Below are positions 1 to 64,000 of a stretch of 64,000 nucleotides of DNA, piece by piece (the stretch's first letter is position 1; the number at the start of each line of letters is the position of its first letter). Under the pieces are notes generated by a model that saw only the letters and a list, made by a program, of their open reading frames with translations, searched no databases and had not been told where the DNA came from. Source of the stretch: Salinimicrobium xinjiangense DSM 19287. GTDB lineage: Bacteria > Bacteroidota > Bacteroidia > Flavobacteriales > Flavobacteriaceae. The stretch covers positions 1-64,000 of the forward strand of contig NZ_AUIG01000002.1 in assembly GCF_000423585.1 (NCBI RefSeq), read 5' to 3'. The position numbers and the translations under genes were made by a program.

Positions 1-300
1 GCTTGTCATATAGGTGTAGCTCCTTTTTCTTTTCATTCGGGAACAAGTCAAAGATCAAAAAATAAAGTGTCTCACAGAGCAAATAAAAAGCTTAAAACAC
101 TTTTCCATATGGCTGCCTTGTCAGCAATAAAAATGAAGGGTGAGCTCAGGGATTATTTTGAAAGAAAAATAGCAGAAGGAAAGAACAAAATGACTGTTGT
201 TAATGCTGTAAGAGCAAAATTAATTAACAGGATCTTCGCCTTAATTAGAGAAAACAGGCAATATGAAAAATCCCTTAATTTAACCTTGGTTTATCCATAA
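1..300 (+). CDS. IS110-family transposase, C-terminal part (5' truncated by window edge)
   Basis: The frame is open from base 1 and stops at 300, giving about 99 residues. The translation starts ACHIGVAPFSFHSGTSQRSK and continues with SHRANKKLKTLFHMAALSAI, the pattern of the C-terminal transposase_20 region of IS110/IS1111 DEDD recombinases (G-x-A-P, then a basic stretch, then HMAALSA). The usual distal tail follows, with a short Lys/Arg-rich helix and a conserved 'VVNAVRAKLINRIFAL' segment. The N-terminal RuvC-like part lies outside the window, so whether the element is intact cannot be judged. IS110 elements lack terminal inverted repeats, so no end can be defined here. The next gene, serS, converges on it 46 bp away. 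Confidence 0.85.
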   Translation, partial: ACHIGVAPFSFHSGTSQRSKNKVSHRANKKLKTLFHMAALSAIKMKGELRDYFERKIAEGKNKMTVVNAVRAKLINRIFALIRENRQYEKSLNLTLVYP

Positions 301-346
301 GAATATCGGGACTGTGAGGTTTGCTGTGTTATCTCTAAAATTATTT

Positions 347-1618
347 TTAATCGATCATATCGAACCCGGTGTAAGGCACAAGCACGTCGGGGACCTTTAT
401 ACCGTTCGGCATCTGATAGTTTTCAAGGATCCCTGCCAAAACGCGCGGTAAAGCAAGTGCACTTCCGTTAAGAGTATGGACCAATTCCTTTTTTCCATCT
501 TTGTCTTTATATCTGAGTTTTAATCTGTTCGCCTGGAAGGTTTCAAAATTGGAGCAGGAGCTAATCTCCAGCCAGCGGTCCTGTGCTGTAGAAAAGACCT
601 CAAAGTCATAGGTTAGTGCCGAAGTAAATCCAAGGTCTCCCCCACAAAGGCGCAGGATACGGTATGGAAGTTTTAAATCTCTTAAGATATCCTTGATCTG
701 CTCTACCATTTTATCAAGTGCAGCATAGGAATCTTCGGGCTTTTCGAGCCTTACGATCTCTACCTTGTCGAATTGATGCAGGCGGTTTAATCCCCGCACA
801 TGTGCTCCATAAGAACCTGCTTCCCTTCTAAAGCAGGGTGTATAACCTGTACACGCTATCGGAAGATCGGCTTCGCTCAGCATTTCATCCCTGAACATGT
901 TTGTGATTGGCACCTCGGCCGTTGGAATAAGATAGAGATTATCTTCTGTGACATGATACATCTGCCCTTCCTTATCGGGCAGCTGACCAGTCCCATAACC
1001 GGAAGCCTCATTAACCATTAGCGGCATCTGAAATTCGGTATATCCTGCTGCAACATTCTTATCTAAAAAGTAAGAAATAAGAGCTCTTTGCAGGCGAGCA
1101 CCTTTTCCTTTATAAACCGGAAAACCTGCACCTGTGATCTTGTTACCCAACTCAAAATCTATGATATCATATTTTTTCGCCAGTTCCCAGTGCGGCAGGG
1201 AATCTGCTGCCAGGACAGGCACTTCTCCTTCTTTAAACACCTCAACGTTATCTGCTTCTGATGAACCTGCAGGTACTATTTCGTTGGGAATATTGGGAAT
1301 GTTGTACAACTGCCTGTTTAACGCCATTGTGGTGTTTGCAAGCTTCTCTGCAAGTTCTTTTGTTGTTTCCTTCAGGTCAACAGTTTGCTGCTTAAGTTGA
1401 TTTGCCTTCAGGTGTTCTCCAGTCTTAAATAGCATTCCTATTTCCTTGGAAAGACGATTAGATTCGGCTAATTTTTCATCCAGTTCTGCCTGTGTGGAAC
1501 GACGTGTTTCGTCAAGCTCCAGCACTTCAGAAAAAATCTCTTCAGCATCAAAATTTCTCTTTTTCAAAGCGGCGATATATGCCTCTTTATTCGCCCTGAT
1601 ATTGGCTACCTGTAACAT
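347..1618 (-). CDS. serS: Seryl-tRNA synthetase
   Basis: Class II aminoacyl-tRNA synthetase that charges tRNA-Ser (and tRNA-Sec where present) in the cytoplasm. The length of 423 aa is normal for bacterial SerRS. Residues about 1-105 form the antiparallel coiled-coil arm that recognises the long variable arm of tRNA-Ser. The catalytic core contains motif 2 (FRREAGSYGAHVRGLNRLHQ, near residue 265), and motif 3 near the C-terminus (NGSALALPRVLAGILENYQ) carries the invariant arginine. The ATG start at 1618 places the conserved MLQV N-terminus correctly. The gene is monocistronic between the converging transposase remnant and the HTTM gene. A TATTTTTG element at 1668-1675 on the minus strand is a plausible -7 box. 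Confidence 0.97.
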   Translation of the reverse strand: MLQVANIRANKEAYIAALKKRNFDAEEIFSEVLELDETRRSTQAELDEKLAESNRLSKEIGMLFKTGEHLKANQLKQQTVDLKETTKELAEKLANTTMALNRQLYNIPNIPNEIVPAGSSEADNVEVFKEGEVPVLAADSLPHWELAKKYDIIDFELGNKITGAGFPVYKGKGARLQRALISYFLDKNVAAGYTEFQMPLMVNEASGYGTGQLPDKEGQMYHVTEDNLYLIPTAEVPITNMFRDEMLSEADLPIACTGYTPCFRREAGSYGAHVRGLNRLHQFDKVEIVRLEKPEDSYAALDKMVEQIKDILRDLKLPYRILRLCGGDLGFTSALTYDFEVFSTAQDRWLEISSCSNFETFQANRLKLRYKDKDGKKELVHTLNGSALALPRVLAGILENYQMPNGIKVPDVLVPYTGFDMID

Positions 1619-1693
1619 AGTATTTGTTTTTGAAGATTTGCCGGAGTGGCATTTCCGGGTAAAGGAACAAAAATAACAAAAGCCCTTTAAACA

Positions 1694-3013
1694 TTAGTCT
1701 ATAGAAGATGGTAAAATCCAGTCATGATGCCGAAAATGATCCCATTCTTCGTCTGCAAGATTTACCTTTGAATCTATAAAATTCTGAAATGGCCTGCCGT
1801 TGACACTTACTTTACTGTCCACATAAATCTCTACTTCTTTACCATCCTGCTCAAATTCTTCTTCCAACCGCTGGGCGAATTGCCAGATCATATCGGGTTT
1901 GGAAGGAAGCGCCCGCATTTGTTTAGGCGAAAGATATTTGCTGTTCTGAATGAAAATGGTATCCTGCGGCCTTTCCCTGTCTACCACCTTATACTGGATT
2001 AGCCCTGATTTTGATCTTAACATCATACGCCAGCTTAGCCTGTGGCCTTCTTCTGTCCACAATACATCATCCTGAATGAACCAGTGTCTTACGGGAAGAG
2101 TGATCTGCACCAGGAGCCATATACCAAGAAAACCAATAATTAAATTGCGGTAAGGCGGGACTTTTATCTCACCTGCTGAATAATATGGTTTCTTCCAAAG
2201 AAAATATTGGTTGATCTTTTTCGAAGAAAAGAAGAATAAAGTGAAAGCCAGGGCCAGGTAAGGAAATATCCCAATATGGAAAATGGCACTATTAAAAAGG
2301 TGAAAAAATACAGCTGCAAAAAAGGCAAAAAGACGGGTCCTTTTCCACAACAGTAAAGGGATGATCAACAGGTCAAAAAGAAAACCAAACCAGGCGATAC
2401 TAAGGTGCACCCAGTCCTGCTGAAGAAGATCACCCACCAGCCAGTATTGTTCTCGTGCCTTCATTAGAATAGCAGGCAATGTTCCATCCAGCCAGTCTGG
2501 GTAAAGCTTGGCTATGGCAGCATAGGTATAGAGGATCCATAACTGAAGTACGATCAACAGCCAGATCCAGCGGGGCATACTTATTTCCTTTATTTGGGGA
2601 TTTCTCCAGGCGTCTACCGAAGCATATTTGTGCGCGGGAAACAGAACCATGAGAAAACAGAGCAGCATTAACAGGTAATAATGGTTGTTGTAGGATGATT
2701 TTTGCATCAGGTAAACCGCTGCCCACATGATCGCATACATGAAAATGCTGAACCTGTATTTGAACCCAAGCATAACAAAGAGTCCGAACACTCCCATTAC
2801 TCCGTAGTACCAGAGCATTCCGTTTCCGGGCAATGGCTGCAGAAATTCAAAACCAATAAAGCTAAAGGTGAATTGCGGTTCCATGAACGCACGGCGAATC
2901 CAACCGGTAAAAATAGCTCCGAAAGCTTCCGCAGCCAGAAGAATTCCGAAAATGATCCGGAAAACTATGAGTGCGGAATTATCAATCCTTCGAAAAAGCC
3001 ATTTATTCAGCAT
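1694..3013 (-). CDS. HTTM (vitamin K-dependent gamma-carboxylase-like) membrane protein
   Basis: The 439-residue protein has a polytopic N-terminal half of several hydrophobic helices and a soluble C-terminal part. The opening pattern (RIDNSALIVFRIIFGILLAAE), the G-F-x-F-LQPLPGNGMLWYYGVMG segment and the 'KSSYNNHYYLLMLLCFLM' segment are typical of HTTM proteins, which resemble vertebrate vitamin K-dependent gamma-glutamyl carboxylase. No substrate is known for the bacterial members, and a carboxylase activity should not be assumed. Its start overlaps the 3' end of ribF by 11 bp, so the two are probably co-transcribed and translationally coupled. The pairing with a flavin-synthesis gene may be accidental. 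Confidence 0.85.
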   Translation of the reverse strand: MLNKWLFRRIDNSALIVFRIIFGILLAAEAFGAIFTGWIRRAFMEPQFTFSFIGFEFLQPLPGNGMLWYYGVMGVFGLFVMLGFKYRFSIFMYAIMWAAVYLMQKSSYNNHYYLLMLLCFLMVLFPAHKYASVDAWRNPQIKEISMPRWIWLLIVLQLWILYTYAAIAKLYPDWLDGTLPAILMKAREQYWLVGDLLQQDWVHLSIAWFGFLFDLLIIPLLLWKRTRLFAFFAAVFFHLFNSAIFHIGIFPYLALAFTLFFFSSKKINQYFLWKKPYYSAGEIKVPPYRNLIIGFLGIWLLVQITLPVRHWFIQDDVLWTEEGHRLSWRMMLRSKSGLIQYKVVDRERPQDTIFIQNSKYLSPKQMRALPSKPDMIWQFAQRLEEEFEQDGKEVEIYVDSKVSVNGRPFQNFIDSKVNLADEEWDHFRHHDWILPSSID

Positions 3014-3941
3014 GATTGTCCCTAATGTATTGCATACTAAAAGCTTTATCCTGTTTCATAGCAGTTTTTAGTTGGTCAATACTATCGAATTTTTTCTCAT
3101 CCCGTATGCGTGTGAGCAGTTCTATAGAAAGATACTTACCATAAAGATCTTTATTCAGATCGAAGAAGTTCGTTTCTATGGTCTTTTCTGTACCGCCTAC
3201 AGTCGGATTAGTTCCAATACTCATCATTCCAAAGACTTCTTCGCCGTCAATAACAGATCTCACCACGTAAACCCCGTTTTTCGGAATAAGCTTATATGTC
3301 TCCTCAATCTTTAAGTTTGCAGTAGGAAATTCAAATTCTTTACCCAGGCCTTTGCCTTTTACAACAGTTCCTGCCAGAGAGAAAGGGTAACTGAGATAGC
3401 GATTCGCTTTTTCAACTCTACCTTCAAGCAGGGCATTTCTAATCTTGGTAGAGCTAACCGCCACATCCTCCACGTCCTGTTTGGAGATCTCCTCTACTTC
3501 AAAATCGTATTCTTTTCCGAAATTCCTGAGGTCGTTGATGTCTGCAGTTCTATTACGGCCAAACCGGTGATCGTACCCGATAATGATCTTTTTAGCCTTT
3601 AATTTATTGACGAGTATATCTCTCACGAATTCCCTGGAAGAAAGTCGGGAAAATTGCTGTGTGAAGGGATGGATTATAAGGTGATCAATCCCACTTTTTT
3701 CAAGAATATTTTTTCTTTCTTCTATGGTATTGATCAGTTTAATATCCGTATCCTTTTGAAGCACCATCCGGGGATGTGGAAAAAAGGTCAATATAGCCGA
3801 TTCAAGATTTCCCGCCCTGGCGGTACTTACCAGCCTCTCAATAATCTTTTGATGGCCTATATGAACTCCGTCAAAAGTTCCAATGGTAACTACTGTATGA
3901 TGACTGCTGCTAAATGCATGCGCTCCTTTATGTTCTTTCAA
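3003..3941 (-). CDS. ribF: Bifunctional riboflavin kinase / FAD synthetase
   Basis: Converts riboflavin to FMN and FMN to FAD. The 312-aa length and two-domain layout are standard. The N-terminal nucleotidyltransferase domain has the GTFDGVHIGHQ motif (residues about 22-32) and the later SSTKIR signature near residue 165. The C-terminal flavokinase domain starts near 185 with the 'GTVVKGKGLGKEFEFPTANL' motif. The gene is the 5' member of a short unit with the HTTM gene (11-bp overlap), and pth lies 8 bp upstream on the same strand, so pth-ribF-HTTM may form one transcript. Confidence 0.96.
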   Translation of the reverse strand: MKEHKGAHAFSSSHHTVVTIGTFDGVHIGHQKIIERLVSTARAGNLESAILTFFPHPRMVLQKDTDIKLINTIEERKNILEKSGIDHLIIHPFTQQFSRLSSREFVRDILVNKLKAKKIIIGYDHRFGRNRTADINDLRNFGKEYDFEVEEISKQDVEDVAVSSTKIRNALLEGRVEKANRYLSYPFSLAGTVVKGKGLGKEFEFPTANLKIEETYKLIPKNGVYVVRSVIDGEEVFGMMSIGTNPTVGGTEKTIETNFFDLNKDLYGKYLSIELLTRIRDEKKFDSIDQLKTAMKQDKAFSMQYIRDNHAE

Positions 3942-3949
3942 GGCTAATG

Positions 3950-4582
3950 CTATTTCCCGTTAAAGGTATTCATTGTGTTATTTATTCCTGCCGTTCCAAA
4001 CGACCGGATCACCTCTGCCGACTTCTCCAATCTCTCTGGCAGTTTCTTCTCTTCCTCTTCTCCCCATTCTCCCAGCACGTAATCTACCTGCCGGCCTTTA
4101 CTGAACTCATCACTTATTCCGAATCTAAACCGGTTATAATTTGTAGTTCCCAGCTGAGTTTGAATATCTTTTAAGCCATTGTGCCCCCCGTCACTTCCTT
4201 TAGTTTTTACCCGAAGGGTTCCGAAAGGTAAATTTAGGTCATCTGTGATGACAAGCAGATGTTCAAGAGGCACTTTTTCTTTTTGAAGCCAGTAATTCAC
4301 CGCTTTCCCGCTGAGGTTCATGTATGTTGAAGGCTTTAGAAGGATAAAGGTACGGCCCTTGAACTTGTAAGTAGCAATATCTCCCAACTTTTGAGATTCG
4401 AATTGCAGACCCTCCTTTTCCGCCAGAAAATCAAGAATCTTAAATCCAATATTATGTCTTGTATGATGATATTTAGGACCGATATTACCCAGCCCGACAA
4501 TGAGAAACTTTTTCATAGGGGGAATTTCTTCTTCTTTTTCAATTTCTTTTTTTCCGAGAATTCTTCCGAAGAAGCGAAGCAT
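3950..4582 (-). CDS. pth: Peptidyl-tRNA hydrolase
   Basis: Releases peptides from prematurely dissociated peptidyl-tRNAs. The family core begins MKKFLIVGLGN, and the catalytic His and Asn environment is seen in 'YHHTRHNIGFKILD' and in 'LKPSTYMNLSGKAV'. 'GSDGGHNGLKDI' carries the second conserved histidine region. Two starts are possible: the 4582 ATG gives 210 aa with a short basic extension (MLRFFGRILGKKEIEKEEE), and the ATG at 4516 gives the usual 188-aa enzyme. An N-terminal extension of this kind occurs in flavobacterial homologues, so the longer form is listed, but the choice is unproven. It lies between rplY upstream and ribF downstream on the same strand. Confidence 0.95.
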   Translation of the reverse strand: MLRFFGRILGKKEIEKEEEIPPMKKFLIVGLGNIGPKYHHTRHNIGFKILDFLAEKEGLQFESQKLGDIATYKFKGRTFILLKPSTYMNLSGKAVNYWLQKEKVPLEHLLVITDDLNLPFGTLRVKTKGSDGGHNGLKDIQTQLGTTNYNRFRFGISDEFSKGRQVDYVLGEWGEEEEKKLPERLEKSAEVIRSFGTAGINNTMNTFNGK

Positions 4583-4673
4583 ATTTTAGGTTTTGGTAAT
4601 CGTAAAAATAATAAAAAGCTTTCTTCTAATCTTCAGGGCCCCTACAGGGAATTAGATGCTCCCGGGAATTGTA

Positions 4674-4709
4674 TAAAAAAACATCCCAGACCTTTCGGAA
4701 TGGGATGTT
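4674..4709 (-). terminator. Rho-independent terminator of rplY
   Basis: On the minus strand the sequence shows AACATCCCA and TGGGATGTT arms (9 bp, outer limits 4680-4709) around a 12-nt loop, followed at once by a run of six T residues (complement of 4675-4680). It lies 24 bp past the rplY stop codon, in the right orientation, and separates rplY from pth. Confidence 0.85.
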
Positions 4710-4732
4710 TATAATATTGATAAAAAGAATTG

Positions 4733-5392
4733 TTACTCTTTTCCTTCAGTTGCTCCTTCCTGAGTATTCCCTTCGGCTGAAGCTTCTGTTGCCGGTACTT
4801 CATCTGCAGGTACTTCTTCTTCCTCATCTTCGGTATCAGCGATAACATTACGGGAAGTTCTAACCTGGCAAACCACAGTATTATCGGGGTGCATGATCTT
4901 AAACTTATCACTTTTAAGAGCAGTAACATAAAGTTTATTACCAATCTTAAGCGGAGTGATGTCTGCTTCAATAAAATCTGGAAGATCTCCAGGAAGACCT
5001 TTCACTCTCATACGGCGAAGGTTGAATCTCAACACCCCACCATTTTTAACTCCACGTGCAACACCGGTAGTGTGAACAGGAATTTCCATTGAGATCTCTT
5101 TATCTTCAAAGATCTGATAGAAATCAATGTGCAAAATAGCATCGGTTACAGGGTGGAACTGGATGTCCTGAAGAACAGCACTAAAGCTTTCTCCGTCTTT
5201 TAATTTAATGTCCACTGTATGCACATCTGGTGTGTATACAAGGTCTTTAAAGGCAATCTCATCTGCTGCAAAGTGTAATGGCTCGTCTCCCCCGTATAAT
5301 ACGCAAGGAACCTGTCCAGCATCACGTAAGGCTTTTGTAGCTTTCTTGCCTACGCTTTCTCTTTTAGATCCGTTGATCGTAATTGATTTCAT
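4733..5392 (-). CDS. rplY: 50S ribosomal protein L25, CTC (long) form
   Basis: Binds 5S rRNA in the large ribosomal subunit. The protein has 219 aa, the long TL5/CTC type: an N-terminal L25 beta-barrel ([24 protein letters not shown] near residue 34) and a C-terminal beta domain from about residue 95. It ends in a low-complexity Glu/Ala/Thr tail (about 185-219), common in Bacteroidota. The ATG at 5392 is the only start that keeps the conserved N-terminus. It is followed by a hairpin terminator. A TACTTTTG -7 element lies 20 bp upstream. The prs gene is upstream on the same strand, the usual prs-rplY-pth order of flavobacteria. Confidence 0.96.
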
Positions 5393-5411
5393 TGTTAAAA
5401 ATTTTAGGCTG

Positions 5412-5419
5412 CAAAAGTA
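5412..5419 (-). promoter_or_regulatory. Candidate -7 box upstream of rplY
   Basis: TACTTTTG on the minus strand matches the Bacteroidota -7 consensus TAnnTTTG and lies 20 bp before the rplY ATG. No clear TTG (-33) element is seen at the usual 17-23 bp spacing, so this is only a likely half of the promoter. Confidence 0.4.
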
Positions 5420-5545
5420 AATCTTTTTTTTCAGCTATTAAAAGCCTGAAGCCTAATTATTTCAAACAATCTGAAAAAGGCATTTTAGAAGACAAAAATT
5501 CCGCCCGACCCAATTCACTTCGTACTTCTAACCTCTAACTTCGAT

Positions 5546-6487
5546 CTACATGATGAATTTCGAGCTGATGGACCTGTTATTATGCACACGGTTCATCACA
5601 TCTGCAAAAAGATCGGCGCATGTGACCACTCTTATCTTTCTACTCTCTTTTTTCAGCGGAATTGAATCGGTGACGATTAGTTCCAGTAATTTTGAATTTT
5701 CAATGCGCTCATAGGCTTCGCCTGAAAGTACAGGGTGAGTACAAATAGCTCTTACACTCAAAGCCCCCCGCTCCATCATTACGTCGGCAGCTTTGGTTAA
5801 GGTTCCCGCAGTATCAACCATATCATCTACAAGTACTACATTACGCCCCTCAACATTTCCAATAAGCTCCATGTGAGTGATCGTATTGGCTTTTGCCCTT
5901 TGTTTATAACAAATTACCACATCACTTTCCATAGTTTTGGAATAGGCATAGGCTCTTTTAGATCCTCCCATATCGGGGGATGCAATGGTGAGATTTTGCA
6001 GATTAAGACTGCGCAGGTACGGAAGAAAGACAGTTGAAGCAAAAAGATGATCTACAGGTTTCTCAAAAAAGCCCTGGATCTGGTCAGCATGAAGATCCAT
6101 GGTTATTATTCGGGTGGCTCCCGCAGTTTCAAGCATTTTTGCCACTAGTTTAGCGGCAATAGGTACCCGTGGCTTATCTTTCCGATCCTGCCTGGCCCAT
6201 CCATAATAGGGAATAACTGCAGTAATATGCCTGGCAGATGCTCTTTTGGCAGCGTCAAGCATGAGCAATAGCTCCATTAGGTGATCTGATCCCGGGTGAG
6301 TGGATCCAATAATAAAGACTCTTGAACCTCTTACAGATTCTTCAAAGGAAGGTTGAAACTCTCCGTCACTGTAGGTAGAGGTGATAACATTGCCCAATTT
6401 AGAACCATAGGATTCAGCTATTTTCTGGGCAAGATCGCGGCTTTGATTGCAGGAAAAGATCTTAACTGCGGTGGAAACTTCAGACAT
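5546..6487 (-). CDS. prs: Ribose-phosphate pyrophosphokinase
   Basis: Makes PRPP from ribose 5-phosphate and ATP for nucleotide, His and Trp synthesis. The 313-aa length is standard class I. Recognisable parts are 'YSDGEFQPSFEESVRG' near the N-terminus, the flexible-loop region 'YGWARQDRKDKPRVPIAAK' (about 95-113), the metal-binding 'MDLHADQIQGFF' (about 128) and the PRPP-binding loop 'VVLVDDMVDTAGTLTKAA' (about 216-233). The ATG at 6487 gives the expected N-terminus. It sits downstream of tRNA-Leu and its terminator, with its own candidate -7 element at 6517-6524. Confidence 0.97.
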   Translation of the reverse strand: MSEVSTAVKIFSCNQSRDLAQKIAESYGSKLGNVITSTYSDGEFQPSFEESVRGSRVFIIGSTHPGSDHLMELLLMLDAAKRASARHITAVIPYYGWARQDRKDKPRVPIAAKLVAKMLETAGATRIITMDLHADQIQGFFEKPVDHLFASTVFLPYLRSLNLQNLTIASPDMGGSKRAYAYSKTMESDVVICYKQRAKANTITHMELIGNVEGRNVVLVDDMVDTAGTLTKAADVMMERGALSVRAICTHPVLSGEAYERIENSKLLELIVTDSIPLKKESRKIRVVTCADLFADVMNRVHNNRSISSKFIM

Positions 6488-6516
6488 TGGTTGTGGTGTT
6501 GTTTGTTGTTGCCCTG

Positions 6517-6524
6517 CAAATTTA
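6517..6524 (-). promoter_or_regulatory. Candidate -7 box upstream of prs
   Basis: TAAATTTG on the minus strand fits the TAnnTTTG consensus and lies 29 bp upstream of the prs ATG. A matching -33 TTG at normal spacing is not evident. Confidence 0.4.
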
Positions 6525-6600
6525 GAAATTAATTCTTAGCCTGAAGGTTTAGCAGTTACAGATTAGCTGTAAGATGAAAAACTTTTTAAGCGAGGTTTTC

Positions 6601-6640
6601 AAAAAGAAAAGAGCCTCAAAAATCAAATTTCTGAGGCTCT
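6601..6640 (-). terminator. Terminator downstream of tRNA-Leu
   Basis: Inverted repeat AGAGCCTCA / TGAGGCTCT (6610-6640) with a 13-nt A/T-rich loop. On the minus strand the distal arm runs into CTCTTTTCTTTTTG, a T-rich tail. It begins 2 nt past the encoded tRNA 3' end, so it is placed to end the tRNA transcript before prs. Confidence 0.8.
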
Positions 6641-6642
6641 TG

Positions 6643-6724
6643 TACCTTGGGCGGGAATCGAACCCGCACGTCCGAAGACACTGGATTTTGAATCCAGCGC
6701 GTCTACCAGTTCCGCCACCAAGGC
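6643..6724 (-). tRNA. tRNA-Leu(CAA)
   Basis: An 82-nt tRNA on the minus strand. The acceptor arms GCCTTGG / CCAAGGT (closing G-U pair) with discriminator A73 flank a D-arm with GGTAGA, an anticodon stem CTGGA/TCCAG with a TTCAAAA loop (anticodon CAA, reading UUG), a long class II variable arm (GTC-TTCG-GAC) and the T-loop GGTTCGATTCC. CCA is not encoded; the next bases are CA. The gene is intact. Only 4 nt separate its 5' end from the restored stop codon of the GIY-YIG reading frame. Confidence 0.96.
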
Positions 6725-6769
6725 ATAATCATTTCAATTTGTTCCGAACTTCTTTTAATTTTTCTTTAC

Positions 6770-6976
6770 CTATCCCCATTTCCAATATTTTTCTCTTCCT
6801 CTTGCTTCCAATCGAGAAGTGTAAATCTCGGAATAAATTAACTGAAAAGGTCTGTAATTTCTGGTGGTTTTCTCCTTTCCAGAATTGTGCTGTTGCATCC
6901 TCCTTTCCAGATCTGAGGTCAAACCTACATAAATGTAGTTCTTTTCAATGCCAGATAAAGCATAAACGTAAAACAT
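6770..6976 (-). CDS. GIY-YIG nuclease family protein, frameshifted near its C-terminus
   Basis: From the ATG at 6976 the frame gives MFYVYALSGIEKNYIYVGLT followed by 'DLERRMQQHN' and 'EARGREKYWKWG', then stops at 6770 (68 aa). The VYA...YVG elements and the later Arg and Glu-containing helix are those of stand-alone GIY-YIG proteins of about 80-100 aa (UPF0213-like; predicted DNA endonucleases). The family's usual tail, GIGKEKLKEVRNKLK, is present but in another frame and ends with TGA at 6729-6731. Losing one base near the GGGG run at about 6775-6779 explains this, and the repaired protein would have 82 aa. The open frame upstream to 7075 only translates a tRNA fragment and palindromes and is not part of the gene. 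It could be a pseudogene or a sequencing error. Confidence 0.75.
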   Translation of the reverse strand: MFYVYALSGIEKNYIYVGLTSDLERRMQQHNSGKEKTTRNYRPFQLIYSEIYTSRLEARGREKYWKWG

Positions 6977-6999
6977 ACAAAGAACTTTGCTCCAGCGCG

Positions 7000-7019
7000 C
7001 CTGCCTGCCGGCAGGCAGG
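7000..7019. repeat. 20-bp perfect palindrome, copy 1
   Basis: CCTGCCTGCCGGCAGGCAGG is its own reverse complement. It sits just before the 3' strand of the D-stem of the tRNA-Leu fragment. Read through, it encodes peptides such as LPAGRQAG, a string I have seen in many Bacteroidota database proteins; that is recollection, not a search. It looks like a small dispersed palindromic element. Confidence 0.85.
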
Positions 7020-7033
7020 TCTACCAATTCCGC

Positions 7034-7053
7034 CCTGCCTGCCGGCAGGCAGG
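7034..7053. repeat. 20-bp perfect palindrome, copy 2
   Basis: Identical to copy 1 and separated from it by 14 nt. It interrupts the tRNA fragment at the 5' base of the D-stem (between tRNA positions 9 and 10, with a one-base ambiguity because the flanks share G/C). Confidence 0.85.
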
Positions 7054-7210
7054 CACCAAGGCGAGTGGAGGGCAAAAGTAATAATTTTTTCTTTTCACCT
7101 ATAAAATTTCAAGGAATTAATTCTATGTCGGCAGGAACCACTTCATTTTCTTATCCCTTTGCGCATCTTCGCAAGAAATTGTAAATTTCGCGGCATATCA
7201 CACGCTCCCT

Positions 7211-7798
7211 ATGTCACAATTCTGGTTGTATTTTCGCTTAGGCCTGGAACATGTCCTGGACTGGAACGCCTATGATCATATTTTGTTTTTAATAGTTCTG
7301 GTGGCCTCTTATTCATTTTTTTCATGGATCCGGGTTTTCTGGCTGGTCACCATTTTCACTCTGGGCCATACAATTTCTTTAATACTTTCAACCTATGATA
7401 TCGTAAGGGTTGATAGCTCCTGGGTGGAATTTTTGATTCCGGTTACAATTTTGGTTACTGCAATATTTAACATGGTCAATGCAAAGAAGAGAGAGAATAA
7501 AAACAACATCAGTGTTCTTTATCTCACGACCGCATTCTTCGGAATCATTCACGGCCTTGGTTTTTCCACCTATTTCAAAATGATCGCCGCAGGAACCAAA
7601 AGTAAATTTCTACCCCTGCTCGAATTTGCTTTGGGTATAGAAATTGCACAGATCATTGTGGTTTTGGCTGTGCTCATCCTCGCCTTTCTGCTACAAAATG
7701 TACTGGGAGTCAAACGCAGGGATTGGATTTTAGTAGTATCGGCCATTGTTATTGGTATTGTGCTGCCAATTTTAAAAGAAAATTATCTTGCGCTATAG
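7211..7798 (+). CDS. HupE/UreJ family membrane protein
   Basis: A 195-aa integral membrane protein with about six predicted helices. The N-terminal GLEHVLDWNAYDHILFLIVL and 'TLGHTISLIL' segments, followed by 'GIIHGLGFS' in the middle, carry the conserved Asp-His and His residues of the HupE/UreJ_2 family, thought to transport nickel or other metals. No hydrogenase or urease gene lies nearby, so the substrate is open. The ATG at 7211 gives a good N-terminus. It stands alone between the tRNA locus and the deaminase gene. Confidence 0.85.
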   Translation: MSQFWLYFRLGLEHVLDWNAYDHILFLIVLVASYSFFSWIRVFWLVTIFTLGHTISLILSTYDIVRVDSSWVEFLIPVTILVTAIFNMVNAKKRENKNNISVLYLTTAFFGIIHGLGFSTYFKMIAAGTKSKFLPLLEFALGIEIAQIIVVLAVLILAFLLQNVLGVKRRDWILVVSAIVIGIVLPILKENYLAL

Positions 7799-7908
7799 AA
7801 AATTTAACTTTCCTTTATTGGTTTAAATTCAGGCTTGCAATACATTAGTAAAGTTCAAATTTTCAGCAACTTAAGAGCTTCCTGTACTTGCAGCCATTAT
7901 TAAAAATT

Positions 7909-8340
7909 ATGCAGAGAACGAAGCAATTAAAATTTGACAAAGCCTACCTTAGAATTGCAAGGGAATGGGGCAAACTTTCCCACTGTAATAGAAAACAGGT
8001 TGGCGCGCTTATTGTGAAAGACAGAATGATAATTTCTGACGGATATAACGGAACCCCAACAGGTTTTGAAAATCCGTGTGAGGACGAAGAGGGTTATACT
8101 AAATGGTATGTTCTGCATGCAGAGGCCAATGCCATATTAAAAGTTGCCGGCTCTACACAATCCTGTAAGGGAGCTACTTTGTATATCACCATGTCACCCT
8201 GCAAGGAATGCAGTAAATTAATTCACCAGTCCGGAATTACCCGCCTGGTGTATAATATTGATTATAAAGACAACTCGGGATTAGATTTTTTAGAAAAAGC
8301 CGGGGTTGAAATAGAACAAATAAGTCAGCTGGATAGTTGA
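7909..8340 (+). CDS. Deoxycytidylate (dCMP) deaminase family protein
   Basis: A zinc-dependent deaminase of 143 aa, likely making dUMP from dCMP for dTTP synthesis. The zinc site is visible as LHAEANAI (His and catalytic Glu) and TMSPCKECSKL (two Cys), and the substrate region as 'SDGYNGTPTGFENPCED'. The frame is open upstream to a TTG at 7888, but the ATG at 7909 fits the family N-terminus. Its stop overlaps the TTG start of the S41 protease (TTGA), so the two are translationally coupled, a common pairing in flavobacteria. Other deoxynucleotide-pool genes in the window are nrdB, nrdA and dgt. Confidence 0.92.
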   Translation: MQRTKQLKFDKAYLRIAREWGKLSHCNRKQVGALIVKDRMIISDGYNGTPTGFENPCEDEEGYTKWYVLHAEANAILKVAGSTQSCKGATLYITMSPCKECSKLIHQSGITRLVYNIDYKDNSGLDFLEKAGVEIEQISQLDS

Positions 8341-9944
8341 AAAACAGGAATAACAAATATTTACCCTTACTACTGGGATTCGCCTGCGCCATTGGGGTGC
8401 TATTAGGTGCTGCACTTGATTTTTCCAGTTACACCTCCAGTTCGTTTTTAAAACCAAACAAAAAGAAGGAAAAGCTGGCAAGGCTCATTGACTATATTGA
8501 ATACGAGTACGTTGACGAGGTGGATATGGACAGTATCGTAGATGTAACCGTAAACGGGATTCTTACAGATCTTGACCCACATTCGGTTTATATTCCGCAG
8601 CAGGAATATGTCAATCTCAGCGCCAGTATGAAAGGAGATTTTGTGGGTATTGGGGTAAGCTTCCGCAACATTAATGATACAATTGCGGTCATTCAAACTA
8701 TTGAAGGCGGTCCCAGTGAAAGAGTCGGGATCAAAGGTGGAGATCGCATCCTCTATGCTAACGGAGAACCTCTTTTCGATTCAAATATTAGTGAAGATTC
8801 GATTACAAGTAAATTAAAAGGTGAAGAAAATACGAGGGTTGTTTTAAAAGTCTATCGTAAAGGGAACCCCGAACTATTGGAATTTGATGTAAAAAGGGGC
8901 CGCGTAGCTCTTAAAAGTGTCGATGCCGCTTATATGCTTTCTGAAGAGCTGGGCTATATTAAGATCAACCGCTTTGCTGAATCTACCTATAAAGAATTCA
9001 AAGAAAGTTTGCTACAGCTAAAAAAACAGGGAGCAACAAAAATCGCACTGGATCTTCGAAACAATCCGGGCGGTTATCTTGCTGAAGCTACCAAAATTGT
9101 AGATGAATTTCTTCCGGACAAGAAACTTGTTCTTATTACCAAGAATAAAAAAGGTGCTATAGAAAAAACTTACTCCACAAAAGAGGGAGATTTTGAGACC
9201 GGGGAACTTTACGTACTTATTAATGAGAATTCGGCATCGGCCAGCGAGATCATTGCCGGGGCATTACAGGATAATGACAAGGGAGTGATCATTGGAAGAA
9301 GGTCCTTTGGCAAAGGTCTTGTACAAAGGGAAATGGCTTTAGGTGACGGCAGCGCAGTACGTTTAACCATCGCTCGTTATTACACCCCCACAGGCCGGTC
9401 CATTCAGCGCCCGTACAATAATGGTAGTGAAGAATATTTTAATGACTACCTCAATCGCTATAAGAACGGTGAATTACAGAGCGCAGACAATATCCAGGTA
9501 GACGACTCCCTCAAATATGTTACTCCCGAAGGTAAAGTAGTCTACGGCGGTGGCGGGATAATTCCTGATATCTTTATACCTAAGGACACCAATTTTGAGA
9601 AGCAGAGTCTTAACCTGATGCTTAGAAATGGTTACATGGACGGTTTTATATTTGAAGTTCTCGAAAAAAACAGGGACTACTATAATGCTCTGAGCTATGA
9701 AGAATTTATGCAGAGAGAAATGATCTCTGACCAGATTATAAATGATTTCAGAGCTTTTATGCAGCGGGAAAATTTTGATGTGAAATTCTCTAATTACAGG
9801 CCGGTACTAAAAAGGTATTTAAAAGCTGCAATGGCTCAGCAATTGTTTGGAAGTACTGCTTTTGAACAGATCCTGAATGAAGAAGATCCTGCAATTGATA
9901 AAGTAAAAGAACTGGCCGCCGGTAATACCTCCTTCAGGAAGTAA
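8337..9944 (+). CDS. S41 family C-terminal processing peptidase
   Basis: A periplasmic, membrane-anchored serine protease of the CtpA/Tsp type, 535 aa. Residues about 8-28 form an uncleaved signal anchor (LPLLLGFACAIGVLLGAAL). A PDZ domain is near 85-175 and the S41 catalytic domain about 180-370. The Ser is in 'NENSASASEIIAGAL' and the Lys in 'RRSFGKGLVQ', the Ser-Lys dyad of the family. A C-terminal helical extension follows to 535. The start is a TTG at 8337 that overlaps the upstream stop codon by 4 nt. No ATG precedes the signal anchor, and the first internal ATG would remove it, so TTG initiation is the only sensible reading. Confidence 0.92.
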   Translation: MKNRNNKYLPLLLGFACAIGVLLGAALDFSSYTSSSFLKPNKKKEKLARLIDYIEYEYVDEVDMDSIVDVTVNGILTDLDPHSVYIPQQEYVNLSASMKGDFVGIGVSFRNINDTIAVIQTIEGGPSERVGIKGGDRILYANGEPLFDSNISEDSITSKLKGEENTRVVLKVYRKGNPELLEFDVKRGRVALKSVDAAYMLSEELGYIKINRFAESTYKEFKESLLQLKKQGATKIALDLRNNPGGYLAEATKIVDEFLPDKKLVLITKNKKGAIEKTYSTKEGDFETGELYVLINENSASASEIIAGALQDNDKGVIIGRRSFGKGLVQREMALGDGSAVRLTIARYYTPTGRSIQRPYNNGSEEYFNDYLNRYKNGELQSADNIQVDDSLKYVTPEGKVVYGGGGIIPDIFIPKDTNFEKQSLNLMLRNGYMDGFIFEVLEKNRDYYNALSYEEFMQREMISDQIINDFRAFMQRENFDVKFSNYRPVLKRYLKAAMAQQLFGSTAFEQILNEEDPAIDKVKELAAGNTSFRK

Positions 9945-10249
9945 CTTTTAAATTTTACCGGAAACTTCTATTCCCTCTTCCATTTCCGAGCCGGGAAATA
10001 TCTATTTACGGCTACTCCACTTCCTTCAGAAGTTATTTGCTCCGGGTTTCCGCCTAAATTATTATATGATTATAAGCAGCTGGGGAATACCTCTCAAAAA
10101 TGCCCTTTTCGGGACCTATACTTTTTAAAAAAAAATGCGGTTTTTTTAGCTTAAAGGAAAAACATCTTTATCTGGAGTTCCGCAAATAAAAAATCGTAAT
10201 CCTTTCTAGCTCCTGAAAGATCTTCAAAAAGACCTAAACCCGGCAGACA
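9945..10249. other. Intergenic stretch without a recognisable gene
   Basis: Between convergent genes. It holds an A-run/T-run hairpin (about 10129-10148: A-run, TGCGG, T-run) that could end the S41 transcript, and a partial copy of an AAAATGNCATTTT-like motif near 10096-10110. Nothing else is supported. Confidence 0.4.
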
Positions 10250-10447
10250 TTACTCCTGAGATTTTTCAGAAATAGAGCGTGACATTAAAAGGATAACCAT
10301 AAGAACCACCACGATGCTGGAAGCAAGGATTCCAATTAGAGCTGTTTTACTATCTCCCGCAAAGGCATTTTGAAAATCAAGAAAAGTAAAATTATAAATG
10401 ATCAGCCCGGTGGCAAGAACGATTAATAAATAAATAAAGGCTTTCAT
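10250..10447 (-). CDS. Small two-helix membrane protein of unknown function
   Basis: A 65-aa protein with two hydrophobic segments (about 4-22 and 36-56) joined by a short loop with NAFAGDSKTA, ending in a polar tail (SRSISEKSQE). No family is recognised. Its ATG overlaps the marC stop by 4 bp (10444-10447), which supports real, coupled expression. It may be an accessory to the MarC protein, but this rests only on position. Confidence 0.7.
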   Translation of the reverse strand: MKAFIYLLIVLATGLIIYNFTFLDFQNAFAGDSKTALIGILASSIVVVLMVILLMSRSISEKSQE

Positions 10448-11019
10448 ATAAACAGACTCTTAATATTGGTAGCAAATAATTTTACGGCAATTGCCAGAAG
10501 AATGACCCCAAAAATCTTTCGGATCACGTTGATTCCCTGTCTTCCTAGAAACCTTTCAATTTTTCCCGAAGACTTAAGGACTATATAGACAAAAATAATA
10601 TTTATAATAATGGCTGCAATAATATTAACAGTCGCATATTCCGCTCTTAGGGAAAGTATGGAGGTCATAGTTCCCGCACCTGCTATTAAAGGGAAAGCCA
10701 GTGGAACAACAGCAGCAGTTTCGGGCGCTTCATCTTTATAGAGCGTTATCCCAAGAATCATTTCAAGAGCCAGAAAAAATAAGATCAAGGCACCTGCAAC
10801 CGCAAAGGAATTTACATCGATCCCAATAAGGTTAAGTATTTCTTTCCCTACAAACAAAAAGGCTATCATGAGCAAACCTGCCACCACTGTAGCCTTTTCA
10901 CTTTGAATATGTCCTGCTTTTTTCCTTAAATCAATGATTATGGGAATACTGCCAATGATATCAATTACTGCAAAAAGGATCATAGTTGCAGTCGCAATTT
11001 CCCTAAAATTAAATTCCAT
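10444..11019 (-). CDS. MarC family integral membrane protein
   Basis: A polytopic inner-membrane protein of 191 aa with about six helices. The N-terminus MEFNFREIATATMILFAVID and the 'GSIPIIIDLRKKAG' and 'PLAFPLIAGAGTMTSILSL' segments are diagnostic for the MarC/YchE family. Despite its name, MarC is not established as an antibiotic resistance determinant; the family function is unknown. The ATG at 11019 is preferred over an in-frame TTG at 11040. A good flavobacterial promoter is seen at 11038-11066. Confidence 0.9.
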   Translation of the reverse strand: MEFNFREIATATMILFAVIDIIGSIPIIIDLRKKAGHIQSEKATVVAGLLMIAFLFVGKEILNLIGIDVNSFAVAGALILFFLALEMILGITLYKDEAPETAAVVPLAFPLIAGAGTMTSILSLRAEYATVNIIAAIIINIIFVYIVLKSSGKIERFLGRQGINVIRKIFGVILLAIAVKLFATNIKSLFI

Positions 11020-11037
11020 CACAAAAAAACTAGCCTG

Positions 11038-11066
11038 CAAAAGTACTTTGAATTAAAAGATTTCAA
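11038..11066 (-). promoter_or_regulatory. Predicted flavobacterial promoter of marC
   Basis: On the minus strand TTG (11066-11064) is followed after 18 bp by TACTTTTG (11045-11038). This matches the Bacteroidota pattern TTG-N17-23-TAnnTTTG. The ATG at 11019 is 18 bp downstream of the -7 box. Confidence 0.6.
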
Positions 11067-11133
11067 ATTATTCTTAGATAATTTTAACAGAATAAGACTT
11101 TTGGTTTAGCTTCGGAAAGCTGCCCGAAAAATT

Positions 11134-11141
11134 TATCTTTG
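11134..11141 (+). promoter_or_regulatory. Candidate -7 box of the DUF3109 gene
   Basis: TATCTTTG fits TAnnTTTG but ends only 4 bp before the ATG at 11146, which would give a very short or absent leader. No -33 TTG is at normal spacing. Confidence 0.35.
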
Positions 11142-11145
11142 CCGC

Positions 11146-11724
11146 ATGTTTCAGCTTGGAAAAACGATTATTTCTGAAGAGATCCTTAAAAAGGATTTTG
11201 TTTGTAACCTTTCGGCCTGTAAAGGAGCATGTTGTATTGCAGGCGATGCAGGCGCTCCTCTTGAAGAGTCAGAAACCGGAATTCTTGATGACATTTACCC
11301 CAAAGTAAAGCCTTACCTGCGGAAGGAAGGCATTGAGGCAATTGAAAAACAGGGCACTTCGGTCATTGGAGAAGACGGCGAGTACGAAACTCCGCTTATA
11401 GACGGGGCAGATTGTGCCTATGTCACCTTTGACAACAAAGGAACAGCCCTTTGCGGAATTGAGGAAGCTTATAACCAGGGAGATATTGACTGGAAGAAAC
11501 CTGTTTCCTGCCACCTTTATCCTGTACGCACCCAGGATTACTCAGAATTTTCTGCAGTGAATTATCACCACTGGTATATCTGCGACGACGCCTGCACCCT
11601 TGGAAAAGAACTACAGGTCCCCGTATATAAATTTGTTAAAGATGCTCTTATCAGAAAGTTTGGTGAAGACTGGTATGCCGAGCTTGAAAAAATCGCTGAG
11701 AAACAAAAAGAGCAGGAGACTTAA
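11146..11724 (+). CDS. DUF3109 family cysteine-rich protein
   Basis: A 192-aa soluble protein found widely in Bacteroidota. The N-terminal 'FVCNLSACKGACCIAGDAGAPL' region and later Cys residues (DCAYV, LCGIEEA, SCHLYPVR, ICDDACTLG) resemble the YkgJ-type metal-binding cysteine cluster, suggesting a zinc or Fe-S site. The function is not known. It is single and flanked by divergent marC. Confidence 0.88.
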   Translation: MFQLGKTIISEEILKKDFVCNLSACKGACCIAGDAGAPLEESETGILDDIYPKVKPYLRKEGIEAIEKQGTSVIGEDGEYETPLIDGADCAYVTFDNKGTALCGIEEAYNQGDIDWKKPVSCHLYPVRTQDYSEFSAVNYHHWYICDDACTLGKELQVPVYKFVKDALIRKFGEDWYAELEKIAEKQKEQET

Positions 11725-11860
11725 TATCATATTTAATTTTTTTAGCCCACCACATCAAACAAATGATCTTTTGATCAATGTAGCGTTAAATGCTGCTAAA
11801 AAGTTTCATTACCTCTCAAAAAGTCTATTTTTCATTATCTTTATTTTAAACTAAAAAATC

Positions 11861-12940
11861 ATGGAAAACAGGCGAAATTTTATCAAAAAATCCGGATTAG
11901 TTCTTGCTGCCACAGCTCTGCCTTTTCCTGGTTTTTTATTTGGAGCAGAAAAGAAAAAATTGGGTGTAGCCCTTGTGGGTCTGGGTGGTTACAGTACAAA
12001 TCAACTGGCTCCTGCCCTACAGGAAACAGAGCACTGTGAACTCCGTGGGATTGTAACCGGAAGTCCGCACAAAATCCCACAATGGCAGGAAAAATATGGA
12101 ATTCCAGATTCCAATGTTTACAACTATGAGAACATGCACGAGATCGCCAATAATGATGACATTGATGTGATCTATATAGTCCTGCCGAACTCCATGCATG
12201 CTAAGTATACCATTATTGCAGCTAATGCAGGAAAACATGTGTGGTGTGAAAAACCTATGGCAATGAATGCTGAAGAATGTCGGCAAATGATCGAAGCCTG
12301 TGAAAAGAATAAAGTAAAACTCGCCATAGGATACCGCCTCCAGCATGAAAAAAATAACCGCCTTATGATGAAGTGGGCCGAAACCACTCCTTATGGACCA
12401 ATACAGAAATTAACAGGCGAGGCAGGTTTCTTCAGCAGAAATCCCGGCTGGCGTGCGGTGGAAGAAATGGGAGGCGGTGCTATGTATGACATGGGAGTTT
12501 ATCCACTCAATACCTCCCGCTACACCACCGGCCGTGAACCCATAGCTGTTTCGGCCAGATCATCCACCAGCAGACCACAGGTTTTTAGTGAAGTGGATGA
12601 AACAATGGAATTTACACTGGAATTCCCCGACGGAATTAAAGCTCACTGCCGCACCAGCTTTGGAGAAAGCATGAACAAACTTGAGGTTAGCTGCCGTGAC
12701 GGGTCCTATTACCTTCAACCTTTTCAGTCTTACAGTGGTGTAAAAGGAGGAACGAGCGACGGCAAAGTTCTGGAGCCAATGAGAAAAAATCAGCAGGCTT
12801 TACAAATGGATGATGATGCTCTGGCTATTCTAAATAACAAGCCTTTAATTGTACCCGGAGAAGAAGGTTTAAAAGACATTATTGTGCTGGAAAAGATATA
12901 CGAATCGGCTGCGAAAAATGGGCAAAGAGTAAAAATATAA
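11861..12940 (+). CDS. Gfo/Idh/MocA family oxidoreductase, Tat-type export signal
   Basis: A 359-aa NAD(P)-dependent dehydrogenase of the glucose-fructose oxidoreductase type. The N-terminus MENRRNFIKKSGLVLAATAL has a twin-arginine motif (RRNFIKK) followed by a hydrophobic stretch, as in exported relatives. The Rossmann fold begins with 'GVALVGLGGYS' near residue 35. The signature CEKPMAMN (about 130) holds the catalytic-region Lys, and 'GGGAMYDMGVYPLN' lies in the C-terminal domain. The substrate is not evident and no sugar locus adjoins it. Export with a bound cofactor is inferred from the family and the signal. Confidence 0.88.
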   Translation: MENRRNFIKKSGLVLAATALPFPGFLFGAEKKKLGVALVGLGGYSTNQLAPALQETEHCELRGIVTGSPHKIPQWQEKYGIPDSNVYNYENMHEIANNDDIDVIYIVLPNSMHAKYTIIAANAGKHVWCEKPMAMNAEECRQMIEACEKNKVKLAIGYRLQHEKNNRLMMKWAETTPYGPIQKLTGEAGFFSRNPGWRAVEEMGGGAMYDMGVYPLNTSRYTTGREPIAVSARSSTSRPQVFSEVDETMEFTLEFPDGIKAHCRTSFGESMNKLEVSCRDGSYYLQPFQSYSGVKGGTSDGKVLEPMRKNQQALQMDDDALAILNNKPLIVPGEEGLKDIIVLEKIYESAAKNGQRVKI

Positions 12941-12945
12941 ACCTT

Positions 12946-12964
12946 CCAAAAATGCCATTTTTGG
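12946..12964. repeat. 19-bp inverted repeat after the oxidoreductase gene
   Basis: CCAAAAATG-C-CATTTTTGG: 9-bp arms around one central base, 5 bp past the stop codon. With almost no loop it is a poor classical terminator. It contains one of five exact copies of AAAATGNCATTTT noted in the window. Confidence 0.6.
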
Positions 12965-13205
12965 CACCTCTTTATTTCCGGATTTCAGGAAGAAATAATT
13001 CCGTTTCTTAATTGCTTTAACAATTCTTAAAACATTTATATACAGAGAGATATATTGAAAGGTTAACAATCCTTCAGTAACAATTTCTATTTATCGTGTT
13101 GAAAACTTTGTTGAAAAGCTTTCTGCGCCTGTAGGAGAAAATCTTACATAAATTCCAATATTTGTTACTGTCATTATTACCAAGACCAACCAAACTTAAT
13201 ATATC

Positions 13206-14183
13206 ATGGCCCAGTTAGAACCCATTTTGCAGGAGAACAAGGATAGATTTGTGATCTTCCCCATTAAACATCACGACATCTGGGATTGGTACAAAAAAAT
13301 GGAAGCAAGTTTCTGGACTGCAGAAGAAATAGATCTGCACCAGGACCTTACTGACTGGAACCACAAATTAACGTCTGATGAAAGATATTTCATCAAACAC
13401 ATTCTTGCCTTTTTTGCCGCATCTGATGGGATCGTCAATGAGAATTTAGCCGAGAACTTCGTAAATGAAGTTCAGTATTCTGAAGCTAAATTCTTCTACG
13501 GATTCCAGATCATGATGGAGAACATCCATTCTGAAACCTACTCCCTGCTCATCGACACCTACGTTAAGGATGAGAAGGAAAAAAATCAGCTTTTTAAAGC
13601 TATAGAAGTATTCCCCGCTATTCAGAAGAAGGCCCAATGGGCCCTTAAGTGGATAGAATCGGATTCTTTTGCTGAAAGGCTTATCGCTTTTGCAGCTGTG
13701 GAGGGAATATTCTTTTCGGGCGCCTTCTGCTCTATCTTCTGGCTGAAGAAACGCGGATTAATGCCCGGCCTTACCTTCTCTAACGAATTGATCTCAAGAG
13801 ACGAAGGCGTGCATTGCGATTTCGCCGTTCACCTGCACAATAACCACCTGGTGAACAAGGTGCCAAAAGAACGAATTAGAGCGATCATTGTTGACGCTTT
13901 GAATATCGAAAGGGAATTTATTACTGAATCCCTTCCGGTGAGTCTCATTGGCATGAACTCAAAACTCATGACCCAGTACCTGGAATTTGTTGCCGACCGA
14001 CTATTGGTAGAACTCGAATGTGAGAAGGAATACGGCACTGCAAATCCATTTGACTTTATGGATATGATCAACCTGCAGGGAAAAACCAACTTCTTTGAAA
14101 AAAGAGTCGGGGAATATCAGAAAGCAGGCGTGATGAATAAAGACAAAGACGCCGACAAAATCAGCTTCGACGCAGATTTTTAG
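13206..14183 (+). CDS. nrdB: Ribonucleoside-diphosphate reductase, beta subunit (class Ia)
   Basis: Carries the di-iron tyrosyl radical cofactor that starts ribonucleotide reduction. The 325-aa length is normal. Iron ligands and radical site are visible: '[11 protein letters not shown]' (Asp and Glu), '[20 protein letters not shown]' (Glu, radical Tyr in FYGFQ, Glu and His), and '[18 protein letters not shown]' (Glu and His). The Tyr in FYGFQ supports the Tyr-radical subclass. The C-terminal tail ends SFDADF, the region that docks on the alpha subunit. nrdA follows 119 bp downstream, so the order is nrdB-nrdA. Confidence 0.96.
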
Positions 14184-14302
14184 ACCAGCCCCCTAACCCC
14201 CGAAGGGGGAATATTTTAGCTTCACATAGTGAAGCACCTTTCAATAAATCGCTCATGCCTCCTCCCATTGGGGAGGGCGGGAGGGGCCTTAAACCTTCAG
14301 TT
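14184..14302. repeat. Composite G/C-rich repeat block between nrdB and nrdA
   Basis: The spacer holds CCCCC-GAA-GGGGG (14197-14209), a 7-bp inverted repeat GCTTCAC-ATA-GTGAAGC (14219-14235), and a CCTCCC/GGGAGG-type inverted repeat (about 14258-14288). Together they look like the dispersed intergenic 'CCCCTAACCCCCGAAGGGGG' family of Bacteroidota (family assignment from memory). The frame of nrdA reads through part of it from 14255, but the conserved protein begins at 14303. Confidence 0.6.
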
Positions 14303-16720
14303 ATGTTTGTAGAAAAAAGAGACGGCCGCAGAGAACCTATTATGTTTGACAAGATCACAGCCCGTATTAAGAAGCTGTGTTATGGATTGAACGTACTCGT
14401 TGACCCTGTAAAGGTGGCGATGCGGGTAATAGAAGGCCTCTACGATGGCGTCACTACCAGCGAACTTGACAATCTGGCAGCTGAGATCGCAGCTACCATG
14501 ACTACCTCTCATCCCGATTATGCTAAGCTGGCGGCAAGGATCTCTGTCTCTAACCTGCACAAGAACACAAAAAAGAGCTTTTCTGAAGTCATGACCGATC
14601 TCTATGAATATGTGAACCCGCGGACAAATCAAAAGGCGCCACTAATTGCCGATGATGTTTACGAGGTTATTCAGAACAATAAGGACCTGCTGGATTCCAC
14701 GATAATCTACAATAGAGACTTCCAATACGATTACTTCGGATTCAAAACTCTGGAACGTTCCTATCTGCTGAAGATCAACGGCAAGATCGCTGAGAGACCT
14801 CAGCATATGCTTATGCGGGTTTCTGTGGGAATTCATCCCGATAACATGGAAGCCGCCATTGAGACTTACGAGCTCATGTCGAAGAAATTCTTCACACATG
14901 CCACTCCTACTCTCTTCAATGCGGGAACTCCGAAGCCGCAAATGTCTTCCTGTTTTCTGCTCACTATGAAAGATGACAGCATCGACGGCATTTATGACAC
15001 GCTGAAGCAAACGGCGAAGATATCGCAATCTGCCGGCGGAATTGGCTTATCGATCCACAACGTAAGAGCTACGGGTTCATATATTTCAGGAACTAACGGA
15101 ACTTCAAACGGCATTGTTCCCATGCTTCGGGTGTTTAATGACACTGCGAGATATGTAGATCAGGGCGGCGGAAAGCGGAAAGGTTCCTTTGCGATTTACG
15201 TAGAGCCATGGCATGCCGATATCTTTGATTTCCTGGACCTGAAAAAGAATCACGGAAAAGAAGAAATGCGTGCACGCGACCTTTTTTATGCGATGTGGGT
15301 GCCCGATCTTTTCATGAAGCGTGTGGAAGCCAATGAGCACTGGACACTCATGTGTCCGCACGAATGCCCCGGACTTTATGATATCCACGGAGATGAATTC
15401 GAAGAACTTTATTTAAAATATGAAGCCGAGGGTAAAGGCCGCAAAAGCATAAAAGCCCGGGAGCTGTGGGAAAAGATCCTTGAATCACAGATCGAAACCG
15501 GAACGCCTTATATGCTTTACAAGGATTCCGCAAACAGGAAATCTAATCAGCAGAATTTGGGTACCATCCGTTCTTCAAACCTTTGTACAGAAATCCTTGA
15601 ATATACGAGCGAAGATGAAGTTGCAGTTTGTAACCTGGCATCCATTGCGCTGCCAATGTTCATCAAAGGCAATGAATTTGATCATAAAGAGCTATTCAGG
15701 ATCACCAAAAGAGTGACCAGAAACCTGAACAAGGTGATCGACCGGAACTATTATCCGGTGAAGGAGGCCGAAAATTCCAATTTCAGGCATCGTCCTGTAG
15801 GGCTTGGAGTCCAGGGATTGGCAGATACCTTTATTAAACTAAGGCTTCCATTCACAAGTGATGCAGCAAAAAAACTGAATCAGGAGATCTTTGAGACGCT
15901 TTATTTTGCTGCCGTTACCGCATCCATGGAAATGGCCAAAGAAGAGGGCGCTTATTCTACCTATAAAGGTTCACCTATGAGTAAAGGTCAGTTTCAGTTC
16001 AACCTGTGGGGGATCAATGATGAAGACCTCAGCGGAAGATGGGACTGGGCAAAACTGAGAAAACAAGTACTTAAAAATGGCGTTCGTAACTCTCTTTTAG
16101 TAGCGCCAATGCCTACTGCTTCGACCTCGCAGATCCTTGGGAACAACGAAGCTTTTGAACCATACACTTCAAATATTTACACCCGCCGCGTACTTTCGGG
16201 AGAATTTATTGTGGTAAACAAGCACCTGTTGGAAGACCTTGTGGAAAGAAATCTGTGGACAGAGGATGTCAAAAATGCCATTTTACGATCCAATGGTTCT
16301 GTACAGAATATCGATGTAATTCCTGAAGATCTTAAAGAGCTCTATAAAACAGTTTGGGAATTGAGCATGAAAGACATTATCGACATGTCCCGTCACAGAG
16401 GATATTTTATCGATCAGTCGCAATCGCTCAACCTGTTCATGGAGAATGCGAATTATTCTAAACTCACTTCCATGCATTTTTACGCCTGGAAAAGCGGACT
16501 CAAAACCGGAATGTATTACCTGCGGACTAAAAGTGCTGTGGATGCCATCAAATTCACTCTGGCGAAGGAGGAAAAGAAAGAAGAAATTCCTGCGGAAACA
16601 TCTAAACCTGTAGCTGTGCCCGTACCCGAAGGAACTTCTTTGAGTCCGGAGGAATTACGTGCCCTCATCGCCAGCTCCAGGGAAGCTGAAGGGGATGATT
16701 GTTTAATGTGCGGATCTTAG
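14303..16720 (+). CDS. nrdA: Ribonucleoside-diphosphate reductase, alpha subunit (class Ia)
   Basis: Catalytic subunit that reduces ribonucleoside diphosphates, 805 aa from the ATG at 14303. The start is set by the conserved [18 protein letters not shown], which opens the N-terminal ATP-cone (allosteric activity) domain (residues about 1-90). 'MSSCFLL' and '[13 protein letters not shown]' carry the redox cysteines, and 'SSNLCTEI' the thiyl-radical Cys region. '[20 protein letters not shown]' is the conserved barrel segment. The C-terminus ends CLMCGS, the CxxC shuttle for thioredoxin or glutaredoxin, after a Pro/Glu-rich linker. It is co-directional with nrdB. Confidence 0.96.
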
Positions 16721-17176
16721 GAGTATTGAGTAGTTAGTATTGAGTATTGAGAAGCGATTTTGAAGTCATTGGAAAGGAAATGTCAAGCTGAGCCCGACCG
16801 TAGAGAGGAAAAGTCGAAGCCTTGAAAACCCTGATGTTAAATGAATCTATGGAAATGTTTAAGACCTTTTCCCGCTGATCTCGCAGATATGCGCAGAAAA
16901 AAAATCTCACTAAATTTTCTCGCCAAGTCCGCAAATATTTTGTGAAGGACGCCAAGAATTAATTCTTTTCTGCACTATTAATTTTTTTCTTCCCGAGCTC
17001 TGCGTGAAATAAAACGCAATTTCAGCTCTTCCATTTAATCTCCAAAATTGGAATTTGGTGCTTGGTGCTCGGTGCTTGGTGCTTGGAATTTTGTGTTTAC
17101 ATTTATTATTCCTGTTAATTGATAATTGTTAATTGCTCATTGTTTATTTTTGAGCCTTAGTGAAAAAATTAAGCAA
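16721..17176. repeat. Mosaic of degenerate intergenic repeats
   Basis: No gene is seen. The stretch strings together several unrelated repeat types: GTATTGAGTAGTTAGTATTG-like units (16732-16752), a TGTCAAGCTGAGCCCGACCG segment (16781-16800), a CGCTGATCTCGCAGATATGCGCAG segment (near 16874-16897; shorter than its usual form), and a tandem of GTGCTTGGTGCTCGGTGCTTGG-type units (about 17057-17086). Similar boxes are frequent in Bacteroidota spacers (recollection). It separates nrdA from dgt. Confidence 0.55.
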
Positions 17177-18520
17177 ATGATGAATTGGGAGCAGCTGCTT
17201 TCGCTTAGAAAAGCTGGAGATACAAATAAGAGGTTAAGAAAAGAACAAAATGCTACCCGGTTAGGTTTTGAAGTAGATTATGACAGGATCATTTTTTCTT
17301 CAGCTTTTCGAAGTCTGCAGGATAAAACGCAGGTGATTCCGCTTTCCAAGACAGATTTTGTCCACACGCGGCTCACTCACAGTTTGGAAGTCTCTGTAGT
17401 TGGCAGGTCTCTTGGCCGACTGGCGGGACAGAAGATCCTGGAGAAGCATCCGCAGTTGGAGAAAACCCATGGCTATCAAATGAACGACTTCGGTGCCATT
17501 GTAGCAGCTGCAGCATTAGCACATGATATTGGGAATCCGCCGTTTGGACATTCGGGGGAGAAAGCCATTGGAGAATATTTCAGCAATGGGAATGGAAAGA
17601 GATTTAAAGATCTTCTGACTCCTGAGCAGTACCAGGATCTTACAAAATTTGAAGGTAATGCCAATGGTTTTAAGATCCTTACAGAAGACAGGCCCGGTAT
17701 TCCCGGAGGCATCAGGCTTTCTTACGCTACTTTGGGAGCTTTTATAAAATATCCGAAGGAATCGCTTCCGCATAAACCCACATCCCGTATAGCCGATAAA
17801 AAATTCGGAATATTTCAGTCTGAAAAAGCCTTTTTTGAGGAGGTAGCAAATGAGCTTGGCCTTATCTCCACGGGCAGCGGAAAAAATCTCAGCTACTGCA
17901 GGCATCCGCTGGCATTTCTAGTAGAAGCGGCCGATGATATTTGCTATACGATCATAGATTTTGAAGACGGCATCAACCTGGGGCTTATTCAGGAGGAATA
18001 TGCTTTAGAATACCTCATCAACCTGGTAAAGGATTCCATCATCACCAAAAAATATCACAATCTGCAAACCCGTGCAGACAGGTTAAGCTACCTGCGTGCA
18101 TTGGCCATTAATACTTTACTCACCGAGGCAGTGGAGATCTTTATGGCCAATGAAGAGGCTATCCTAAAAGGGGATTTTCATGAGGCTCTTTTTGACAGGA
18201 GTAAGTATGAAGCCCAGATCACCGACATCATCAAGATAAGCATAGATAAGATTTACCAGAGCGAAGAAGTGGTAAGCAAGGAAATTGCCGGTTACCAAAT
18301 GCTTTCTCACCTTCTCGACACTTATACAGGAGCGCTGCTACCCCGGGATGGTGTGCAAACGAACTACGACAGGCTTGTTCTTAAACTGATTCCTGAAGCG
18401 GAACATTTTGGGGATATGCCAGTTTACGATAAGCTGATAAAAGTATGTAGTTACATCTCCTCCCTCACAGACAGTAACATAGTTTCATCTTTCAAAAAAT
18501 TCAAAGGTCTTAAAATTTAA
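17177..18520 (+). CDS. dgt: Deoxyguanosinetriphosphate triphosphohydrolase (dGTPase) family protein
   Basis: An HD-domain hydrolase that removes triphosphate from dNTPs, 447 aa from the ATG at 17177 (the frame is open from 17126, but MMNWEQLLSLRKAG is the family start). 'RIIFSSAFRSLQDKTQV' and 'THSLEVSVVGRSLG' give the first His, 'LAHDIGNPPFGHSGE' gives the HD pair, and 'DDICYTIIDFEDG' gives the last Asp. It acts with NrdAB and the dCMP deaminase on the deoxynucleotide pool. A repeat-filled spacer, not an operon, separates it from nrdA. Confidence 0.93.
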   Translation: MMNWEQLLSLRKAGDTNKRLRKEQNATRLGFEVDYDRIIFSSAFRSLQDKTQVIPLSKTDFVHTRLTHSLEVSVVGRSLGRLAGQKILEKHPQLEKTHGYQMNDFGAIVAAAALAHDIGNPPFGHSGEKAIGEYFSNGNGKRFKDLLTPEQYQDLTKFEGNANGFKILTEDRPGIPGGIRLSYATLGAFIKYPKESLPHKPTSRIADKKFGIFQSEKAFFEEVANELGLISTGSGKNLSYCRHPLAFLVEAADDICYTIIDFEDGINLGLIQEEYALEYLINLVKDSIITKKYHNLQTRADRLSYLRALAINTLLTEAVEIFMANEEAILKGDFHEALFDRSKYEAQITDIIKISIDKIYQSEEVVSKEIAGYQMLSHLLDTYTGALLPRDGVQTNYDRLVLKLIPEAEHFGDMPVYDKLIKVCSYISSLTDSNIVSSFKKFKGLKI

Positions 18521-18571
18521 TTTTTCGTATTTTGCCATACAGGTTTCGGCTGAGGCCTTTTATTACCGTAT

Positions 18572-21388
18572 ATGTATAAAAAATTATATTTTATTCTTCC
18601 GGTGCTGGTAATCGTGGTTGTTTTAGGCCTTTACATCAATTCGGAAATTAAATCCCATAATATTTCAGAACTTCGGAAAACTCATTCCGCATTCCTGGAA
18701 CAAAATGCTCCTGAAAAGGACAAGGGTTTTTCCCGCCTGGAAAAAATTCAGAAGGGATTACCTCCCAATAAGTATTACGAACTCATGGAATATCTTACCA
18801 TGAATCCGGCTCTGGGATACCCCGAACCGCATAAGGTCAAGGAAATTCATGACAGACTGCAACGCCAAAGAAAGAATAAAAGCACCCAAAAAGCTCCGGG
18901 AGATAGTGAAAAACATATATGGAATTCAAGGGGACCCAGCAATGTGGGAGGTCGCACCAGGGTGCTGCTTTTCGATCCAAATGACGCTAATGGACGGCGG
19001 GTTTTTGCGGGAGCAATAAGTGGCGGCCTATGGGTAAATGCAAACATTACCAGTGAAAGCTCCCCCTGGAAAAAAGTGGAAGGACTGCCTGCCAATCTTA
19101 ATATCTCCTGTATCACTGTAGATCCAAGGGATTCTAATATCTGGTATGTAGGTACCGGTGAGCAGTATACAGGTGGAGATGTCGTGGGAACAGGAGTTTA
19201 TAAGACTACAGATGGAGGCACAAGTTGGGAGAAGGTCCTGGACGTGGAGGATTTTGCCAATTCCTCCACAGGAGGGAATATAAGAGCTGTGGGAGGTGTG
19301 TTTTATATTAATGATATTGAAGCCTGGGACAATGGCAGCAGTACCGAAGTATTTATTGGCGTATCCACTCATTTATATGCCAACGCTCAAAATCCTTTGA
19401 ATTTACTCGGTTTTTACGAGAAAGGATTATACGGCACCAAAGATGGAGGAAGCACCTGGACAAAGCTTATAGGTGATGATTCCTTTAACGACTTTGAAAC
19501 CGATGCCGATGGCCATCTTTGGGTTGCCACCACATATTCACCGGGGGCTGAAGGTTCCAGGGGAGGAAAGATCTTTAAGAGAGAAAAAGGCGCAAACACA
19601 AATTTCACCCAAATTACGACAATTCCAAATGTGTACAGGACCGAAATCGAGGCTTCATCTACCAATTCCCAGAAATTCTACATTCTGGCAGAAGGTGTGT
19701 CTGAAGAAGCTGAAATGTTTATCACCACTGATGCTTTTGCCACAGTTTCAAAGATGAATGAACCTAGTGATGCAGATCTCGATATTCCTGCCAGTGATTT
19801 TGCCCGGGGCCAGGCTTTTTACAACCTCATGATCGAATCAGACCCTACAAATGATGATATCGTTTATGCCGGTGGAATTGATCTTTTCCGGTCAACAAAC
19901 AGTGGACAAAGCTGGGAACAGATCACCAAATGGTCAAACAATGAAAATCTTAATTCGCTCTCTGTTTCTTTAGTGCATGCAGACCATCATGTAATGAAAT
20001 TCAGGCCGGGGAATACCAATCAGGCTATATTTGGACATGACGGGGGCGTATCTTATGCGAGCGATCTCGCTGCGGCAAGTTCCTCTGATGTATTCATAAC
20101 CCCTGAGACGGATTATATTACCACCCAGTTTTACTCCATCGCAGTAGCTCCAACTACTTTCGCGAGTGGAGATTACTTCCTGGGCGGAACGCAGGATAAT
20201 GGCACCCAATTGATACAGAATGGAAATCCTGTAGGCATAGGTATTCTTGGTGGCGACGGGGCACATGCTTTTTTTGACCAGGTAGATCCAAAATATTTTA
20301 TTGCCAATCTTGTTTACAACGATCTTATTGTGCTTTACAACTACGACAAGAGTGAGTACGGTTTAATAGCCAATAATGAGGACAGAGACGGCTTCTTTAT
20401 CAATCCGCAGGCTCTGGACTCCAATCTTGATAAACTTTTTTCAAATGGTCCTAAAGGAACTCTTTATCGTTATGATAATCTCACAGATCTAACCTCCATA
20501 GGAGACGATGGTATTACCAATAATGATCCTGTTGCCCCCAGGAAATCCTTTAAAAATTCTCTGCTCAATACTTCTATAAGTGCAATTACGGTTTCACCAT
20601 ATACTACAACCAGCAGCACGGTAATGCTGGGACTAATCAACGGAAAGTTACTCAGAATTGAAAATGCAGATGGGGATCCGGCTAATGCTAACTGGAAAGA
20701 CATTACCGGCTCACAATTTGTCGGAAGTATTTCTGATGTGGAATTTGGCAGCAGTGAAGACGAACTTTATGTCACCTTCTATAACTACGGTGTAAGAAGT
20801 ATCTGGTATACTGCCAATGCTACCTCTTCAAATCCTACATGGGTCAACAAAGAAGGAGATCTGCCGGACCTCCCGGTATTGACTATCCTACCAAATCCAT
20901 TGAACAAGAATGAAGTGATCATTGGAACTGAGCTGGGAGTTTGGGCCACAGATAATTTTAATAGCAGCTCTCCTTCCTGGGTCCAGTCCTATAATGGAAT
21001 GAGTGATGTAAAAGTTACTGATCTCGACCTGAAAAAAGGAAACAACGTAGTCTATGCAGCATCTTATGGCCGCGGAATGTTCTCCGGCTTATTTAAAACT
21101 GCCCAGGAAGAAGCTGAAGAAAGAGGTGAAGTCATTGTGGAAGACAATCTTCTAATGGTTTACCCAAGCGTTTCGGGTGGAAGTTACAATCTTATTTCAG
21201 GCCAGGACTCTCCTAATATAGAGATCTATGTTTACAATATTCAGGGAAGACTTCTTAAGGTGATAAAACTGCCACTGGAAGCGAATGATCCAAAGGAATT
21301 TGATTTAGCTACAGAAGCTTCAGGAATGTACATCTTGAGAATTGAGGGCCCGAACGGAGTAACAGTTCAAAAAGTGGTGAAAAAGTAA
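18572..21388 (+). CDS. Secreted VPS10/BNR-type beta-propeller protein with T9SS sorting domain
   Basis: A 938-aa surface or secreted protein. Residues 1-23 form a signal or anchor segment, followed by a helical region (about 25-110). The propeller region (about 115-840) has repeated Asp-box/BNR motifs: TTDGGTSWEKV, TKDGGSTWTKL and STNSGQSWEQI. The C-terminal 80 residues (VYPSVSGG... IEIYVYNIQGRLLKVIKLP... GMYILRIEG... VQKVVKK) are a type A T9SS C-terminal domain, so export by the type IX secretion system is expected. The function is unknown; similar proteins are annotated as sortilin-like or glycosyl hydrolase-like, but no catalytic residues can be claimed. Confidence 0.88.
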   Translation: MYKKLYFILPVLVIVVVLGLYINSEIKSHNISELRKTHSAFLEQNAPEKDKGFSRLEKIQKGLPPNKYYELMEYLTMNPALGYPEPHKVKEIHDRLQRQRKNKSTQKAPGDSEKHIWNSRGPSNVGGRTRVLLFDPNDANGRRVFAGAISGGLWVNANITSESSPWKKVEGLPANLNISCITVDPRDSNIWYVGTGEQYTGGDVVGTGVYKTTDGGTSWEKVLDVEDFANSSTGGNIRAVGGVFYINDIEAWDNGSSTEVFIGVSTHLYANAQNPLNLLGFYEKGLYGTKDGGSTWTKLIGDDSFNDFETDADGHLWVATTYSPGAEGSRGGKIFKREKGANTNFTQITTIPNVYRTEIEASSTNSQKFYILAEGVSEEAEMFITTDAFATVSKMNEPSDADLDIPASDFARGQAFYNLMIESDPTNDDIVYAGGIDLFRSTNSGQSWEQITKWSNNENLNSLSVSLVHADHHVMKFRPGNTNQAIFGHDGGVSYASDLAAASSSDVFITPETDYITTQFYSIAVAPTTFASGDYFLGGTQDNGTQLIQNGNPVGIGILGGDGAHAFFDQVDPKYFIANLVYNDLIVLYNYDKSEYGLIANNEDRDGFFINPQALDSNLDKLFSNGPKGTLYRYDNLTDLTSIGDDGITNNDPVAPRKSFKNSLLNTSISAITVSPYTTTSSTVMLGLINGKLLRIENADGDPANANWKDITGSQFVGSISDVEFGSSEDELYVTFYNYGVRSIWYTANATSSNPTWVNKEGDLPDLPVLTILPNPLNKNEVIIGTELGVWATDNFNSSSPSWVQSYNGMSDVKVTDLDLKKGNNVVYAASYGRGMFSGLFKTAQEEAEERGEVIVEDNLLMVYPSVSGGSYNLISGQDSPNIEIYVYNIQGRLLKVIKLPLEANDPKEFDLATEASGMYILRIEGPNGVTVQKVVKK

Positions 21389-21395
21389 AAACGAA

Positions 21396-22454
21396 TTAAA
21401 AGGAATAAACCACTCCCACTCCGAGTAGTTGTTTAAATTGTACTCTTGGACCACCGGTTTCCAGTTTTCCGTCGCCGTCAAGGTCCTGCTTAAATTTCAC
21501 ATCATCATCATATCTTAGATGAGAGCCTACGTTGGCCTTAACATATTCATTCACTTTAAGATCCAGATTCAGTTCCCAGTCAATATCAATATTTCCGAAG
21601 TTGTTAAGATAATCTGAATACAATCTCAGCTGATTGTTCAATCCGACGTTATCAAAAACCTGCTTACTAAAAGCGCTGCTAAAAAGGAACCCGAATTCTG
21701 TCCTGATCCGCTCACCCTCCTTGAGAATGTTACCCTCTTCATCTCTAATAGCTCTTTGAACTCCAAACATCCCTTCATTGGCGAGGGTCTGGTCAAGAAC
21801 AAATGTTGATTTTTGCGTCACGGGAGAGACGTAGACGGTCAGATCCTCAGTGGGAGAGGAATATTCTGTTCCCACACCCAGGAAAGCATAACCGGGTGCC
21901 ATAAATTTTGAGATGGGAGCATCTGTATTAGGATACCTGTACCCGTAGGTTAGCTGCGTATTAAAATTAAATTTGGCAGAATAATAGAAATTAGAAACTG
22001 AATCCCTCCTGTAACCAAAGTTTGAATTGATCTCAAGATTGTCTTCGGTCTTTCTCAATTCTCTTCCTTCCTGCGCATTAAAGCCGTATTTAATTGAAAG
22101 GGTATTGTTCCAGTTCAATAGATCCTTTTTGTACCTCCTGCCGAACAAACCGTGAAAAAGAGCCGAAAATGAATTGTTCCCTCCAGAACTCCAATTGACG
22201 AAAGCTACTTCGCTTAAATTAAGACCAACCTTGTTAGTTTCTTTCCAGTAAGTGATCTTTTCATTAATAACCTTGGTGGTATCTGTAACAGCAGTATCAA
22301 CTTCAACGGTATTTACTGCGACAGTATCAACTTTAGCCGTATCAGCTTTTAAAGTATCGGCCTTAATTGTGTCAATTATGTAAAGCTTAAATTCCCCGCC
22401 ATGAGAATACGTACTGACTGCGAGAAAAAGGAGGCAAAGAAAAATTTTATGCAT
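21396..22454 (-). CDS. DUF3078 domain-containing protein
   Basis: A 352-aa protein with an N-terminal signal peptide (MHKIFLCLLFLAVSTYSHG) and a C-terminal beta-rich domain starting 'WKETNKVGLNLSEVAFVNWSSGG', the hallmark of DUF3078 (predicted outer-membrane barrel of Bacteroidota). Between them (about residues 30-65) is a low-complexity run of xDTxx pentapeptides (ADTLKADTAKVDTVAVNTVE). It ends VGVVYSF, an aromatic C-terminus usual in outer-membrane beta-barrels. The ATG overlaps the dxs stop by one base (TAATG), so it is coupled to dxs. The function is unknown. Confidence 0.88.
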   Translation of the reverse strand: MHKIFLCLLFLAVSTYSHGGEFKLYIIDTIKADTLKADTAKVDTVAVNTVEVDTAVTDTTKVINEKITYWKETNKVGLNLSEVAFVNWSSGGNNSFSALFHGLFGRRYKKDLLNWNNTLSIKYGFNAQEGRELRKTEDNLEINSNFGYRRDSVSNFYYSAKFNFNTQLTYGYRYPNTDAPISKFMAPGYAFLGVGTEYSSPTEDLTVYVSPVTQKSTFVLDQTLANEGMFGVQRAIRDEEGNILKEGERIRTEFGFLFSSAFSKQVFDNVGLNNQLRLYSDYLNNFGNIDIDWELNLDLKVNEYVKANVGSHLRYDDDVKFKQDLDGDGKLETGGPRVQFKQLLGVGVVYSF

Positions 22455-24247
22455 TAGGGTAATGAGTAATTTTTGATAAGGTCCTGTAAGTACCTTCTAA
22501 TATTGTCAACGTCTATTTTCGCTATTTCTTGTAATTCTTCCACTTTTCCGTGGTCGATAAAAGAATCCGGCATTCCCAGAGATTTTACCGGGAGGTGGTA
22601 GTGATGTTCCTGTGCAAATTCCATTACTGCAGAACCGAATCCACCTTTGATCACTCCATCCTCGATCGTAACTACAGCCTGATAATTGGAAAATACTTCA
22701 TGTAGTAGTTCTTCATCAAGAGGTTTGACAAATCTCATATCATAATGCCCTATTTTGTTTCTATCCTGGAAAGACATCAGAGCCTTCTGAACGTTCCTAC
22801 CAATTGTTCCAACACTTAAAACCGCAATAATTGTTCCTTGCTGAAGTCTTCTTCCTTTTCCTATCAACAACTTATCAAAAGCTTGCTGCCATTCCAGTAA
22901 GGAGCCTCTCCCCCGGGGATATCTTATTGCCAGAGGTCCTCTAAGTGTTTCAGCCTGTGCTGTGTACAGCATATTCCGCAGTTCGACCTCATCCAGGGGT
23001 GCAAAGATCATCATATTGGGTATACAACGCAGGTAAGCAATATCAAAAGCACCATGATGAGTGGCACCGTCTTCGCCCACGAGTCCCGCCCGGTCAAGGC
23101 AGAAAATAACCGGTAAATTTTGAATAGCGACATCATGGATCACCTGGTCATACGCCCTTTGCAGGAAAGTGGAGTAAATTGCACAGTAAACTGTGAGTCC
23201 GCGGGTGGCCATTCCTGCTGCCAGGGTGACGGCATGTTGTTCGGCAATTCCAACATCAAAAGCACGTTCTGGAAAAGCCTCCATCATATATTTCAGGGAA
23301 CTTCCGGTTGGCATAGCCGGAGTAATTCCAATAATGTTTTTATTATTTTGGGCCAATTCAACCAGGGTGAGTCCAAATACATCCTGGAACTTTAAAGGTA
23401 ATTCTACAGAATCCCCGGGGATAAGTTCACCTGTTTCAGGTTCAAATTTCCCCGGAGCATGATATCTTACCTGGTCCTCCTCCGCCTTTTTAAGACCCTT
23501 TCCTTTCCTTGTAATGACATGAAGGAACTTCGGCCCTTTGATTTGCTTTAGTTCTTCCAGAGTGTTAGTAAGACTTTCAAGATCGTGCCCGTCTACAGGT
23601 CCGAAATACTTGAAATTAAGGGCTTCAATAATATTTGCCTGTTTTGGTTTGTATCCAACCCTCGCTTTGGTGAGGTAATTCTTAAGGGCCCCAACGCTGG
23701 GATCAATTCCAATAGCATTGTCATTGAGGATGATCAACAGATTTGCTTTGGTTACCCCGGCATGGTTAAGACCTTCAAAGGCCATCCCGCTGGCAATTGA
23801 AGCGTCCCCAATTACTGCTATATGCTGTTTCTCAATTTCCCCCTTAAGATTTGAAGCTATAGCCATTCCCAGGGCAGCCGAAATTGAGGTGGAGGAATGC
23901 CCTACTCCAAAAGTATCATATTTGCTTTCGCTCCTTTTTGGAAATCCGCTAATCCCGTGAAGTTGCCGGTTAGTATCGAAATTATCTCTTCTTCCGGTAA
24001 TGATCTTATGGCCATAGGCCTGGTGCCCCACATCCCATACCAGGAGATCTTCGGGAGTATTAAAGACATAATGCAGCGCTAAAGTAAGTTCAACTACCCC
24101 AAGGCTGGCACCTAAATGTCCTTCTTTTGTGGCTACTATTTCAATGATGAATTTCCGAAGTTCTGCCGCCAGCTGCGGAAGCTTTTCAGGTGCAATTTTT
24201 CGCAGATCTGCAGGAGAATTTACCGTATCAAGTATAGATTTTGCCAT
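22454..24247 (-). CDS. dxs: 1-Deoxy-D-xylulose-5-phosphate synthase
   Basis: The thiamine-diphosphate enzyme that starts the MEP isoprenoid pathway from pyruvate and glyceraldehyde 3-phosphate. It has 597 aa from the ATG at 24247 (an in-frame TTG lies 9 nt upstream). 'WDVGHQAYGHKIITGRR' and 'GVGHSSTSISAALGMA' hold substrate and cofactor residues. The ThDP motif runs from 'GDASIASGMAFEGLNHAG' to 'ILNDN'. The transketolase central domain has 'FDVGIAEQHAVTLAAGMA' with the catalytic Glu, and 'CLDRAGLVGEDGATHHGAFD'. It is divergent from tadA, with only 38 bp between the two start codons. Confidence 0.96.
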   Translation of the reverse strand: MAKSILDTVNSPADLRKIAPEKLPQLAAELRKFIIEIVATKEGHLGASLGVVELTLALHYVFNTPEDLLVWDVGHQAYGHKIITGRRDNFDTNRQLHGISGFPKRSESKYDTFGVGHSSTSISAALGMAIASNLKGEIEKQHIAVIGDASIASGMAFEGLNHAGVTKANLLIILNDNAIGIDPSVGALKNYLTKARVGYKPKQANIIEALNFKYFGPVDGHDLESLTNTLEELKQIKGPKFLHVITRKGKGLKKAEEDQVRYHAPGKFEPETGELIPGDSVELPLKFQDVFGLTLVELAQNNKNIIGITPAMPTGSSLKYMMEAFPERAFDVGIAEQHAVTLAAGMATRGLTVYCAIYSTFLQRAYDQVIHDVAIQNLPVIFCLDRAGLVGEDGATHHGAFDIAYLRCIPNMMIFAPLDEVELRNMLYTAQAETLRGPLAIRYPRGRGSLLEWQQAFDKLLIGKGRRLQQGTIIAVLSVGTIGRNVQKALMSFQDRNKIGHYDMRFVKPLDEELLHEVFSNYQAVVTIEDGVIKGGFGSAVMEFAQEHHYHLPVKSLGMPDSFIDHGKVEELQEIAKIDVDNIRRYLQDLIKNYSLP

Positions 24248-24285
24248 AAAGGCCAAAGGTACATTTTGAAATTGTATTTTTGAAT
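24248..24285. promoter_or_regulatory. Compact divergent promoter region of dxs and tadA
   Basis: Only 38 bp separate the two ATGs. A minus-strand TACCTTTG (24261-24254) faces dxs, and a plus-strand TATTTTTG (24275-24282) faces tadA; both match TAnnTTTG. The -33 elements of each promoter would have to lie over the opposite promoter or inside the other gene. No TTG is at ideal spacing. Confidence 0.45.
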
Positions 24286-24735
24286 ATGCAAATGCTTTTT
24301 GACGACAGCTATTTTATGAAAAAAGCGCTCGAAGAGGCGCAGCAGGCGTACGGGAAAGGAGAAATTCCCGTGGGCGTAGTGATTGTGGCAAAACAACAGA
24401 TCATAGCCCGCGGCCATAACCTTACCGAACTCCTCAACGACGTGACAGCGCATGCAGAAATGCAGGCCATTACCGCGGCTGCTAATTTCCTTGGGGGGAA
24501 ATATCTTATCGATTGTACGATGTACGTGACTCTCGAGCCCTGCCAAATGTGTGCCGGAGCACTCTACTGGAGCCAGATCTCCAATCTGGTCTTTGCAGCT
24601 TCAGATCCTGAAAGAGGCTACAGAAAGATGGGTGCTAAACTTCATCCAAAAACCAAGGTCAAAAATGGCATTTTAGAAGAGGAAGCGTCAGAGCTGCTGA
24701 AGCGGTTCTTTATCGAGAAGAGAAATTTGAATTAG
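24286..24735 (+). CDS. tadA: tRNA-specific adenosine deaminase
   Basis: Converts A34 to inosine in tRNA-Arg(ACG). The zinc deaminase motifs are clear: TAHAEMQAI (His and catalytic Glu, near residue 60) and LEPCQMCAGALYW (two Cys). The N-terminus 'DDSYFMKKALEEAQQAYGKGEIPVG' is typical. It has 149 aa from the ATG at 24286; the ATG at 24292 is an alternative. The guanine deaminase paralogue is a less likely reading because the PCxMCxGA context fits TadA. It lies divergent from dxs. Confidence 0.92.
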   Translation: MQMLFDDSYFMKKALEEAQQAYGKGEIPVGVVIVAKQQIIARGHNLTELLNDVTAHAEMQAITAAANFLGGKYLIDCTMYVTLEPCQMCAGALYWSQISNLVFAASDPERGYRKMGAKLHPKTKVKNGILEEEASELLKRFFIEKRNLN

Positions 24736-24813
24736 ACCGCTGCGCTACAAGAAGCAAGAATCAAAAAGAGAACCAAGAACCAAGAACCAAGAACCTAGAC
24801 TTTTGTTGAGAGT

Positions 24814-24848
24814 AACCCTGTCAGCGGCTTTGAGCACTGACAGCGGTT
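24814..24848. repeat. Imperfect inverted repeat, first of three
   Basis: AACC-CTGTCAG and CTGACAG-C-GGTT arms (one bulged base) around a 12-nt spacer. It follows tandem AAGAACC units at about 24774-24797. Confidence 0.55.
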
Positions 24849-24858
24849 GATGAAAAAA

Positions 24859-24889
24859 GACCTGCAAGATTTTGAAAACCTTGTAGGTC
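24859..24889. repeat. Inverted repeat, second of three
   Basis: GACCTGCAAG and CTTGTAGGTC arms with one mismatch and an 11-nt A/T-rich loop. A near-identical palindrome family (ACCTGCAAGGTTTT...) is frequent in Bacteroidota spacers as far as I recall. Confidence 0.6.
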
Positions 24890-24900
24890 AGGTGGGAAAT

Positions 24901-24933
24901 AACCCTTTCAGGGTTTAGAACCCTGAAAGGGTT
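24901..24933. repeat. Perfect 15-bp inverted repeat, third of three
   Basis: AACCCTTTCAGGGTT, TAG, AACCCTGAAAGGGTT. Each arm is itself partly palindromic. It lies 13 bp from the stop codon of the last beta-glucan locus gene and could also serve as a bidirectional terminator, but there is no T-run. Confidence 0.7.
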
Positions 24934-24946
24934 AATGACGCATAAT

Positions 24947-25810
24947 TTATTGAGTTATTAATACCCAATCTACCAGCACTTCTGCTTTTCCTTGTTTTAT
25001 GAGATCCACAGTTGATTGTGGGAGCCCGTTATAGGGTTCTTCCACTCCGTTGGTTTTGTAAGGATAAGCTCCACCCAAAGCAAGATTAAGGATCAGGTAT
25101 TTGGGATTGTCAAAAGCCCATTTACCATAGTGTTCTACCATAGGCTTGGTTGTGCGGTAGATCAACCTGCCGTCCACTCTAAAGTCAAAACCTTCGGGTG
25201 TCCAGTCAACCGAATACACATGCCAGCCTGTTGCATCCTCGCCTTCGGGGAAAAAATACTTATTGACCAGCGGAGTCTCTCCGGAATAATCAGGGCCGTG
25301 TAGAGCGACCCCTATCCAATCTGTTTCTCCCACATATTCCATAATATCGATCTCTCCGGTTTCGGGCCAGTCACCGCCTCCAAGAGCCCAGAAAGCCGGC
25401 CAAAATCCCGAACCTTCAGGCAACTTCATTCTTGCAGCCGCAGTACCATAGGTGAACATTACCTTGTCACGGGTGTTGATCCTTCCGGAAATAAAATCAA
25501 AATCATAATCCCGGTAATTGATAAAGTCGGGACTGTAGTGCGCCTTAAGCACCAATGCATTTTCAGCTTCCTTAGCGTCGTCACCTTTTACCGTAAATAC
25601 AGTTGCGGCAGAGTCTATATAGATCTGCTGCTCATTATTCACCCAAAAGTCGGGACCCTGAACATTCCACTTCTCGCGGTCGAGAGAACTTCGGGAGAAA
25701 TCATCAAAGAAAAGGGTATCTGCAGTTGGAGGCTGGAATTCCTGGGAATACATATTCTCTGAAACCAATAGCACGAGAGCCAAAAAAGGCATTCTTAAAA
25801 GGTTTTTCAT
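24947..25810 (-). CDS. GH16 family endo-beta-glucanase (distal copy)
   Basis: A secreted glycoside hydrolase of 287 aa, likely cutting beta-1,3-glucan (laminarin type). A signal peptide (MKNLLRMPFLALVLLVSENMYSQ) is followed by a single GH16 jelly-roll. The catalytic motif GEIDIMEYVG (ExDxxE) is near residue 153, with aromatic substrate residues around 'FWPAFWALGGGDWPETG'. The ATG overlaps the upstream GH16 stop by 4 bp (ATGA). It is the last gene of the beta-glucan locus. The locus has three GH16 genes, which suggests different positional preferences on one polymer. Confidence 0.92.
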   Translation of the reverse strand: MKNLLRMPFLALVLLVSENMYSQEFQPPTADTLFFDDFSRSSLDREKWNVQGPDFWVNNEQQIYIDSAATVFTVKGDDAKEAENALVLKAHYSPDFINYRDYDFDFISGRINTRDKVMFTYGTAAARMKLPEGSGFWPAFWALGGGDWPETGEIDIMEYVGETDWIGVALHGPDYSGETPLVNKYFFPEGEDATGWHVYSVDWTPEGFDFRVDGRLIYRTTKPMVEHYGKWAFDNPKYLILNLALGGAYPYKTNGVEEPYNGLPQSTVDLIKQGKAEVLVDWVLITQ

Positions 25811-26580
25811 AGTTTGGTTACTCTAATATAATCCACATAAAATTTCTTCGGAAAAATGGAATCATCCACATCGGGTCCGCCAAAGTTTCCGCCTACTGCC
25901 ATGTTGATAAGGAAGTAAAAAGGTTTCCGGAAAGGATAATGCGCCTCATCATACTTTTCTGGAACAAATTTATATATGGACTTCCCATCGATGAAGAATT
26001 CAATATAATCTTCTGTCCAAACTGCCTTATAGAGGTGGAAGCCTTCTTCTATGTCCTCTATAAATACCTTTTTAGTGTTGATGGTATTCCCATGGCTGGC
26101 AGGAGTGTGCAGAGAAGTAAAAACCCTTTGCGGTTCCCTCCCAACATATTCCATGATGTCGACCTCTCCAGAAGCGGGCCAGCCAACTTCAGCAATATCA
26201 TGACCCAGCATCCAAACTGCAGGCCAAAGGCCTTTACCTTCAGCTACTTTAGCTCTCACCTCGATCTCTCCATACTTAAATTCAACTTTATCTTTTGAAT
26301 TGATCTTCCCGGAGAAATATTTATCCCCTTCCTTAACTGCGGTTAGTACTAAATTGCCATCCTTCACCTCAACATAATTGCGATCGTAAATTTGCAATTC
26401 ATTATTCCCCCAGCCGCAAAGGTTGGGACAGCCGTCACCTTCTTCATAACTCCAGTGCTCCATATTGAGCTCTTCCCCATCAAAATGCTCTTCAAAGATG
26501 ACCTGTGAAGTAGCCGAAAAAGAAAGACTTAAGCATAAGGTGCCAAAAAAGGTATTTTTGAGGCTGTTTCTTTTTATCAT
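25807..26580 (-). CDS. GH16 family endo-beta-1,3-glucanase (laminarinase type)
   Basis: 257 aa: a signal peptide (KNTFFGTLCLSLSFSATSQ, after MIKRNSL) and one GH16 domain. The active-site strand reads GEVDIMEYVGREP (nucleophile and acid/base Glu around residue 140), after 'KGLWPAVWMLGHDIAEVGWP'. The 'W..CP..CGWGNNELQ..' start and the VGWPASGEVDIMEY context are those of bacterial laminarinases. Start and stop overlap both neighbours by 4 bp (ATGA), so GH3-GH16-GH16 are tightly coupled. Confidence 0.93.
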   Translation of the reverse strand: MIKRNSLKNTFFGTLCLSLSFSATSQVIFEEHFDGEELNMEHWSYEEGDGCPNLCGWGNNELQIYDRNYVEVKDGNLVLTAVKEGDKYFSGKINSKDKVEFKYGEIEVRAKVAEGKGLWPAVWMLGHDIAEVGWPASGEVDIMEYVGREPQRVFTSLHTPASHGNTINTKKVFIEDIEEGFHLYKAVWTEDYIEFFIDGKSIYKFVPEKYDEAHYPFRKPFYFLINMAVGGNFGGPDVDDSIFPKKFYVDYIRVTKL

Positions 26581-28850
26581 TTTAATCTGAATTTTGCTGT
26601 TTTAAGATCTTTGGAATTTCCTCCAACCATCACTTCAAACTGCCCCGGTTCTGCCGCCCATTCCTTATTGGCATTATAGAACTCAAGCAATTCTGTCCCT
26701 ATATTAAAGGTAACAGTTTTTGAGGCGCCCGGCTCCAGTTCAACTAATTCAAAACCTTTAAGTTCTATAATTGGTCTTGTGGTGCTGGCAACCAAATCCC
26801 GAAGATAAAGCTGCACAACTTCCTTACCCTTTTTAGATCCGGTGTTAGTAAGTTTCACTGAAACTTCAATATTTCTGCCAGACTCCATTTCTTCGGCAGA
26901 AAGCTGCAGGTCACTGTATTCAAAAGTGGTATAGCTAAGCCCAAAGCCGAAAGGATAAAGAGCATCATTTCTCTCATCTGTATAAGCCGAATAAGTCACA
27001 TCTGTAGGATTACTTGGACGACCGGTCATCTTTTGGTTATAATATAATGGCTCCTGCCCTACTGCTCTTGGGAAGGATACAGGTAATTTTCCGGAAGGAT
27101 TGTATTTTCCAAAGAGAACATCAGCAATAGCATTTCCACTTTCGGTTCCAAGTTGCCACGCAACAACAATTGCAGGAATGTTCTCTGCAGCCCATGTGAT
27201 CTCAAGTGGTCTACCGTTTTGAAGCACCAATACAATATTTTTGTTAACTGCGTATATTTCCTGCATAAGTTCCTGTTGAACGCCTGCAAGACCAATATTT
27301 ACCTGACTTCTTCCTTCCCCACTCTGGAAAGCATCCTCCCCAAGTGCAAGTATCACCACATCTGCCTTTTTAGCAGCATCAACAGCTGCTTTAAAACCTG
27401 ACTTATCTGTAGTATTTATTTTTAGCGGCTTAAGAAAACTACGTTCGCCCATCCCAAGATCTGCTCCTTTGGCATAAGTTACTTTCGCGTTCTTTCCAAC
27501 AGCATTTCGTACTCCTTCAAGGATAGAGACTGCCGAATTTGCTTCGCCCTGTGCTCTCCAGTTCCCGATTGGGGTGTCCTTATCATCTGCAAGTGGACCA
27601 ATAACTACAATATTCTTTGCAGAAGCGACTAGTGGCAGAAGGTTTTTCTCATTTTTTAGAAGTACAATTGACTTTTTAGCAACATCTCTGGCAACTTGTC
27701 TGTGCTCGTCAAAATTGATCTTTTTGATAGCTTCAGGATCTGAATAGCGGTAAGGATCTTCAAACAATCCTAATTTAAATTTAACTCTTAGTACTCTTTT
27801 TACAGCATCATCAATTAAGGCTTCATCAACTTTTCCTTCCTTTACCAGGTTAACAAGTCCGGTTTCGTATGCTCCTCCTTCCATGTCCATGTCGCTTCCT
27901 GCTTTGACAGCGATTTCAGCGGCATGAGTTAGATCTTCGGCGAAACCATGGTCTCTCATTTCGGCAATTGATCCCCAGTCTGATACTATAAATCCATCCC
28001 AATTCCAGTCACCTTTGAGGATATCACGTTGCAGGTATTTGCTTCCGGTTGCGGGAGTTCCGTCGAGATCGTTAAAAGCATTCATAAAAGTTGCCACTCC
28101 GGCTTTGGCAGCGGCTTTAAATGGAGGCAGTATCGTATTGTGTAGTTCGTTATCTCCCACATGTACTGTATTGTAATCACGTCCCGCTTCAGCAAAACCA
28201 TACCCGGCAAAGTGCTTGGCAGTTGCCGCTATGCTGGCAGGATTAGAAAGATCATCTCCCTGGTAACCTCTAATTTTAGCTTCGGCAACGCGAGAGGTAA
28301 GGAAAGGGTCTTCACCTGCTCCTTCCATAATACGCCCCCAGCGGGCATCACGGGAAATATCGATCATGGGAGCAAAAGTCCAGTTCACTCCATCTGCCGC
28401 AGCTTCAAGAGCAGAAATGCGGGCGGTTTCTTCCATGGCTTCAAGATCCCAGCTCGCGGTTTCTCCCAGAGGAACCGGAAACATAGTTCTGTGTCCATGG
28501 ATCACATCATACCCAAACATAAGAGGGATCTTGATCCTGGAGTTTTCCATGATCAATTTTTGGGCTTCCAGGGTCGCATCAACAGATAATACATTAAGCA
28601 TAGAACCAACAAGTCCCTGCTTAAGCCTTTCCTCCCGGTATTGATTTTGATCTCCTGTGGCAGGCCCTGTAAGATCCCAGGTGCCGCTGTACTGCATCAT
28701 TTGTCCTACTTTCTCTTCAAGAGTCATTATTGACAGGAGTGAGTCGACTTTTGCCTCCACATCCTGTACAGAGCTTTTTATATTGCTTTCCTGCGCTGAA
28801 GTCGTTAAGACCGGAAACAGACAGACCAGGAGTAATAAACCTTTTTTCAT
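26577..28850 (-). CDS. bglX: GH3 beta-glucosidase (BglX-like)
   Basis: A periplasmic beta-glucosidase of 757 aa that would release glucose from beta-gluco-oligosaccharides. A signal peptide (MKKGLLLLVCLFPVLTTSAQE) precedes the GH3 N-terminal barrel. The nucleophile Asp is in 'DGFIVSDWGSIAEMRDHGFA' (about residue 295), the (alpha/beta)6 domain has 'GEDAFQSGEGRS', and a C-terminal fibronectin-III-like domain covers about 670-757. Its stop overlaps the next GH16 start by 4 bp, and the other GH3 lies 41 bp upstream. It shares strong similarity with the GH3 at 61956 in the mannan locus, so the two are likely paralogues. Confidence 0.93.
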   Translation of the reverse strand: MKKGLLLLVCLFPVLTTSAQESNIKSSVQDVEAKVDSLLSIMTLEEKVGQMMQYSGTWDLTGPATGDQNQYREERLKQGLVGSMLNVLSVDATLEAQKLIMENSRIKIPLMFGYDVIHGHRTMFPVPLGETASWDLEAMEETARISALEAAADGVNWTFAPMIDISRDARWGRIMEGAGEDPFLTSRVAEAKIRGYQGDDLSNPASIAATAKHFAGYGFAEAGRDYNTVHVGDNELHNTILPPFKAAAKAGVATFMNAFNDLDGTPATGSKYLQRDILKGDWNWDGFIVSDWGSIAEMRDHGFAEDLTHAAEIAVKAGSDMDMEGGAYETGLVNLVKEGKVDEALIDDAVKRVLRVKFKLGLFEDPYRYSDPEAIKKINFDEHRQVARDVAKKSIVLLKNEKNLLPLVASAKNIVVIGPLADDKDTPIGNWRAQGEANSAVSILEGVRNAVGKNAKVTYAKGADLGMGERSFLKPLKINTTDKSGFKAAVDAAKKADVVILALGEDAFQSGEGRSQVNIGLAGVQQELMQEIYAVNKNIVLVLQNGRPLEITWAAENIPAIVVAWQLGTESGNAIADVLFGKYNPSGKLPVSFPRAVGQEPLYYNQKMTGRPSNPTDVTYSAYTDERNDALYPFGFGLSYTTFEYSDLQLSAEEMESGRNIEVSVKLTNTGSKKGKEVVQLYLRDLVASTTRPIIELKGFELVELEPGASKTVTFNIGTELLEFYNANKEWAAEPGQFEVMVGGNSKDLKTAKFRLK

Positions 28851-28891
28851 TTTGTTATTTATTATAGGTGTTAATGATCGAATATTGAATC

Positions 28892-31219
28892 TTATTTTAT
28901 GACGTTAAGGGTGGTTTTTAAATCTTTTATAATTATTTCAAATTCCCCGGGTTCTACCAGAGATTCTCCTTTGGGAGTAAAATAAGCCAGATCTTTTGCG
29001 CCGATCTCGAAACTCACGGTTTTCGATTCTCCGGGTTCCAGGTAGATCTTTTCAAATCTTCGCAACCTCTTCACATCCGGCGTGCTTTGACTGGCATACA
29101 GATCTGAAGTGAACAATTCCACCACTTCTTTTCCTGCTATCTTACCGGTGTTGGTGACAGTAACTTCTACCATAAAACTGCCGGTAGTATTTATGGCAGC
29201 TTTATCCAATTTAAGATCTGAATATTCAAAAGTGGTATAGCTTAATCCATCTCCAAAAAAGAACTGCGGATTATAATCTGCCTCATAATTGTAAACTCCC
29301 TCGGCTTTTGCCTGCTCTTCAGAAGGTTTATGGATGTAAGGAATCAAGGCATTTGGATAGCGCGGATAGGTATACGGGAGTTTTCCGGAAGGATTTACGT
29401 CTCCGAATAAAATATCGGCCAGTGCATCTCCCCCAAAATTTCCGGGAAGATAGGTTTGAACAATGGCCTTCATATCTCTCTCAAACTTACTGATAATCCG
29501 GGGGCGCCCTTCGTTGAGGACAAGAATCACGGGGGTACCGGTCTTTGCAAGTGCTCTGGCTAATTCCGTTTGATGGTCAGACAGGTAGAGATCATTGAGA
29601 TCCCCCGGCTTTTCAGTATAAGTATTTTCACCAACAGCAAGGATCACGTAATCCACATTCTTAGCTGCGGTTATGGCTTGCTCAAAATCAACTTTTTCAT
29701 CCTCGTAATACTTCCCGTCTTCAACATAGGAAACTCCCGGCACGAATGTGACATTTTCATTGCCTATCTCATTCTGAACAGCCTCGAGGATAGTATTGTA
29801 GGATTCAGCAAACTCGGGCGTTTTCTCTCCCTGCCATGAGTAAGTCCAGGCTCCGTTAAGGGTGCGCATTGAATTCACATTTGGCCCGGTGACGAGCACC
29901 TTCACACTCTTGTTTAGCGGAAGAATATTCCCCTCATTTTTCAGCAGCGTAATGGACTCCGCTGCCATGTCATAAGCGGCTCTCTCAAATTCCTTACTGC
30001 CGAATTTTGGATAGTTCTTGTAATGAGTTACAGGAGTTTCGAAAAGATTAAGTGCCAGTTTCACTTTTAATATCCTTCTTACGGCATCATCTATTCTCGA
30101 TTCTTTTACTTCGCCAGATTTTACAAGGTCAACAAGATTATCAAAGAATATCTCATATTGATAAGGAACCATTGACATATCTATGCCCGCATTAATAGCC
30201 ATTTTGATAGCCTCCCTGTCATTTTCGGCAACGCGATCGCGGCGGTGCAGGTTTTCAATATCTGCCCAGTCGGTCACCACCAAACCTTCGAATCCTAACT
30301 CCTCCTTAAGTAAGGATGTAAGCAATTCATAATTCGCATGCACCGGAATGCCGTTTATAATCCCGGAGTTTATCATTATGGTGTGAGCGCCGGCATCTAC
30401 TGCGGCTTTAAAGGGTGGCAGGTGATATTCTCTTAAAGCATCGATTGGAATATAAGCAGGAGTCCTGTCCTTTCCGGAAATAACTGCGTGATATCCCAAA
30501 AAGTGCTTTAGAGTAGAGGCTACATGTTCTGGATGACCTATATTATTATTTTCTCCTTCGTAACCATCTGTCATTGCAACTCCAAGCACAGACGCCAGGT
30601 AAGGATCTTCTCCAAAGGTTTCCCACATACGGGAGAACCTTGGATCCATCCCAAGATCGAGTACTGGCGAAAAATTCCAGGGAATACCACTGGCACGGGT
30701 TTCATAAGCGGTGATCTGTGCCCCACGCTTTACCAGTTCAGGATTTCTGCTGGCACCCTGACCTATTTGCTGCGGAAACATTGTAGCACCCGCAGTATAT
30801 GTGGCACCATGGATCATATCCACTCCATAAATAATCGGAATTCCCAACCTGGTTTCAGCCTTATTGACATCCTGAATTTCTTTTATGATCTCATACCATT
30901 GTTCTGGTGGAAGGGCTCTGTTACCAGCAGTATTCAGAAAGGAACCTACGTGATATTCGGAAACAGCCTTTTTCATCAATTCTTTATCCAATGAAAATGG
31001 TTCATAACTGGAGAAGCGATTTTCGCCTTTACCAATGACATCCAAAGTGGCTTGTGTCATCTGACCCACTTTTTCCTCCAGGGTCATTTTCGACAGCAAT
31101 TCATCTGCTCTTGTTGAGATTTCTGTCTTAGAGGACAAATTTCTGGTATCCTGAGCTTTTACTCCACAACCTGTGGTGAAAATGATGCCTAAACCTATTA
31201 TAAATCGTGTAATTTTCAT
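28892..31219 (-). CDS. GH3 beta-glucosidase, lipoprotein
   Basis: 775 aa. The signal peptide ends in a lipobox (IIFTTGC, Cys about 18), so the enzyme is probably membrane-anchored. The GH3 barrel carries 'GFEGLVVTDWADIENLHRRD', with the nucleophile Asp in TDW, and the 'AVGENTYTEKPGDLNDLYL' loop and the FnIII-like tail are present. This sequence type differs from the BglX copy downstream, including the 'VDMIHGATYTAGATMFPQQ' segment, which suggests a different chain length or linkage preference. It lies 27 bp after the GH5 gene stop and 41 bp before bglX. Confidence 0.92.
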   Translation of the reverse strand: MKITRFIIGLGIIFTTGCGVKAQDTRNLSSKTEISTRADELLSKMTLEEKVGQMTQATLDVIGKGENRFSSYEPFSLDKELMKKAVSEYHVGSFLNTAGNRALPPEQWYEIIKEIQDVNKAETRLGIPIIYGVDMIHGATYTAGATMFPQQIGQGASRNPELVKRGAQITAYETRASGIPWNFSPVLDLGMDPRFSRMWETFGEDPYLASVLGVAMTDGYEGENNNIGHPEHVASTLKHFLGYHAVISGKDRTPAYIPIDALREYHLPPFKAAVDAGAHTIMINSGIINGIPVHANYELLTSLLKEELGFEGLVVTDWADIENLHRRDRVAENDREAIKMAINAGIDMSMVPYQYEIFFDNLVDLVKSGEVKESRIDDAVRRILKVKLALNLFETPVTHYKNYPKFGSKEFERAAYDMAAESITLLKNEGNILPLNKSVKVLVTGPNVNSMRTLNGAWTYSWQGEKTPEFAESYNTILEAVQNEIGNENVTFVPGVSYVEDGKYYEDEKVDFEQAITAAKNVDYVILAVGENTYTEKPGDLNDLYLSDHQTELARALAKTGTPVILVLNEGRPRIISKFERDMKAIVQTYLPGNFGGDALADILFGDVNPSGKLPYTYPRYPNALIPYIHKPSEEQAKAEGVYNYEADYNPQFFFGDGLSYTTFEYSDLKLDKAAINTTGSFMVEVTVTNTGKIAGKEVVELFTSDLYASQSTPDVKRLRRFEKIYLEPGESKTVSFEIGAKDLAYFTPKGESLVEPGEFEIIIKDLKTTLNVIK

Positions 31220-31246
31220 ATTATCAAAATATTTGCAGGGATTCTG

Positions 31247-33001
31247 TTATTTTTGGCGGGTCAGCATAATCTGCTCCAGTTTAAACTCGCCATCCTTAGT
31301 TAAAAATCTTAGCTGATTTTCCCCTTTTTGAAGAGGGATTTCGCTAATGCTGGTTTCCGTCCATTTATTATCACTACCGGGCACGACGAAAGCCGGATAT
31401 TCTTTTCCATTCACCTGGACGGCAGCTTTTCCTGGTGTGCCAGCTGCGGTTCTAAAGGCAAGTTGAAATTTGCCATTTTTAGATACTGTAAAAGTGTATT
31501 GCATCCACTCCCCTTCCTCGAGGTCACCAACGTATACATCATCATAACTCTTCCTGGTTCCCATGGGAAAGATATCCACTCCGTCATTTCGGTATGTCCT
31601 GCCGTTATTCCAACTCTGTCTGTCTCCACCTGTAGAGATGTAATAATTGCCGGCCACATTGTCGTGGTAGGCTACTCCTATTTTTCCCATATCATAATTC
31701 GCAGCCTTAAGAATTCCGGAATCCTCTATGAATACTTTCGAAAACGGAATTGCTTTATCTGAATGCGGCTGCCTTATCATCGCGTCAACAACACCTTTAT
31801 GATAATAATTGTTTTCAAGTTTGGTATTTTCAGCAAGTTGCATGAAGGCGGAATAAGCTTCTTCTTCGGAAGGTTTTTCAGCTTCTCCCCGCCAGTACTG
31901 AAGTATTTGCTCATATCCCGCATTCACCGGCACCTCAAGCGGATTATTAAAGCCCAGTTTTTTAAGAGGCCACCAGCACCAGCCAATATTATTCTCCTCC
32001 ATCAATTTTATAGCATCGGTGAACCAGACATTTGAATTTTCTCCTGTTTCTCCCAGCCATACAGGAGTATTATATTTTTCCCTGAAGTCAAGAAACTTTT
32101 GAATGGAAGCTGTGTCGTTATAATTCCAGTATTTGTGAAAGCTAATGACCATATTATCATCCCAGGGCGGCAGAATACCATTGTAATTATTCCCCCAGCC
32201 ATTTCCCTCTATGATAATGATATGATTCTTATCTACCTCCCGAATGGCTTCGGTGATCTCCACCATTAACTTTTTAAGCGGTGCATTATGAGTGTCCTCC
32301 AGTCCGTTTTTATTCTTACCTTCCTCAAAGGTCCAATTGGGCTCGTTAATGAGGTCGTAACCACCTATCCATGGCTCGTCCTTATATCTTTCAGCAAGTT
32401 TTTTCCATAGAGCCACCAGTTTTTGCTGGTTTTCTCCACTTTCCCACAGAGAAGGCTTAGAGGGATCACGATCTGAAATATTGACATCATGCCCCTGCCC
32501 TCCCGGTGCAGCATGCATATCTAAAATTAGATACATCTGGTTTGCCTCAGCCCAACTCAAAAGAGAATCGGTCATTTGAAAGCCTTTTTCGAGCCAGGTA
32601 TTTTTTCCCTGTACAGGTTCATCTTCTACGGGAAGGGTGTACAGGTTGAAATGCATAGGAAGCCTTACTGAATTAAAGCCCCAGCTCTTTAATGAATCAA
32701 CATCAATTTTCCGGGTATGATTGGCTAACCAGGCCCCATAGAATTCAGCTGTTTTTTGCTCGCCGATTAATTCTTCAATTTGTTTCCTGATCACATACTG
32801 CTGCCCCGAAAAAGGTACTTTTAGCATGTAACCTTCCTGCAGCATATGGCCTCCCAGGCCTATTCCTCTTAACAGGACATTTTCCCCATTCCTATCGACG
32901 ATCTTTTGATCCTGAGTATGTAAAAACTCAGAACTCGGGATTTGCTGGGAAAAACAACCAGGAGAAATGGCTAAAAAAAATGTTATGAGGATATTTTTCA
33001 T
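31247..33001 (-). CDS. GH5 family glucanase with C-terminal CBM6-like domain
   Basis: 584 aa from the ATG at 33001 (the frame is open to 33040, but MKNILITFFLAISPGCFSQQ is the signal peptide). The GH5 barrel (about 25-400) begins 'LLRGIGLGGHMLQEGYML'. The acid/base Glu is in 'GYDLINEPNW' and the nucleophile Glu in 'PVWLGETGEN'. Residues about 440-584 look like a CBM6-type beta-sandwich (YVGDLEEGEWMQYTFTV, a C-terminal KLEQIMLTR). In this locus a beta-1,3- or beta-1,6-glucan-active enzyme is likely; the subfamily cannot be fixed by eye. Confidence 0.88.
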   Translation of the reverse strand: MKNILITFFLAISPGCFSQQIPSSEFLHTQDQKIVDRNGENVLLRGIGLGGHMLQEGYMLKVPFSGQQYVIRKQIEELIGEQKTAEFYGAWLANHTRKIDVDSLKSWGFNSVRLPMHFNLYTLPVEDEPVQGKNTWLEKGFQMTDSLLSWAEANQMYLILDMHAAPGGQGHDVNISDRDPSKPSLWESGENQQKLVALWKKLAERYKDEPWIGGYDLINEPNWTFEEGKNKNGLEDTHNAPLKKLMVEITEAIREVDKNHIIIIEGNGWGNNYNGILPPWDDNMVISFHKYWNYNDTASIQKFLDFREKYNTPVWLGETGENSNVWFTDAIKLMEENNIGWCWWPLKKLGFNNPLEVPVNAGYEQILQYWRGEAEKPSEEEAYSAFMQLAENTKLENNYYHKGVVDAMIRQPHSDKAIPFSKVFIEDSGILKAANYDMGKIGVAYHDNVAGNYYISTGGDRQSWNNGRTYRNDGVDIFPMGTRKSYDDVYVGDLEEGEWMQYTFTVSKNGKFQLAFRTAAGTPGKAAVQVNGKEYPAFVVPGSDNKWTETSISEIPLQKGENQLRFLTKDGEFKLEQIMLTRQK

Positions 33002-33148
33002 TTTAATTGTTTTTCCGGGTGAACTTTTAAGCCTCCCCACAGCGGTTTTAAAAAGGTAAAATTTGTGTATGTCTTCTTTTCAATTGGTACCCCGTTCTCT
33101 ACGAGTAGTAAAGTCCGCTGTTAATTCAAGCCCGTTTTACTTCTTTTA

Positions 33149-34261
33149 CTATTGATATATTCTAACATAATCAACTTCCATAGTTGATGATGTAAAGTCA
33201 GGATCTATTGTGAACCAACTTCCTCCCATTGCTACGTTCAAAATCAGGAACTGGCTGGCATCAAACGGCCAGGTTTCACTATTCTTGTTTGCCGGTTTGT
33301 AGGTATAGTGAACAACACCATCAACTGAAAAAACAATTTCATAGTCGTCCCATTCAACCGCATAAACATGAAATGCTGCTGAAACATCATCGATATTTTG
33401 GGCTCCATGATTAACCGTGTTTCCGAAACTGGAAGAGGTATGCAAAGCACTTTGAACTACCCCCTGGTTGTGCCCCCAATGTTCCATAATGTCAATCTCC
33501 CCGCATGCCGGCCAACCTACTGTTCGTATATTTGATCCTAACATCCAGATGGCTGGCCAGGTGCCTTCACCATAAGGAAGTTTTGCTCTAACTTCAACTC
33601 TCCCATAGGTAAAGTCGAATTTCCCTTCGGTTAGTATACGGGCTGAGGTATATGAGGAGCTTCCATAATTTTCTTTTTTGGCAGTGATCTTCAATAAACC
33701 TTCTTCGACTTTCACGTTTTCTGGCCTATCCGTGTAATATTGCTTTTCTCCGTTCCCCCAACCGTTACTTCCAGTACCAATATCATAGCCCCACTTTGAA
33801 TTGTCAGGACTTCCATCTATATCAAATTCATCTGAAAAGACCAGGTTGTCAAAGGGCGGTCTTTCCACAAGAATTTGTATTTGTTTAAAGGTATTTATGA
33901 AATCATTGGTTTTGGAATAGGCAGACACAGATACTGAATAATTATTTAGCTCCCTTCTGGTATAAGTGTACTCAACTGTTCCTGTTGTGTCTGTCACAAC
34001 TGTACCATCTCCAAACCTGAATTCATATTTAATTGCATTCGTTGCCTTCGCAACCACCTGGATCATACCACTACCATCTCCAAATGGATTGTTCTCATCG
34101 GCGCCAACTACCGAAATATCTAAGGTGAGATTGGTAGGAAGAACTTGTTCCGGCTCAGGTGTTGGTGGATAAATCTCGTCATCGGCACCTCCTGAACAGG
34201 ATAATAGTAGTCCTAACCCTATAATTATTATAGGATTGAGGTATCTAAAACATATTATCAT
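33149..34261 (-). CDS. PKD-GH16 surface lipoprotein (laminarinase type)
   Basis: 370 aa. The N-terminus has a lipoprotein signal (GLGLLLSCSGG, lipobox Cys about 22) and an acidic/Pro linker, consistent with surface export. A PKD-like domain (about 45-135; 'YEFRFGDGTVVTDTTGTVEY') precedes the GH16 domain (about 140-370). The catalytic motif is GEIDIMEHWG, with 'TWPAIWMLGSNIRTVGWP' before it. It is probably the cell-surface endo-enzyme that cuts the polymer before SusCD import. A strong terminator lies between it and the upstream lipoprotein gene. Confidence 0.92.
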   Translation of the reverse strand: MIICFRYLNPIIIIGLGLLLSCSGGADDEIYPPTPEPEQVLPTNLTLDISVVGADENNPFGDGSGMIQVVAKATNAIKYEFRFGDGTVVTDTTGTVEYTYTRRELNNYSVSVSAYSKTNDFINTFKQIQILVERPPFDNLVFSDEFDIDGSPDNSKWGYDIGTGSNGWGNGEKQYYTDRPENVKVEEGLLKITAKKENYGSSSYTSARILTEGKFDFTYGRVEVRAKLPYGEGTWPAIWMLGSNIRTVGWPACGEIDIMEHWGHNQGVVQSALHTSSSFGNTVNHGAQNIDDVSAAFHVYAVEWDDYEIVFSVDGVVHYTYKPANKNSETWPFDASQFLILNVAMGGSWFTIDPDFTSSTMEVDYVRIYQ

Positions 34262-34288
34262 AATAAGCTGGAAATAAATCCTTTTGAT

Positions 34289-34318
34289 AAAAAAGAGGGC
34301 ATAATTGCCCTCTTTTTT
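34289..34318. terminator. Strong bidirectional hairpin terminator inside the glucan locus
   Basis: AAAAAAGAGGGCA and TGCCCTCTTTTTT form a perfect 13-bp stem with a TAAT loop. It lies between the glycan-binding lipoprotein gene (ends 34410) and the GH16 lipoprotein gene (starts 34261). With a T-run on both strands it can act on leftward transcription. It would lower expression of the downstream enzymes relative to SusC, SusD and the lipoprotein, unless a further promoter exists. Confidence 0.85.
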
Positions 34319-34409
34319 ATCTTAACCTTTTAAAAGGAAAAGGACACTGTTTAAAACAGGCTGCAGTTTTAATTTAGAAGATCTTATTTAGACTGCTAAC
34401 TTTCATTTC

Positions 34410-35249
34410 TCACTCCTCAGATTCCTCTGCTTCCCCGGAGTCCTCAGGTACGAATACCCACGTCCAACCAGTACCAAATCCATTACCTGGAACATACAAC
34501 ACTAATTGGTCTTCTGTTAATGAAACTATATCATATACTCCAGCAGGATTACCTACAACAGCACCATATTCATTTCCTGATCCTAAAATATTACCATCAC
34601 TAATTATTAGTTTTTGGTTTTTAACATCAAGAACAAAACTACTTAATTGGCCTTCAGCATCTGCATCGGCATAATAGGTGTAATTGGCTGCACCATCTAA
34701 ATCAAATGTCATTTTGCCCGAGGCATCTGACGGAGGACAACAGTCCCCGGCAGCGTTCCACCATGCAGTCCAGGCACTAGCTTTATCCCCGGGAGGAGAC
34801 ATAAACCACCACAACCGCCCATCAGACCCAGGACCTCCATCAAAAACCCAGGTTTTACCTTCGGCTGTATTTTCGCTGACAAGATCGTACCAGTCCTGAT
34901 CCAGTGCATGAGTAAGCTCCTCTACCTCAACTTCGATTGTTTTTGTAAAAAACTCACTACCTAAAGTTCCTACATAAGTAAAAGTCGCTGTTCCAGGAAT
35001 GGGGTAAACAAAAGTCGTTTCGTTCGTGAGTGCCTTCCCAAGGTTATAATCCCAATAACCGGTTATACCCGGTGTGGTCATTTCAAGGGTAATTTCATTA
35101 CCTCCTGGTGTACTTTGGGTAGCTATTAACTCTACACCCTCCACATTAGTCGTATTTCGCAATTCTTGCTCATCTACCTCCGGTTCACAACCTGAGAACA
35201 ACAGAACAACAGAAGCAAGAAACAGACTGCTTATTTTATTAATTTTCAT
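34410..35249 (-). CDS. Putative surface glycan-binding lipoprotein of the glucan locus
   Basis: 279 aa with a lipoprotein signal (LASVVLLFSGCEPEVDE, Cys about 21; acidic residues after Cys fit a surface-export signal). Residues about 35-110 resemble a PKD/Ig-like beta-sandwich. The rest is rich in Trp and Gly (GRLWWFMSPPGDKASAWTAW, TGWTWVFVP), suggesting a carbohydrate-binding surface, and ends in an acidic tail. It follows SusD directly (29 bp), the position of SusE/SusF-type binding proteins, but no strong similarity to SusE/F is recognised. No catalytic motif is seen. The binding role is inferred. Confidence 0.75.
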   Translation of the reverse strand: MKINKISSLFLASVVLLFSGCEPEVDEQELRNTTNVEGVELIATQSTPGGNEITLEMTTPGITGYWDYNLGKALTNETTFVYPIPGTATFTYVGTLGSEFFTKTIEVEVEELTHALDQDWYDLVSENTAEGKTWVFDGGPGSDGRLWWFMSPPGDKASAWTAWWNAAGDCCPPSDASGKMTFDLDGAANYTYYADADAEGQLSSFVLDVKNQKLIISDGNILGSGNEYGAVVGNPAGVYDIVSLTEDQLVLYVPGNGFGTGWTWVFVPEDSGEAEESEE

Positions 35250-35278
35250 ATCTCTGTATTTTTATATTATAAATCTTT

Positions 35279-36988
35279 CTACCAGCCCGGGTTTTGCTCA
35301 TAAGCTCCATTAGATAATCTTATTTCAGATTCCGGTATTGGAACCAGACCTTTAGTTTCAGGTCTGTAGTTTACCTGATAAGTAGCAGGTGTTCCGGAGT
35401 TATTTACGTTGAGTGTATAATTGAATGCTGACTCAACATCCCCCCAGCGCACTAGATCAAACCAACGTAGACCTTCAAAAGCAAATTCATGTAAACGCTC
35501 TTGTTTTAAAGCTTCTAAAGAATAGCCTACCGCATCCAAGCCAGCTCTGGCCCGCACAGCGTTCATCCCGTCTGCAGTACCTGTGATTTCAGAATGCATT
35601 AATAATACATCAGCATAACGCATGAAGATAAAATCCTGCGCATGCATTAGTTGCATGTCTGCGTTACCCCAGCCATATAATTGTACAAACATTCCTTGCA
35701 CAGCGCCTGCCTCATTTGGATACTGCAAAGCTGTATATTTCTTATTGTATAATCCGGTGAAGTGATCCTGATTTCCAGGATCAGACCAACCATCTGTTCC
35801 CATAGCAGGATTACCCACTTCAAGAATAGAACCTTGTTTTCGTGGGTCGCTATCGTCCCAGTTACTCCATAACCTTGGATTTACAGTCATCCAACCCCAA
35901 CCTTCTCCAAAAGGAACAAGGGAGTTACCACGTATGGATCCGAATAAAGACAATCTATTGGTATAAATATTACCGTTACTCCAACCCCAGTCGCCAAATG
36001 AAAATCTCTGTACAAACATGGACTCATAGTTTCCGGTACCAAAAGTTGGATTAGCTCCATCCTGACCTACCCATGATAATCCTTCCTCTGCAGCCCACGG
36101 TAAAACCGGTGCCCCTGCAGCAATATTTACATATGAATATGGCCAAAGGTTTCTAAAATCTGAAGCCAAAGCATAGCCACTGTTATTAATGACATCCTCT
36201 AAATAAGCTGTTACATCTGCAGCACTTACAGACCCGCCATCAACTAAAGGTAATGTGTTAGTTGGGGTTTGATTTATATTGGTCATGTACCCCGTATAAA
36301 ACAAGTACACGCGTCCCATATAAGCTTCGGCTACCCACTTATTCGCATGTCCATATGTGGCAGTGGGAATAGTTGGAAAAGGAGTTGAGGGTAATGTTTC
36401 AATAGCCAGCTTCAAGTCAGAACCAATTTGTGCAAAAGTTTCTGTATAACTCGCTCTCGGTACATCCTTAGGGTCATCAATGGCAGTAATTAAAGGTACG
36501 CCACCAAAGAACTTAGCCAGTCTGAAATAGAAGAATGCCCTCATAAAAAGCGCTTCTCCAATTGCCTGATCTTTAAATTCTTGAGCTTCTTCGGGACTGC
36601 CAAAGAATGAAGAAAAATCGGCATCTGCTGTTTTTTCTATAATAGCATTAGTCCTTGCAATACCATTGTAGGACTGAACCCACATACTTCGGTAAGTGTC
36701 TTCTGCGGGATCTATAAAATTATCCACCCTTTTAGCCGATGCATCATCTGGTCCACCACCACCTAACATCATATCTGACATCAGGTTTGCGGCAATTGGT
36801 TCACTTCCCTCTGGTGTAACAACATATATTGCATTGTAAACACCCGCCATAGCCTCCTCAATATCAGTAGGAGTACTATAATAAGTTTCCAAACTTTTTC
36901 CGTAAATATTGTCTGTATCCAATTGGTCCTCACAACCAACCGCCACAAGCAATATTGAAAGAGCTATAAAATATTTTATTTTTTTCAT
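35279..36988 (-). CDS. SusD/RagB family glycan-binding lipoprotein
   Basis: The surface lid of the SusCD importer, 569 aa. The lipobox is in LLVAVGCEDQL (Cys about 19). The SusD N-terminal TPR-like region is seen as 'YYSTPTDIEEAMAGVYNAIY' and 'AIGEALFMRAFFYFRLAKFFGGVPLI', and the C-terminal part has 'FAFEGLRWFDLVRWG' and ends 'PIPESEIRLSNGAYEQNPGW', the standard finish. It lies 18 bp downstream of SusC. It would bind beta-glucan oligosaccharides and close over the barrel. Confidence 0.96.
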   Translation of the reverse strand: MKKIKYFIALSILLVAVGCEDQLDTDNIYGKSLETYYSTPTDIEEAMAGVYNAIYVVTPEGSEPIAANLMSDMMLGGGGPDDASAKRVDNFIDPAEDTYRSMWVQSYNGIARTNAIIEKTADADFSSFFGSPEEAQEFKDQAIGEALFMRAFFYFRLAKFFGGVPLITAIDDPKDVPRASYTETFAQIGSDLKLAIETLPSTPFPTIPTATYGHANKWVAEAYMGRVYLFYTGYMTNINQTPTNTLPLVDGGSVSAADVTAYLEDVINNSGYALASDFRNLWPYSYVNIAAGAPVLPWAAEEGLSWVGQDGANPTFGTGNYESMFVQRFSFGDWGWSNGNIYTNRLSLFGSIRGNSLVPFGEGWGWMTVNPRLWSNWDDSDPRKQGSILEVGNPAMGTDGWSDPGNQDHFTGLYNKKYTALQYPNEAGAVQGMFVQLYGWGNADMQLMHAQDFIFMRYADVLLMHSEITGTADGMNAVRARAGLDAVGYSLEALKQERLHEFAFEGLRWFDLVRWGDVESAFNYTLNVNNSGTPATYQVNYRPETKGLVPIPESEIRLSNGAYEQNPGW

Positions 36989-37006
36989 AATTCTGATTTA
37001 TTAAAA

Positions 37007-40000
37007 TTAAAAGTCAACACCCAATCCAAACATTACTGTTCTTGCCTGTGGATACAGTCCAAGATCAATCCCTGAAGCCCAGGAGGCATCGTGTCCAAAA
37101 CGCACCTCAGGATCCATTCCATCATAACCTGTGAATGTATACAGGTTATTTACAGAAACATATGCATTAAGATTTTTAATAGCCGCAGATTCAAACATAT
37201 TTCCAAAATCGTAACCTACGGTTAAATTATTAATTCTCACATAATCTGCATCATGCATGAAAATATCGGAAATAAACTGCGTATTTCTGTTTGATGTGTA
37301 ACTAAGCCTTGGAAGAGTATTTGAAGTACCTTCTCCATGCCATCTTTCGAAAATTGACGTTGTATAATTCTGAGTAAACTGGTCGGAAAAAGAACGATAG
37401 GATTGCATTACCTGCATTCCAAATTTTCCTGACAGAGTAGTATTTAAATAAATGCCTTTGTACTCGAAATTCAACTGAAGACCTGCTTCAAAGTCAGGAT
37501 TCGGATTCCCAAGGAATGTTCTATCGCCCTCATCAATCACACCATCTTGATTTAGATCTACAAAACGAACATCTCCCGGACGTTGATCATTAAAGTAAGG
37601 GTTACCATCAGGACCTACATAAGCATCAACTTCTTCCTGGTTTTGTAAAATTCCGTCGGTTTTGTATCCATAGAAGACACCAATGGGTTGCCCCACCTGA
37701 ACTCTTGAAATTGGAGAAGTTCCCTGGGATAATACATGACTTGGCCCCCGAATTATTCCTTCTGAATTGGCGATCCTTGTGACCTCATTCTTGTTATGTG
37801 TTCCGGTAACTGTGACACCATAATTAAAATCACCAAAACTATCATTCCAGTTTAACACCATTTCAAAACCGGTATTTTCAATATCACCTCCATTAATAAA
37901 AGGAGCAGCTGCACCGGATGTTCCTAAAATAGGTGCTTCCAACAACCAATCTTTGGTGGTCTTTTTATACCAGTCTAATGTTAATCCAAGTCTTGAATTA
38001 AACATTCGGGCATCAAGACCAAAATTTAGCTGTTCTGAAGTTTCCCAGGTAACATCAGGATTTGTAACTCTTTCAGGATAAGCAGTCACCCCTGATACCG
38101 GCTTCGTGTCTCCGAAGAAATATCCCGGAAATACGTATGCAATTTGAGAGGAGTAAATAAAATTAGGAATTGATTGATTACCGTTTTGTCCCCAACTTGC
38201 TCTAAGCTTAGCTGTATTTATAATATCTGAAGTATTAGACATAAAGTCTTCTTCTGAGAACACCCAACCTGCAGATACAGAAGGGAAAGTTCCCCATCTG
38301 TTACCTTCCGCGAAATTTGAAGATCCATCGGCACGTACTGTTGCGTTTAAAAGATACTTCTCTCTGTAGTTGTATTGTGCTCTTGCCATGTACGACATTA
38401 AACCTCCACCACCGGCAGCCCAATCAGCACCCCAGGTATTAATGTCATTGATACTTTCGGGGCTCTGAGTATTGTTCACGTAAGCATATCGTGGATCTCC
38501 CGGAAATAAAAGATTATTTCGGGAACCACCTACTTCATTATTGATTTGATTTTGAAGTAGTTCAGTACCCACTAAAGCATTCAATTCATGATCACCTAAT
38601 TCGAAATCATACGAAAGCGTGTTAGTCCATGTCCAGTCATTCCCAAAGTACTGACTCTGTTGAGCACCATCTACATCATCCTGGTAAAGCACACCTAAGT
38701 GATAAGTAGGATTCATTGATCTACTATGTCCAAACCATGCATTAGTACCATAAGAAGATCTGAATTTTAAATCTCTTATTGGTTCAATTTCCAAAAACAC
38801 ATTCCCGACAATATTGTTATTCTTCCCATAATTATAGTTATGGCGGTAATACATTATCGCTAATGGGTTGTTTTGGTTAGTACTTATACCACCTAAAGTA
38901 GGTGAAAAACCAAATTCATTGATATTGTTGTCAATAGACGGTTGCCAGTAAGCCGGCATTAAAGGGTTTTGGATCAAAGCATTATGCAGGTCGTTATAAT
39001 ATATATTTCCGGTTGCAACACTTCTGTTTTCGATATTTGTATAGGTGAAGTTTTCCCCAATCGTTATAATGGCGTGTTCACTGTTCTTTTTTAACACCAT
39101 TTCGGTATTTAATCTCGCTGTGAATCTTTTAAATCCGGCATCTGTAATATCACCACCTATCATACCTTCCTGGTTCAAATAAGAAGCACCCACAGAATAA
39201 ATAATATCTTCGCTACCTCCGGTAATGTTTATGGCATGACTTGTAACAAGGGCATCTTCTTTTGTCATTTCATCAATCCAATTGGTTCCTTGCCAACCGT
39301 TTTGAAGATCTGCCCAAATTTCCTCACCATATTGGGTACCCAATCCAGGGTAATTATTCTCTAGCCAGGTATTGCTGCTAAGCATAGCCTGCCAGTCATT
39401 TGGCGCCAGCCCATCATTAACACGACCTTCATCCATAATGTACATATACTCTTGTGCATTCAGAGGATCTAAATTCTTGTAGATATTCTGAAGTCCATAG
39501 TAGGTATCGTAACTAATTTGAGCAGGTCTATTGCTGCGACCTTTTACTGTAGTTACCAGAACAACCCCATTTGCTGCCCGTGAACCATAAATGGCTGCAG
39601 ATGCTGCATCTTTTAAAACGTTGATGGATTCAATGTCTGACGGATTCAAATAATCTATGTTGCCCACGGCTACACCATCAACAATGTACAAGGGATTGGA
39701 ATTTCCTATAGTCCCCAAACCACGAATAGTGATCCTTGTACCCGCCCCTGGCGCTCCACTATTCCTGGTAACACTAACACCTGCAACGACACCCTGAAGG
39801 GCTTCCATAGCTGTTCCGGGATTGAGAGAGGAAATATCTTCACCAGAAACATTACTGGTTGCACCGGTTACCAATGCACTTCTTTGGGTTCCATAACCTA
39901 CTACAACAACTTCATCCAAAGCAGCAGCATCTTGCATTAAGGTGATTTGAATTCGATTAGCATCTGTTACAACCACTTCCTGTGGTGAATAACCAAGATA

Positions 40001-40216
40001 TGAGAAAACAAGAACATCTCCACGAGCAGCCTCTATGGAAAAATTTCCGTCAAAATCTGTAAGGGTGCCAGTTGAGGTTCCCTGAATGATCACATTAGCC
40101 CCAGGTAAGGGAATTCCAGATTCATCAACCACAGTACCCGTTATTACCTCCGTTTGAGCCCATAAAGAGCCTGCCACAAAAAGGAATAACATCATTAAGT
40201 AATTTTTAATTTTCAT
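37007..40216 (-). CDS. SusC/RagA family TonB-linked outer membrane transporter
   Basis: 1069 aa. A signal peptide (MKIKNYLMMLFLFVAGSLWAQ) is followed by a carboxypeptidase-D-regulatory-like domain (about 24-100; GTVVDESGIPLPGANVIIQG). Next come a TonB-box-like DEVVVVGYGTQ and the plug domain (NPSDIESINVLKDAASAAIYGSRA is typical SusC). The 22-strand barrel ends GLGVDF. It imports glucan oligosaccharides with SusD. It is the first structural gene of the locus, with 373 bp of upstream region separating it from the regulator gene on the same strand. Confidence 0.96.
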   Translation of the reverse strand: MKIKNYLMMLFLFVAGSLWAQTEVITGTVVDESGIPLPGANVIIQGTSTGTLTDFDGNFSIEAARGDVLVFSYLGYSPQEVVVTDANRIQITLMQDAAALDEVVVVGYGTQRSALVTGATSNVSGEDISSLNPGTAMEALQGVVAGVSVTRNSGAPGAGTRITIRGLGTIGNSNPLYIVDGVAVGNIDYLNPSDIESINVLKDAASAAIYGSRAANGVVLVTTVKGRSNRPAQISYDTYYGLQNIYKNLDPLNAQEYMYIMDEGRVNDGLAPNDWQAMLSSNTWLENNYPGLGTQYGEEIWADLQNGWQGTNWIDEMTKEDALVTSHAINITGGSEDIIYSVGASYLNQEGMIGGDITDAGFKRFTARLNTEMVLKKNSEHAIITIGENFTYTNIENRSVATGNIYYNDLHNALIQNPLMPAYWQPSIDNNINEFGFSPTLGGISTNQNNPLAIMYYRHNYNYGKNNNIVGNVFLEIEPIRDLKFRSSYGTNAWFGHSRSMNPTYHLGVLYQDDVDGAQQSQYFGNDWTWTNTLSYDFELGDHELNALVGTELLQNQINNEVGGSRNNLLFPGDPRYAYVNNTQSPESINDINTWGADWAAGGGGLMSYMARAQYNYREKYLLNATVRADGSSNFAEGNRWGTFPSVSAGWVFSEEDFMSNTSDIINTAKLRASWGQNGNQSIPNFIYSSQIAYVFPGYFFGDTKPVSGVTAYPERVTNPDVTWETSEQLNFGLDARMFNSRLGLTLDWYKKTTKDWLLEAPILGTSGAAAPFINGGDIENTGFEMVLNWNDSFGDFNYGVTVTGTHNKNEVTRIANSEGIIRGPSHVLSQGTSPISRVQVGQPIGVFYGYKTDGILQNQEEVDAYVGPDGNPYFNDQRPGDVRFVDLNQDGVIDEGDRTFLGNPNPDFEAGLQLNFEYKGIYLNTTLSGKFGMQVMQSYRSFSDQFTQNYTTSIFERWHGEGTSNTLPRLSYTSNRNTQFISDIFMHDADYVRINNLTVGYDFGNMFESAAIKNLNAYVSVNNLYTFTGYDGMDPEVRFGHDASWASGIDLGLYPQARTVMFGLGVDF

Positions 40217-40589
40217 TGACTGTTAATTTTAGTTGTTAGTGCATTTAAAAGGTTTTGGGAGCAAAAAACGAATTCGGAATCGAAATCGATTTCGAATTAA
40301 CAGAATCTTATTCCCAATAGCTGTCGATTATGTAACTAGCAGCTCCGACAGATTAAACATGTTAATATTATGTTACTAATATATTAAGTAAAAAAGGAGA
40401 GATGGCAAAAAACGCCTTTACAAAAAACATACATTCAAAAAACTTATATGTAAAGATTATAAAAACCCGCCAATCCACTGGCTTTAAGTTTCAGAATCCT
40501 TTAAACTGACGCATTATAAAAAAGATATGAATGTATTAAATAAGTAAAATGTAGAGGTATTGTAAAGGTATAATATGAGCATGTAAAGG
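40217..40589. promoter_or_regulatory. SusC upstream region with a 16-bp palindrome
   Basis: No gene is seen. TCGAAATCGATTTCGA at 40280-40295 is a perfect palindrome within a wider set of AATTCG/CGAATT repeats (40271-40298), 64 bp before the SusC ATG. It is a candidate operator for the locus regulator or for a LacI-type or other dimeric factor. A consensus TAnnTTTG was not found in this spacer. Confidence 0.45.
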
Positions 40590-43400
40590 CTATAAATTCA
40601 TTATATAGTCCGTTAAATTCACCTCCCGTGGCAGATTCATCTTTTTTCTTAAACGATATCGTTTTATTTCAACACTCTTAACAGATATATTCACGAGGGG
40701 TGCAATTTCTTTGGAAGAAAGATTTAATCTTAAATAGGCACAGAGGCGAAGGTCATTAGAAGTAAGTTCAGGATGTTTAGCTTTAATTTTATCAAAGAAT
40801 TCCTTGTCTGCATTCTTAAATGCCTCCTTAAACATTTTCCAGTTATCTTCTTCCCTTAATTCCCTGTCTATTGTTTTAATTACTTTTTTGACATCAGGAT
40901 CACCGGCTCCTTTTAATTCATCTTTAAGGTTTGAAAGAAATTCATTTTTCTTAATTATTGACATTGTAGAAGCTGCGAGCTGACCATTCTTTTCTGCCAT
41001 ATCTCTTTCAAGATGCTCCTTTTGAAGCCTTATAATCTCCTGTTCTGCCTCCAGATTTTTCATTCTTAAGTTTTTTTCTCTCGCTTTAATAATATTCTTA
41101 TGACGTCTCCTGTAAGAATAATGAATACCTGCAAGCCCAAGAAGAAAAAGAATGAAATAACTTAAGAATGCCAGGTTGTTGTAGTACCAGGGCCTGGCTA
41201 TGGAAAAACTATATGTAAGAATTTCTGTTTCTTTGTCATTTATTCTTCCCTTTAACTCGAAAGTATAATTCCCTGCCGGTAAATTTTCGAATCTAGTAGT
41301 TCCGGAATTACTCCATCCAGACCAGGAAGATGAATAATTTTTCAGGCGGTAAATATATTCTGTTTTCGACAAAGCCTGGTAATTGGGGATGCCATATAAA
41401 AAAATTATATTATTAATATTACTCCCCAGTTCAAGCTCCGAATTTAGAAGTGGCTTAAATTCAAAATTCTCTCTTTGAGATGCGGTGCCAACTGCAGAAA
41501 GAAGAATCTCCCCGGCAGGAATCTTGTTAAGAGGTACAGAGAATTCAATATATCCGCCATTTGATCCTACAAGATATTTGTCCTTCCCAACCAGCGAAAT
41601 ATTTTCAAATCCTTTGCTTATATTTCTGTATTCTAACGGCAGCGGTACCTGCCGACTAATAAATTTTTGCTCAAATGGATCACGAGTAACATAATAGAGA
41701 TTGTCCCTCCCAAAGGTCCACCAACTCCCATCTGCTAAAACTCTTGAAGCACCACTAATTCTTGAATTTCCTTCACTTAGTTCGTTAAGCTCATTACTTG
41801 AAGTAAATTTGTTACTATTACGGTCAAATTTGTAAATAATATCTTCTGTTGAATAATAGATCTCATCCTCAATTTGAAAGATTTGCGGCCCTAATTCCGA
41901 TTTACCATTAAGTCCGTAGTTTTCCATAGTCCGGACACCGGAATAATCTTTTTCCAGGGTTAATCGAAATATTCCACGATGATAATGACTAATCCACAAG
42001 GTGGAATCATTCTCCACGACCATATTTTGAACCGACAGATCAAAATTCTGAAGATATTGAGCTTTAGCGGTAATCAAAGTGTCCGGCAAATAACTTAAGC
42101 CATTGTAATGTCCCTGAATGATTCCATCCCCTATAGGCCTTACAGTCCAGGTCCCAAGGCCATCCCAAATCAAAGAAGCATTCCTTCCCTGAACCATAAA
42201 AGTTCCTTTGTCATGACCGGCATATAATACACCATTAATATAATTCAGGCTCCATACTTGTCCCGTGGTACCGGCTATAAGGTTATAAGTTCCTTCAGAT
42301 CCTGCATCTTTATAATAAAGACCCTGATTAGTCCCTAGATACGTGATACCATCCACAACCTCACTGCCATAGACGGTACCTATCTTCCCAAAGGTGTCCA
42401 CGAAGATACGGAAGGGGCTTTCCTTATTGATCACCACAATTCCATTGTCCAATCCTCCCCAAATGTTACCTTCTTCATCTTCCATAACAGAAAGAAGGGT
42501 GTTATTTAATAAAGTAGGCTGGCTCAGATGGTAACGTACGGAGCCATTGAGATCAAATATGAAAAGTCCCTCTCCAATACTCCCCAGTGCCAGGGTCCCG
42601 TCATTCAAATAATGTGCAGAAAAGAGACTGACTTCTTCAGGATAATTCTCTACCTTGAGTGGTTCCCATTTATTTCCGGAAATTAAAAAGAGACCATCAT
42701 CCCGGGTAACGGCTAACATTGTATCATTTGAATAAGGAAAAAGTCCCACCAGTTCCCTATTTTCAATAATTTCATTAGAAATAAAATTAAGCCCCACTCC
42801 ATCTTCAATGACATAGAGATCTTCTTCAGCTACCTGATAATAAATTTTTCCCCTTACTCTGAAAAGATTAGTAATATTTCTTGCTGTGATCAGGGTTGTA
42901 ACCTTTCCGCTATTCTTGTTAAAGCTGTAAAGTCTTTGATGGCTTTGAAAGATCACATAATCCTCAACTTCTTTTATATCCCAAAACTGTTCCCCGTCAA
43001 TTAATCCGGAAGAAATGGAGTCCTTAAGTGAGAAATACTGAAGTCTTCCGTTTTTATTTGGCCGCCAGTAGCCGAATTCCATGTAAGCACCTGTATAAAT
43101 GTTTTCTCCTGAAGCCCGAACAGAGCGTACAGCCGTTTCCCCGGGAACCTTATACAAAGTCCAATGTTCCCCGTCAAACTGCAATAAACCAGAATTGTTA
43201 GCCACAAAGATCTTTTTATCCGGTCCCTGCGAGATCATCCAGTTTTGATTTCCGGCACCGTATTCACTGGGAGTAAAATTGGTAACCGGTGGAAACTCCT
43301 GACCGGTAACTGCCAGGCAGACAAAAGTTAAAATGAGACCTAAGTATTTCAAATTGTAAAGAATTAAGTCTTTAAAGACTGTTAACAAAGATAACTTCAT
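40590..43400 (-). CDS. Membrane-spanning sensor with C-terminal LuxR-type DNA-binding domain
   Basis: 936 aa. An N-terminal signal/anchor (LKYLGLILTFVCLAVTGQ) leads to a periplasmic two-propeller sensor (about 30-640; 'GPDKKIFVANNSGLLQFDG', 'EDEEGNIWGGLDNGIVVIN'). A Y_Y_Y domain follows (about 660-740; YIYRLKNYSSSWSGWSNSG). One transmembrane helix (about 750-770) leads to a cytoplasmic coiled coil and a C-terminal LuxR-type helix-turn-helix (SSKEIAPLVNISVKSVEIKR). No histidine kinase or receiver domain is visible, so it couples sensing directly to DNA binding, as SusR does. It lies directly upstream of SusC and probably controls this locus. Confidence 0.88.
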   Translation of the reverse strand: MKLSLLTVFKDLILYNLKYLGLILTFVCLAVTGQEFPPVTNFTPSEYGAGNQNWMISQGPDKKIFVANNSGLLQFDGEHWTLYKVPGETAVRSVRASGENIYTGAYMEFGYWRPNKNGRLQYFSLKDSISSGLIDGEQFWDIKEVEDYVIFQSHQRLYSFNKNSGKVTTLITARNITNLFRVRGKIYYQVAEEDLYVIEDGVGLNFISNEIIENRELVGLFPYSNDTMLAVTRDDGLFLISGNKWEPLKVENYPEEVSLFSAHYLNDGTLALGSIGEGLFIFDLNGSVRYHLSQPTLLNNTLLSVMEDEEGNIWGGLDNGIVVINKESPFRIFVDTFGKIGTVYGSEVVDGITYLGTNQGLYYKDAGSEGTYNLIAGTTGQVWSLNYINGVLYAGHDKGTFMVQGRNASLIWDGLGTWTVRPIGDGIIQGHYNGLSYLPDTLITAKAQYLQNFDLSVQNMVVENDSTLWISHYHRGIFRLTLEKDYSGVRTMENYGLNGKSELGPQIFQIEDEIYYSTEDIIYKFDRNSNKFTSSNELNELSEGNSRISGASRVLADGSWWTFGRDNLYYVTRDPFEQKFISRQVPLPLEYRNISKGFENISLVGKDKYLVGSNGGYIEFSVPLNKIPAGEILLSAVGTASQRENFEFKPLLNSELELGSNINNIIFLYGIPNYQALSKTEYIYRLKNYSSSWSGWSNSGTTRFENLPAGNYTFELKGRINDKETEILTYSFSIARPWYYNNLAFLSYFILFLLGLAGIHYSYRRRHKNIIKAREKNLRMKNLEAEQEIIRLQKEHLERDMAEKNGQLAASTMSIIKKNEFLSNLKDELKGAGDPDVKKVIKTIDRELREEDNWKMFKEAFKNADKEFFDKIKAKHPELTSNDLRLCAYLRLNLSSKEIAPLVNISVKSVEIKRYRLRKKMNLPREVNLTDYIMNL

Positions 43401-43540
43401 TTTAGTTTTAGGAAAATTTTTAGAAGAGGGTTTTAGTATTGTAACAGTAAGTTAAAAATGAATCCCATGAAGGATATTTTTTGGAAATTGAATTCTTGAG
43501 CTTGTGCAGATATACAACACAATCAAATCTGATTTATTTT

Positions 43541-46500
43541 ATGGGTCAAAACGACAGATGCCTAAGGCTTCAGAGCCGATTTCTTATCCTATCTTTAATC
43601 CTAATTTTATTTCCTTTTATAAACTCGTTTTCGCAGGACCTCAAGCGCGACAGCCTGGAGGTGTCTCGTGTATTCTATATTTTTTCAAATACAGGACAGG
43701 GTACAGATATAGCTACAGCACCAATTATTAAAGCTGTTGTTGAAAATTCCCGGAAACATGAGCACCCAGGTATTTTACTACCCGGAAACATCACACCTGA
43801 AAACGGTTATTCTGAACCTGTGGCAGAAAGACAAAAGATTCAGGAATTTCTCACCCAAAATCTTCTAAAACCCCTGCAGGATTTTAACGGCACGATCTAT
43901 TACACCCCGGGAACCAATGAATGGGCAACCGATTCTCCACAGAACCTGGATGATCTGGAGAGTTTTTTACAGGACAACAGCGATGGAAAATTTTTACCAA
44001 ACGACGGCTGTCCCGTCGAAGATATTGAAATAAATGACGAAATAGCTTTGATCACCGTTGATTCGCAGTGGTATCTACAGGACTGGGACCGCAGCAGTGA
44101 CTTTAACACAGAATGTGATATAAGGACCAGGGAAAGGTTCTTTATTGAAATCAAAGATGCTTTAAAAGATAACTTTGGAAAGGTGAAAATAATCGTCGTA
44201 CATCATCCGGTACTTAGCTCTTCTTCACCTGGAATTTCAAATAAAGTTCTTCCCTTTTCAAGGTATAATTTTGAAAATCCAAAATACCGGGAATTTCGGA
44301 AAACACTTGAAACTCTTGCCAGCCAGTTCGATGATGTGATCTTCGTGTCAGGCAATCATAAAAATCTTCAGTACCTGCACAACGGGAGAAATCCGCAGAT
44401 CATTAGTGCTACAGCTGCCGAAACTGAAGCCGCAAAAGCTAAAGAAGAAGAACATTTTGCTTCGGAAGCACCCGGATTTGCTAAACTTATAGTATTCAAA
44501 AATGGCAATTCCAGAGTAGAATTTTTCACAGTAGAAGCTACAGTTGAACAGCCCGTTTTTAGCCGGGAAATTCCGCGGGAAAGAACAACAAAGGTCGATC
44601 TTGAAGGCGAGACCTGGAAAAATTTCGGAGAGACTTATTCAGCTTCTATTTATACTCCTGAAGAAACGGCTAAAAGTGCAATCTATCGTTTCCTTTGGGG
44701 AAAACACTACCGCGAAGTCTTCAGCACAAAGATTGAAGTACCGGTACTACTGCTGGATACTCTCCACGGCGGGCTCACTCCTATTAAAGAAGGTGGGGGC
44801 CAGCAATCACGTTCCATCAGGTTCATTAATGAGGATGAAAACGAATACACTCTTCGCACATTGAGGAAGAGTCCTGCACAGTATTTACAAGCCGATCTTC
44901 TTCCAACATCATACGTAGGCGACCGGGTTGCAAATACTTTTCCTGAACGACTTATACTTGATTATTTCACTACTTCCCATCCTTATGCCAAATTTGCTTT
45001 GGACAATTTTGCCGAAGCCCTGGATCTTCCACACATTAAGCCTGAGATCTTTTATGTTCCCCGGCAGCCGGCTCTTGATATTCACAACGATGAATATGGA
45101 AATGAACTTTATGAATTACAGGCTCACGCAGGGAGTGAAAACAAGTCCTTTGCGCAATTTGAAAAACCACAGGAGATCATAAGCACATTTGATCTTTTAG
45201 AAGAGCTACGGGAAGAGCCGAAAGCCCGGGTGGATGAGACTGAATATATACGTGCAAGGCTATACGACATGTTGATAGGCGATTGGGACCGTCACCAGGA
45301 CAACTGGAGATGGGCAGAATATGAAGATGATGATGGAAAGATTTATGTACCCATACCCCGGGATCGCGATCAGGCATTTTCCAAGTATGACGGAATACTC
45401 ATCCGTTTAATTAAACTTGCCGAACCCCGACTGAGAAAGATGCAAACTTTCGACGAGGACATAGACAGTGTGAAATGGTTCAACTGGTCCGGTTATCCAC
45501 TGGATCTTCAGATCCTTTTTAAAAGCAATTGGGAACAATGGGAAGAGCAGGTGAGAATTATTCAGAATGAAATAACCAATGAACAGATCGAGGCAGCCTT
45601 TGCGGAGCTGCCCCGGGCAGCACAAGACCGGAGTATCGAAGATATAAAACAAAAGCTGAAAGGTCGTCGTGAAAATCTAGCCGCCATTGCACGAAAATAT
45701 TTCGAACATGTGAAAGAATTTACGGTGATCACCGGAACAGATGAAGATGAAGAATTCAATATAATAAGAAAAGATAATGGAGAGACTGAGGTCATACAGA
45801 TCAGTGAAGGGAACGAGATCTTCAGGCACACGTATAATTCCGAAGCGACTAAAGACATCTGGATCTACGGGATGGCGGGAGAAGACACTTTCAGGGTTAG
45901 CGGCTCGGGAGACAATTTTTTAAGGCTAAGAATACTGGGAGGGCCGGGTAAAGATATTTATGATTTCCGCAATAAAAAACGGGTGAAGCTTTATGACTTC
46001 AGGAGTGAAGATAATGAGATTTTAAAGTCCGGCTCCCGCAAGTTACTTATTGATTCTTACGAGATCAACAATTTTCATTATAAAAAATTCAAATACAGCA
46101 CCTTTAAAGCGCTGCCTTACGCAAATTTCGAAACAGATGCGGGATTTACTTTAGGGGCCGAAACCATTTGGACAAAATATGGCCTGGTAAACAATCCTTT
46201 CCAGGCACGGCATGAGTTTTTAGCTAATTATTATTTCGCCACAAATGGATTTTCTGTAAGATATCAGAATGAGTTCGCCCATCTTTTCTACACCTGGAAT
46301 TTTGGAATTACCGCACGATATACGAGTCCTAATTACACTTTTAATTACTTTGGAAGTGGAAATGAAACAGAGTATGACCATCAGGAAATTGACAATGATT
46401 ATAACCGGGTGCGGATCCAAAAATGGCATTTTTCGCCTGCACTTATATGGCGTAACGATGCGGGAAGTGTATTTACCATAGGAGCTTCTTTGGAATCCAA

Positions 46501-47140
46501 TAAAGTTGAATATGAACCTTCCACTTATGTCGGAGAAATATTAGCTCCTGAAAATGACATTTTTGACGCCCAATTATATGCCGGTGCCGAGGCTAATTAC
46601 AGATTCTACAGCAAAAACAGCGAGGCTTTCCCCAGCCTTGGATCTGATATACAGTTCACCACAGGATATAAAAAAAGCGTAGATGGTGCAGGTAACGAAT
46701 TTTCTTACCTCGAACCCTCTGTTTCCTTTAATTATCCTTTGATCTCCAGCGGCTTTGCTGTTATCGCGACAAAAATTGGAGGAGAAGTTATTTTAGGGGA
46801 AAACTATGAGATCTACCATGCCGCTGCTATTGGCGGAAATCGCAGTCTTCGGGGATATCGAAATCACCGTTTTAACGGAAAACAGGCATTTTATCACAGT
46901 ACTGATCTTAGAACTGCTCTGGGTTTATGGGAAAATCGTTTTATACCAATTGTGTATGGCGTCACAGCAGGTTTTGATTATGGCAGAGTGTGGATTCCCG
47001 GCGAGGATTCCAGCCAGTGGCATAATAATTACGGAGGCTCCATTTGGATTAGCGCCGGTCTTGCCCTTACCGGTAACATAGGGCTGTATCACGGGGAGGA
47101 CGGAAATCGGATTAGTGCTATGCTGAATTTTAAATATTGA
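43541..47140 (+). CDS. Fusion: degenerate metallophosphoesterase, kinase-like domain, Omp85-like barrel
   Basis: 1199 aa from the ATG at 43541 (the frame is open from a TTG at 43481). A signal peptide (FLILSLILILFPFINSFSQ) is followed by a calcineurin-like phosphoesterase fold (about 45-290) whose metal-binding motifs are altered: FSNTGQG, PGNITP, PGTNEW and VSGNHKN stand where the family has a GD, GDN, GNHD and GHxH. VVHHP is kept. A middle domain (about 390-660) has GDWDRHQDNW (580-589) and PRDRDQAF (606-613), like the catalytic and metal loops of HipA/FAM20C-type kinases. From about 857 a beta-barrel ends with an Omp85-like RSLRGYRNHRF motif near 1100 and the terminal strand MLNFKY. It is divergent from the regulator gene. 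Function unknown. Confidence 0.75.
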   Translation: MGQNDRCLRLQSRFLILSLILILFPFINSFSQDLKRDSLEVSRVFYIFSNTGQGTDIATAPIIKAVVENSRKHEHPGILLPGNITPENGYSEPVAERQKIQEFLTQNLLKPLQDFNGTIYYTPGTNEWATDSPQNLDDLESFLQDNSDGKFLPNDGCPVEDIEINDEIALITVDSQWYLQDWDRSSDFNTECDIRTRERFFIEIKDALKDNFGKVKIIVVHHPVLSSSSPGISNKVLPFSRYNFENPKYREFRKTLETLASQFDDVIFVSGNHKNLQYLHNGRNPQIISATAAETEAAKAKEEEHFASEAPGFAKLIVFKNGNSRVEFFTVEATVEQPVFSREIPRERTTKVDLEGETWKNFGETYSASIYTPEETAKSAIYRFLWGKHYREVFSTKIEVPVLLLDTLHGGLTPIKEGGGQQSRSIRFINEDENEYTLRTLRKSPAQYLQADLLPTSYVGDRVANTFPERLILDYFTTSHPYAKFALDNFAEALDLPHIKPEIFYVPRQPALDIHNDEYGNELYELQAHAGSENKSFAQFEKPQEIISTFDLLEELREEPKARVDETEYIRARLYDMLIGDWDRHQDNWRWAEYEDDDGKIYVPIPRDRDQAFSKYDGILIRLIKLAEPRLRKMQTFDEDIDSVKWFNWSGYPLDLQILFKSNWEQWEEQVRIIQNEITNEQIEAAFAELPRAAQDRSIEDIKQKLKGRRENLAAIARKYFEHVKEFTVITGTDEDEEFNIIRKDNGETEVIQISEGNEIFRHTYNSEATKDIWIYGMAGEDTFRVSGSGDNFLRLRILGGPGKDIYDFRNKKRVKLYDFRSEDNEILKSGSRKLLIDSYEINNFHYKKFKYSTFKALPYANFETDAGFTLGAETIWTKYGLVNNPFQARHEFLANYYFATNGFSVRYQNEFAHLFYTWNFGITARYTSPNYTFNYFGSGNETEYDHQEIDNDYNRVRIQKWHFSPALIWRNDAGSVFTIGASLESNKVEYEPSTYVGEILAPENDIFDAQLYAGAEANYRFYSKNSEAFPSLGSDIQFTTGYKKSVDGAGNEFSYLEPSVSFNYPLISSGFAVIATKIGGEVILGENYEIYHAAAIGGNRSLRGYRNHRFNGKQAFYHSTDLRTALGLWENRFIPIVYGVTAGFDYGRVWIPGEDSSQWHNNYGGSIWISAGLALTGNIGLYHGEDGNRISAMLNFKY

Positions 47141-47231
47141 TTTTAATGACCAGGTAGCCGACTGTATAAACAGCCGGCTCCTTTACTACCCTTATTTCTT
47201 AAAGTTAATCTGCAAACAGATTTTAGGCTCT

Positions 47232-47708
47232 TTATATAAACACTATTTGACAGCCATCCTGATCTGCCCGGTTATAAAAATCTCCAATAGTTAAGATACC
47301 ATCAAGATCATCAATGAGATCTTCTTCTTTTAAATGGAACATGTCATAAGCCAGTTTGCAGGCCCACAACTTTACTCCGGAAGCTGATAATATTTCTAGA
47401 AATTCATCTACAGGCGGCATGTCCAGTTTTTCCATTTCTTTTTTCATCATCTTGGTGGCCAGTGCTTCCATTCCCGGCAGTCCACCCACCATAGTTGGTA
47501 TATGCATTGCAGGATTTCCAACAGTGGCAACGTGTAAATTATTCAGTTTTTTCTTTTGTATCGCCTCAAGTCCGAAGAAAGTAAAGAAAACTTCGGACTC
47601 AATACCTTCCATTCTTGCCCCATTTGCCATTATAAAAGCTGCATAAACATTTTCTATTGTAGCTTTTGACAGAATGAAAAGCATCTTTTTGACCTTTGTT
47701 TTGTTCAT
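47232..47708 (-). CDS. DsrE/DsrF-like sulfur carrier family protein
   Basis: 158 aa, cytoplasmic. The 'MLFILSKATIENVYAAFIMANGA' start, 'EVFFTFFGLEAI' and 'GVKLWACKLAYDMF' with Cys117 are features of DsrE2-type proteins, in which that cysteine carries a persulfide. A second Cys (153) lies near the C-terminus. It is last in a three-gene unit with a TusE/DsrC-like gene (15-bp gap) and a sulfide:quinone-oxidoreductase-like gene, which points to relay of sulfane sulfur. The direction of transfer is inferred. Confidence 0.85.
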   Translation of the reverse strand: MNKTKVKKMLFILSKATIENVYAAFIMANGARMEGIESEVFFTFFGLEAIQKKKLNNLHVATVGNPAMHIPTMVGGLPGMEALATKMMKKEMEKLDMPPVDEFLEILSASGVKLWACKLAYDMFHLKEEDLIDDLDGILTIGDFYNRADQDGCQIVFI

Positions 47709-47723
47709 CTCAGTAAAGTTTAA

Positions 47724-48032
47724 TTAGATACAACTCTTTGGCTTAGGTACTCCCGCAATTTTGGTAGAGATTTTAAGGGGGCCTCCCGGGAATAAGGCAT
47801 AGAATTCCTTAATATCCAGTACCCCACTCTTTTTTATACCCCTTATTGAAAGAGCTTTATCGGCTTTCACCTGTTCCTGAAGCCACTCGATCACCTCCCA
47901 ATGACGAGGTGTCATCACTATTCCTTCAGCCTGTGCTATTTGTTCACCTATTGTCCTGTTCCATTGAGAAAAATCGAGTAGATAACCTTCCTGGTTTACT
48001 TTTACATTTGATCCTGCAATTAGAGTTTCCAT
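47724..48032 (-). CDS. TusE/DsrC family sulfur relay protein, single-cysteine form
   Basis: 102 aa. The fold signature is clear: 'YLLDFSQWNRTIGEQIAQAEGI', 'TPRHWEVIEWLQE' and the C-terminal arm 'LFPGGPLKISTKIAGVPKP', ending KSCI with the penultimate Cys101 that accepts sulfur. The second cysteine of true DsrC, ten or eleven residues earlier, is replaced (Thr/Ser at 89-90). It is therefore TusE-like and cannot form the DsrC trisulfide. No tusBCD or dsrAB genes lie in the window; the partners here are the DsrE-like and SQR-like proteins. It lies 27 bp after the SQR-like stop. Confidence 0.88.
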   Translation of the reverse strand: METLIAGSNVKVNQEGYLLDFSQWNRTIGEQIAQAEGIVMTPRHWEVIEWLQEQVKADKALSIRGIKKSGVLDIKEFYALFPGGPLKISTKIAGVPKPKSCI

Positions 48033-48059
48033 ATCATTATTTTTAAATTATACCTTGTC

Positions 48060-49289
48060 TTAAATCTTTTTACCCTTTGTACTCATATTCCTGCTAACGA
48101 GAGGAATTGGCCGCCCTTTCAGGAGCATATTCCAGTAGATCCATCGAAAGGCGAGCTTACCCCAATGATTCAGAACACTTTCTTTAAGTAATTTTAATGG
48201 GCCTAATCCCGGAATAGGAAAAGTTCCCGCTACCGGTTCCTGTTTATAATTGAAATCTATTAACAGGGCCTTATTATTTCCGGTTTCAATGAAGCAATTG
48301 GCGTGTCCGTCAAATTCAGGTTTGAGAGGCTTATTCTGAATGTACAGCAGAATATTATCTGTTAAGGTTTCAGCCTCGAAATGAGCTACAGATCCGGCTT
48401 TTGATGCAGGAACATCTGTCGCGTCCCCTATCACAAAAATGTTTTCATGGTGTTTAGACTGAAGGGTATGAGGATCTGTAGGTACAAAATTTAGATCATC
48501 CCCTAACCCTGAACGGGCTATCACTTCATCTCCCATATTAGTAGGCACCGTAACCAGAAGGTCAAAAGGAATCTTTCTGCCTCCATAATCGATAATGAGA
48601 TTATTTTCATTATCCACGCTTTCTATAGCGAAGTCTATCTCCAACCCAATATTCTTTTCCTTTAAGAGATATCCAAGTGCAGTGGAACAGGTTTCTTTTG
48701 TAAATGCTCCAGAAAGCGGGGTCACATACGTTATCTGAACCTTGTCACGTATTCCTTTTTCTTTAAAATAAGAATCTGCCAAAAATGCAAATTCAAGGGG
48801 AGCTACAGGACATTTTATAGGCATCTCGGTGAGGTGAACCAACATTCTCCCTCCTTCCCATTCTCTTAGTTTATTCCGCAGGGCCAAAGCGCCCTCAAAA
48901 GTGTAAAAATCAAATATATTTTTTAGCCAGTTCTCAGCTTTCATGCCTTCAACTTCTTCAGGAGCGATCTTGGAACCTGTGGCAATTATCAAAAGATCAT
49001 AATCAAGAGTTTCATCCTCGAGCTGCACTCTGTTTTCTTCCGGAAAGATCTGTTCAATTTTCTTCTGAACATATTTTACTCCTTTAGGAATGAATTTCCT
49101 TCCAATTTTCTTTACCTGCTCTTCAGAATAAATATCAAAAGGGAGAAAAAGAAATCCCGGTTGATAATAGTGAGTTTTATACTGGTCTACTACCGTAATT
49201 CCCCACTCTGATTTTTTTAATTTAGGTCGTAGGTGATTTGCCATCATAGTACCTGCGGTACCGGCTCCGAGAATTATTAAATTCTTCAT
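48060..49289 (-). CDS. Sulfide:quinone oxidoreductase-like flavoprotein
   Basis: 409 aa, a FAD-dependent pyridine nucleotide-disulfide oxidoreductase-fold protein. The N-terminal dinucleotide motif is LIILGAGTAGTMMA, with a second FAD motif in 'NIFVIGDATDVPASKAGSVAHFEA'. Cys160 in 'MPIKCPVAPLEFAF' is the conserved SQR cysteine, and Cys201 and Cys332 are further candidates. The C-terminal amphipathic region (GPLKLLKESVLNHWGKLAFRWIYW) could bind the membrane. It likely oxidises sulfide to sulfane sulfur and hands it to TusE or DsrE. It is first in the operon; a 28-bp palindrome lies about 46 bp upstream of its ATG. Confidence 0.87.
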   Translation of the reverse strand: MKNLIILGAGTAGTMMANHLRPKLKKSEWGITVVDQYKTHYYQPGFLFLPFDIYSEEQVKKIGRKFIPKGVKYVQKKIEQIFPEENRVQLEDETLDYDLLIIATGSKIAPEEVEGMKAENWLKNIFDFYTFEGALALRNKLREWEGGRMLVHLTEMPIKCPVAPLEFAFLADSYFKEKGIRDKVQITYVTPLSGAFTKETCSTALGYLLKEKNIGLEIDFAIESVDNENNLIIDYGGRKIPFDLLVTVPTNMGDEVIARSGLGDDLNFVPTDPHTLQSKHHENIFVIGDATDVPASKAGSVAHFEAETLTDNILLYIQNKPLKPEFDGHANCFIETGNNKALLIDFNYKQEPVAGTFPIPGLGPLKLLKESVLNHWGKLAFRWIYWNMLLKGRPIPLVSRNMSTKGKKI

Positions 49290-49335
49290 GATTCAGCATT
49301 TAAGGAACAATATAAATTTAAGACCTGAAACTCTT

Positions 49336-49363
49336 TTTATATGTAACATATGTTACATATAAA
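49336..49363. promoter_or_regulatory. Perfect 28-bp palindrome, probable operator of the sulfur operon
   Basis: The half-site TTTATATGTAACAT (49336-49349) is followed directly by its exact complement (49350-49363). The core TGTAACAT/ATGTTACA resembles Crp/Fnr- or ArsR-type dimer sites. It lies 46 bp upstream of the SQR-like ATG and 120 bp upstream of the divergent SDR gene, so it could control either. Confidence 0.7.
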
Positions 49364-49483
49364 TTAATTTTAGGGAATTAAATGAAGATTTTTTCGGGTT
49401 AAATTATCTTTTCCTTAACGTGAGCTTTGAAATATACTTGTTAGCTTATAAATTACTGAAAATCAACAATAAATTAATCAGCT

Positions 49484-50260
49484 ATGGGAAAACTAGAAGG
49501 AAAAGTTGCTCTTATTACAGGATCAGACTCCGGCATTGGAAGAGCTTCAGCCATTGAGTTTGCAAGAGAAGGAGCCGATGTCGTAGTCACTTATCATACA
49601 GATGAAGAGGGAGCACAGGAAACACTGAAAAAGGTAGAAGAGACCGGAAGAAAAGGACTTGTCTCACAAGTAGATATTTCTGAAGAAAAAGAGGTGGAAA
49701 AATTGTTCAACAAGATATTTGAGGAATTTGGAAAACTTGATATCCTTATGAATAATGCAGCAATTGACGGGCAGGGAATAAAGGTGGCAGACATGTCTAC
49801 AGAAATTTTCGATAGGGCCATAAAAACCAACCTCTACGGCACCTTTTTCTGTACCCGAAAATTCATTCAGGAGCTCCGGAAAAAGAAGAATAAGGGAAAG
49901 ATCATAAATGTAAGTTCTGTACATGAAGAAATTCCCGCACCAGGTACGGCTGAATATTGTGCATCTAAAGGGGGTGTAAGAAATTTTACCCGCGTACTGG
50001 CACTGGAGCTAGCCGAAGAAGGCATTAATGTAAACAACATAGCCCCCGGAATGATCCTTACTCCTATGAACCAGGAAGCAATAGATGACAAGAAAACACG
50101 GGAAGAGCAGGTGCAACACATACCAATGAAACGCGCCGGAAAACCTGAGGAAATAGCCAAAATGGCTGTTTTTCTTGCTTCTTCTGATTCTGATTATGTA
50201 ACCGGCTCCACCTTTGTAGTGGATGGAGGACTAATGCAAAATATGGGACAGGGAGCGTGA
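49484..50260 (+). CDS. SDR family oxidoreductase (glucose 1-dehydrogenase-like)
   Basis: A 258-aa classical short-chain dehydrogenase. Cofactor motif TGSDSGIGRASA, 'NNAAIDG', the catalytic Ser (VSSVHEE) and the YxxxK in 'EYCASKGG' are all present, and 'PGMILTP' and the C-terminal 'YVTGSTFVVDGG' complete the family pattern. The similarity is highest to glucose 1-dehydrogenase-type enzymes, but the substrate cannot be read from sequence. It is divergent from the sulfur operon with a 194-bp spacer. Confidence 0.9.
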   Translation: MGKLEGKVALITGSDSGIGRASAIEFAREGADVVVTYHTDEEGAQETLKKVEETGRKGLVSQVDISEEKEVEKLFNKIFEEFGKLDILMNNAAIDGQGIKVADMSTEIFDRAIKTNLYGTFFCTRKFIQELRKKKNKGKIINVSSVHEEIPAPGTAEYCASKGGVRNFTRVLALELAEEGINVNNIAPGMILTPMNQEAIDDKKTREEQVQHIPMKRAGKPEEIAKMAVFLASSDSDYVTGSTFVVDGGLMQNMGQGA

Positions 50261-50587
50261 AGTTAGTATTCAGTGGGCAGTGGGCAGTAGGCAGTGTGTT
50301 TCAGAAATAAGAAAGCCCCAGAGGGGACAAAATATTGGTAGCCCGGGGTTTTAACCCCGCGTTTTAAAAGAACCATTACCAGAGCCCGGAGGGATGACAT
50401 ACATATTTTAAATCCAGTCACATGATAATTACAGGATCCGGATAGTGGCAGCGGGCAATGTGGAGTAAGCAGTACGCAGTGCTTTCCGGTAAAGACAAAA
50501 AGGCCCAGCGGATTGAAAAGTTTTAATCCGGAGATTTTACTTCGAACATAAAATGAAAAATCAGAGCAGACAAGTTTGTAAAAAATT
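50261..50587. repeat. Repeat-rich spacer between the SDR and SYLF genes
   Basis: No gene is seen. It contains a GCAGTGGGCAGTAGGCAGTG tandem (near 50278-50297), a second tandem of similar GCAG units at 50447-50481, and segments such as GCCCGGGGTTTTAACCCCGC (50342-50361) and AGCCCGGAGGGATGACATAC (50383-50402), dispersed boxes I recall from other Bacteroidota spacers. Confidence 0.55.
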
Positions 50588-51175
50588 TTACTGGACTTCA
50601 CCATAGTTAAATTTTTGTCCACCTACAGATATTCCTGCCATGGCTCCGGCTTTCGGCATCAATGCCACACCAACACCATCCTGGAACTGAATGGCTTCAC
50701 CTCTACCTTTATCCCAGATAACAGCAGAAGCACTTCCCTCAAACTCAAAATTTCCTTCTTTGAATTCTTTCAGGGCTTCAGGAGTCCTAAAGATGATCAG
50801 CTCGCTAAAAGCCTGTCCTCCCAGTTGGAAACCAATATCTATTTGTCTGAGTTCGGTGTAACCTACAACATTTCTATTTTCGTAAACTATTCCGTTACCG
50901 GCAGCACCACCTAATATATAGGCACCTTTACCTACATTCGGAAAAATTGCATAACCCGCTGCGCCGTCTAGATGGCTTTGAAGCTGCGGATCTTTTTCTT
51001 TGAATTTTTTCAATGCTTTTTCAGCATCATTCTTTAATGCCTGTCTTTCATCCTTATCGACGATCTCGTCTGCAGGCTTGGTCTTCTTATCTCTATCATT
51101 TTGTGCGGTAAGATCTCCGCCAATAAAGATAAACAGTACTAGAAGTACACTTGAATAAAAACTTCTCAATTTCAT
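50588..51175 (-). CDS. SYLF (lipid-binding) domain protein, secreted
   Basis: 195 aa with a signal peptide (SSVLLVLFIFIGGDLTAQ). The SYLF/Ysc84 core is seen as 'GAAGYAIFPNVGKGAYILGGA' and 'IDIGFQLGGQAFSELIIF', with a later 'GVGVALMPKAGAMAGISVGGQ'. SYLF domains bind phospholipids in eukaryotes; the bacterial role is not defined. It stands alone. Confidence 0.9.
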   Translation of the reverse strand: MKLRSFYSSVLLVLFIFIGGDLTAQNDRDKKTKPADEIVDKDERQALKNDAEKALKKFKEKDPQLQSHLDGAAGYAIFPNVGKGAYILGGAAGNGIVYENRNVVGYTELRQIDIGFQLGGQAFSELIIFRTPEALKEFKEGNFEFEGSASAVIWDKGRGEAIQFQDGVGVALMPKAGAMAGISVGGQKFNYGEVQ

Positions 51176-51495
51176 AATCTTCTTCTTTTTTGGTTTAAAT
51201 CTGAAATTATGAAATTCTTACTTCAAAACTGTTAAGTACAGGTTATTTCACTGTTTTTTAAGGGGTTGAAAAGAAGAATTTAACTTTCTTAGATTAACGT
51301 TGCTCAACAGATGAAATAATCCTTCCGTAGTTTTACAGAGCTTCTTGTAAGGGAAAAACCATTACGAATGAACAATCCCTCTCCAAAAGTTTTTAAGTGA
51401 TTTAAAACCTTAATAAGTCAAAAAGTTCAAGATATTTACGGTTTTAGATTCCAGGATGTCTAGCTTTATAACCAGCCTCTAATAATTTCACTAAC
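51176..51495. other. Intergenic region, nothing recognised
   Basis: The upstream region of the SYLF gene and downstream region of the GH27 gene, both minus strand. No ORF, clear hairpin or consensus TAnnTTTG promoter was found. Confidence 0.4.
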
Positions 51496-52701
51496 TCATT
51501 TTCTAAGACGTATCATTAGGACATCATGAGAGCCTATTGTAGCCTTCAAACTTTCGCCGGTATCACCCATTTCTTTGTGATTATAAAGGTCCCGAATCTT
51601 GAAAATATTGTTTTTGACATCCAGTCTTCTGTTGTTGAGATCGTCTCCAATTTCATGCTTCTGCCAGTCAAAATTGAGGTTTCTGGGTGCATCAGCCATA
51701 TTCACAATAGCCATTGCCCACTCCCCGTTAGATAAAGGTTTTACCCAGATCTCAAAGTCACCTTCGTTGGTAAACCTCAAACCCGGAATCCCAAGTTTAT
51801 CCTGATTTACAGCAATGACTTCCTTATTCGAAAGGGTTTTAACTGTTTCTTTTGAGGCTGTTCTCAGGTCATTACCCATGATAAGCGGAGAGGCAAGCAT
51901 GCTCCACATAGCGAAGTGAGACCGGTTTTCGGCGTCACTAAAGCCATTTCCAACTTCCATCATGTCATAATCATTCCAGCGCCCGGGGCCAGCTGCTTTA
52001 CGAATATTGCCACGCATATTAATGATTGGCCAGATACCCCAGGAGGACCATGAACCGTGACCAACTTCACAATCCCAACAGTTAATGATATCTCCGGTAA
52101 CGCGCCACATATGACCAATATCCTGTGCCCAGGTCCAGGGCTGGTTATCTCCCCATTCGCAAATGCTAAGCACTACAGGCCTGCCGGCTTTGTAAAGGGC
52201 ATCCCGCATTGTGGTGTAGGAGGCTTCGGCATTTTGTTTCCCTGTGCTGCACCAATCATACTTTAAAAAGTCTACACCCCATTCTGCATATTTTTTTGCG
52301 TCCTGATATTCATACCCACGATTTCCCGGATAACCTGCACAGGTCTTTGTGCCGGCATCACCATATAAACCAAATTTAAGTCCTTTGGAGTGAACATAGT
52401 CTACTACGGCTTTCATTCCGTTGGGGAATTTTTCAGGATGAGGTACCAGATCTCCGTTCTCATCCCGCTCCATGGCCATCCAGCCATCATCGAGGACGAT
52501 GTATTCATAGCCGGCATCTTTAAGGCCTAATTCCACAAATTTATCGGCGATGTCTTTTACCAGTTGTTCACTGATATCTGTAGCAAATGTGTTCCAGCTG
52601 TTCCATCCCATGGGAGGTGTTTCTGCAATGCCGTCAAACTTCTGGGAGAAGCCATTTAAACTAAGGAGTGTAAAGAGTAACAGGAGGCTTATTTTTTTCA
52701 T
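51496..52701 (-). CDS. GH27 alpha-galactosidase
   Basis: 401 aa with a signal peptide (MKKISLLLLFTLLSLNGFSQ). The GH27 barrel begins 'TPPMGWNSWNTF' (about 29). The nucleophile Asp is in 'DFLKYDWCSTGK' (about 145), the acid/base Asp in 'RWNDYDMMEVG', and 'YIVLDDGWM' holds substrate residues. A C-terminal beta domain follows from about 300. It would strip alpha-1,6-galactose from galactomannan. It sits near the mannan genes but with its own upstream region. Confidence 0.94.
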   Translation of the reverse strand: MKKISLLLLFTLLSLNGFSQKFDGIAETPPMGWNSWNTFATDISEQLVKDIADKFVELGLKDAGYEYIVLDDGWMAMERDENGDLVPHPEKFPNGMKAVVDYVHSKGLKFGLYGDAGTKTCAGYPGNRGYEYQDAKKYAEWGVDFLKYDWCSTGKQNAEASYTTMRDALYKAGRPVVLSICEWGDNQPWTWAQDIGHMWRVTGDIINCWDCEVGHGSWSSWGIWPIINMRGNIRKAAGPGRWNDYDMMEVGNGFSDAENRSHFAMWSMLASPLIMGNDLRTASKETVKTLSNKEVIAVNQDKLGIPGLRFTNEGDFEIWVKPLSNGEWAMAIVNMADAPRNLNFDWQKHEIGDDLNNRRLDVKNNIFKIRDLYNHKEMGDTGESLKATIGSHDVLMIRLRK

Positions 52702-53072
52702 TTTAATTCAGTTTTAAAAAATAATCCCCGCCAAAACTACACGAGGGAATATTTCAATATTAAATCCATTCTATATTATCTTTTAAACCAAAGCTGCTCA
52801 ATAGCTGATTGAAGAGGATAACCGCCCTCTTCAAAGATATCCAGGATGCATTATGATATATAAGATCAATGCCAGAAGGAACTACGTTATCAAATTTAAA
52901 GCACCCGTTAAGCTGTTGCTAATATTATTTTATCAATTAATGATGATATTTTTTCCGGATCTCTTAAAAGGAAATCTCTTAATTGAGAATATACAAATAC
53001 GCATTAAACAATTTCCTCACTACTAAAGATGCATTCCAAAAAAGGCATTTGGAAGCACCTTTTTGAAAGGTA
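52702..53072. other. Spacer upstream of the GH27 gene
   Basis: No ORF. The proximal end carries the terminator of the GH5 gene (53038-53065). No consensus promoter was identified. Confidence 0.4.
53038..53065 (-). terminator. Probable terminator of the AraC-GH5 unit
   Basis: On the minus strand AAAAAGG and CCTTTTTT arms enclose a 12-nt loop, ending in a T-run. It lies just past the GH5 stop codon at 53073. Confidence 0.55.
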
Positions 53073-54068
53073 TTAATCCACAGGCATCAAATATGATCTC
53101 ACGACTTTTCCTGAAGTTGAAATGTTTTCTTTCCGGTTGATTTCTGAAGGAGTCGTCCCTGGAAAAAATGCTGCCGAAGATTCATCTTTATCAGCAACAG
53201 ACCAGTTGGCCCAGGAGAGCTTATGTAGGTCCATGAATTCCATCCAGTCTGCAGTTTCCTGTTCGTAAACAGGGCCATCCCCATTGGCATCTGTAGTACC
53301 AAATTCTGTGACAAAAAGTGCCAGGCCTTTTTTCATTGCTATTTCGGCCAGATCTCTCAATTCCTGCCCGTGGGTTCCTGCATAAAAGTGAAGGGTGTAG
53401 GCAAGGTTGTCCCCGTCTACAGGATCTTCAGCAGCAAGATCTACCCTTTGTGACCAGGTAGGAGTGCCGAGGACTATGATGTTATTGGGATCATGTTGGC
53501 GAATAGCCGCTATAACCTCTTCGTGATAAGGCTTCAACACCTGTGACCAGGAGACATTAAGTGGCTCATTATATACTTCGTAGATGAGGTTTGGATGTTT
53601 GCCATATTCTTGGGCAATTTCAGAAAAGAATTTTTTAGCCTGTGGCAAATGATCCTCTGCATGGTGATCATGCCAGTCTACAATTACGTAGATCCCAAGA
53701 TCTATAGCGGCCTCTATTACCTTTTCGACCTTCCTTTTTTCTCTTTTCGGATTTTCAAGATATCCTTCGTGTTCTATTGCCATTGCAGCTCTAATAAGCT
53801 GAATATTCCAATCCTCTACCAGATTCTCTATAGTTTTCCGATTGTAGAATTGCGGTTGCCACTGACTCCAGAACAAAGACATACCCTTAAGCTGAACTAC
53901 TTCGCCCGAAGCATTCACAACAGCTCCATTTTTTACAGCAAGTTGTCCATTTATAGCTACCGGAGAAGTCTTCTCCTCCGTTTTCTCCGAAACTTCTTTA
54001 GTGGAAGAACAGCTAAGATTAATTATTGAAAAAAGTAGCGGCAGAAAAGGGATCTTAAGAAGCTTCAT
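53073..54068 (-). CDS. GH5 family endoglucanase/mannanase lipoprotein
   Basis: 331 aa from the ATG at 54068 (the open frame extends to 54137, but MKLLKIPFLPLLFSIINLSC is a lipoprotein signal, Cys 20). The GH5 barrel shows 'LKGMSLFWSQWQP' at the start, the acid/base Glu in 'LIYEVYNEPLNVSW' and the nucleophile Glu in 'LFVTEFGTTD'. The sequence looks like the GH5_2 cellulase type, but the neighbourhood suggests a mannan or glucomannan target. It follows the AraC gene by 14 bp, so they form one unit. Confidence 0.9.
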   Translation of the reverse strand: MKLLKIPFLPLLFSIINLSCSSTKEVSEKTEEKTSPVAINGQLAVKNGAVVNASGEVVQLKGMSLFWSQWQPQFYNRKTIENLVEDWNIQLIRAAMAIEHEGYLENPKREKRKVEKVIEAAIDLGIYVIVDWHDHHAEDHLPQAKKFFSEIAQEYGKHPNLIYEVYNEPLNVSWSQVLKPYHEEVIAAIRQHDPNNIIVLGTPTWSQRVDLAAEDPVDGDNLAYTLHFYAGTHGQELRDLAEIAMKKGLALFVTEFGTTDANGDGPVYEQETADWMEFMDLHKLSWANWSVADKDESSAAFFPGTTPSEINRKENISTSGKVVRSYLMPVD

Positions 54069-54082
54069 GGGAAGAAATAGGA

Positions 54083-54955
54083 TTAAAGTACTCTTTTGAT
54101 TCCACTGAATTCCTCCCGGTATTGGGAAGGAGTGCAATTTTTGCTCTTTTTGAATACCCTGTTGAAATTGGCGATATTATTAAAACCGCATTTGAAGGCA
54201 ACTTCAGCAATACTCAGATCTTTTTCAATCAACCATCGTGACGCGTAGCCAATCCTGGTGTCGTTTACATATTCTATCAGTGTTTTTCCGGTTCTTTTCT
54301 TGATAAACCGGTTAAAGGAAACGGGGCTCATATTTACCATTTCTGAGATCTCATTCAGGGAAATTTTGTATTGATAATTTTCCTGAACAAACTCATATAT
54401 GATCTTGATCTTGTCGCTGTTCTCGAAATCTTTATTAATGGACGTATAGGAAGAAAGCAACCGCTGATTCCTGGAAGTTGCCAGGTCCTGAAGAATCGAG
54501 ATGAGCTCGAGGAAATAATCTATGCTGTCAATCTTTGAAAGCTGCAGAATCTTAGGTTTTACTTCTTCTGCAATCTTTTCTGAAAACAGGATTCCATGAG
54601 CAGAACGTTCAAACATATCTCTAATAGGTTTCATGATCCTTCGGCTTAAAAGCTTCTCATCAAAAAGGTCATTATGGAACTGTATTGTTATTTCATGGAT
54701 GTTCTTATTCCTGCAATTGTGAAGTTCCCAGCCGTGTTGCAGGTTCGGCCCTACAAGCACCAACTCAACATTCTCAATATTCTCCATGCTGTCACCTATC
54801 ACTCTTCTCACACCTTTTCCATTCAGGATGAAGTTGAGTTCAAATTCCGGATGAAAATGCATGGGAAAGTCAAAATCGTCTTTCACCCTGTCAAAAACCA
54901 GGAAACTATCTTCTGGGGACAGAGGGGTGATTTCCCGGTGCACTTGAGGGGTCAT
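54083..54955 (-). CDS. AraC family transcriptional regulator
   Basis: 290 aa. An N-terminal cupin-like sensor (about 20-120; 'FPMHFHPEFELNFILNGKG') and a C-terminal double helix-turn-helix (about 190-285): 'SLNEISEMVNMSPVSFNRFI' and 'SIAEVAFKCGFNNIANFNRVFKK', ending with TPSQYREE. It is divergent from the GH26 operon and co-directional with GH5, so it probably controls both arms of the mannan locus in response to a sugar. Confidence 0.93.
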   Translation of the reverse strand: MTPQVHREITPLSPEDSFLVFDRVKDDFDFPMHFHPEFELNFILNGKGVRRVIGDSMENIENVELVLVGPNLQHGWELHNCRNKNIHEITIQFHNDLFDEKLLSRRIMKPIRDMFERSAHGILFSEKIAEEVKPKILQLSKIDSIDYFLELISILQDLATSRNQRLLSSYTSINKDFENSDKIKIIYEFVQENYQYKISLNEISEMVNMSPVSFNRFIKKRTGKTLIEYVNDTRIGYASRWLIEKDLSIAEVAFKCGFNNIANFNRVFKKSKNCTPSQYREEFSGIKRVL

Positions 54956-55033
54956 TTCTTGAAAATTTATGTTCTGGAAAAAATTTCATTATTAAATGAC
55001 AAAATCATATTAATCAAATCACAATGGGCAAAG

Positions 55034-55041
55034 TAAATTTG
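55034..55041 (+). promoter_or_regulatory. Candidate -7 box of the mannan operon
   Basis: TAAATTTG matches TAnnTTTG in the AraC/GH26 spacer, about 100 bp before the GH26 ATG. No TTG at the normal -33 spacing was found; activation by the AraC protein could make up for it. Confidence 0.3.
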
Positions 55042-55142
55042 AATGTCATAATTTATAAGTCCAAAGAATCGGAATCTGCAAATTCTTGCAGTTAAATATA
55101 AGCTAAGATTTTTGAATGTAACCTATATTGTCAAACAGAAGC

Positions 55143-56288
55143 ATGAAAACTACACCAGACGTAAAATATATTGTTAAAAGGCTGTTTATCCTGTTGCTTG
55201 TTTTTCAGTTGATCGCATGTAAATCCGCTTCAGGAGTGGATTTTAATGCCATACAGGTGGCCGATACAGAAGCAACAAACGCTACAAAGTTATTGTATCA
55301 CAATATTCAGAAAATATCAAAAAAAGGGATCGCTTTTGGACATCAGGACGCTACGGCTTATGGAATTGGCTGGAAACATGAAGACGAGCCAAAGCTGCTG
55401 CGGAGCGATATAAAGCAGATTACCGGAGATTTTCCCGCAGTCCATGGCTATGACATCGGCCATATTGAGCTGGGAAGACCGCACAACCTCGATACCGTTT
55501 CTTTTGATTTGATGAGAGACCACATTCAGCAGCTGTATGAGAAAGGAGCAATTATAACCATGAGTTGGCATTTGGATAACCCGGTCACTAATGGCAGTTC
55601 CTGGGATAAGACTCCGGCGGTTCCTGCCATTTTGGAGGGCGGGGAACAACGTGAAAAATATGTACTCTGGGTGCAAAGACTGGCAGATTTCTTTAACTCT
55701 TTAAAAGATAAAAGCGGCAATGTTATTCCTGTTGTTTTCCGGCCGTATCACGAAATGAACGGGTCATGGTTCTGGTGGGGCGGAGACAACCTAACTCCCG
55801 AAGATTACAAGCAGCTTTGGAAGGAGACTCAGCAGCTGTTAAAGCAGAACAACGTTCATAGCTTGTTGTATGCATATTCTCCCAATACCATTAGCAGCGA
55901 AGAGGAATTTGACAAATACTATCCGGGAGACGAATTCGTCGATATTCTTGGCGTGGATATCTACAACCACAGCGGAAACGAAGCTTTTACCAGGGATGTA
56001 AAAAGCAATCTGGAGATAGTTAGGAAGAAAGCCCGGCTAGCCGGTAAACCTTTTGCGCTCACAGAAACAGGAAACAACAACTTTGGCGAAGACCCCAATT
56101 GGTGGACAACAACCTTGTATCCCGGAATAAAAGACTCAGGCGCTGCATGGCTGCTCTTATGGAGGAATGCCAGGCCCTCACATTATTTTGCCACCTATCC
56201 CGGTGAGATATCCGCACAGGATTTTAAAGAGTTCGCAGAACTGGAAGACATCCTCTTCCTGGATGAGGTGGAAGACATTATAGATTAA
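55143..56288 (+). CDS. GH26 beta-mannanase lipoprotein
   Basis: 381 aa from the ATG at 55143 (a TTG at 55128 is in frame). The lipobox is FQLIAC. The GH26 catalytic residues are visible: acid/base Glu in 'FRPYHEMNGSWFWWG' and nucleophile Glu in 'ALTETGNNNFG'; 'SWHLDNPV' is also conserved. It likely cuts beta-1,4-mannan or releases mannobiose. It is first in the plus-strand operon, followed after 15 bp by the symporter. Confidence 0.93.
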   Translation: MKTTPDVKYIVKRLFILLLVFQLIACKSASGVDFNAIQVADTEATNATKLLYHNIQKISKKGIAFGHQDATAYGIGWKHEDEPKLLRSDIKQITGDFPAVHGYDIGHIELGRPHNLDTVSFDLMRDHIQQLYEKGAIITMSWHLDNPVTNGSSWDKTPAVPAILEGGEQREKYVLWVQRLADFFNSLKDKSGNVIPVVFRPYHEMNGSWFWWGGDNLTPEDYKQLWKETQQLLKQNNVHSLLYAYSPNTISSEEEFDKYYPGDEFVDILGVDIYNHSGNEAFTRDVKSNLEIVRKKARLAGKPFALTETGNNNFGEDPNWWTTTLYPGIKDSGAAWLLLWRNARPSHYFATYPGEISAQDFKEFAELEDILFLDEVEDIID

Positions 56289-56303
56289 CCGAAGATAGCC
56301 CCA

Positions 56304-58139
56304 ATGTTACAAGGTTTAGATATAGCAATAATTTTAGCCTACTTGATTGGCACTATCCTCATTGGGCTGGCATTACGAAAGAAAGCTCAAAAAAGTAAGG
56401 ATGATTATCTTTTGGGAGGGAAAGACCTGCCGTGGTATATGCTGGGTCTCTCCAATGCCTCGGGGATGTTCGATATTTCCGGAACGATGTGGCTGGTGAC
56501 GCTCACTTTTGTATACGGTTTAAAGAGTATCTGGATTCCATGGCTATGGCCGGTTTTTAATCAGGTATTTTTGATGGTCTTTCTTGCGACCTGGCTTAGG
56601 AGATCGCAAGTGACCACAGGTGCAGAATGGATACATTTTCGCTTTGGCAAAGGTCAGGGAGGGAATCGCTCTCATAGCATTATCGTCATTTTTGCCATTT
56701 TAAGCTGCCTTGGTTTCCTCGCTTACGGTTTCATCGGCCTAGGAAAGTTCGTGGAGATCTTTATTCCCTGGGAGATCGTTTCAGCTTACATTCCATTTAA
56801 TGTTCCAGCGGAATATATCCCACACTTCTACGGCGTTGTCTTCACCATGTTCGCTGTTTTTTATTCAATCTTAGGTGGGATGTCCGGGATCGTTTGGACA
56901 GACCTCCTGCAGTATTCCATTATGACGGTTTCTTCTATCGCTATTGCAGTGATCGCATGGCAGGCGATGGGAGAAAGCACTCTAAATGTACCTGAAGGCT
57001 GGATGAATCCTCTTTTTGGCTGGGAACTGGACATTGACTGGAGCGGAATAATTGGCGAGGTGAATGCCAAAATAGCATCAGACCAATATTCTCTTTTTGG
57101 GCTGTTCTTTATGCTCATGGTCTTCAAAGGAATCCTGTCCAGTATAGCAGGACCTGCGCCTAATTATGATATGCAGAAAATTCTATCCACCAAAAGTCCT
57201 CTGGAAGCCGCTAAAATGAGTGCATTCTCTATTGCTGCTTTGATCCCTACCAGATACTTAATGGTGGGTGGTTTTTCTGTCCTCGCAATTCTCTTTTACG
57301 ACGACCTGAGGCTGGAAACCGCAGGGATTCTCGACTTCGAGAAGATCCTGCCTGCAGCAATAGGCCAGTTCGTTCCGGTGGGATTATTGGGATTATTGTT
57401 AGCCGGACTTTTGGCTGCCTTCATGTCCACTTTTGCGGGAACCTTGAATGCTGCACAGGCATACCTGGTAAATGATATTTACCTAAAATATAAGCCCGAT
57501 GCTTCCCAAAAGGAAGTGAAGAAAATGAACTACGGAAGCGGGGTCATTGTAGTGAGCATCAGTATTATCCTCGGCTTCTTCGTTCTTGACGTGAATTCTA
57601 TTTTGCAGTGGATCGTTTCTGCCCTCTACGGAAGCTATGTGATCTCAAATACCCTTAAATGGTACTGGTGGCGCTTCAATGGAGAAGGATATTTCTGGGG
57701 AATGGTTTCAGGAATTATTCCCGCTATGATCTTTCCTCTGATCACAGATACTCTGGATTTATATTACTTCCCCGTGATCCTCCTTATTTCCATAGCCGGA
57801 AGTATCATTGGAACCTACACTGCTCCTCCAACTGATGATCGTATTCTGAAGGATTTTTATCTGAAGACCCGCCCGTGGGGCTTCTGGAAGCCTATTCTGG
57901 AAAAAGTAAAGCGGGAAAATCCGGAAGTGAGCAGAAACAGGAATTTTTCAAGAGATATGTTCAATGTATTGATAGGTGTGATTGCACAAACCTTACTGGT
58001 GCTAATTCCGCTTTATCTCATTCTACATGAAAATGTCTCAATGATAGTTTCAATTCTCGTGCTTTTGATATGTCTCTTCATCCTGAAGAAAAACTGGTGG
58101 GATCATATCAAAAAAGAAGCAGGAGTAAACATAAAATAA
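56304..58139 (+). CDS. Sodium:solute symporter (SSS family), predicted sugar importer
   Basis: 611 aa with about 13-15 hydrophobic helices. Family features include 'DYLLGGKDLPWYMLGLSNASG' near the N-terminus, 'FGKGQGGNRSH', 'SILGGMSGIVWTDLLQYS' and 'LLAGLLAAFMSTFAGTLNAAQ'. It probably moves mannobiose or related disaccharide across the inner membrane. It sits between GH26 and GH130, as in the B. fragilis-type mannan operon, though the importer class there may differ. Confidence 0.9.
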   Translation: MLQGLDIAIILAYLIGTILIGLALRKKAQKSKDDYLLGGKDLPWYMLGLSNASGMFDISGTMWLVTLTFVYGLKSIWIPWLWPVFNQVFLMVFLATWLRRSQVTTGAEWIHFRFGKGQGGNRSHSIIVIFAILSCLGFLAYGFIGLGKFVEIFIPWEIVSAYIPFNVPAEYIPHFYGVVFTMFAVFYSILGGMSGIVWTDLLQYSIMTVSSIAIAVIAWQAMGESTLNVPEGWMNPLFGWELDIDWSGIIGEVNAKIASDQYSLFGLFFMLMVFKGILSSIAGPAPNYDMQKILSTKSPLEAAKMSAFSIAALIPTRYLMVGGFSVLAILFYDDLRLETAGILDFEKILPAAIGQFVPVGLLGLLLAGLLAAFMSTFAGTLNAAQAYLVNDIYLKYKPDASQKEVKKMNYGSGVIVVSISIILGFFVLDVNSILQWIVSALYGSYVISNTLKWYWWRFNGEGYFWGMVSGIIPAMIFPLITDTLDLYYFPVILLISIAGSIIGTYTAPPTDDRILKDFYLKTRPWGFWKPILEKVKRENPEVSRNRNFSRDMFNVLIGVIAQTLLVLIPLYLILHENVSMIVSILVLLICLFILKKNWWDHIKKEAGVNIK

Positions 58140-58174
58140 GCCTACAAATAAAATTAAACTAACAACCACAAGTA

Positions 58175-59338
58175 ATGAGCAAAATTCCTCAATACGAACG
58201 ACTCATACAGGAGCATAAAGAATTCCTTCAAACTCCAAACACACCTGTTGCCAAATCAAACGGAATTGTACAGCGGTATCAAAACCCGGTGATCACAGCA
58301 GCTCATGCTCCCCTGCACTGGAGGTATGATTTCAACGCTGCTACCAATCCGCTGGGACTTGAAAGAATTGGCGTAAATGCCACTTTTAACCCTGGAGCTA
58401 TCAAGTGGAACAGAAAGTACGTGCTCGCAGTGAGAGTTGAAGGAAATGACCGCAAGTCATTCTTTGCAATGGCCGAAAGTCCCAATGGACTTGATAATTT
58501 CAAATTCTGGGACAAACCTGTTGAACTGCCGCAAACTGAAGAACCGGACACCAACGTCTACGACATGAGACTTACGCAGCATGACGACGGCTGGATCTAC
58601 GGAGTCTTCTGTACAGAACGCAAAGATAAGACCAATCCCGATACCAGCGCAGCAGTTGCGAATGCCGGAATCGTGAGAACAAAAGACCTCCTGAATTGGG
58701 AAAGGCTGCCCGATCTCATCTCCACTTCAGGACAGCAGCGAAATGTGGTGATGCATCCGGAATTTGTAAATGGAAAATACGCTCTTTACACCCGTCCCCA
58801 GGATGGATTCATTGAGGTAGGCAAAGGCGGCGGAATCGGTCTTGGGTACATCACAGACATCACAAATCCTGTTTTGGAAGATGAAAAGATCATCAACCAC
58901 AAGATCTATCACACCGTTTATGAATTGAAAAATGGTCTCGGACCTGCGCCCATAAAAACTGAAGAAGGCTGGCTGCATCTCGCCCATGGCGTAAGAAATA
59001 CCGCCGGAGGCCTTCGCTATACGCTATATCTTTTTATGACCGCTCTTGACGATATCTCAAAAGTGATCTACCAGCCGGCCGGATATTTTATGGCTCCCAA
59101 TTACGAGGAGACTGTTGGAGATGTTCCCAATGTTTTATTCGGAAACGGATGGATAAAAGATGAAGACGGAAAAGTATTTATTTATTACGCATCTTCAGAC
59201 ACCCGTTGCCATGTTGCGGTTTCTACCGTGGAAAAATTATTGGACTATGTGAAGAACACTCCTGCAGATGGTTTGACCTCAAGGGCATCGGTAAATGCGA
59301 TCTTAGATCTTGTAAACAGGAACAAGGAATTGAAGTAA
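58175..59338 (+). CDS. GH130 4-O-beta-D-mannosyl-D-glucose phosphorylase
   Basis: 387 aa, cytoplasmic (no signal). GH130 features include 'NPVITAAHAPLHWRYDFNAATNP', 'GVNATFNPGA', the catalytic Asp region 'EPDTNVYDMRLTQHDDGWIYG', 'RNVVMHPEFVNGKYALYTRPQD' and 'YYASSDTRCHVAVSTVEKLLDY'. The enzyme phosphorolyses mannosyl-glucose to mannose 1-phosphate and glucose. Its stop overlaps the epimerase start by one base (TAATG), which supports a linked two-step pathway. Confidence 0.92.
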   Translation: MSKIPQYERLIQEHKEFLQTPNTPVAKSNGIVQRYQNPVITAAHAPLHWRYDFNAATNPLGLERIGVNATFNPGAIKWNRKYVLAVRVEGNDRKSFFAMAESPNGLDNFKFWDKPVELPQTEEPDTNVYDMRLTQHDDGWIYGVFCTERKDKTNPDTSAAVANAGIVRTKDLLNWERLPDLISTSGQQRNVVMHPEFVNGKYALYTRPQDGFIEVGKGGGIGLGYITDITNPVLEDEKIINHKIYHTVYELKNGLGPAPIKTEEGWLHLAHGVRNTAGGLRYTLYLFMTALDDISKVIYQPAGYFMAPNYEETVGDVPNVLFGNGWIKDEDGKVFIYYASSDTRCHVAVSTVEKLLDYVKNTPADGLTSRASVNAILDLVNRNKELK

Positions 59339-60534
59339 TGGCAGATCACACAGCACAATTTAAGTCCGAGCTTTCCGAAGAACTGGAAAACATCCTGAAA
59401 TACTGGAAGGATTTCAGCGTGGATGAAAGAAACGGCGGATTTGTCGGGCAAAGGGATCATTATAATAAGGAAGTGCCGGGTGCTTCCAAAGGTATCATTC
59501 TCAATACCCGCATCCTCTGGACTTTTTCGGCAGTTGCTTATCATAAAAATGAAAGAGAGGGCGAGCTGCGATCTTTAGCCGATCGTGCATACGGGTATCT
59601 AAAAAGGGCCTTTAAGGATGACATTTTCGGAGGGGTATTTTGGGAAGTTGATGCCGAAGGGAATCCCGTAAACAGAAGAAAGCAGATCTATGCTCAGGCT
59701 TTTGCCATTTATGCACTTTCAGAATATTATCTTCTTTCTGAAGTTGGAGAGGCCCGAGATTTTGCACTGGAATTATTTAATCTCATAGAAAAACATGCCC
59801 GGGAAAGGGAATTTAACGGCTATCTGGAAGCTTTTCAGGACGATTGGTCTCCAATTGAAGACATGCGGCTCAGCGAAAAGGACAGGAATTCAGCTAAAAC
59901 CATGAACACTCATTTGCATGTGCTGGAGGCCTACACTACACTCTACAAAATCACAAAAGCTGAAGCAGTCAAAGAAGCTCTTGATAACCTGATCGAACTT
60001 TTCCTTGAGAAATTTTACGATCCCGAACAGCAGCATTTTCAGCTGTTTTTTGATAATCAGTGGAACCCGGAAGGGAAAGTTGTATCCTTTGGACACGATA
60101 TAGAAGCAATCTGGCTTATGATCGAGGCTGCAAAGGCTTCAGGAGAAGAATCGTTGATCAGAAAAACAGAAGATATTGCCGTGCCCATTGCAAAGACTTT
60201 TCTTCAGGAAGCATATGTTCCCGGCAAAGGCGTGATCAATGATAAAGATCTTGATTCCGGAGCAACAGATACAGACCGGCATTGGTGGCCGCAGGCAGAA
60301 GCCATGGTCGGACTCGAATATGCATATCAAATTTCCGGAGAGGAAAAATTCAGAGATGCGCTCTATGATATCTGGAAATTCACCAGGGAAAATATTATCG
60401 ACCACGAGAATGGCGAATGGTTCTTTAGAATAGACGAAAATTACCGACCTTACAAGCAGGAAGATAAACTGGGCATGTGGAAATGTCCTTACCACAACTC
60501 CCGTGCATGTATGGTTTTAACTAATAAAGCATAA
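59338..60534 (+). CDS. AGE-family cellobiose/mannobiose 2-epimerase
   Basis: 398 aa. The ATG at 59338 overlaps the GH130 stop. The (alpha/alpha)6 barrel motifs are 'GFVGQRDHYN', 'LNTRILWTFSA', 'AQAFAIYALSEYY', 'SFGHDIEAIWLM' and 'DRHWWPQAEAMVGLEY', with the catalytic histidines among them. Next to GH130 it most likely turns mannobiose into mannosyl-glucose for phosphorolysis. The N-acylglucosamine 2-epimerase annotation is less likely in this context. Confidence 0.92.
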   Translation: MADHTAQFKSELSEELENILKYWKDFSVDERNGGFVGQRDHYNKEVPGASKGIILNTRILWTFSAVAYHKNEREGELRSLADRAYGYLKRAFKDDIFGGVFWEVDAEGNPVNRRKQIYAQAFAIYALSEYYLLSEVGEARDFALELFNLIEKHAREREFNGYLEAFQDDWSPIEDMRLSEKDRNSAKTMNTHLHVLEAYTTLYKITKAEAVKEALDNLIELFLEKFYDPEQQHFQLFFDNQWNPEGKVVSFGHDIEAIWLMIEAAKASGEESLIRKTEDIAVPIAKTFLQEAYVPGKGVINDKDLDSGATDTDRHWWPQAEAMVGLEYAYQISGEEKFRDALYDIWKFTRENIIDHENGEWFFRIDENYRPYKQEDKLGMWKCPYHNSRACMVLTNKA

Positions 60535-60614
60535 AGAAGTGTGCAAAAAGAAGAACCACTTCTACTTTATGAAATATCAAAAATGTTTAACCTTCCAATT
60601 AAAGCTTTAATAAT

Positions 60615-61931
60615 ATGAAGAGAATATTCTTTTTAGCACTGGCTTCAGCAATTTTTCTCGCGTCCTGTGGCAGTGTGAAAGACGTAGAAAACAGACCTGC
60701 TCCAATTACTATAAAAGACGGGATCTTTTACAAAGGCAGTGAACCTTATTACTTTGTAGGTGCAAATTATTGGTACGGGCCACTTATAGGCGCCCGAAAC
60801 ATAGGAGACAGGGAAAGGCTTATTAAGGAGCTTGACCTTATGAAGAGCCATGGGATTGATAACCTAAGGATCCTTGTGGGTGCCGAAGGCGGTACTCAGG
60901 ATTTTCAGGTAAAGCCTGCTTTGCAGCCAAAACAGGGAGAGTATAACGATGACCTGCTTGATGGTCTTGATTTTCTTTTAGCCGAAATGGCGAAAAGAGA
61001 TATGTATGCTGTGCTCTACCTCAACAACAATTGGATATGGTCTGGCGGAATGTCGGCTTATCTCGAGTGGAACGGCTATGGCGAAGTGGCAAATCCTTTC
61101 CTGGAGAAATATTCCTGGGAAGATTATTTCCAGTACACCCAGCAATTCCACACTTGTACTCCTTGTCGGGAAGCTTTTATGGACCACGTGAAATTTATCA
61201 TTGGCAGGACCAATGAGTACACCGGACTAAAATATACCGATGACACCACCATTATGTCATGGCAGGTGGCTAATGAGCCCCGTATTTTTACCGAAGAAGA
61301 CAGGGAGCCATTTAGAGACTGGCTTGCGGAAGTAGTTGATCTTCTCGATCAATTAGATCCAAATACTCTTGTCTCTACAGGAGCTGAAGGAAAAGCCAGT
61401 TATCTGCAGGATCTAAATGAGTTTGAAAGTTTGCATTCCAGTCCCAAAATAGACTATTTGACCGCTCACATGTGGCCCAAGAACTGGGGATGGTATGATA
61501 TTGAAGATGAAAAAGGAAGTCTGCAGGTTTCTATAAACAATGCCTACGACTATATAAATGAGCACGTGGAAGTAGCACAAAAGCTCAATAAGCCTATCGT
61601 TCTTTCAGAATTTGGTTTTCCGAGGGAAAAGGAAAGTCTGGCTTTAAGTGCATCCGTAGAGAACAGGGATGAATTCTATCAAGCTCTTTTTCAGAAACTG
61701 AAGGAGAGTTACGAGAACAAAGGACAATTGGCAGGAGCAAATTTCTGGGGCTTTGGCGGATTTGCCAGAACCGATCAGAAACGCGGAAAATGGGAAATAG
61801 GAGACGACTTCAGCGGAGATCCACCACAAGAACCACAGGGCTTGAACACTGTTTTTGCACAGGATGAATCTACGCTTCAACTGATCAAGAAATACAACGA
61901 AATAATAAATCCTGAAGCTGTTCAGAAATAA
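60615..61931 (+). CDS. GH5 family beta-mannanase lipoprotein
   Basis: 438 aa. The lipobox is in LASAIFLASCGS (Cys about 18). The barrel pattern 'VGANYWYGPLIG', the acid/base Glu in 'MSWQVANEPRIF' and the nucleophile Glu in 'PIVLSEFGFPRE' are typical of the GH5_7 mannanase type. An unusual 'HTCTPCRE' gives a CxxC near residue 180. It lies 80 bp after the epimerase gene and 24 bp before GH3, so it is probably part of the operon. Confidence 0.91.
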   Translation: MKRIFFLALASAIFLASCGSVKDVENRPAPITIKDGIFYKGSEPYYFVGANYWYGPLIGARNIGDRERLIKELDLMKSHGIDNLRILVGAEGGTQDFQVKPALQPKQGEYNDDLLDGLDFLLAEMAKRDMYAVLYLNNNWIWSGGMSAYLEWNGYGEVANPFLEKYSWEDYFQYTQQFHTCTPCREAFMDHVKFIIGRTNEYTGLKYTDDTTIMSWQVANEPRIFTEEDREPFRDWLAEVVDLLDQLDPNTLVSTGAEGKASYLQDLNEFESLHSSPKIDYLTAHMWPKNWGWYDIEDEKGSLQVSINNAYDYINEHVEVAQKLNKPIVLSEFGFPREKESLALSASVENRDEFYQALFQKLKESYENKGQLAGANFWGFGGFARTDQKRGKWEIGDDFSGDPPQEPQGLNTVFAQDESTLQLIKKYNEIINPEAVQK

Positions 61932-61955
61932 TTTAGAAAAGAAATATCCAAAACA

Positions 61956-64000
61956 ATGAAAAAAACCAGTTTATATTTTCTGCTGTTAGGTTCCGTCGTG
62001 TTCCTAAGCGGATTTTCCGGAAAACAAGATCGAAATATGAATCCCACACAATCTTTAAACGACAGTATAGAAGCAAAAATCGATTCGCTGTTGAACATCA
62101 TGACCCTGGAAGAAAAAGCCGGGCAAATGAACCAATACAATGGTTTCTGGGAAGTGACCGGTCCTGCACCAAAAGACGGGGATGCTGCTTTGAAGTATGA
62201 ACATCTTAGAAATGGCCGCGTAGGTTCTATGCTCACCGTTCGCGGAGTCGATCAGGTAAGGGCGGTTCAGGAAATTGTAGTTAATGAGTCAAGATTGGGA
62301 ATTCCGCTTATCATTGGTTTTGATGTGATCCACGGATACAAAACACTTAGCCCGATTCCCCTTGCTGAAGCTGCCAGTTGGGACATTGAGGCCATAAGAA
62401 GATCGGCTGAAGTTGGTGCCGCAGAAGCTGCTGCCTCGGGGATCAACTGGACCTTTGCGCCCATGGTCGATATTTCAAGGGATGCCCGTTGGGGCCGTGT
62501 GATGGAAGGCGGAGGAGAAGATCCATACCTGGGGAGCAAGATCGCCGCTGCCAGAGTTAAAGGTTTCCAGGGAGAAGATCTTTCAGATCCATTAACAGTG
62601 GCTGCGACTGCAAAGCATTTTGCGGGTTATGGTTTTGCTGAAGCCGGCCGTGAATACAATAAGGCAGACATGGGAAATTCCACTTTGTACAACATGGTTT
62701 TGCCACCGTTTAAAGCTGCCGAAGAAGCCGGAGTAAGAACCTTTATGACCGGTTTTAATACGCTGGATGAGATCCCTGTAACCGGTAATGAGTTTATCCT
62801 CAGAGATATTCTAAAAGGAAAGTGGGGCTTCGACGGATTTGTAATTTCAGATTATGCTTCAATTGAAGAAATGGTTGTTCATGGATTCGTGAAAAATGAG
62901 AAAATGGCTGCCAAAAAAGCGGTTGAAGCCGGGGTAGACATGGATATGGAAGCCTATTCTTATGTAAACGAGATCGTGGGTCTTGTGAATGAAGGCAAGC
63001 TTGAAGAAGCCCTTGTTGATGATGCCGTGAGAAGAATTCTCCGGGTGAAATATGAGCTGGGTCTAATGGATGATCCCTACAGGTATCTTGACGCGCAAAG
63101 AGAAAAAGAGGTGATTGGAAATCCTGCACATCAGGAAGCTGTACTGGACATGGCTAAAAAGTCGATCGTCCTTCTGAAAAATGAAAGAAATCTACTTCCG
63201 CTGAAGAAAAGCGGACAAAATATAGCCTTGATTGGAGATCTTGCAGATGATAAGAACAGTCCGCTTGGAAGCTGGAGAATAGCTTCAGACGACAATACAG
63301 CCGTATCTGTACTTGAAGGGATGCAAAAGTATTCAGGGAATAAACTTAATTTCGTAAAGGGGGCTCAGCTGGTTGTAGGAAATGAGTCTTTTTTAACTGA
63401 AGTTCGATTCAACACTACAGACAAAAGCGGATTCCCTGCAGCCGTTAAGGCAGCGAAAAGTGCAGATGTAGTTGTAATTGTACTTGGAGAGCACGGATTC
63501 CAGAGTGGGGAAGGAAGAAGTCGTACAAACCTTGACCTTCCCGGCGTACAGCAGGAACTATTGGAGGAAGTTTATAAAGCCAATAAGAATGTAGTGCTGG
63601 TTTTGAATAACGGAAGACCTCTTGCTATTGATTGGGCCGCAGAAAATATTCCCGCCATCGTTGAGGCATGGCAGCTGGGTACACAGACAGGTAACGCTGT
63701 TGCGCAGGTACTTTATGGAGACTACAACCCCAGCGGAAAACTACCAATGACCTTTCCACGGAACATAGGTCAGACGCCTATTTACTACAACCATCAAAAT
63801 ACCGGCCGTCCCGAAGATCCCCAACCGGGAGCAGAAATGGTATGGTGGTCACATTATATGGATGTGGAAAATACGCCCCTCTATCCCTTTGGCTACGGGT
63901 TGAGCTATACTACTTTCAAGTATGACAATCTAAAGCTGAACAAAGACCAGTTCGAAATAGGAGAGGATGTGCAGGTTACTGTAGATATTACCAACACAGG
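61956..64000 (+). CDS. GH3 glycosidase, BglX-like (3' truncated by window edge)
   Basis: Open from the ATG at 61956 to the window end (about 681 residues seen). A signal peptide (MKKTSLYFLLLGSVVFLSGF) precedes GH3 motifs: 'GFDVIHGYKT', the nucleophile Asp in 'FDGFVISDYASIEEMV', 'GEHGFQSGEGRSRTNLDLPG' and 'YPFGYGLSYTTFKYDNLKL' entering the FnIII-like tail. It resembles bglX at 26577 closely. In this operon it likely releases glucose or mannose from manno- or glucomanno-oligosaccharides. The C-terminus lies outside. Confidence 0.92.
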   Translation, partial: MKKTSLYFLLLGSVVFLSGFSGKQDRNMNPTQSLNDSIEAKIDSLLNIMTLEEKAGQMNQYNGFWEVTGPAPKDGDAALKYEHLRNGRVGSMLTVRGVDQVRAVQEIVVNESRLGIPLIIGFDVIHGYKTLSPIPLAEAASWDIEAIRRSAEVGAAEAAASGINWTFAPMVDISRDARWGRVMEGGGEDPYLGSKIAAARVKGFQGEDLSDPLTVAATAKHFAGYGFAEAGREYNKADMGNSTLYNMVLPPFKAAEEAGVRTFMTGFNTLDEIPVTGNEFILRDILKGKWGFDGFVISDYASIEEMVVHGFVKNEKMAAKKAVEAGVDMDMEAYSYVNEIVGLVNEGKLEEALVDDAVRRILRVKYELGLMDDPYRYLDAQREKEVIGNPAHQEAVLDMAKKSIVLLKNERNLLPLKKSGQNIALIGDLADDKNSPLGSWRIASDDNTAVSVLEGMQKYSGNKLNFVKGAQLVVGNESFLTEVRFNTTDKSGFPAAVKAAKSADVVVIVLGEHGFQSGEGRSRTNLDLPGVQQELLEEVYKANKNVVLVLNNGRPLAIDWAAENIPAIVEAWQLGTQTGNAVAQVLYGDYNPSGKLPMTFPRNIGQTPIYYNHQNTGRPEDPQPGAEMVWWSHYMDVENTPLYPFGYGLSYTTFKYDNLKLNKDQFEIGEDVQVTVDITNT

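Follow-up and report, generated by a model that had tools for sequence, protein, structure and literature searches.

Small GIY-YIG nuclease genes lie beside broken copies of tRNA-Leu genes on bacterial chromosomes, and we consider it fairly probable that this arrangement is the work of a free-standing, homing-like element that resides in tRNA genes, where an intact and a broken copy of the target are left behind. The copy from which we started lies in a stretch of 64,000 nucleotides from Salinimicrobium xinjiangense DSM 19287 (the window) and would be a decayed one. Homing-like behavior is suggested because the nuclease keeps to a single kind of gene, occurs at some matching sites and is missing from others, can lie on either side of the tRNA gene, and leaves this target whole beside a broken copy. 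The same intact tRNA counts against this reading, since a whole tRNA gene next to the nuclease would be expected to serve as a target as well.

A broken and an intact tRNA-Leu gene around one nuclease frame

A sequence-only reading of the window had described a tRNA-Leu 5' half, a GIY-YIG gene, an intact tRNA-Leu(CAA) and a terminator on the minus strand. After re-reading the coordinates we found this arrangement to be real, with a promoter-like box, the split 5' part of a tRNA-Leu, the GIY-YIG frame, the intact tRNA-Leu(CAA) and a terminator-like hairpin following each other in this order (Table 1). TAnnTTTG is a promoter motif of Bacteroidota, and the same box also precedes the intact tRNA in two relatives with empty sites (L133 and L134). 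The remnant comprises 32 nucleotides. Counted by eye, 31 of them match the intact tRNA once two inserts are set aside, as reported before. The remnant does not end in the anticodon loop, as had been claimed, but immediately before it, with the final base on the 5' side of the anticodon stem. The two inserts proved to be the main clue: they are copies of the same palindrome, identical in sequence, which the earlier reading had missed. Copy 2 follows base 23, where inserts are most often found across the family. We detected the palindrome core two times in the window and in none of 100 shuffles; the 3.76-Mb genome as a whole holds eight occurrences, including the two at this locus.

Table 1. Coordinates of the tRNA-Leu/GIY-YIG array in the window and of related junctions and copies elsewhere
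Feature	Position	Strand	Basis
TACTTTTG, promoter-like box of the tRNA gene, now 5' of the remnant	7073..7080	-	sequence reading
tRNA-Leu remnant, bases 1-9	7054..7062	-	sequence reading
Palindrome copy 1, 20 bp, perfect; at the base of the D-stem (our reading of the tRNA fold)	7034..7053	-	
tRNA-Leu remnant, bases 10-23	7020..7033	-	sequence reading
Palindrome copy 2, 20 bp, perfect; after base 23, at the D-loop/D-stem border (our reading)	7000..7019	-	
tRNA-Leu remnant, bases 24-32	6991..6999	-	sequence reading
GIY-YIG nuclease frame, 68 aa + stop	6770..6976	-	PF01541, E 1.2e-18
Intact tRNA-Leu(CAA)	6642..6724	-	tRNA calls
Terminator-like hairpin and T-run of the tRNA	6601..6640	-	read by eye
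Epimerase-subfamily copy in the window genome (L005)	C1:210647		
Junctions of the G011 island (L144 and L141)	G011:C3:49128 and 105245		

The nuclease of the window is shortened by a frameshift near its end. Its relatives have a frame of 82 amino acids, and a reading that matches them would extend to about position 6729. The distance of 4 nt between nuclease frame and intact tRNA that had been given before is correct for another frame, but the open frame stops 45 bases short of the tRNA. Although it retains the motif residues, the window copy has probably lost its activity through this frameshift; relatives carry intact copies. Two other explanations for the window insert were ruled out. An integrase-driven island does not fit an insert of 338 bp with one GIY-YIG frame and no integrase. 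A group I intron in the tRNA-Leu gene was dismissed as well: at gathering threshold Rfam finds only the tRNA in the window. An intein is unlikely, as the frame codes for the nuclease domain alone.

The family to which this protein belongs was examined through relatives collected from a one-genome-per-species collection with an alignment of nine of them as query. This search gave at least 553 confirmed places, of which the best 80 were kept with their flanks; selected by similarity, this set is biased toward the subfamily of the window. In 62 aligned rows Y5, Y16, G18, R26 and H30 are invariant, and E50 is found in at least 90% of them. We take these six residues to be the active site of a GIY-YIG nuclease. 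The frame measures 66 to 100 amino acids in 76 of these best 80 of at least 553 loci. The structure predicted for an 82-residue member (L052, 62 rows) is a single compact domain with a mean pLDDT of 95.7, and the only other Pfam match above cut-off, T5orf172, covers the same residues as PF01541. Neither the Pfam search nor this model shows a DNA-binding domain in addition to the catalytic one, a point against homing-like mobility. By sequence as well as by fold, the closest chains of known structure belong to UPF0213 proteins, Slx1 and I-TevI, with only a UPF0213 chain passing an E value of 0.001 in the fold comparison. In PHROGs, a family of GIY-YIG homing endonucleases was hit weakly (E 1.5e-4), and NCBIfam yielded nothing better than a match far below its cut-off. 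The family is chromosomal and hardly found on phages and plasmids. Among 50,697 phage records there are 11 matches and among 72,556 plasmid records there is 1, all with less than 60% identity and none over more than 80% of the length.

The association of these nucleases with tRNA genes is systematic. Among the best 80 of at least 553 loci, ARAGORN calls a tRNA within 1.5 kb in 75 and within 150 bp in 73. The 75 loci with a called tRNA comprise 73 Leu and 2 Ser, and in all 75 the tRNA lies on the strand of the nuclease; of 73 tRNAs in this set, 50 are downstream and 23 upstream. The five loci without a called tRNA (L052, L079, L088, L099 and L126) contain tRNA pieces recognizable by eye. Two architectures recur. 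In the 5' form, that of the window, a 5' remnant broken by a palindrome is followed by the nuclease gene and, close behind, by an intact tRNA. In the mirror image, the 3' form, an intact tRNA comes first, often separated by a terminator from the nuclease, and a palindrome-broken 3' remnant comes last. The records that hold the 80 loci are named as Bacteroidota, several Patescibacteria, Nitrospirae, Omnitrophota, Balneola and Stygiobacter; many of these are metagenome bins, and the apparent spread across phyla may include misbinned contigs. A protein tree built by a quick method from 81 rows and 82 columns has poor resolution. Form requires 14 changes on this tree versus about 22 in shuffles, with none of 500 shuffles as low, so the two forms cluster in clades, yet are not fixed. 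For this count the form of the five loci without a called tRNA was assigned by eye, and L091 and L100, with a tRNA on both sides, were left out. At these two loci, the nuclease gene is flanked by intact tRNA-Leu genes of two kinds (GAG and CAG), which may represent a stage before decay.

Empty sites, filled sites and the origin of the two tRNA copies

All 12 genomes from the genus of the window, two of which (G001 and G009) are assembled to only about 75% completeness, contain a match to tRNA-Leu(CAA); in G009 the match consists of remnants only, as the contig breaks off ahead of any intact tRNA. A nuclease gene lies beside it in four: the window genome, G003 and G009 carry the 5' form and G007 the 3' form, and both G009 and G007 contain tandem nuclease arrangements. 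The eight other genomes have no nuclease gene in the fetched stretch of about 3 kb; seven of these sites are plain empty and one holds another island. The same tRNA-Leu locus was found without the insert within the genus, in a check that the sequence-only reading had proposed. An upstream HupE-type gene is common to the window, G007, G009, G006, G008 and G011. Because this gene is shared, we can assign both mirror forms, empty sites and the island to one locus. Compared with G008 and G006, the window contains 338 extra bp between the tRNA leader and the tRNA. Filled G003 and empty G010 are 91-93% identical on the left flank up to the palindrome and 86% on the right flank, which in G003 lies on another contig, apparently because an island of the G011 kind follows. 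At another tRNA-Leu locus, next to prs, the site is empty in 29 and filled in 1 of the best 30 of 330 matching genomes of the family, judged again over about 3 kb.

The locus also hosts larger DNA. In G011, an insertion of roughly 56 kb interrupts this tRNA-Leu within its anticodon arm and supplies a complete tRNA-Leu of its own. Similar junctions occur on two contigs of G003 (L024 and L142), next to the nuclease element.

The earlier proposal of a small element that inserted into a tRNA gene is thus supported by empty sites and by the family-wide linkage of GIY-YIG genes to tRNA fragments, but not in its choice of junction. As the comparison of G003 with G010 shows, the junction of empty sites is not at the anticodon loop; the limits of the insert are the first base of the tRNA and/or the position of the palindrome in the D-arm. 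A static duplication with an unrelated small gene caught between the copies is extremely improbable. Nothing beyond the window itself speaks for this idea, and it is contradicted by the empty sites, the mirror form and the family-wide linkage. Since gene-free tRNA-Leu(CAA) loci exist in the genus and the nuclease is systematically linked to tRNA fragments, the duplication is not static.

How might such an element work? In the reading that we favor, it would consist of a gene for a bare GIY-YIG nuclease with some 82 residues, a stretch of the target tRNA gene that contains a palindromic hairpin, and a duplicated part of the tRNA through which an intact copy is retained alongside. The nuclease would break a tRNA-Leu gene that lacks the element. 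Repair would then copy the element from a homologous donor, with tRNA sequence serving as homology, so that one tRNA copy may come along with the element. The end state would be an intact tRNA gene and a broken copy beside the nuclease, the latter on the 5' side as in the window or on the 3' side as in the mirror form. We surmise that the hairpin in the remnant could keep the broken copy from being cut again or from recombining with the intact one.

Comparison of the two tRNA copies bears on where the duplication comes from. In 41 of the 50 5'-form loci, the first eight bases of the remnant match the adjacent intact tRNA at seven or eight positions, and two more loci (L114 and L115) agree by eye if the called start is shifted by one. 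This is the pattern expected of a local duplication. The copies clearly differ in five loci (L053, L076, L105, L117 and L128), in L053 owing to an island. For L086 and L120, inspection by eye revealed no remnant. Within the genus, remnant and leader hardly differ between G009 and the window, which suggests that the remnant moves together with the element. At the single base that differs between the two copies of the window, it is the intact copy and not the remnant that matches G011, the closest genome by prs. L076 at first looks like a native remnant beside a foreign intact tRNA, as empty relatives at this locus carry the acceptor type of the remnant. A third tRNA-Leu copy, located downstream at 2751-3100 of this locus, is interrupted by palindromes at both D-arm and T-loop and has the other acceptor type, so L076 is better described as a mosaic of more than one event. 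A clean case of a foreign replacement tRNA was not found among the 50 5'-form loci.

These data leave some room for local amplification as the chief origin of the duplicated copies. The nuclease would have arrived once, and its breaks would have produced tandem units of tRNA and nuclease, after which spare tRNAs decayed and gained palindromes. Tandem nuclease copies (L023/L052, L026, L027, L030, L079, L105 and L125), the agreement of remnant and local tRNA in the 5'-form loci, and the intact tRNA on both sides of L091 and L100 point in this direction. There is also a precedent in phage T6, where, according to the accessible part of the source, the GIY-YIG enzyme SegB cuts tRNA genes and multiplies a unit of tRNA and nuclease in tandem (PMC13096335). 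This precedent speaks for the homing-like reading as well. However, a second nuclease copy lies within 1 kb in only 4 of the best 80 of at least 553 loci, and the coexistence of empty sites, filled sites and both mirror forms in one genus implies repeated arrival. Moreover, chance decay would not place the same palindrome at the same position of a tRNA. We therefore hold this course of events to be rather unlikely. The probabilities that we attach to it, to homing-like mobility and to the hairpin as a partner of the enzyme, which is discussed below, overlap.

The hairpin in the remnant and the wider nuclease family

The palindrome is a regular companion of the nuclease gene. Within a span of about 370 bases around the gene, it occurs with up to four mismatches in 66 of 80 loci versus 4 of 661 control stretches from the same loci, and with up to six mismatches in 72 of 80 versus 7 of 661. 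By eye, seven of the eight loci that fail the wider threshold (L063, L066, L073, L089, L095, L102 and L116) contain other hairpin-like or related inserts; no such insert was recognized around the nuclease gene of the eighth, L104. Some remnants contain two or three palindromes (L070). The position of inserts of at least 12 bases was scored in 70 remnants including the window, five of them by eye. Thirty-eight inserts follow base 23, 17 are at the T-loop border, 8 follow base 14 or so, 6 fall in the anticodon arm and 1 follows base 8; L061 and L086 (base-14 class) and L081 (T class) are doubtful alignments. The stem pair 5-12 is C-G in 41, T-A in 30 and T-G in 1 of 72 copies. Since this pair keeps pairing through paired changes, the hairpin is maintained as such.

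One way to account for this conservation is selection at the RNA level, with the hairpin preventing the broken tRNA from competing with the intact one in folding or processing. In the scored loci, the hairpin is indeed inside the tRNA remnant and often, by our reading, at stem-loop borders. On the other hand, the palindrome also occurs outside tRNA remnants, and its near-constant sequence under record names of several phyla exceeds what a steric block would need. We regard an RNA-level function as improbable.

Another possibility is that palindrome and nuclease form one system. In RAYT/REP systems, a small enzyme gene lies among dispersed short palindromes, the RAYT enzyme being a Y1 transposase. 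The nuclease could be the GIY-YIG counterpart: it would recognize or move the hairpin, and dispersed palindromes would be non-autonomous copies. We consider this reading tentatively, as a possibility that falls well short of likely. A degenerate form of the window palindrome was detected in 18 of 99 genomes and never in a reversed control. Seventeen of these 18 genomes contain a GIY-YIG match compared with 37 of the 81 genomes without the palindrome (Fisher p 1.3e-4), which favors one system. Yet matches to Y1 transposases, too, are more frequent in genomes with the palindrome (12 of 18 versus 30 of 81, p 0.03), so that a Y1 enzyme could have a role at palindromes elsewhere; both associations are only indicative, as the species are related and the genomes not independent. 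The paired changes in the stem and the presence of structure-specific Slx1 among the nearest solved relatives are further points in favor. The free copies of the palindrome argue the other way. A nuclease gene is nearby in only 4 of 38 further palindrome loci that were fetched (L163, L185, L186 and L199), and the idea that free copies prefer hairpin loops failed (7 of 37, with the nuclease locus L163 excluded, versus 14% of 2000 control sites). At L013/L196 the palindrome was considered as part of a tRNA-Cys remnant; the flank is better read as another dispersed repeat.

We extended the analysis to GIY-YIG genes beyond tRNA-Leu by collecting matches of the window protein in the 99 genomes, including that of the window. 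The resulting 127 loci contain 146 nuclease genes, with one place counted twice (L033/L281); collapsing near-identical copies leaves 140 genes. The two 350-base flanks share a significant repeat in 105 of 146 genes (85 direct, 56 inverted) compared with 1 of 41 genes of the window, which alone served as control (Fisher p 6e-17); after collapsing, the count is 102 of 140. By eye, many of these repeats are palindromes, and many genes of the wider set sit between dispersed palindromes. These flank repeats are in line with one system of nuclease and palindrome. Hairpin strength alone is weak evidence: stem scores of at least 8 were obtained for 21% of upstream and 14% of downstream nuclease flanks (143 each), versus 7% and 7% for 42 window genes and about 1% for shuffles, and flank hairpins that are only two to three times commoner than at real genes count against the one-system reading.

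A tRNA or tmRNA on the same strand lies within 350 bases of 28 of 146 genes (26 of 140 after collapsing), although one of the tRNA neighbors, beside the second L282 gene, is no more than a dubious SeC call. Alignment of 30 tRNA-nuclease pairs revealed hairpins of other sequence at the same place in the D-arm of Arg (L030 and L200) and Asp (L201) remnants, again as one system would predict, and one in the T-loop of a Val remnant (L206). Against this stand remnants in L214, L230, L263, L265, L274, L282 and L285, which align without a hairpin insert. No convincing remnant was seen in L212, L236, L291 and L292 among these pairs. The principle is not restricted to tRNA genes. In a sister subfamily from four genomes (L005, L031, L033 and L034), the start of an epimerase-family gene stops at the same codon and is followed by the same left element end in all four, by the nuclease, and then by a full gene with PF01370 (4 of 4). 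The remnant and the start of the full gene are identical at 26-31 of 40 positions.

Further stand-alone GIY-YIG genes of the window genome lie in repeated, partly palindromic intergenic sequence (L002 on C18, L003 on C1 and L004 on C26). Others follow directly after tRNA-Asn in two copies (L018, C2:89567), tRNA-Gly/tRNA-Leu(TAA) (L019, C36:378) and tRNA-Phe (L008, C23:15); two of these three are broken and one is at a contig end. In three genomes, GIY-YIG genes are found downstream of tmRNA genes (L035, L038 and L286).

On a broader scale, stand-alone GIY-YIG nucleases and palindromic hairpins might constitute one class of bacterial mobile elements. Its subfamilies would either invade conserved genes (tRNA-Leu, -Arg, -Asp, -Val, -Pro, -His and epimerase-family genes) or sit in dispersed palindromes, and the hairpin in the spare copy would be a working part, be it a site lock, a substrate or an anti-recombination block. 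We offer this generalization as speculative and would not yet bet on it; if true, it gives an enzyme to some dispersed palindromes of so far unexplained origin.

Comparison with known systems

UPF0213 GIY-YIG proteins and Slx1 (1zg2, 1ywl, 6seh and 7cq2) have the same fold as the present nuclease, and the UPF0213 proteins are also in the same size class. Slx1 shows that this fold can serve a structure-specific nuclease. We know of no link between either protein and tRNA remnants. In contrast to RAYT/REP, the enzyme gene beside the palindrome codes for a GIY-YIG protein, and the palindrome is located in a tRNA remnant. Our literature search (GIY-YIG with tRNA genes, homing, palindromic repeats and the palindrome itself), with most subscription papers outside its reach and long listings seen in part, returned no description of such an element.

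SegB is a larger protein with its own DNA-binding part, and proteins of the SegB or I-TevI type generally contain a separate DNA-binding region after the catalytic domain. The present nuclease is without such a region, as the 82-residue model is one compact fold, and we do not place it in this type. The resemblance lies in the surroundings: SegB, a free-standing homing endonuclease of T-even phages, is likewise a GIY-YIG nuclease often found beside tRNA genes (PMC13096335). Unlike the present element, which resides on bacterial chromosomes, SegB is phage-borne, and the accessible part of that source describes no palindrome-bearing tRNA remnant (PMC13096335). The Tsy transposon contains an accessory GIY-YIG nuclease, splits a conserved gene and, by the accessible part of its description, moves by tyrosine recombinases (PMC10293859). 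It shares with the present element a GIY-YIG nuclease within DNA that splits a conserved gene; the present insert is without a tyrosine recombinase.

If our reading is right, one enzyme of about 82 residues and pieces of an essential tRNA gene make a very small gene-invading bacterial element, chromosomal and found under record names of Bacteroidota, Patescibacteria, Nitrospirota and Omnitrophota. Such an element would explain tRNA fragments that are usually left unannotated, and the origin of some dispersed palindromes would become testable with one small protein.

The closest parallel in layout comes from fungal mitochondria. In the mobile ORF elements of Allomyces (atp6) and Glomus (atp6, atp9, cox2 and nad3), as far as the accessible part of the source describes them, an endonuclease gene travels with a substitute piece of its target and the native piece is left as a remnant (PMC3630166). 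As in the present element, the nuclease gene has the target on one side and a duplicated portion of it on the other. The fungal elements differ in that they concern the 3' ends of protein genes in organelle DNA and mostly encode LAGLIDADG enzymes; a palindrome in the remnant does not feature in the accessible part of this source either (PMC3630166). The elements described here would extend this trick of bringing a spare piece to bacterial tRNA genes. The hairpin in the remnant, a feature that neither SegB nor the fungal elements show in the accessible parts of these sources, is the most novel part.
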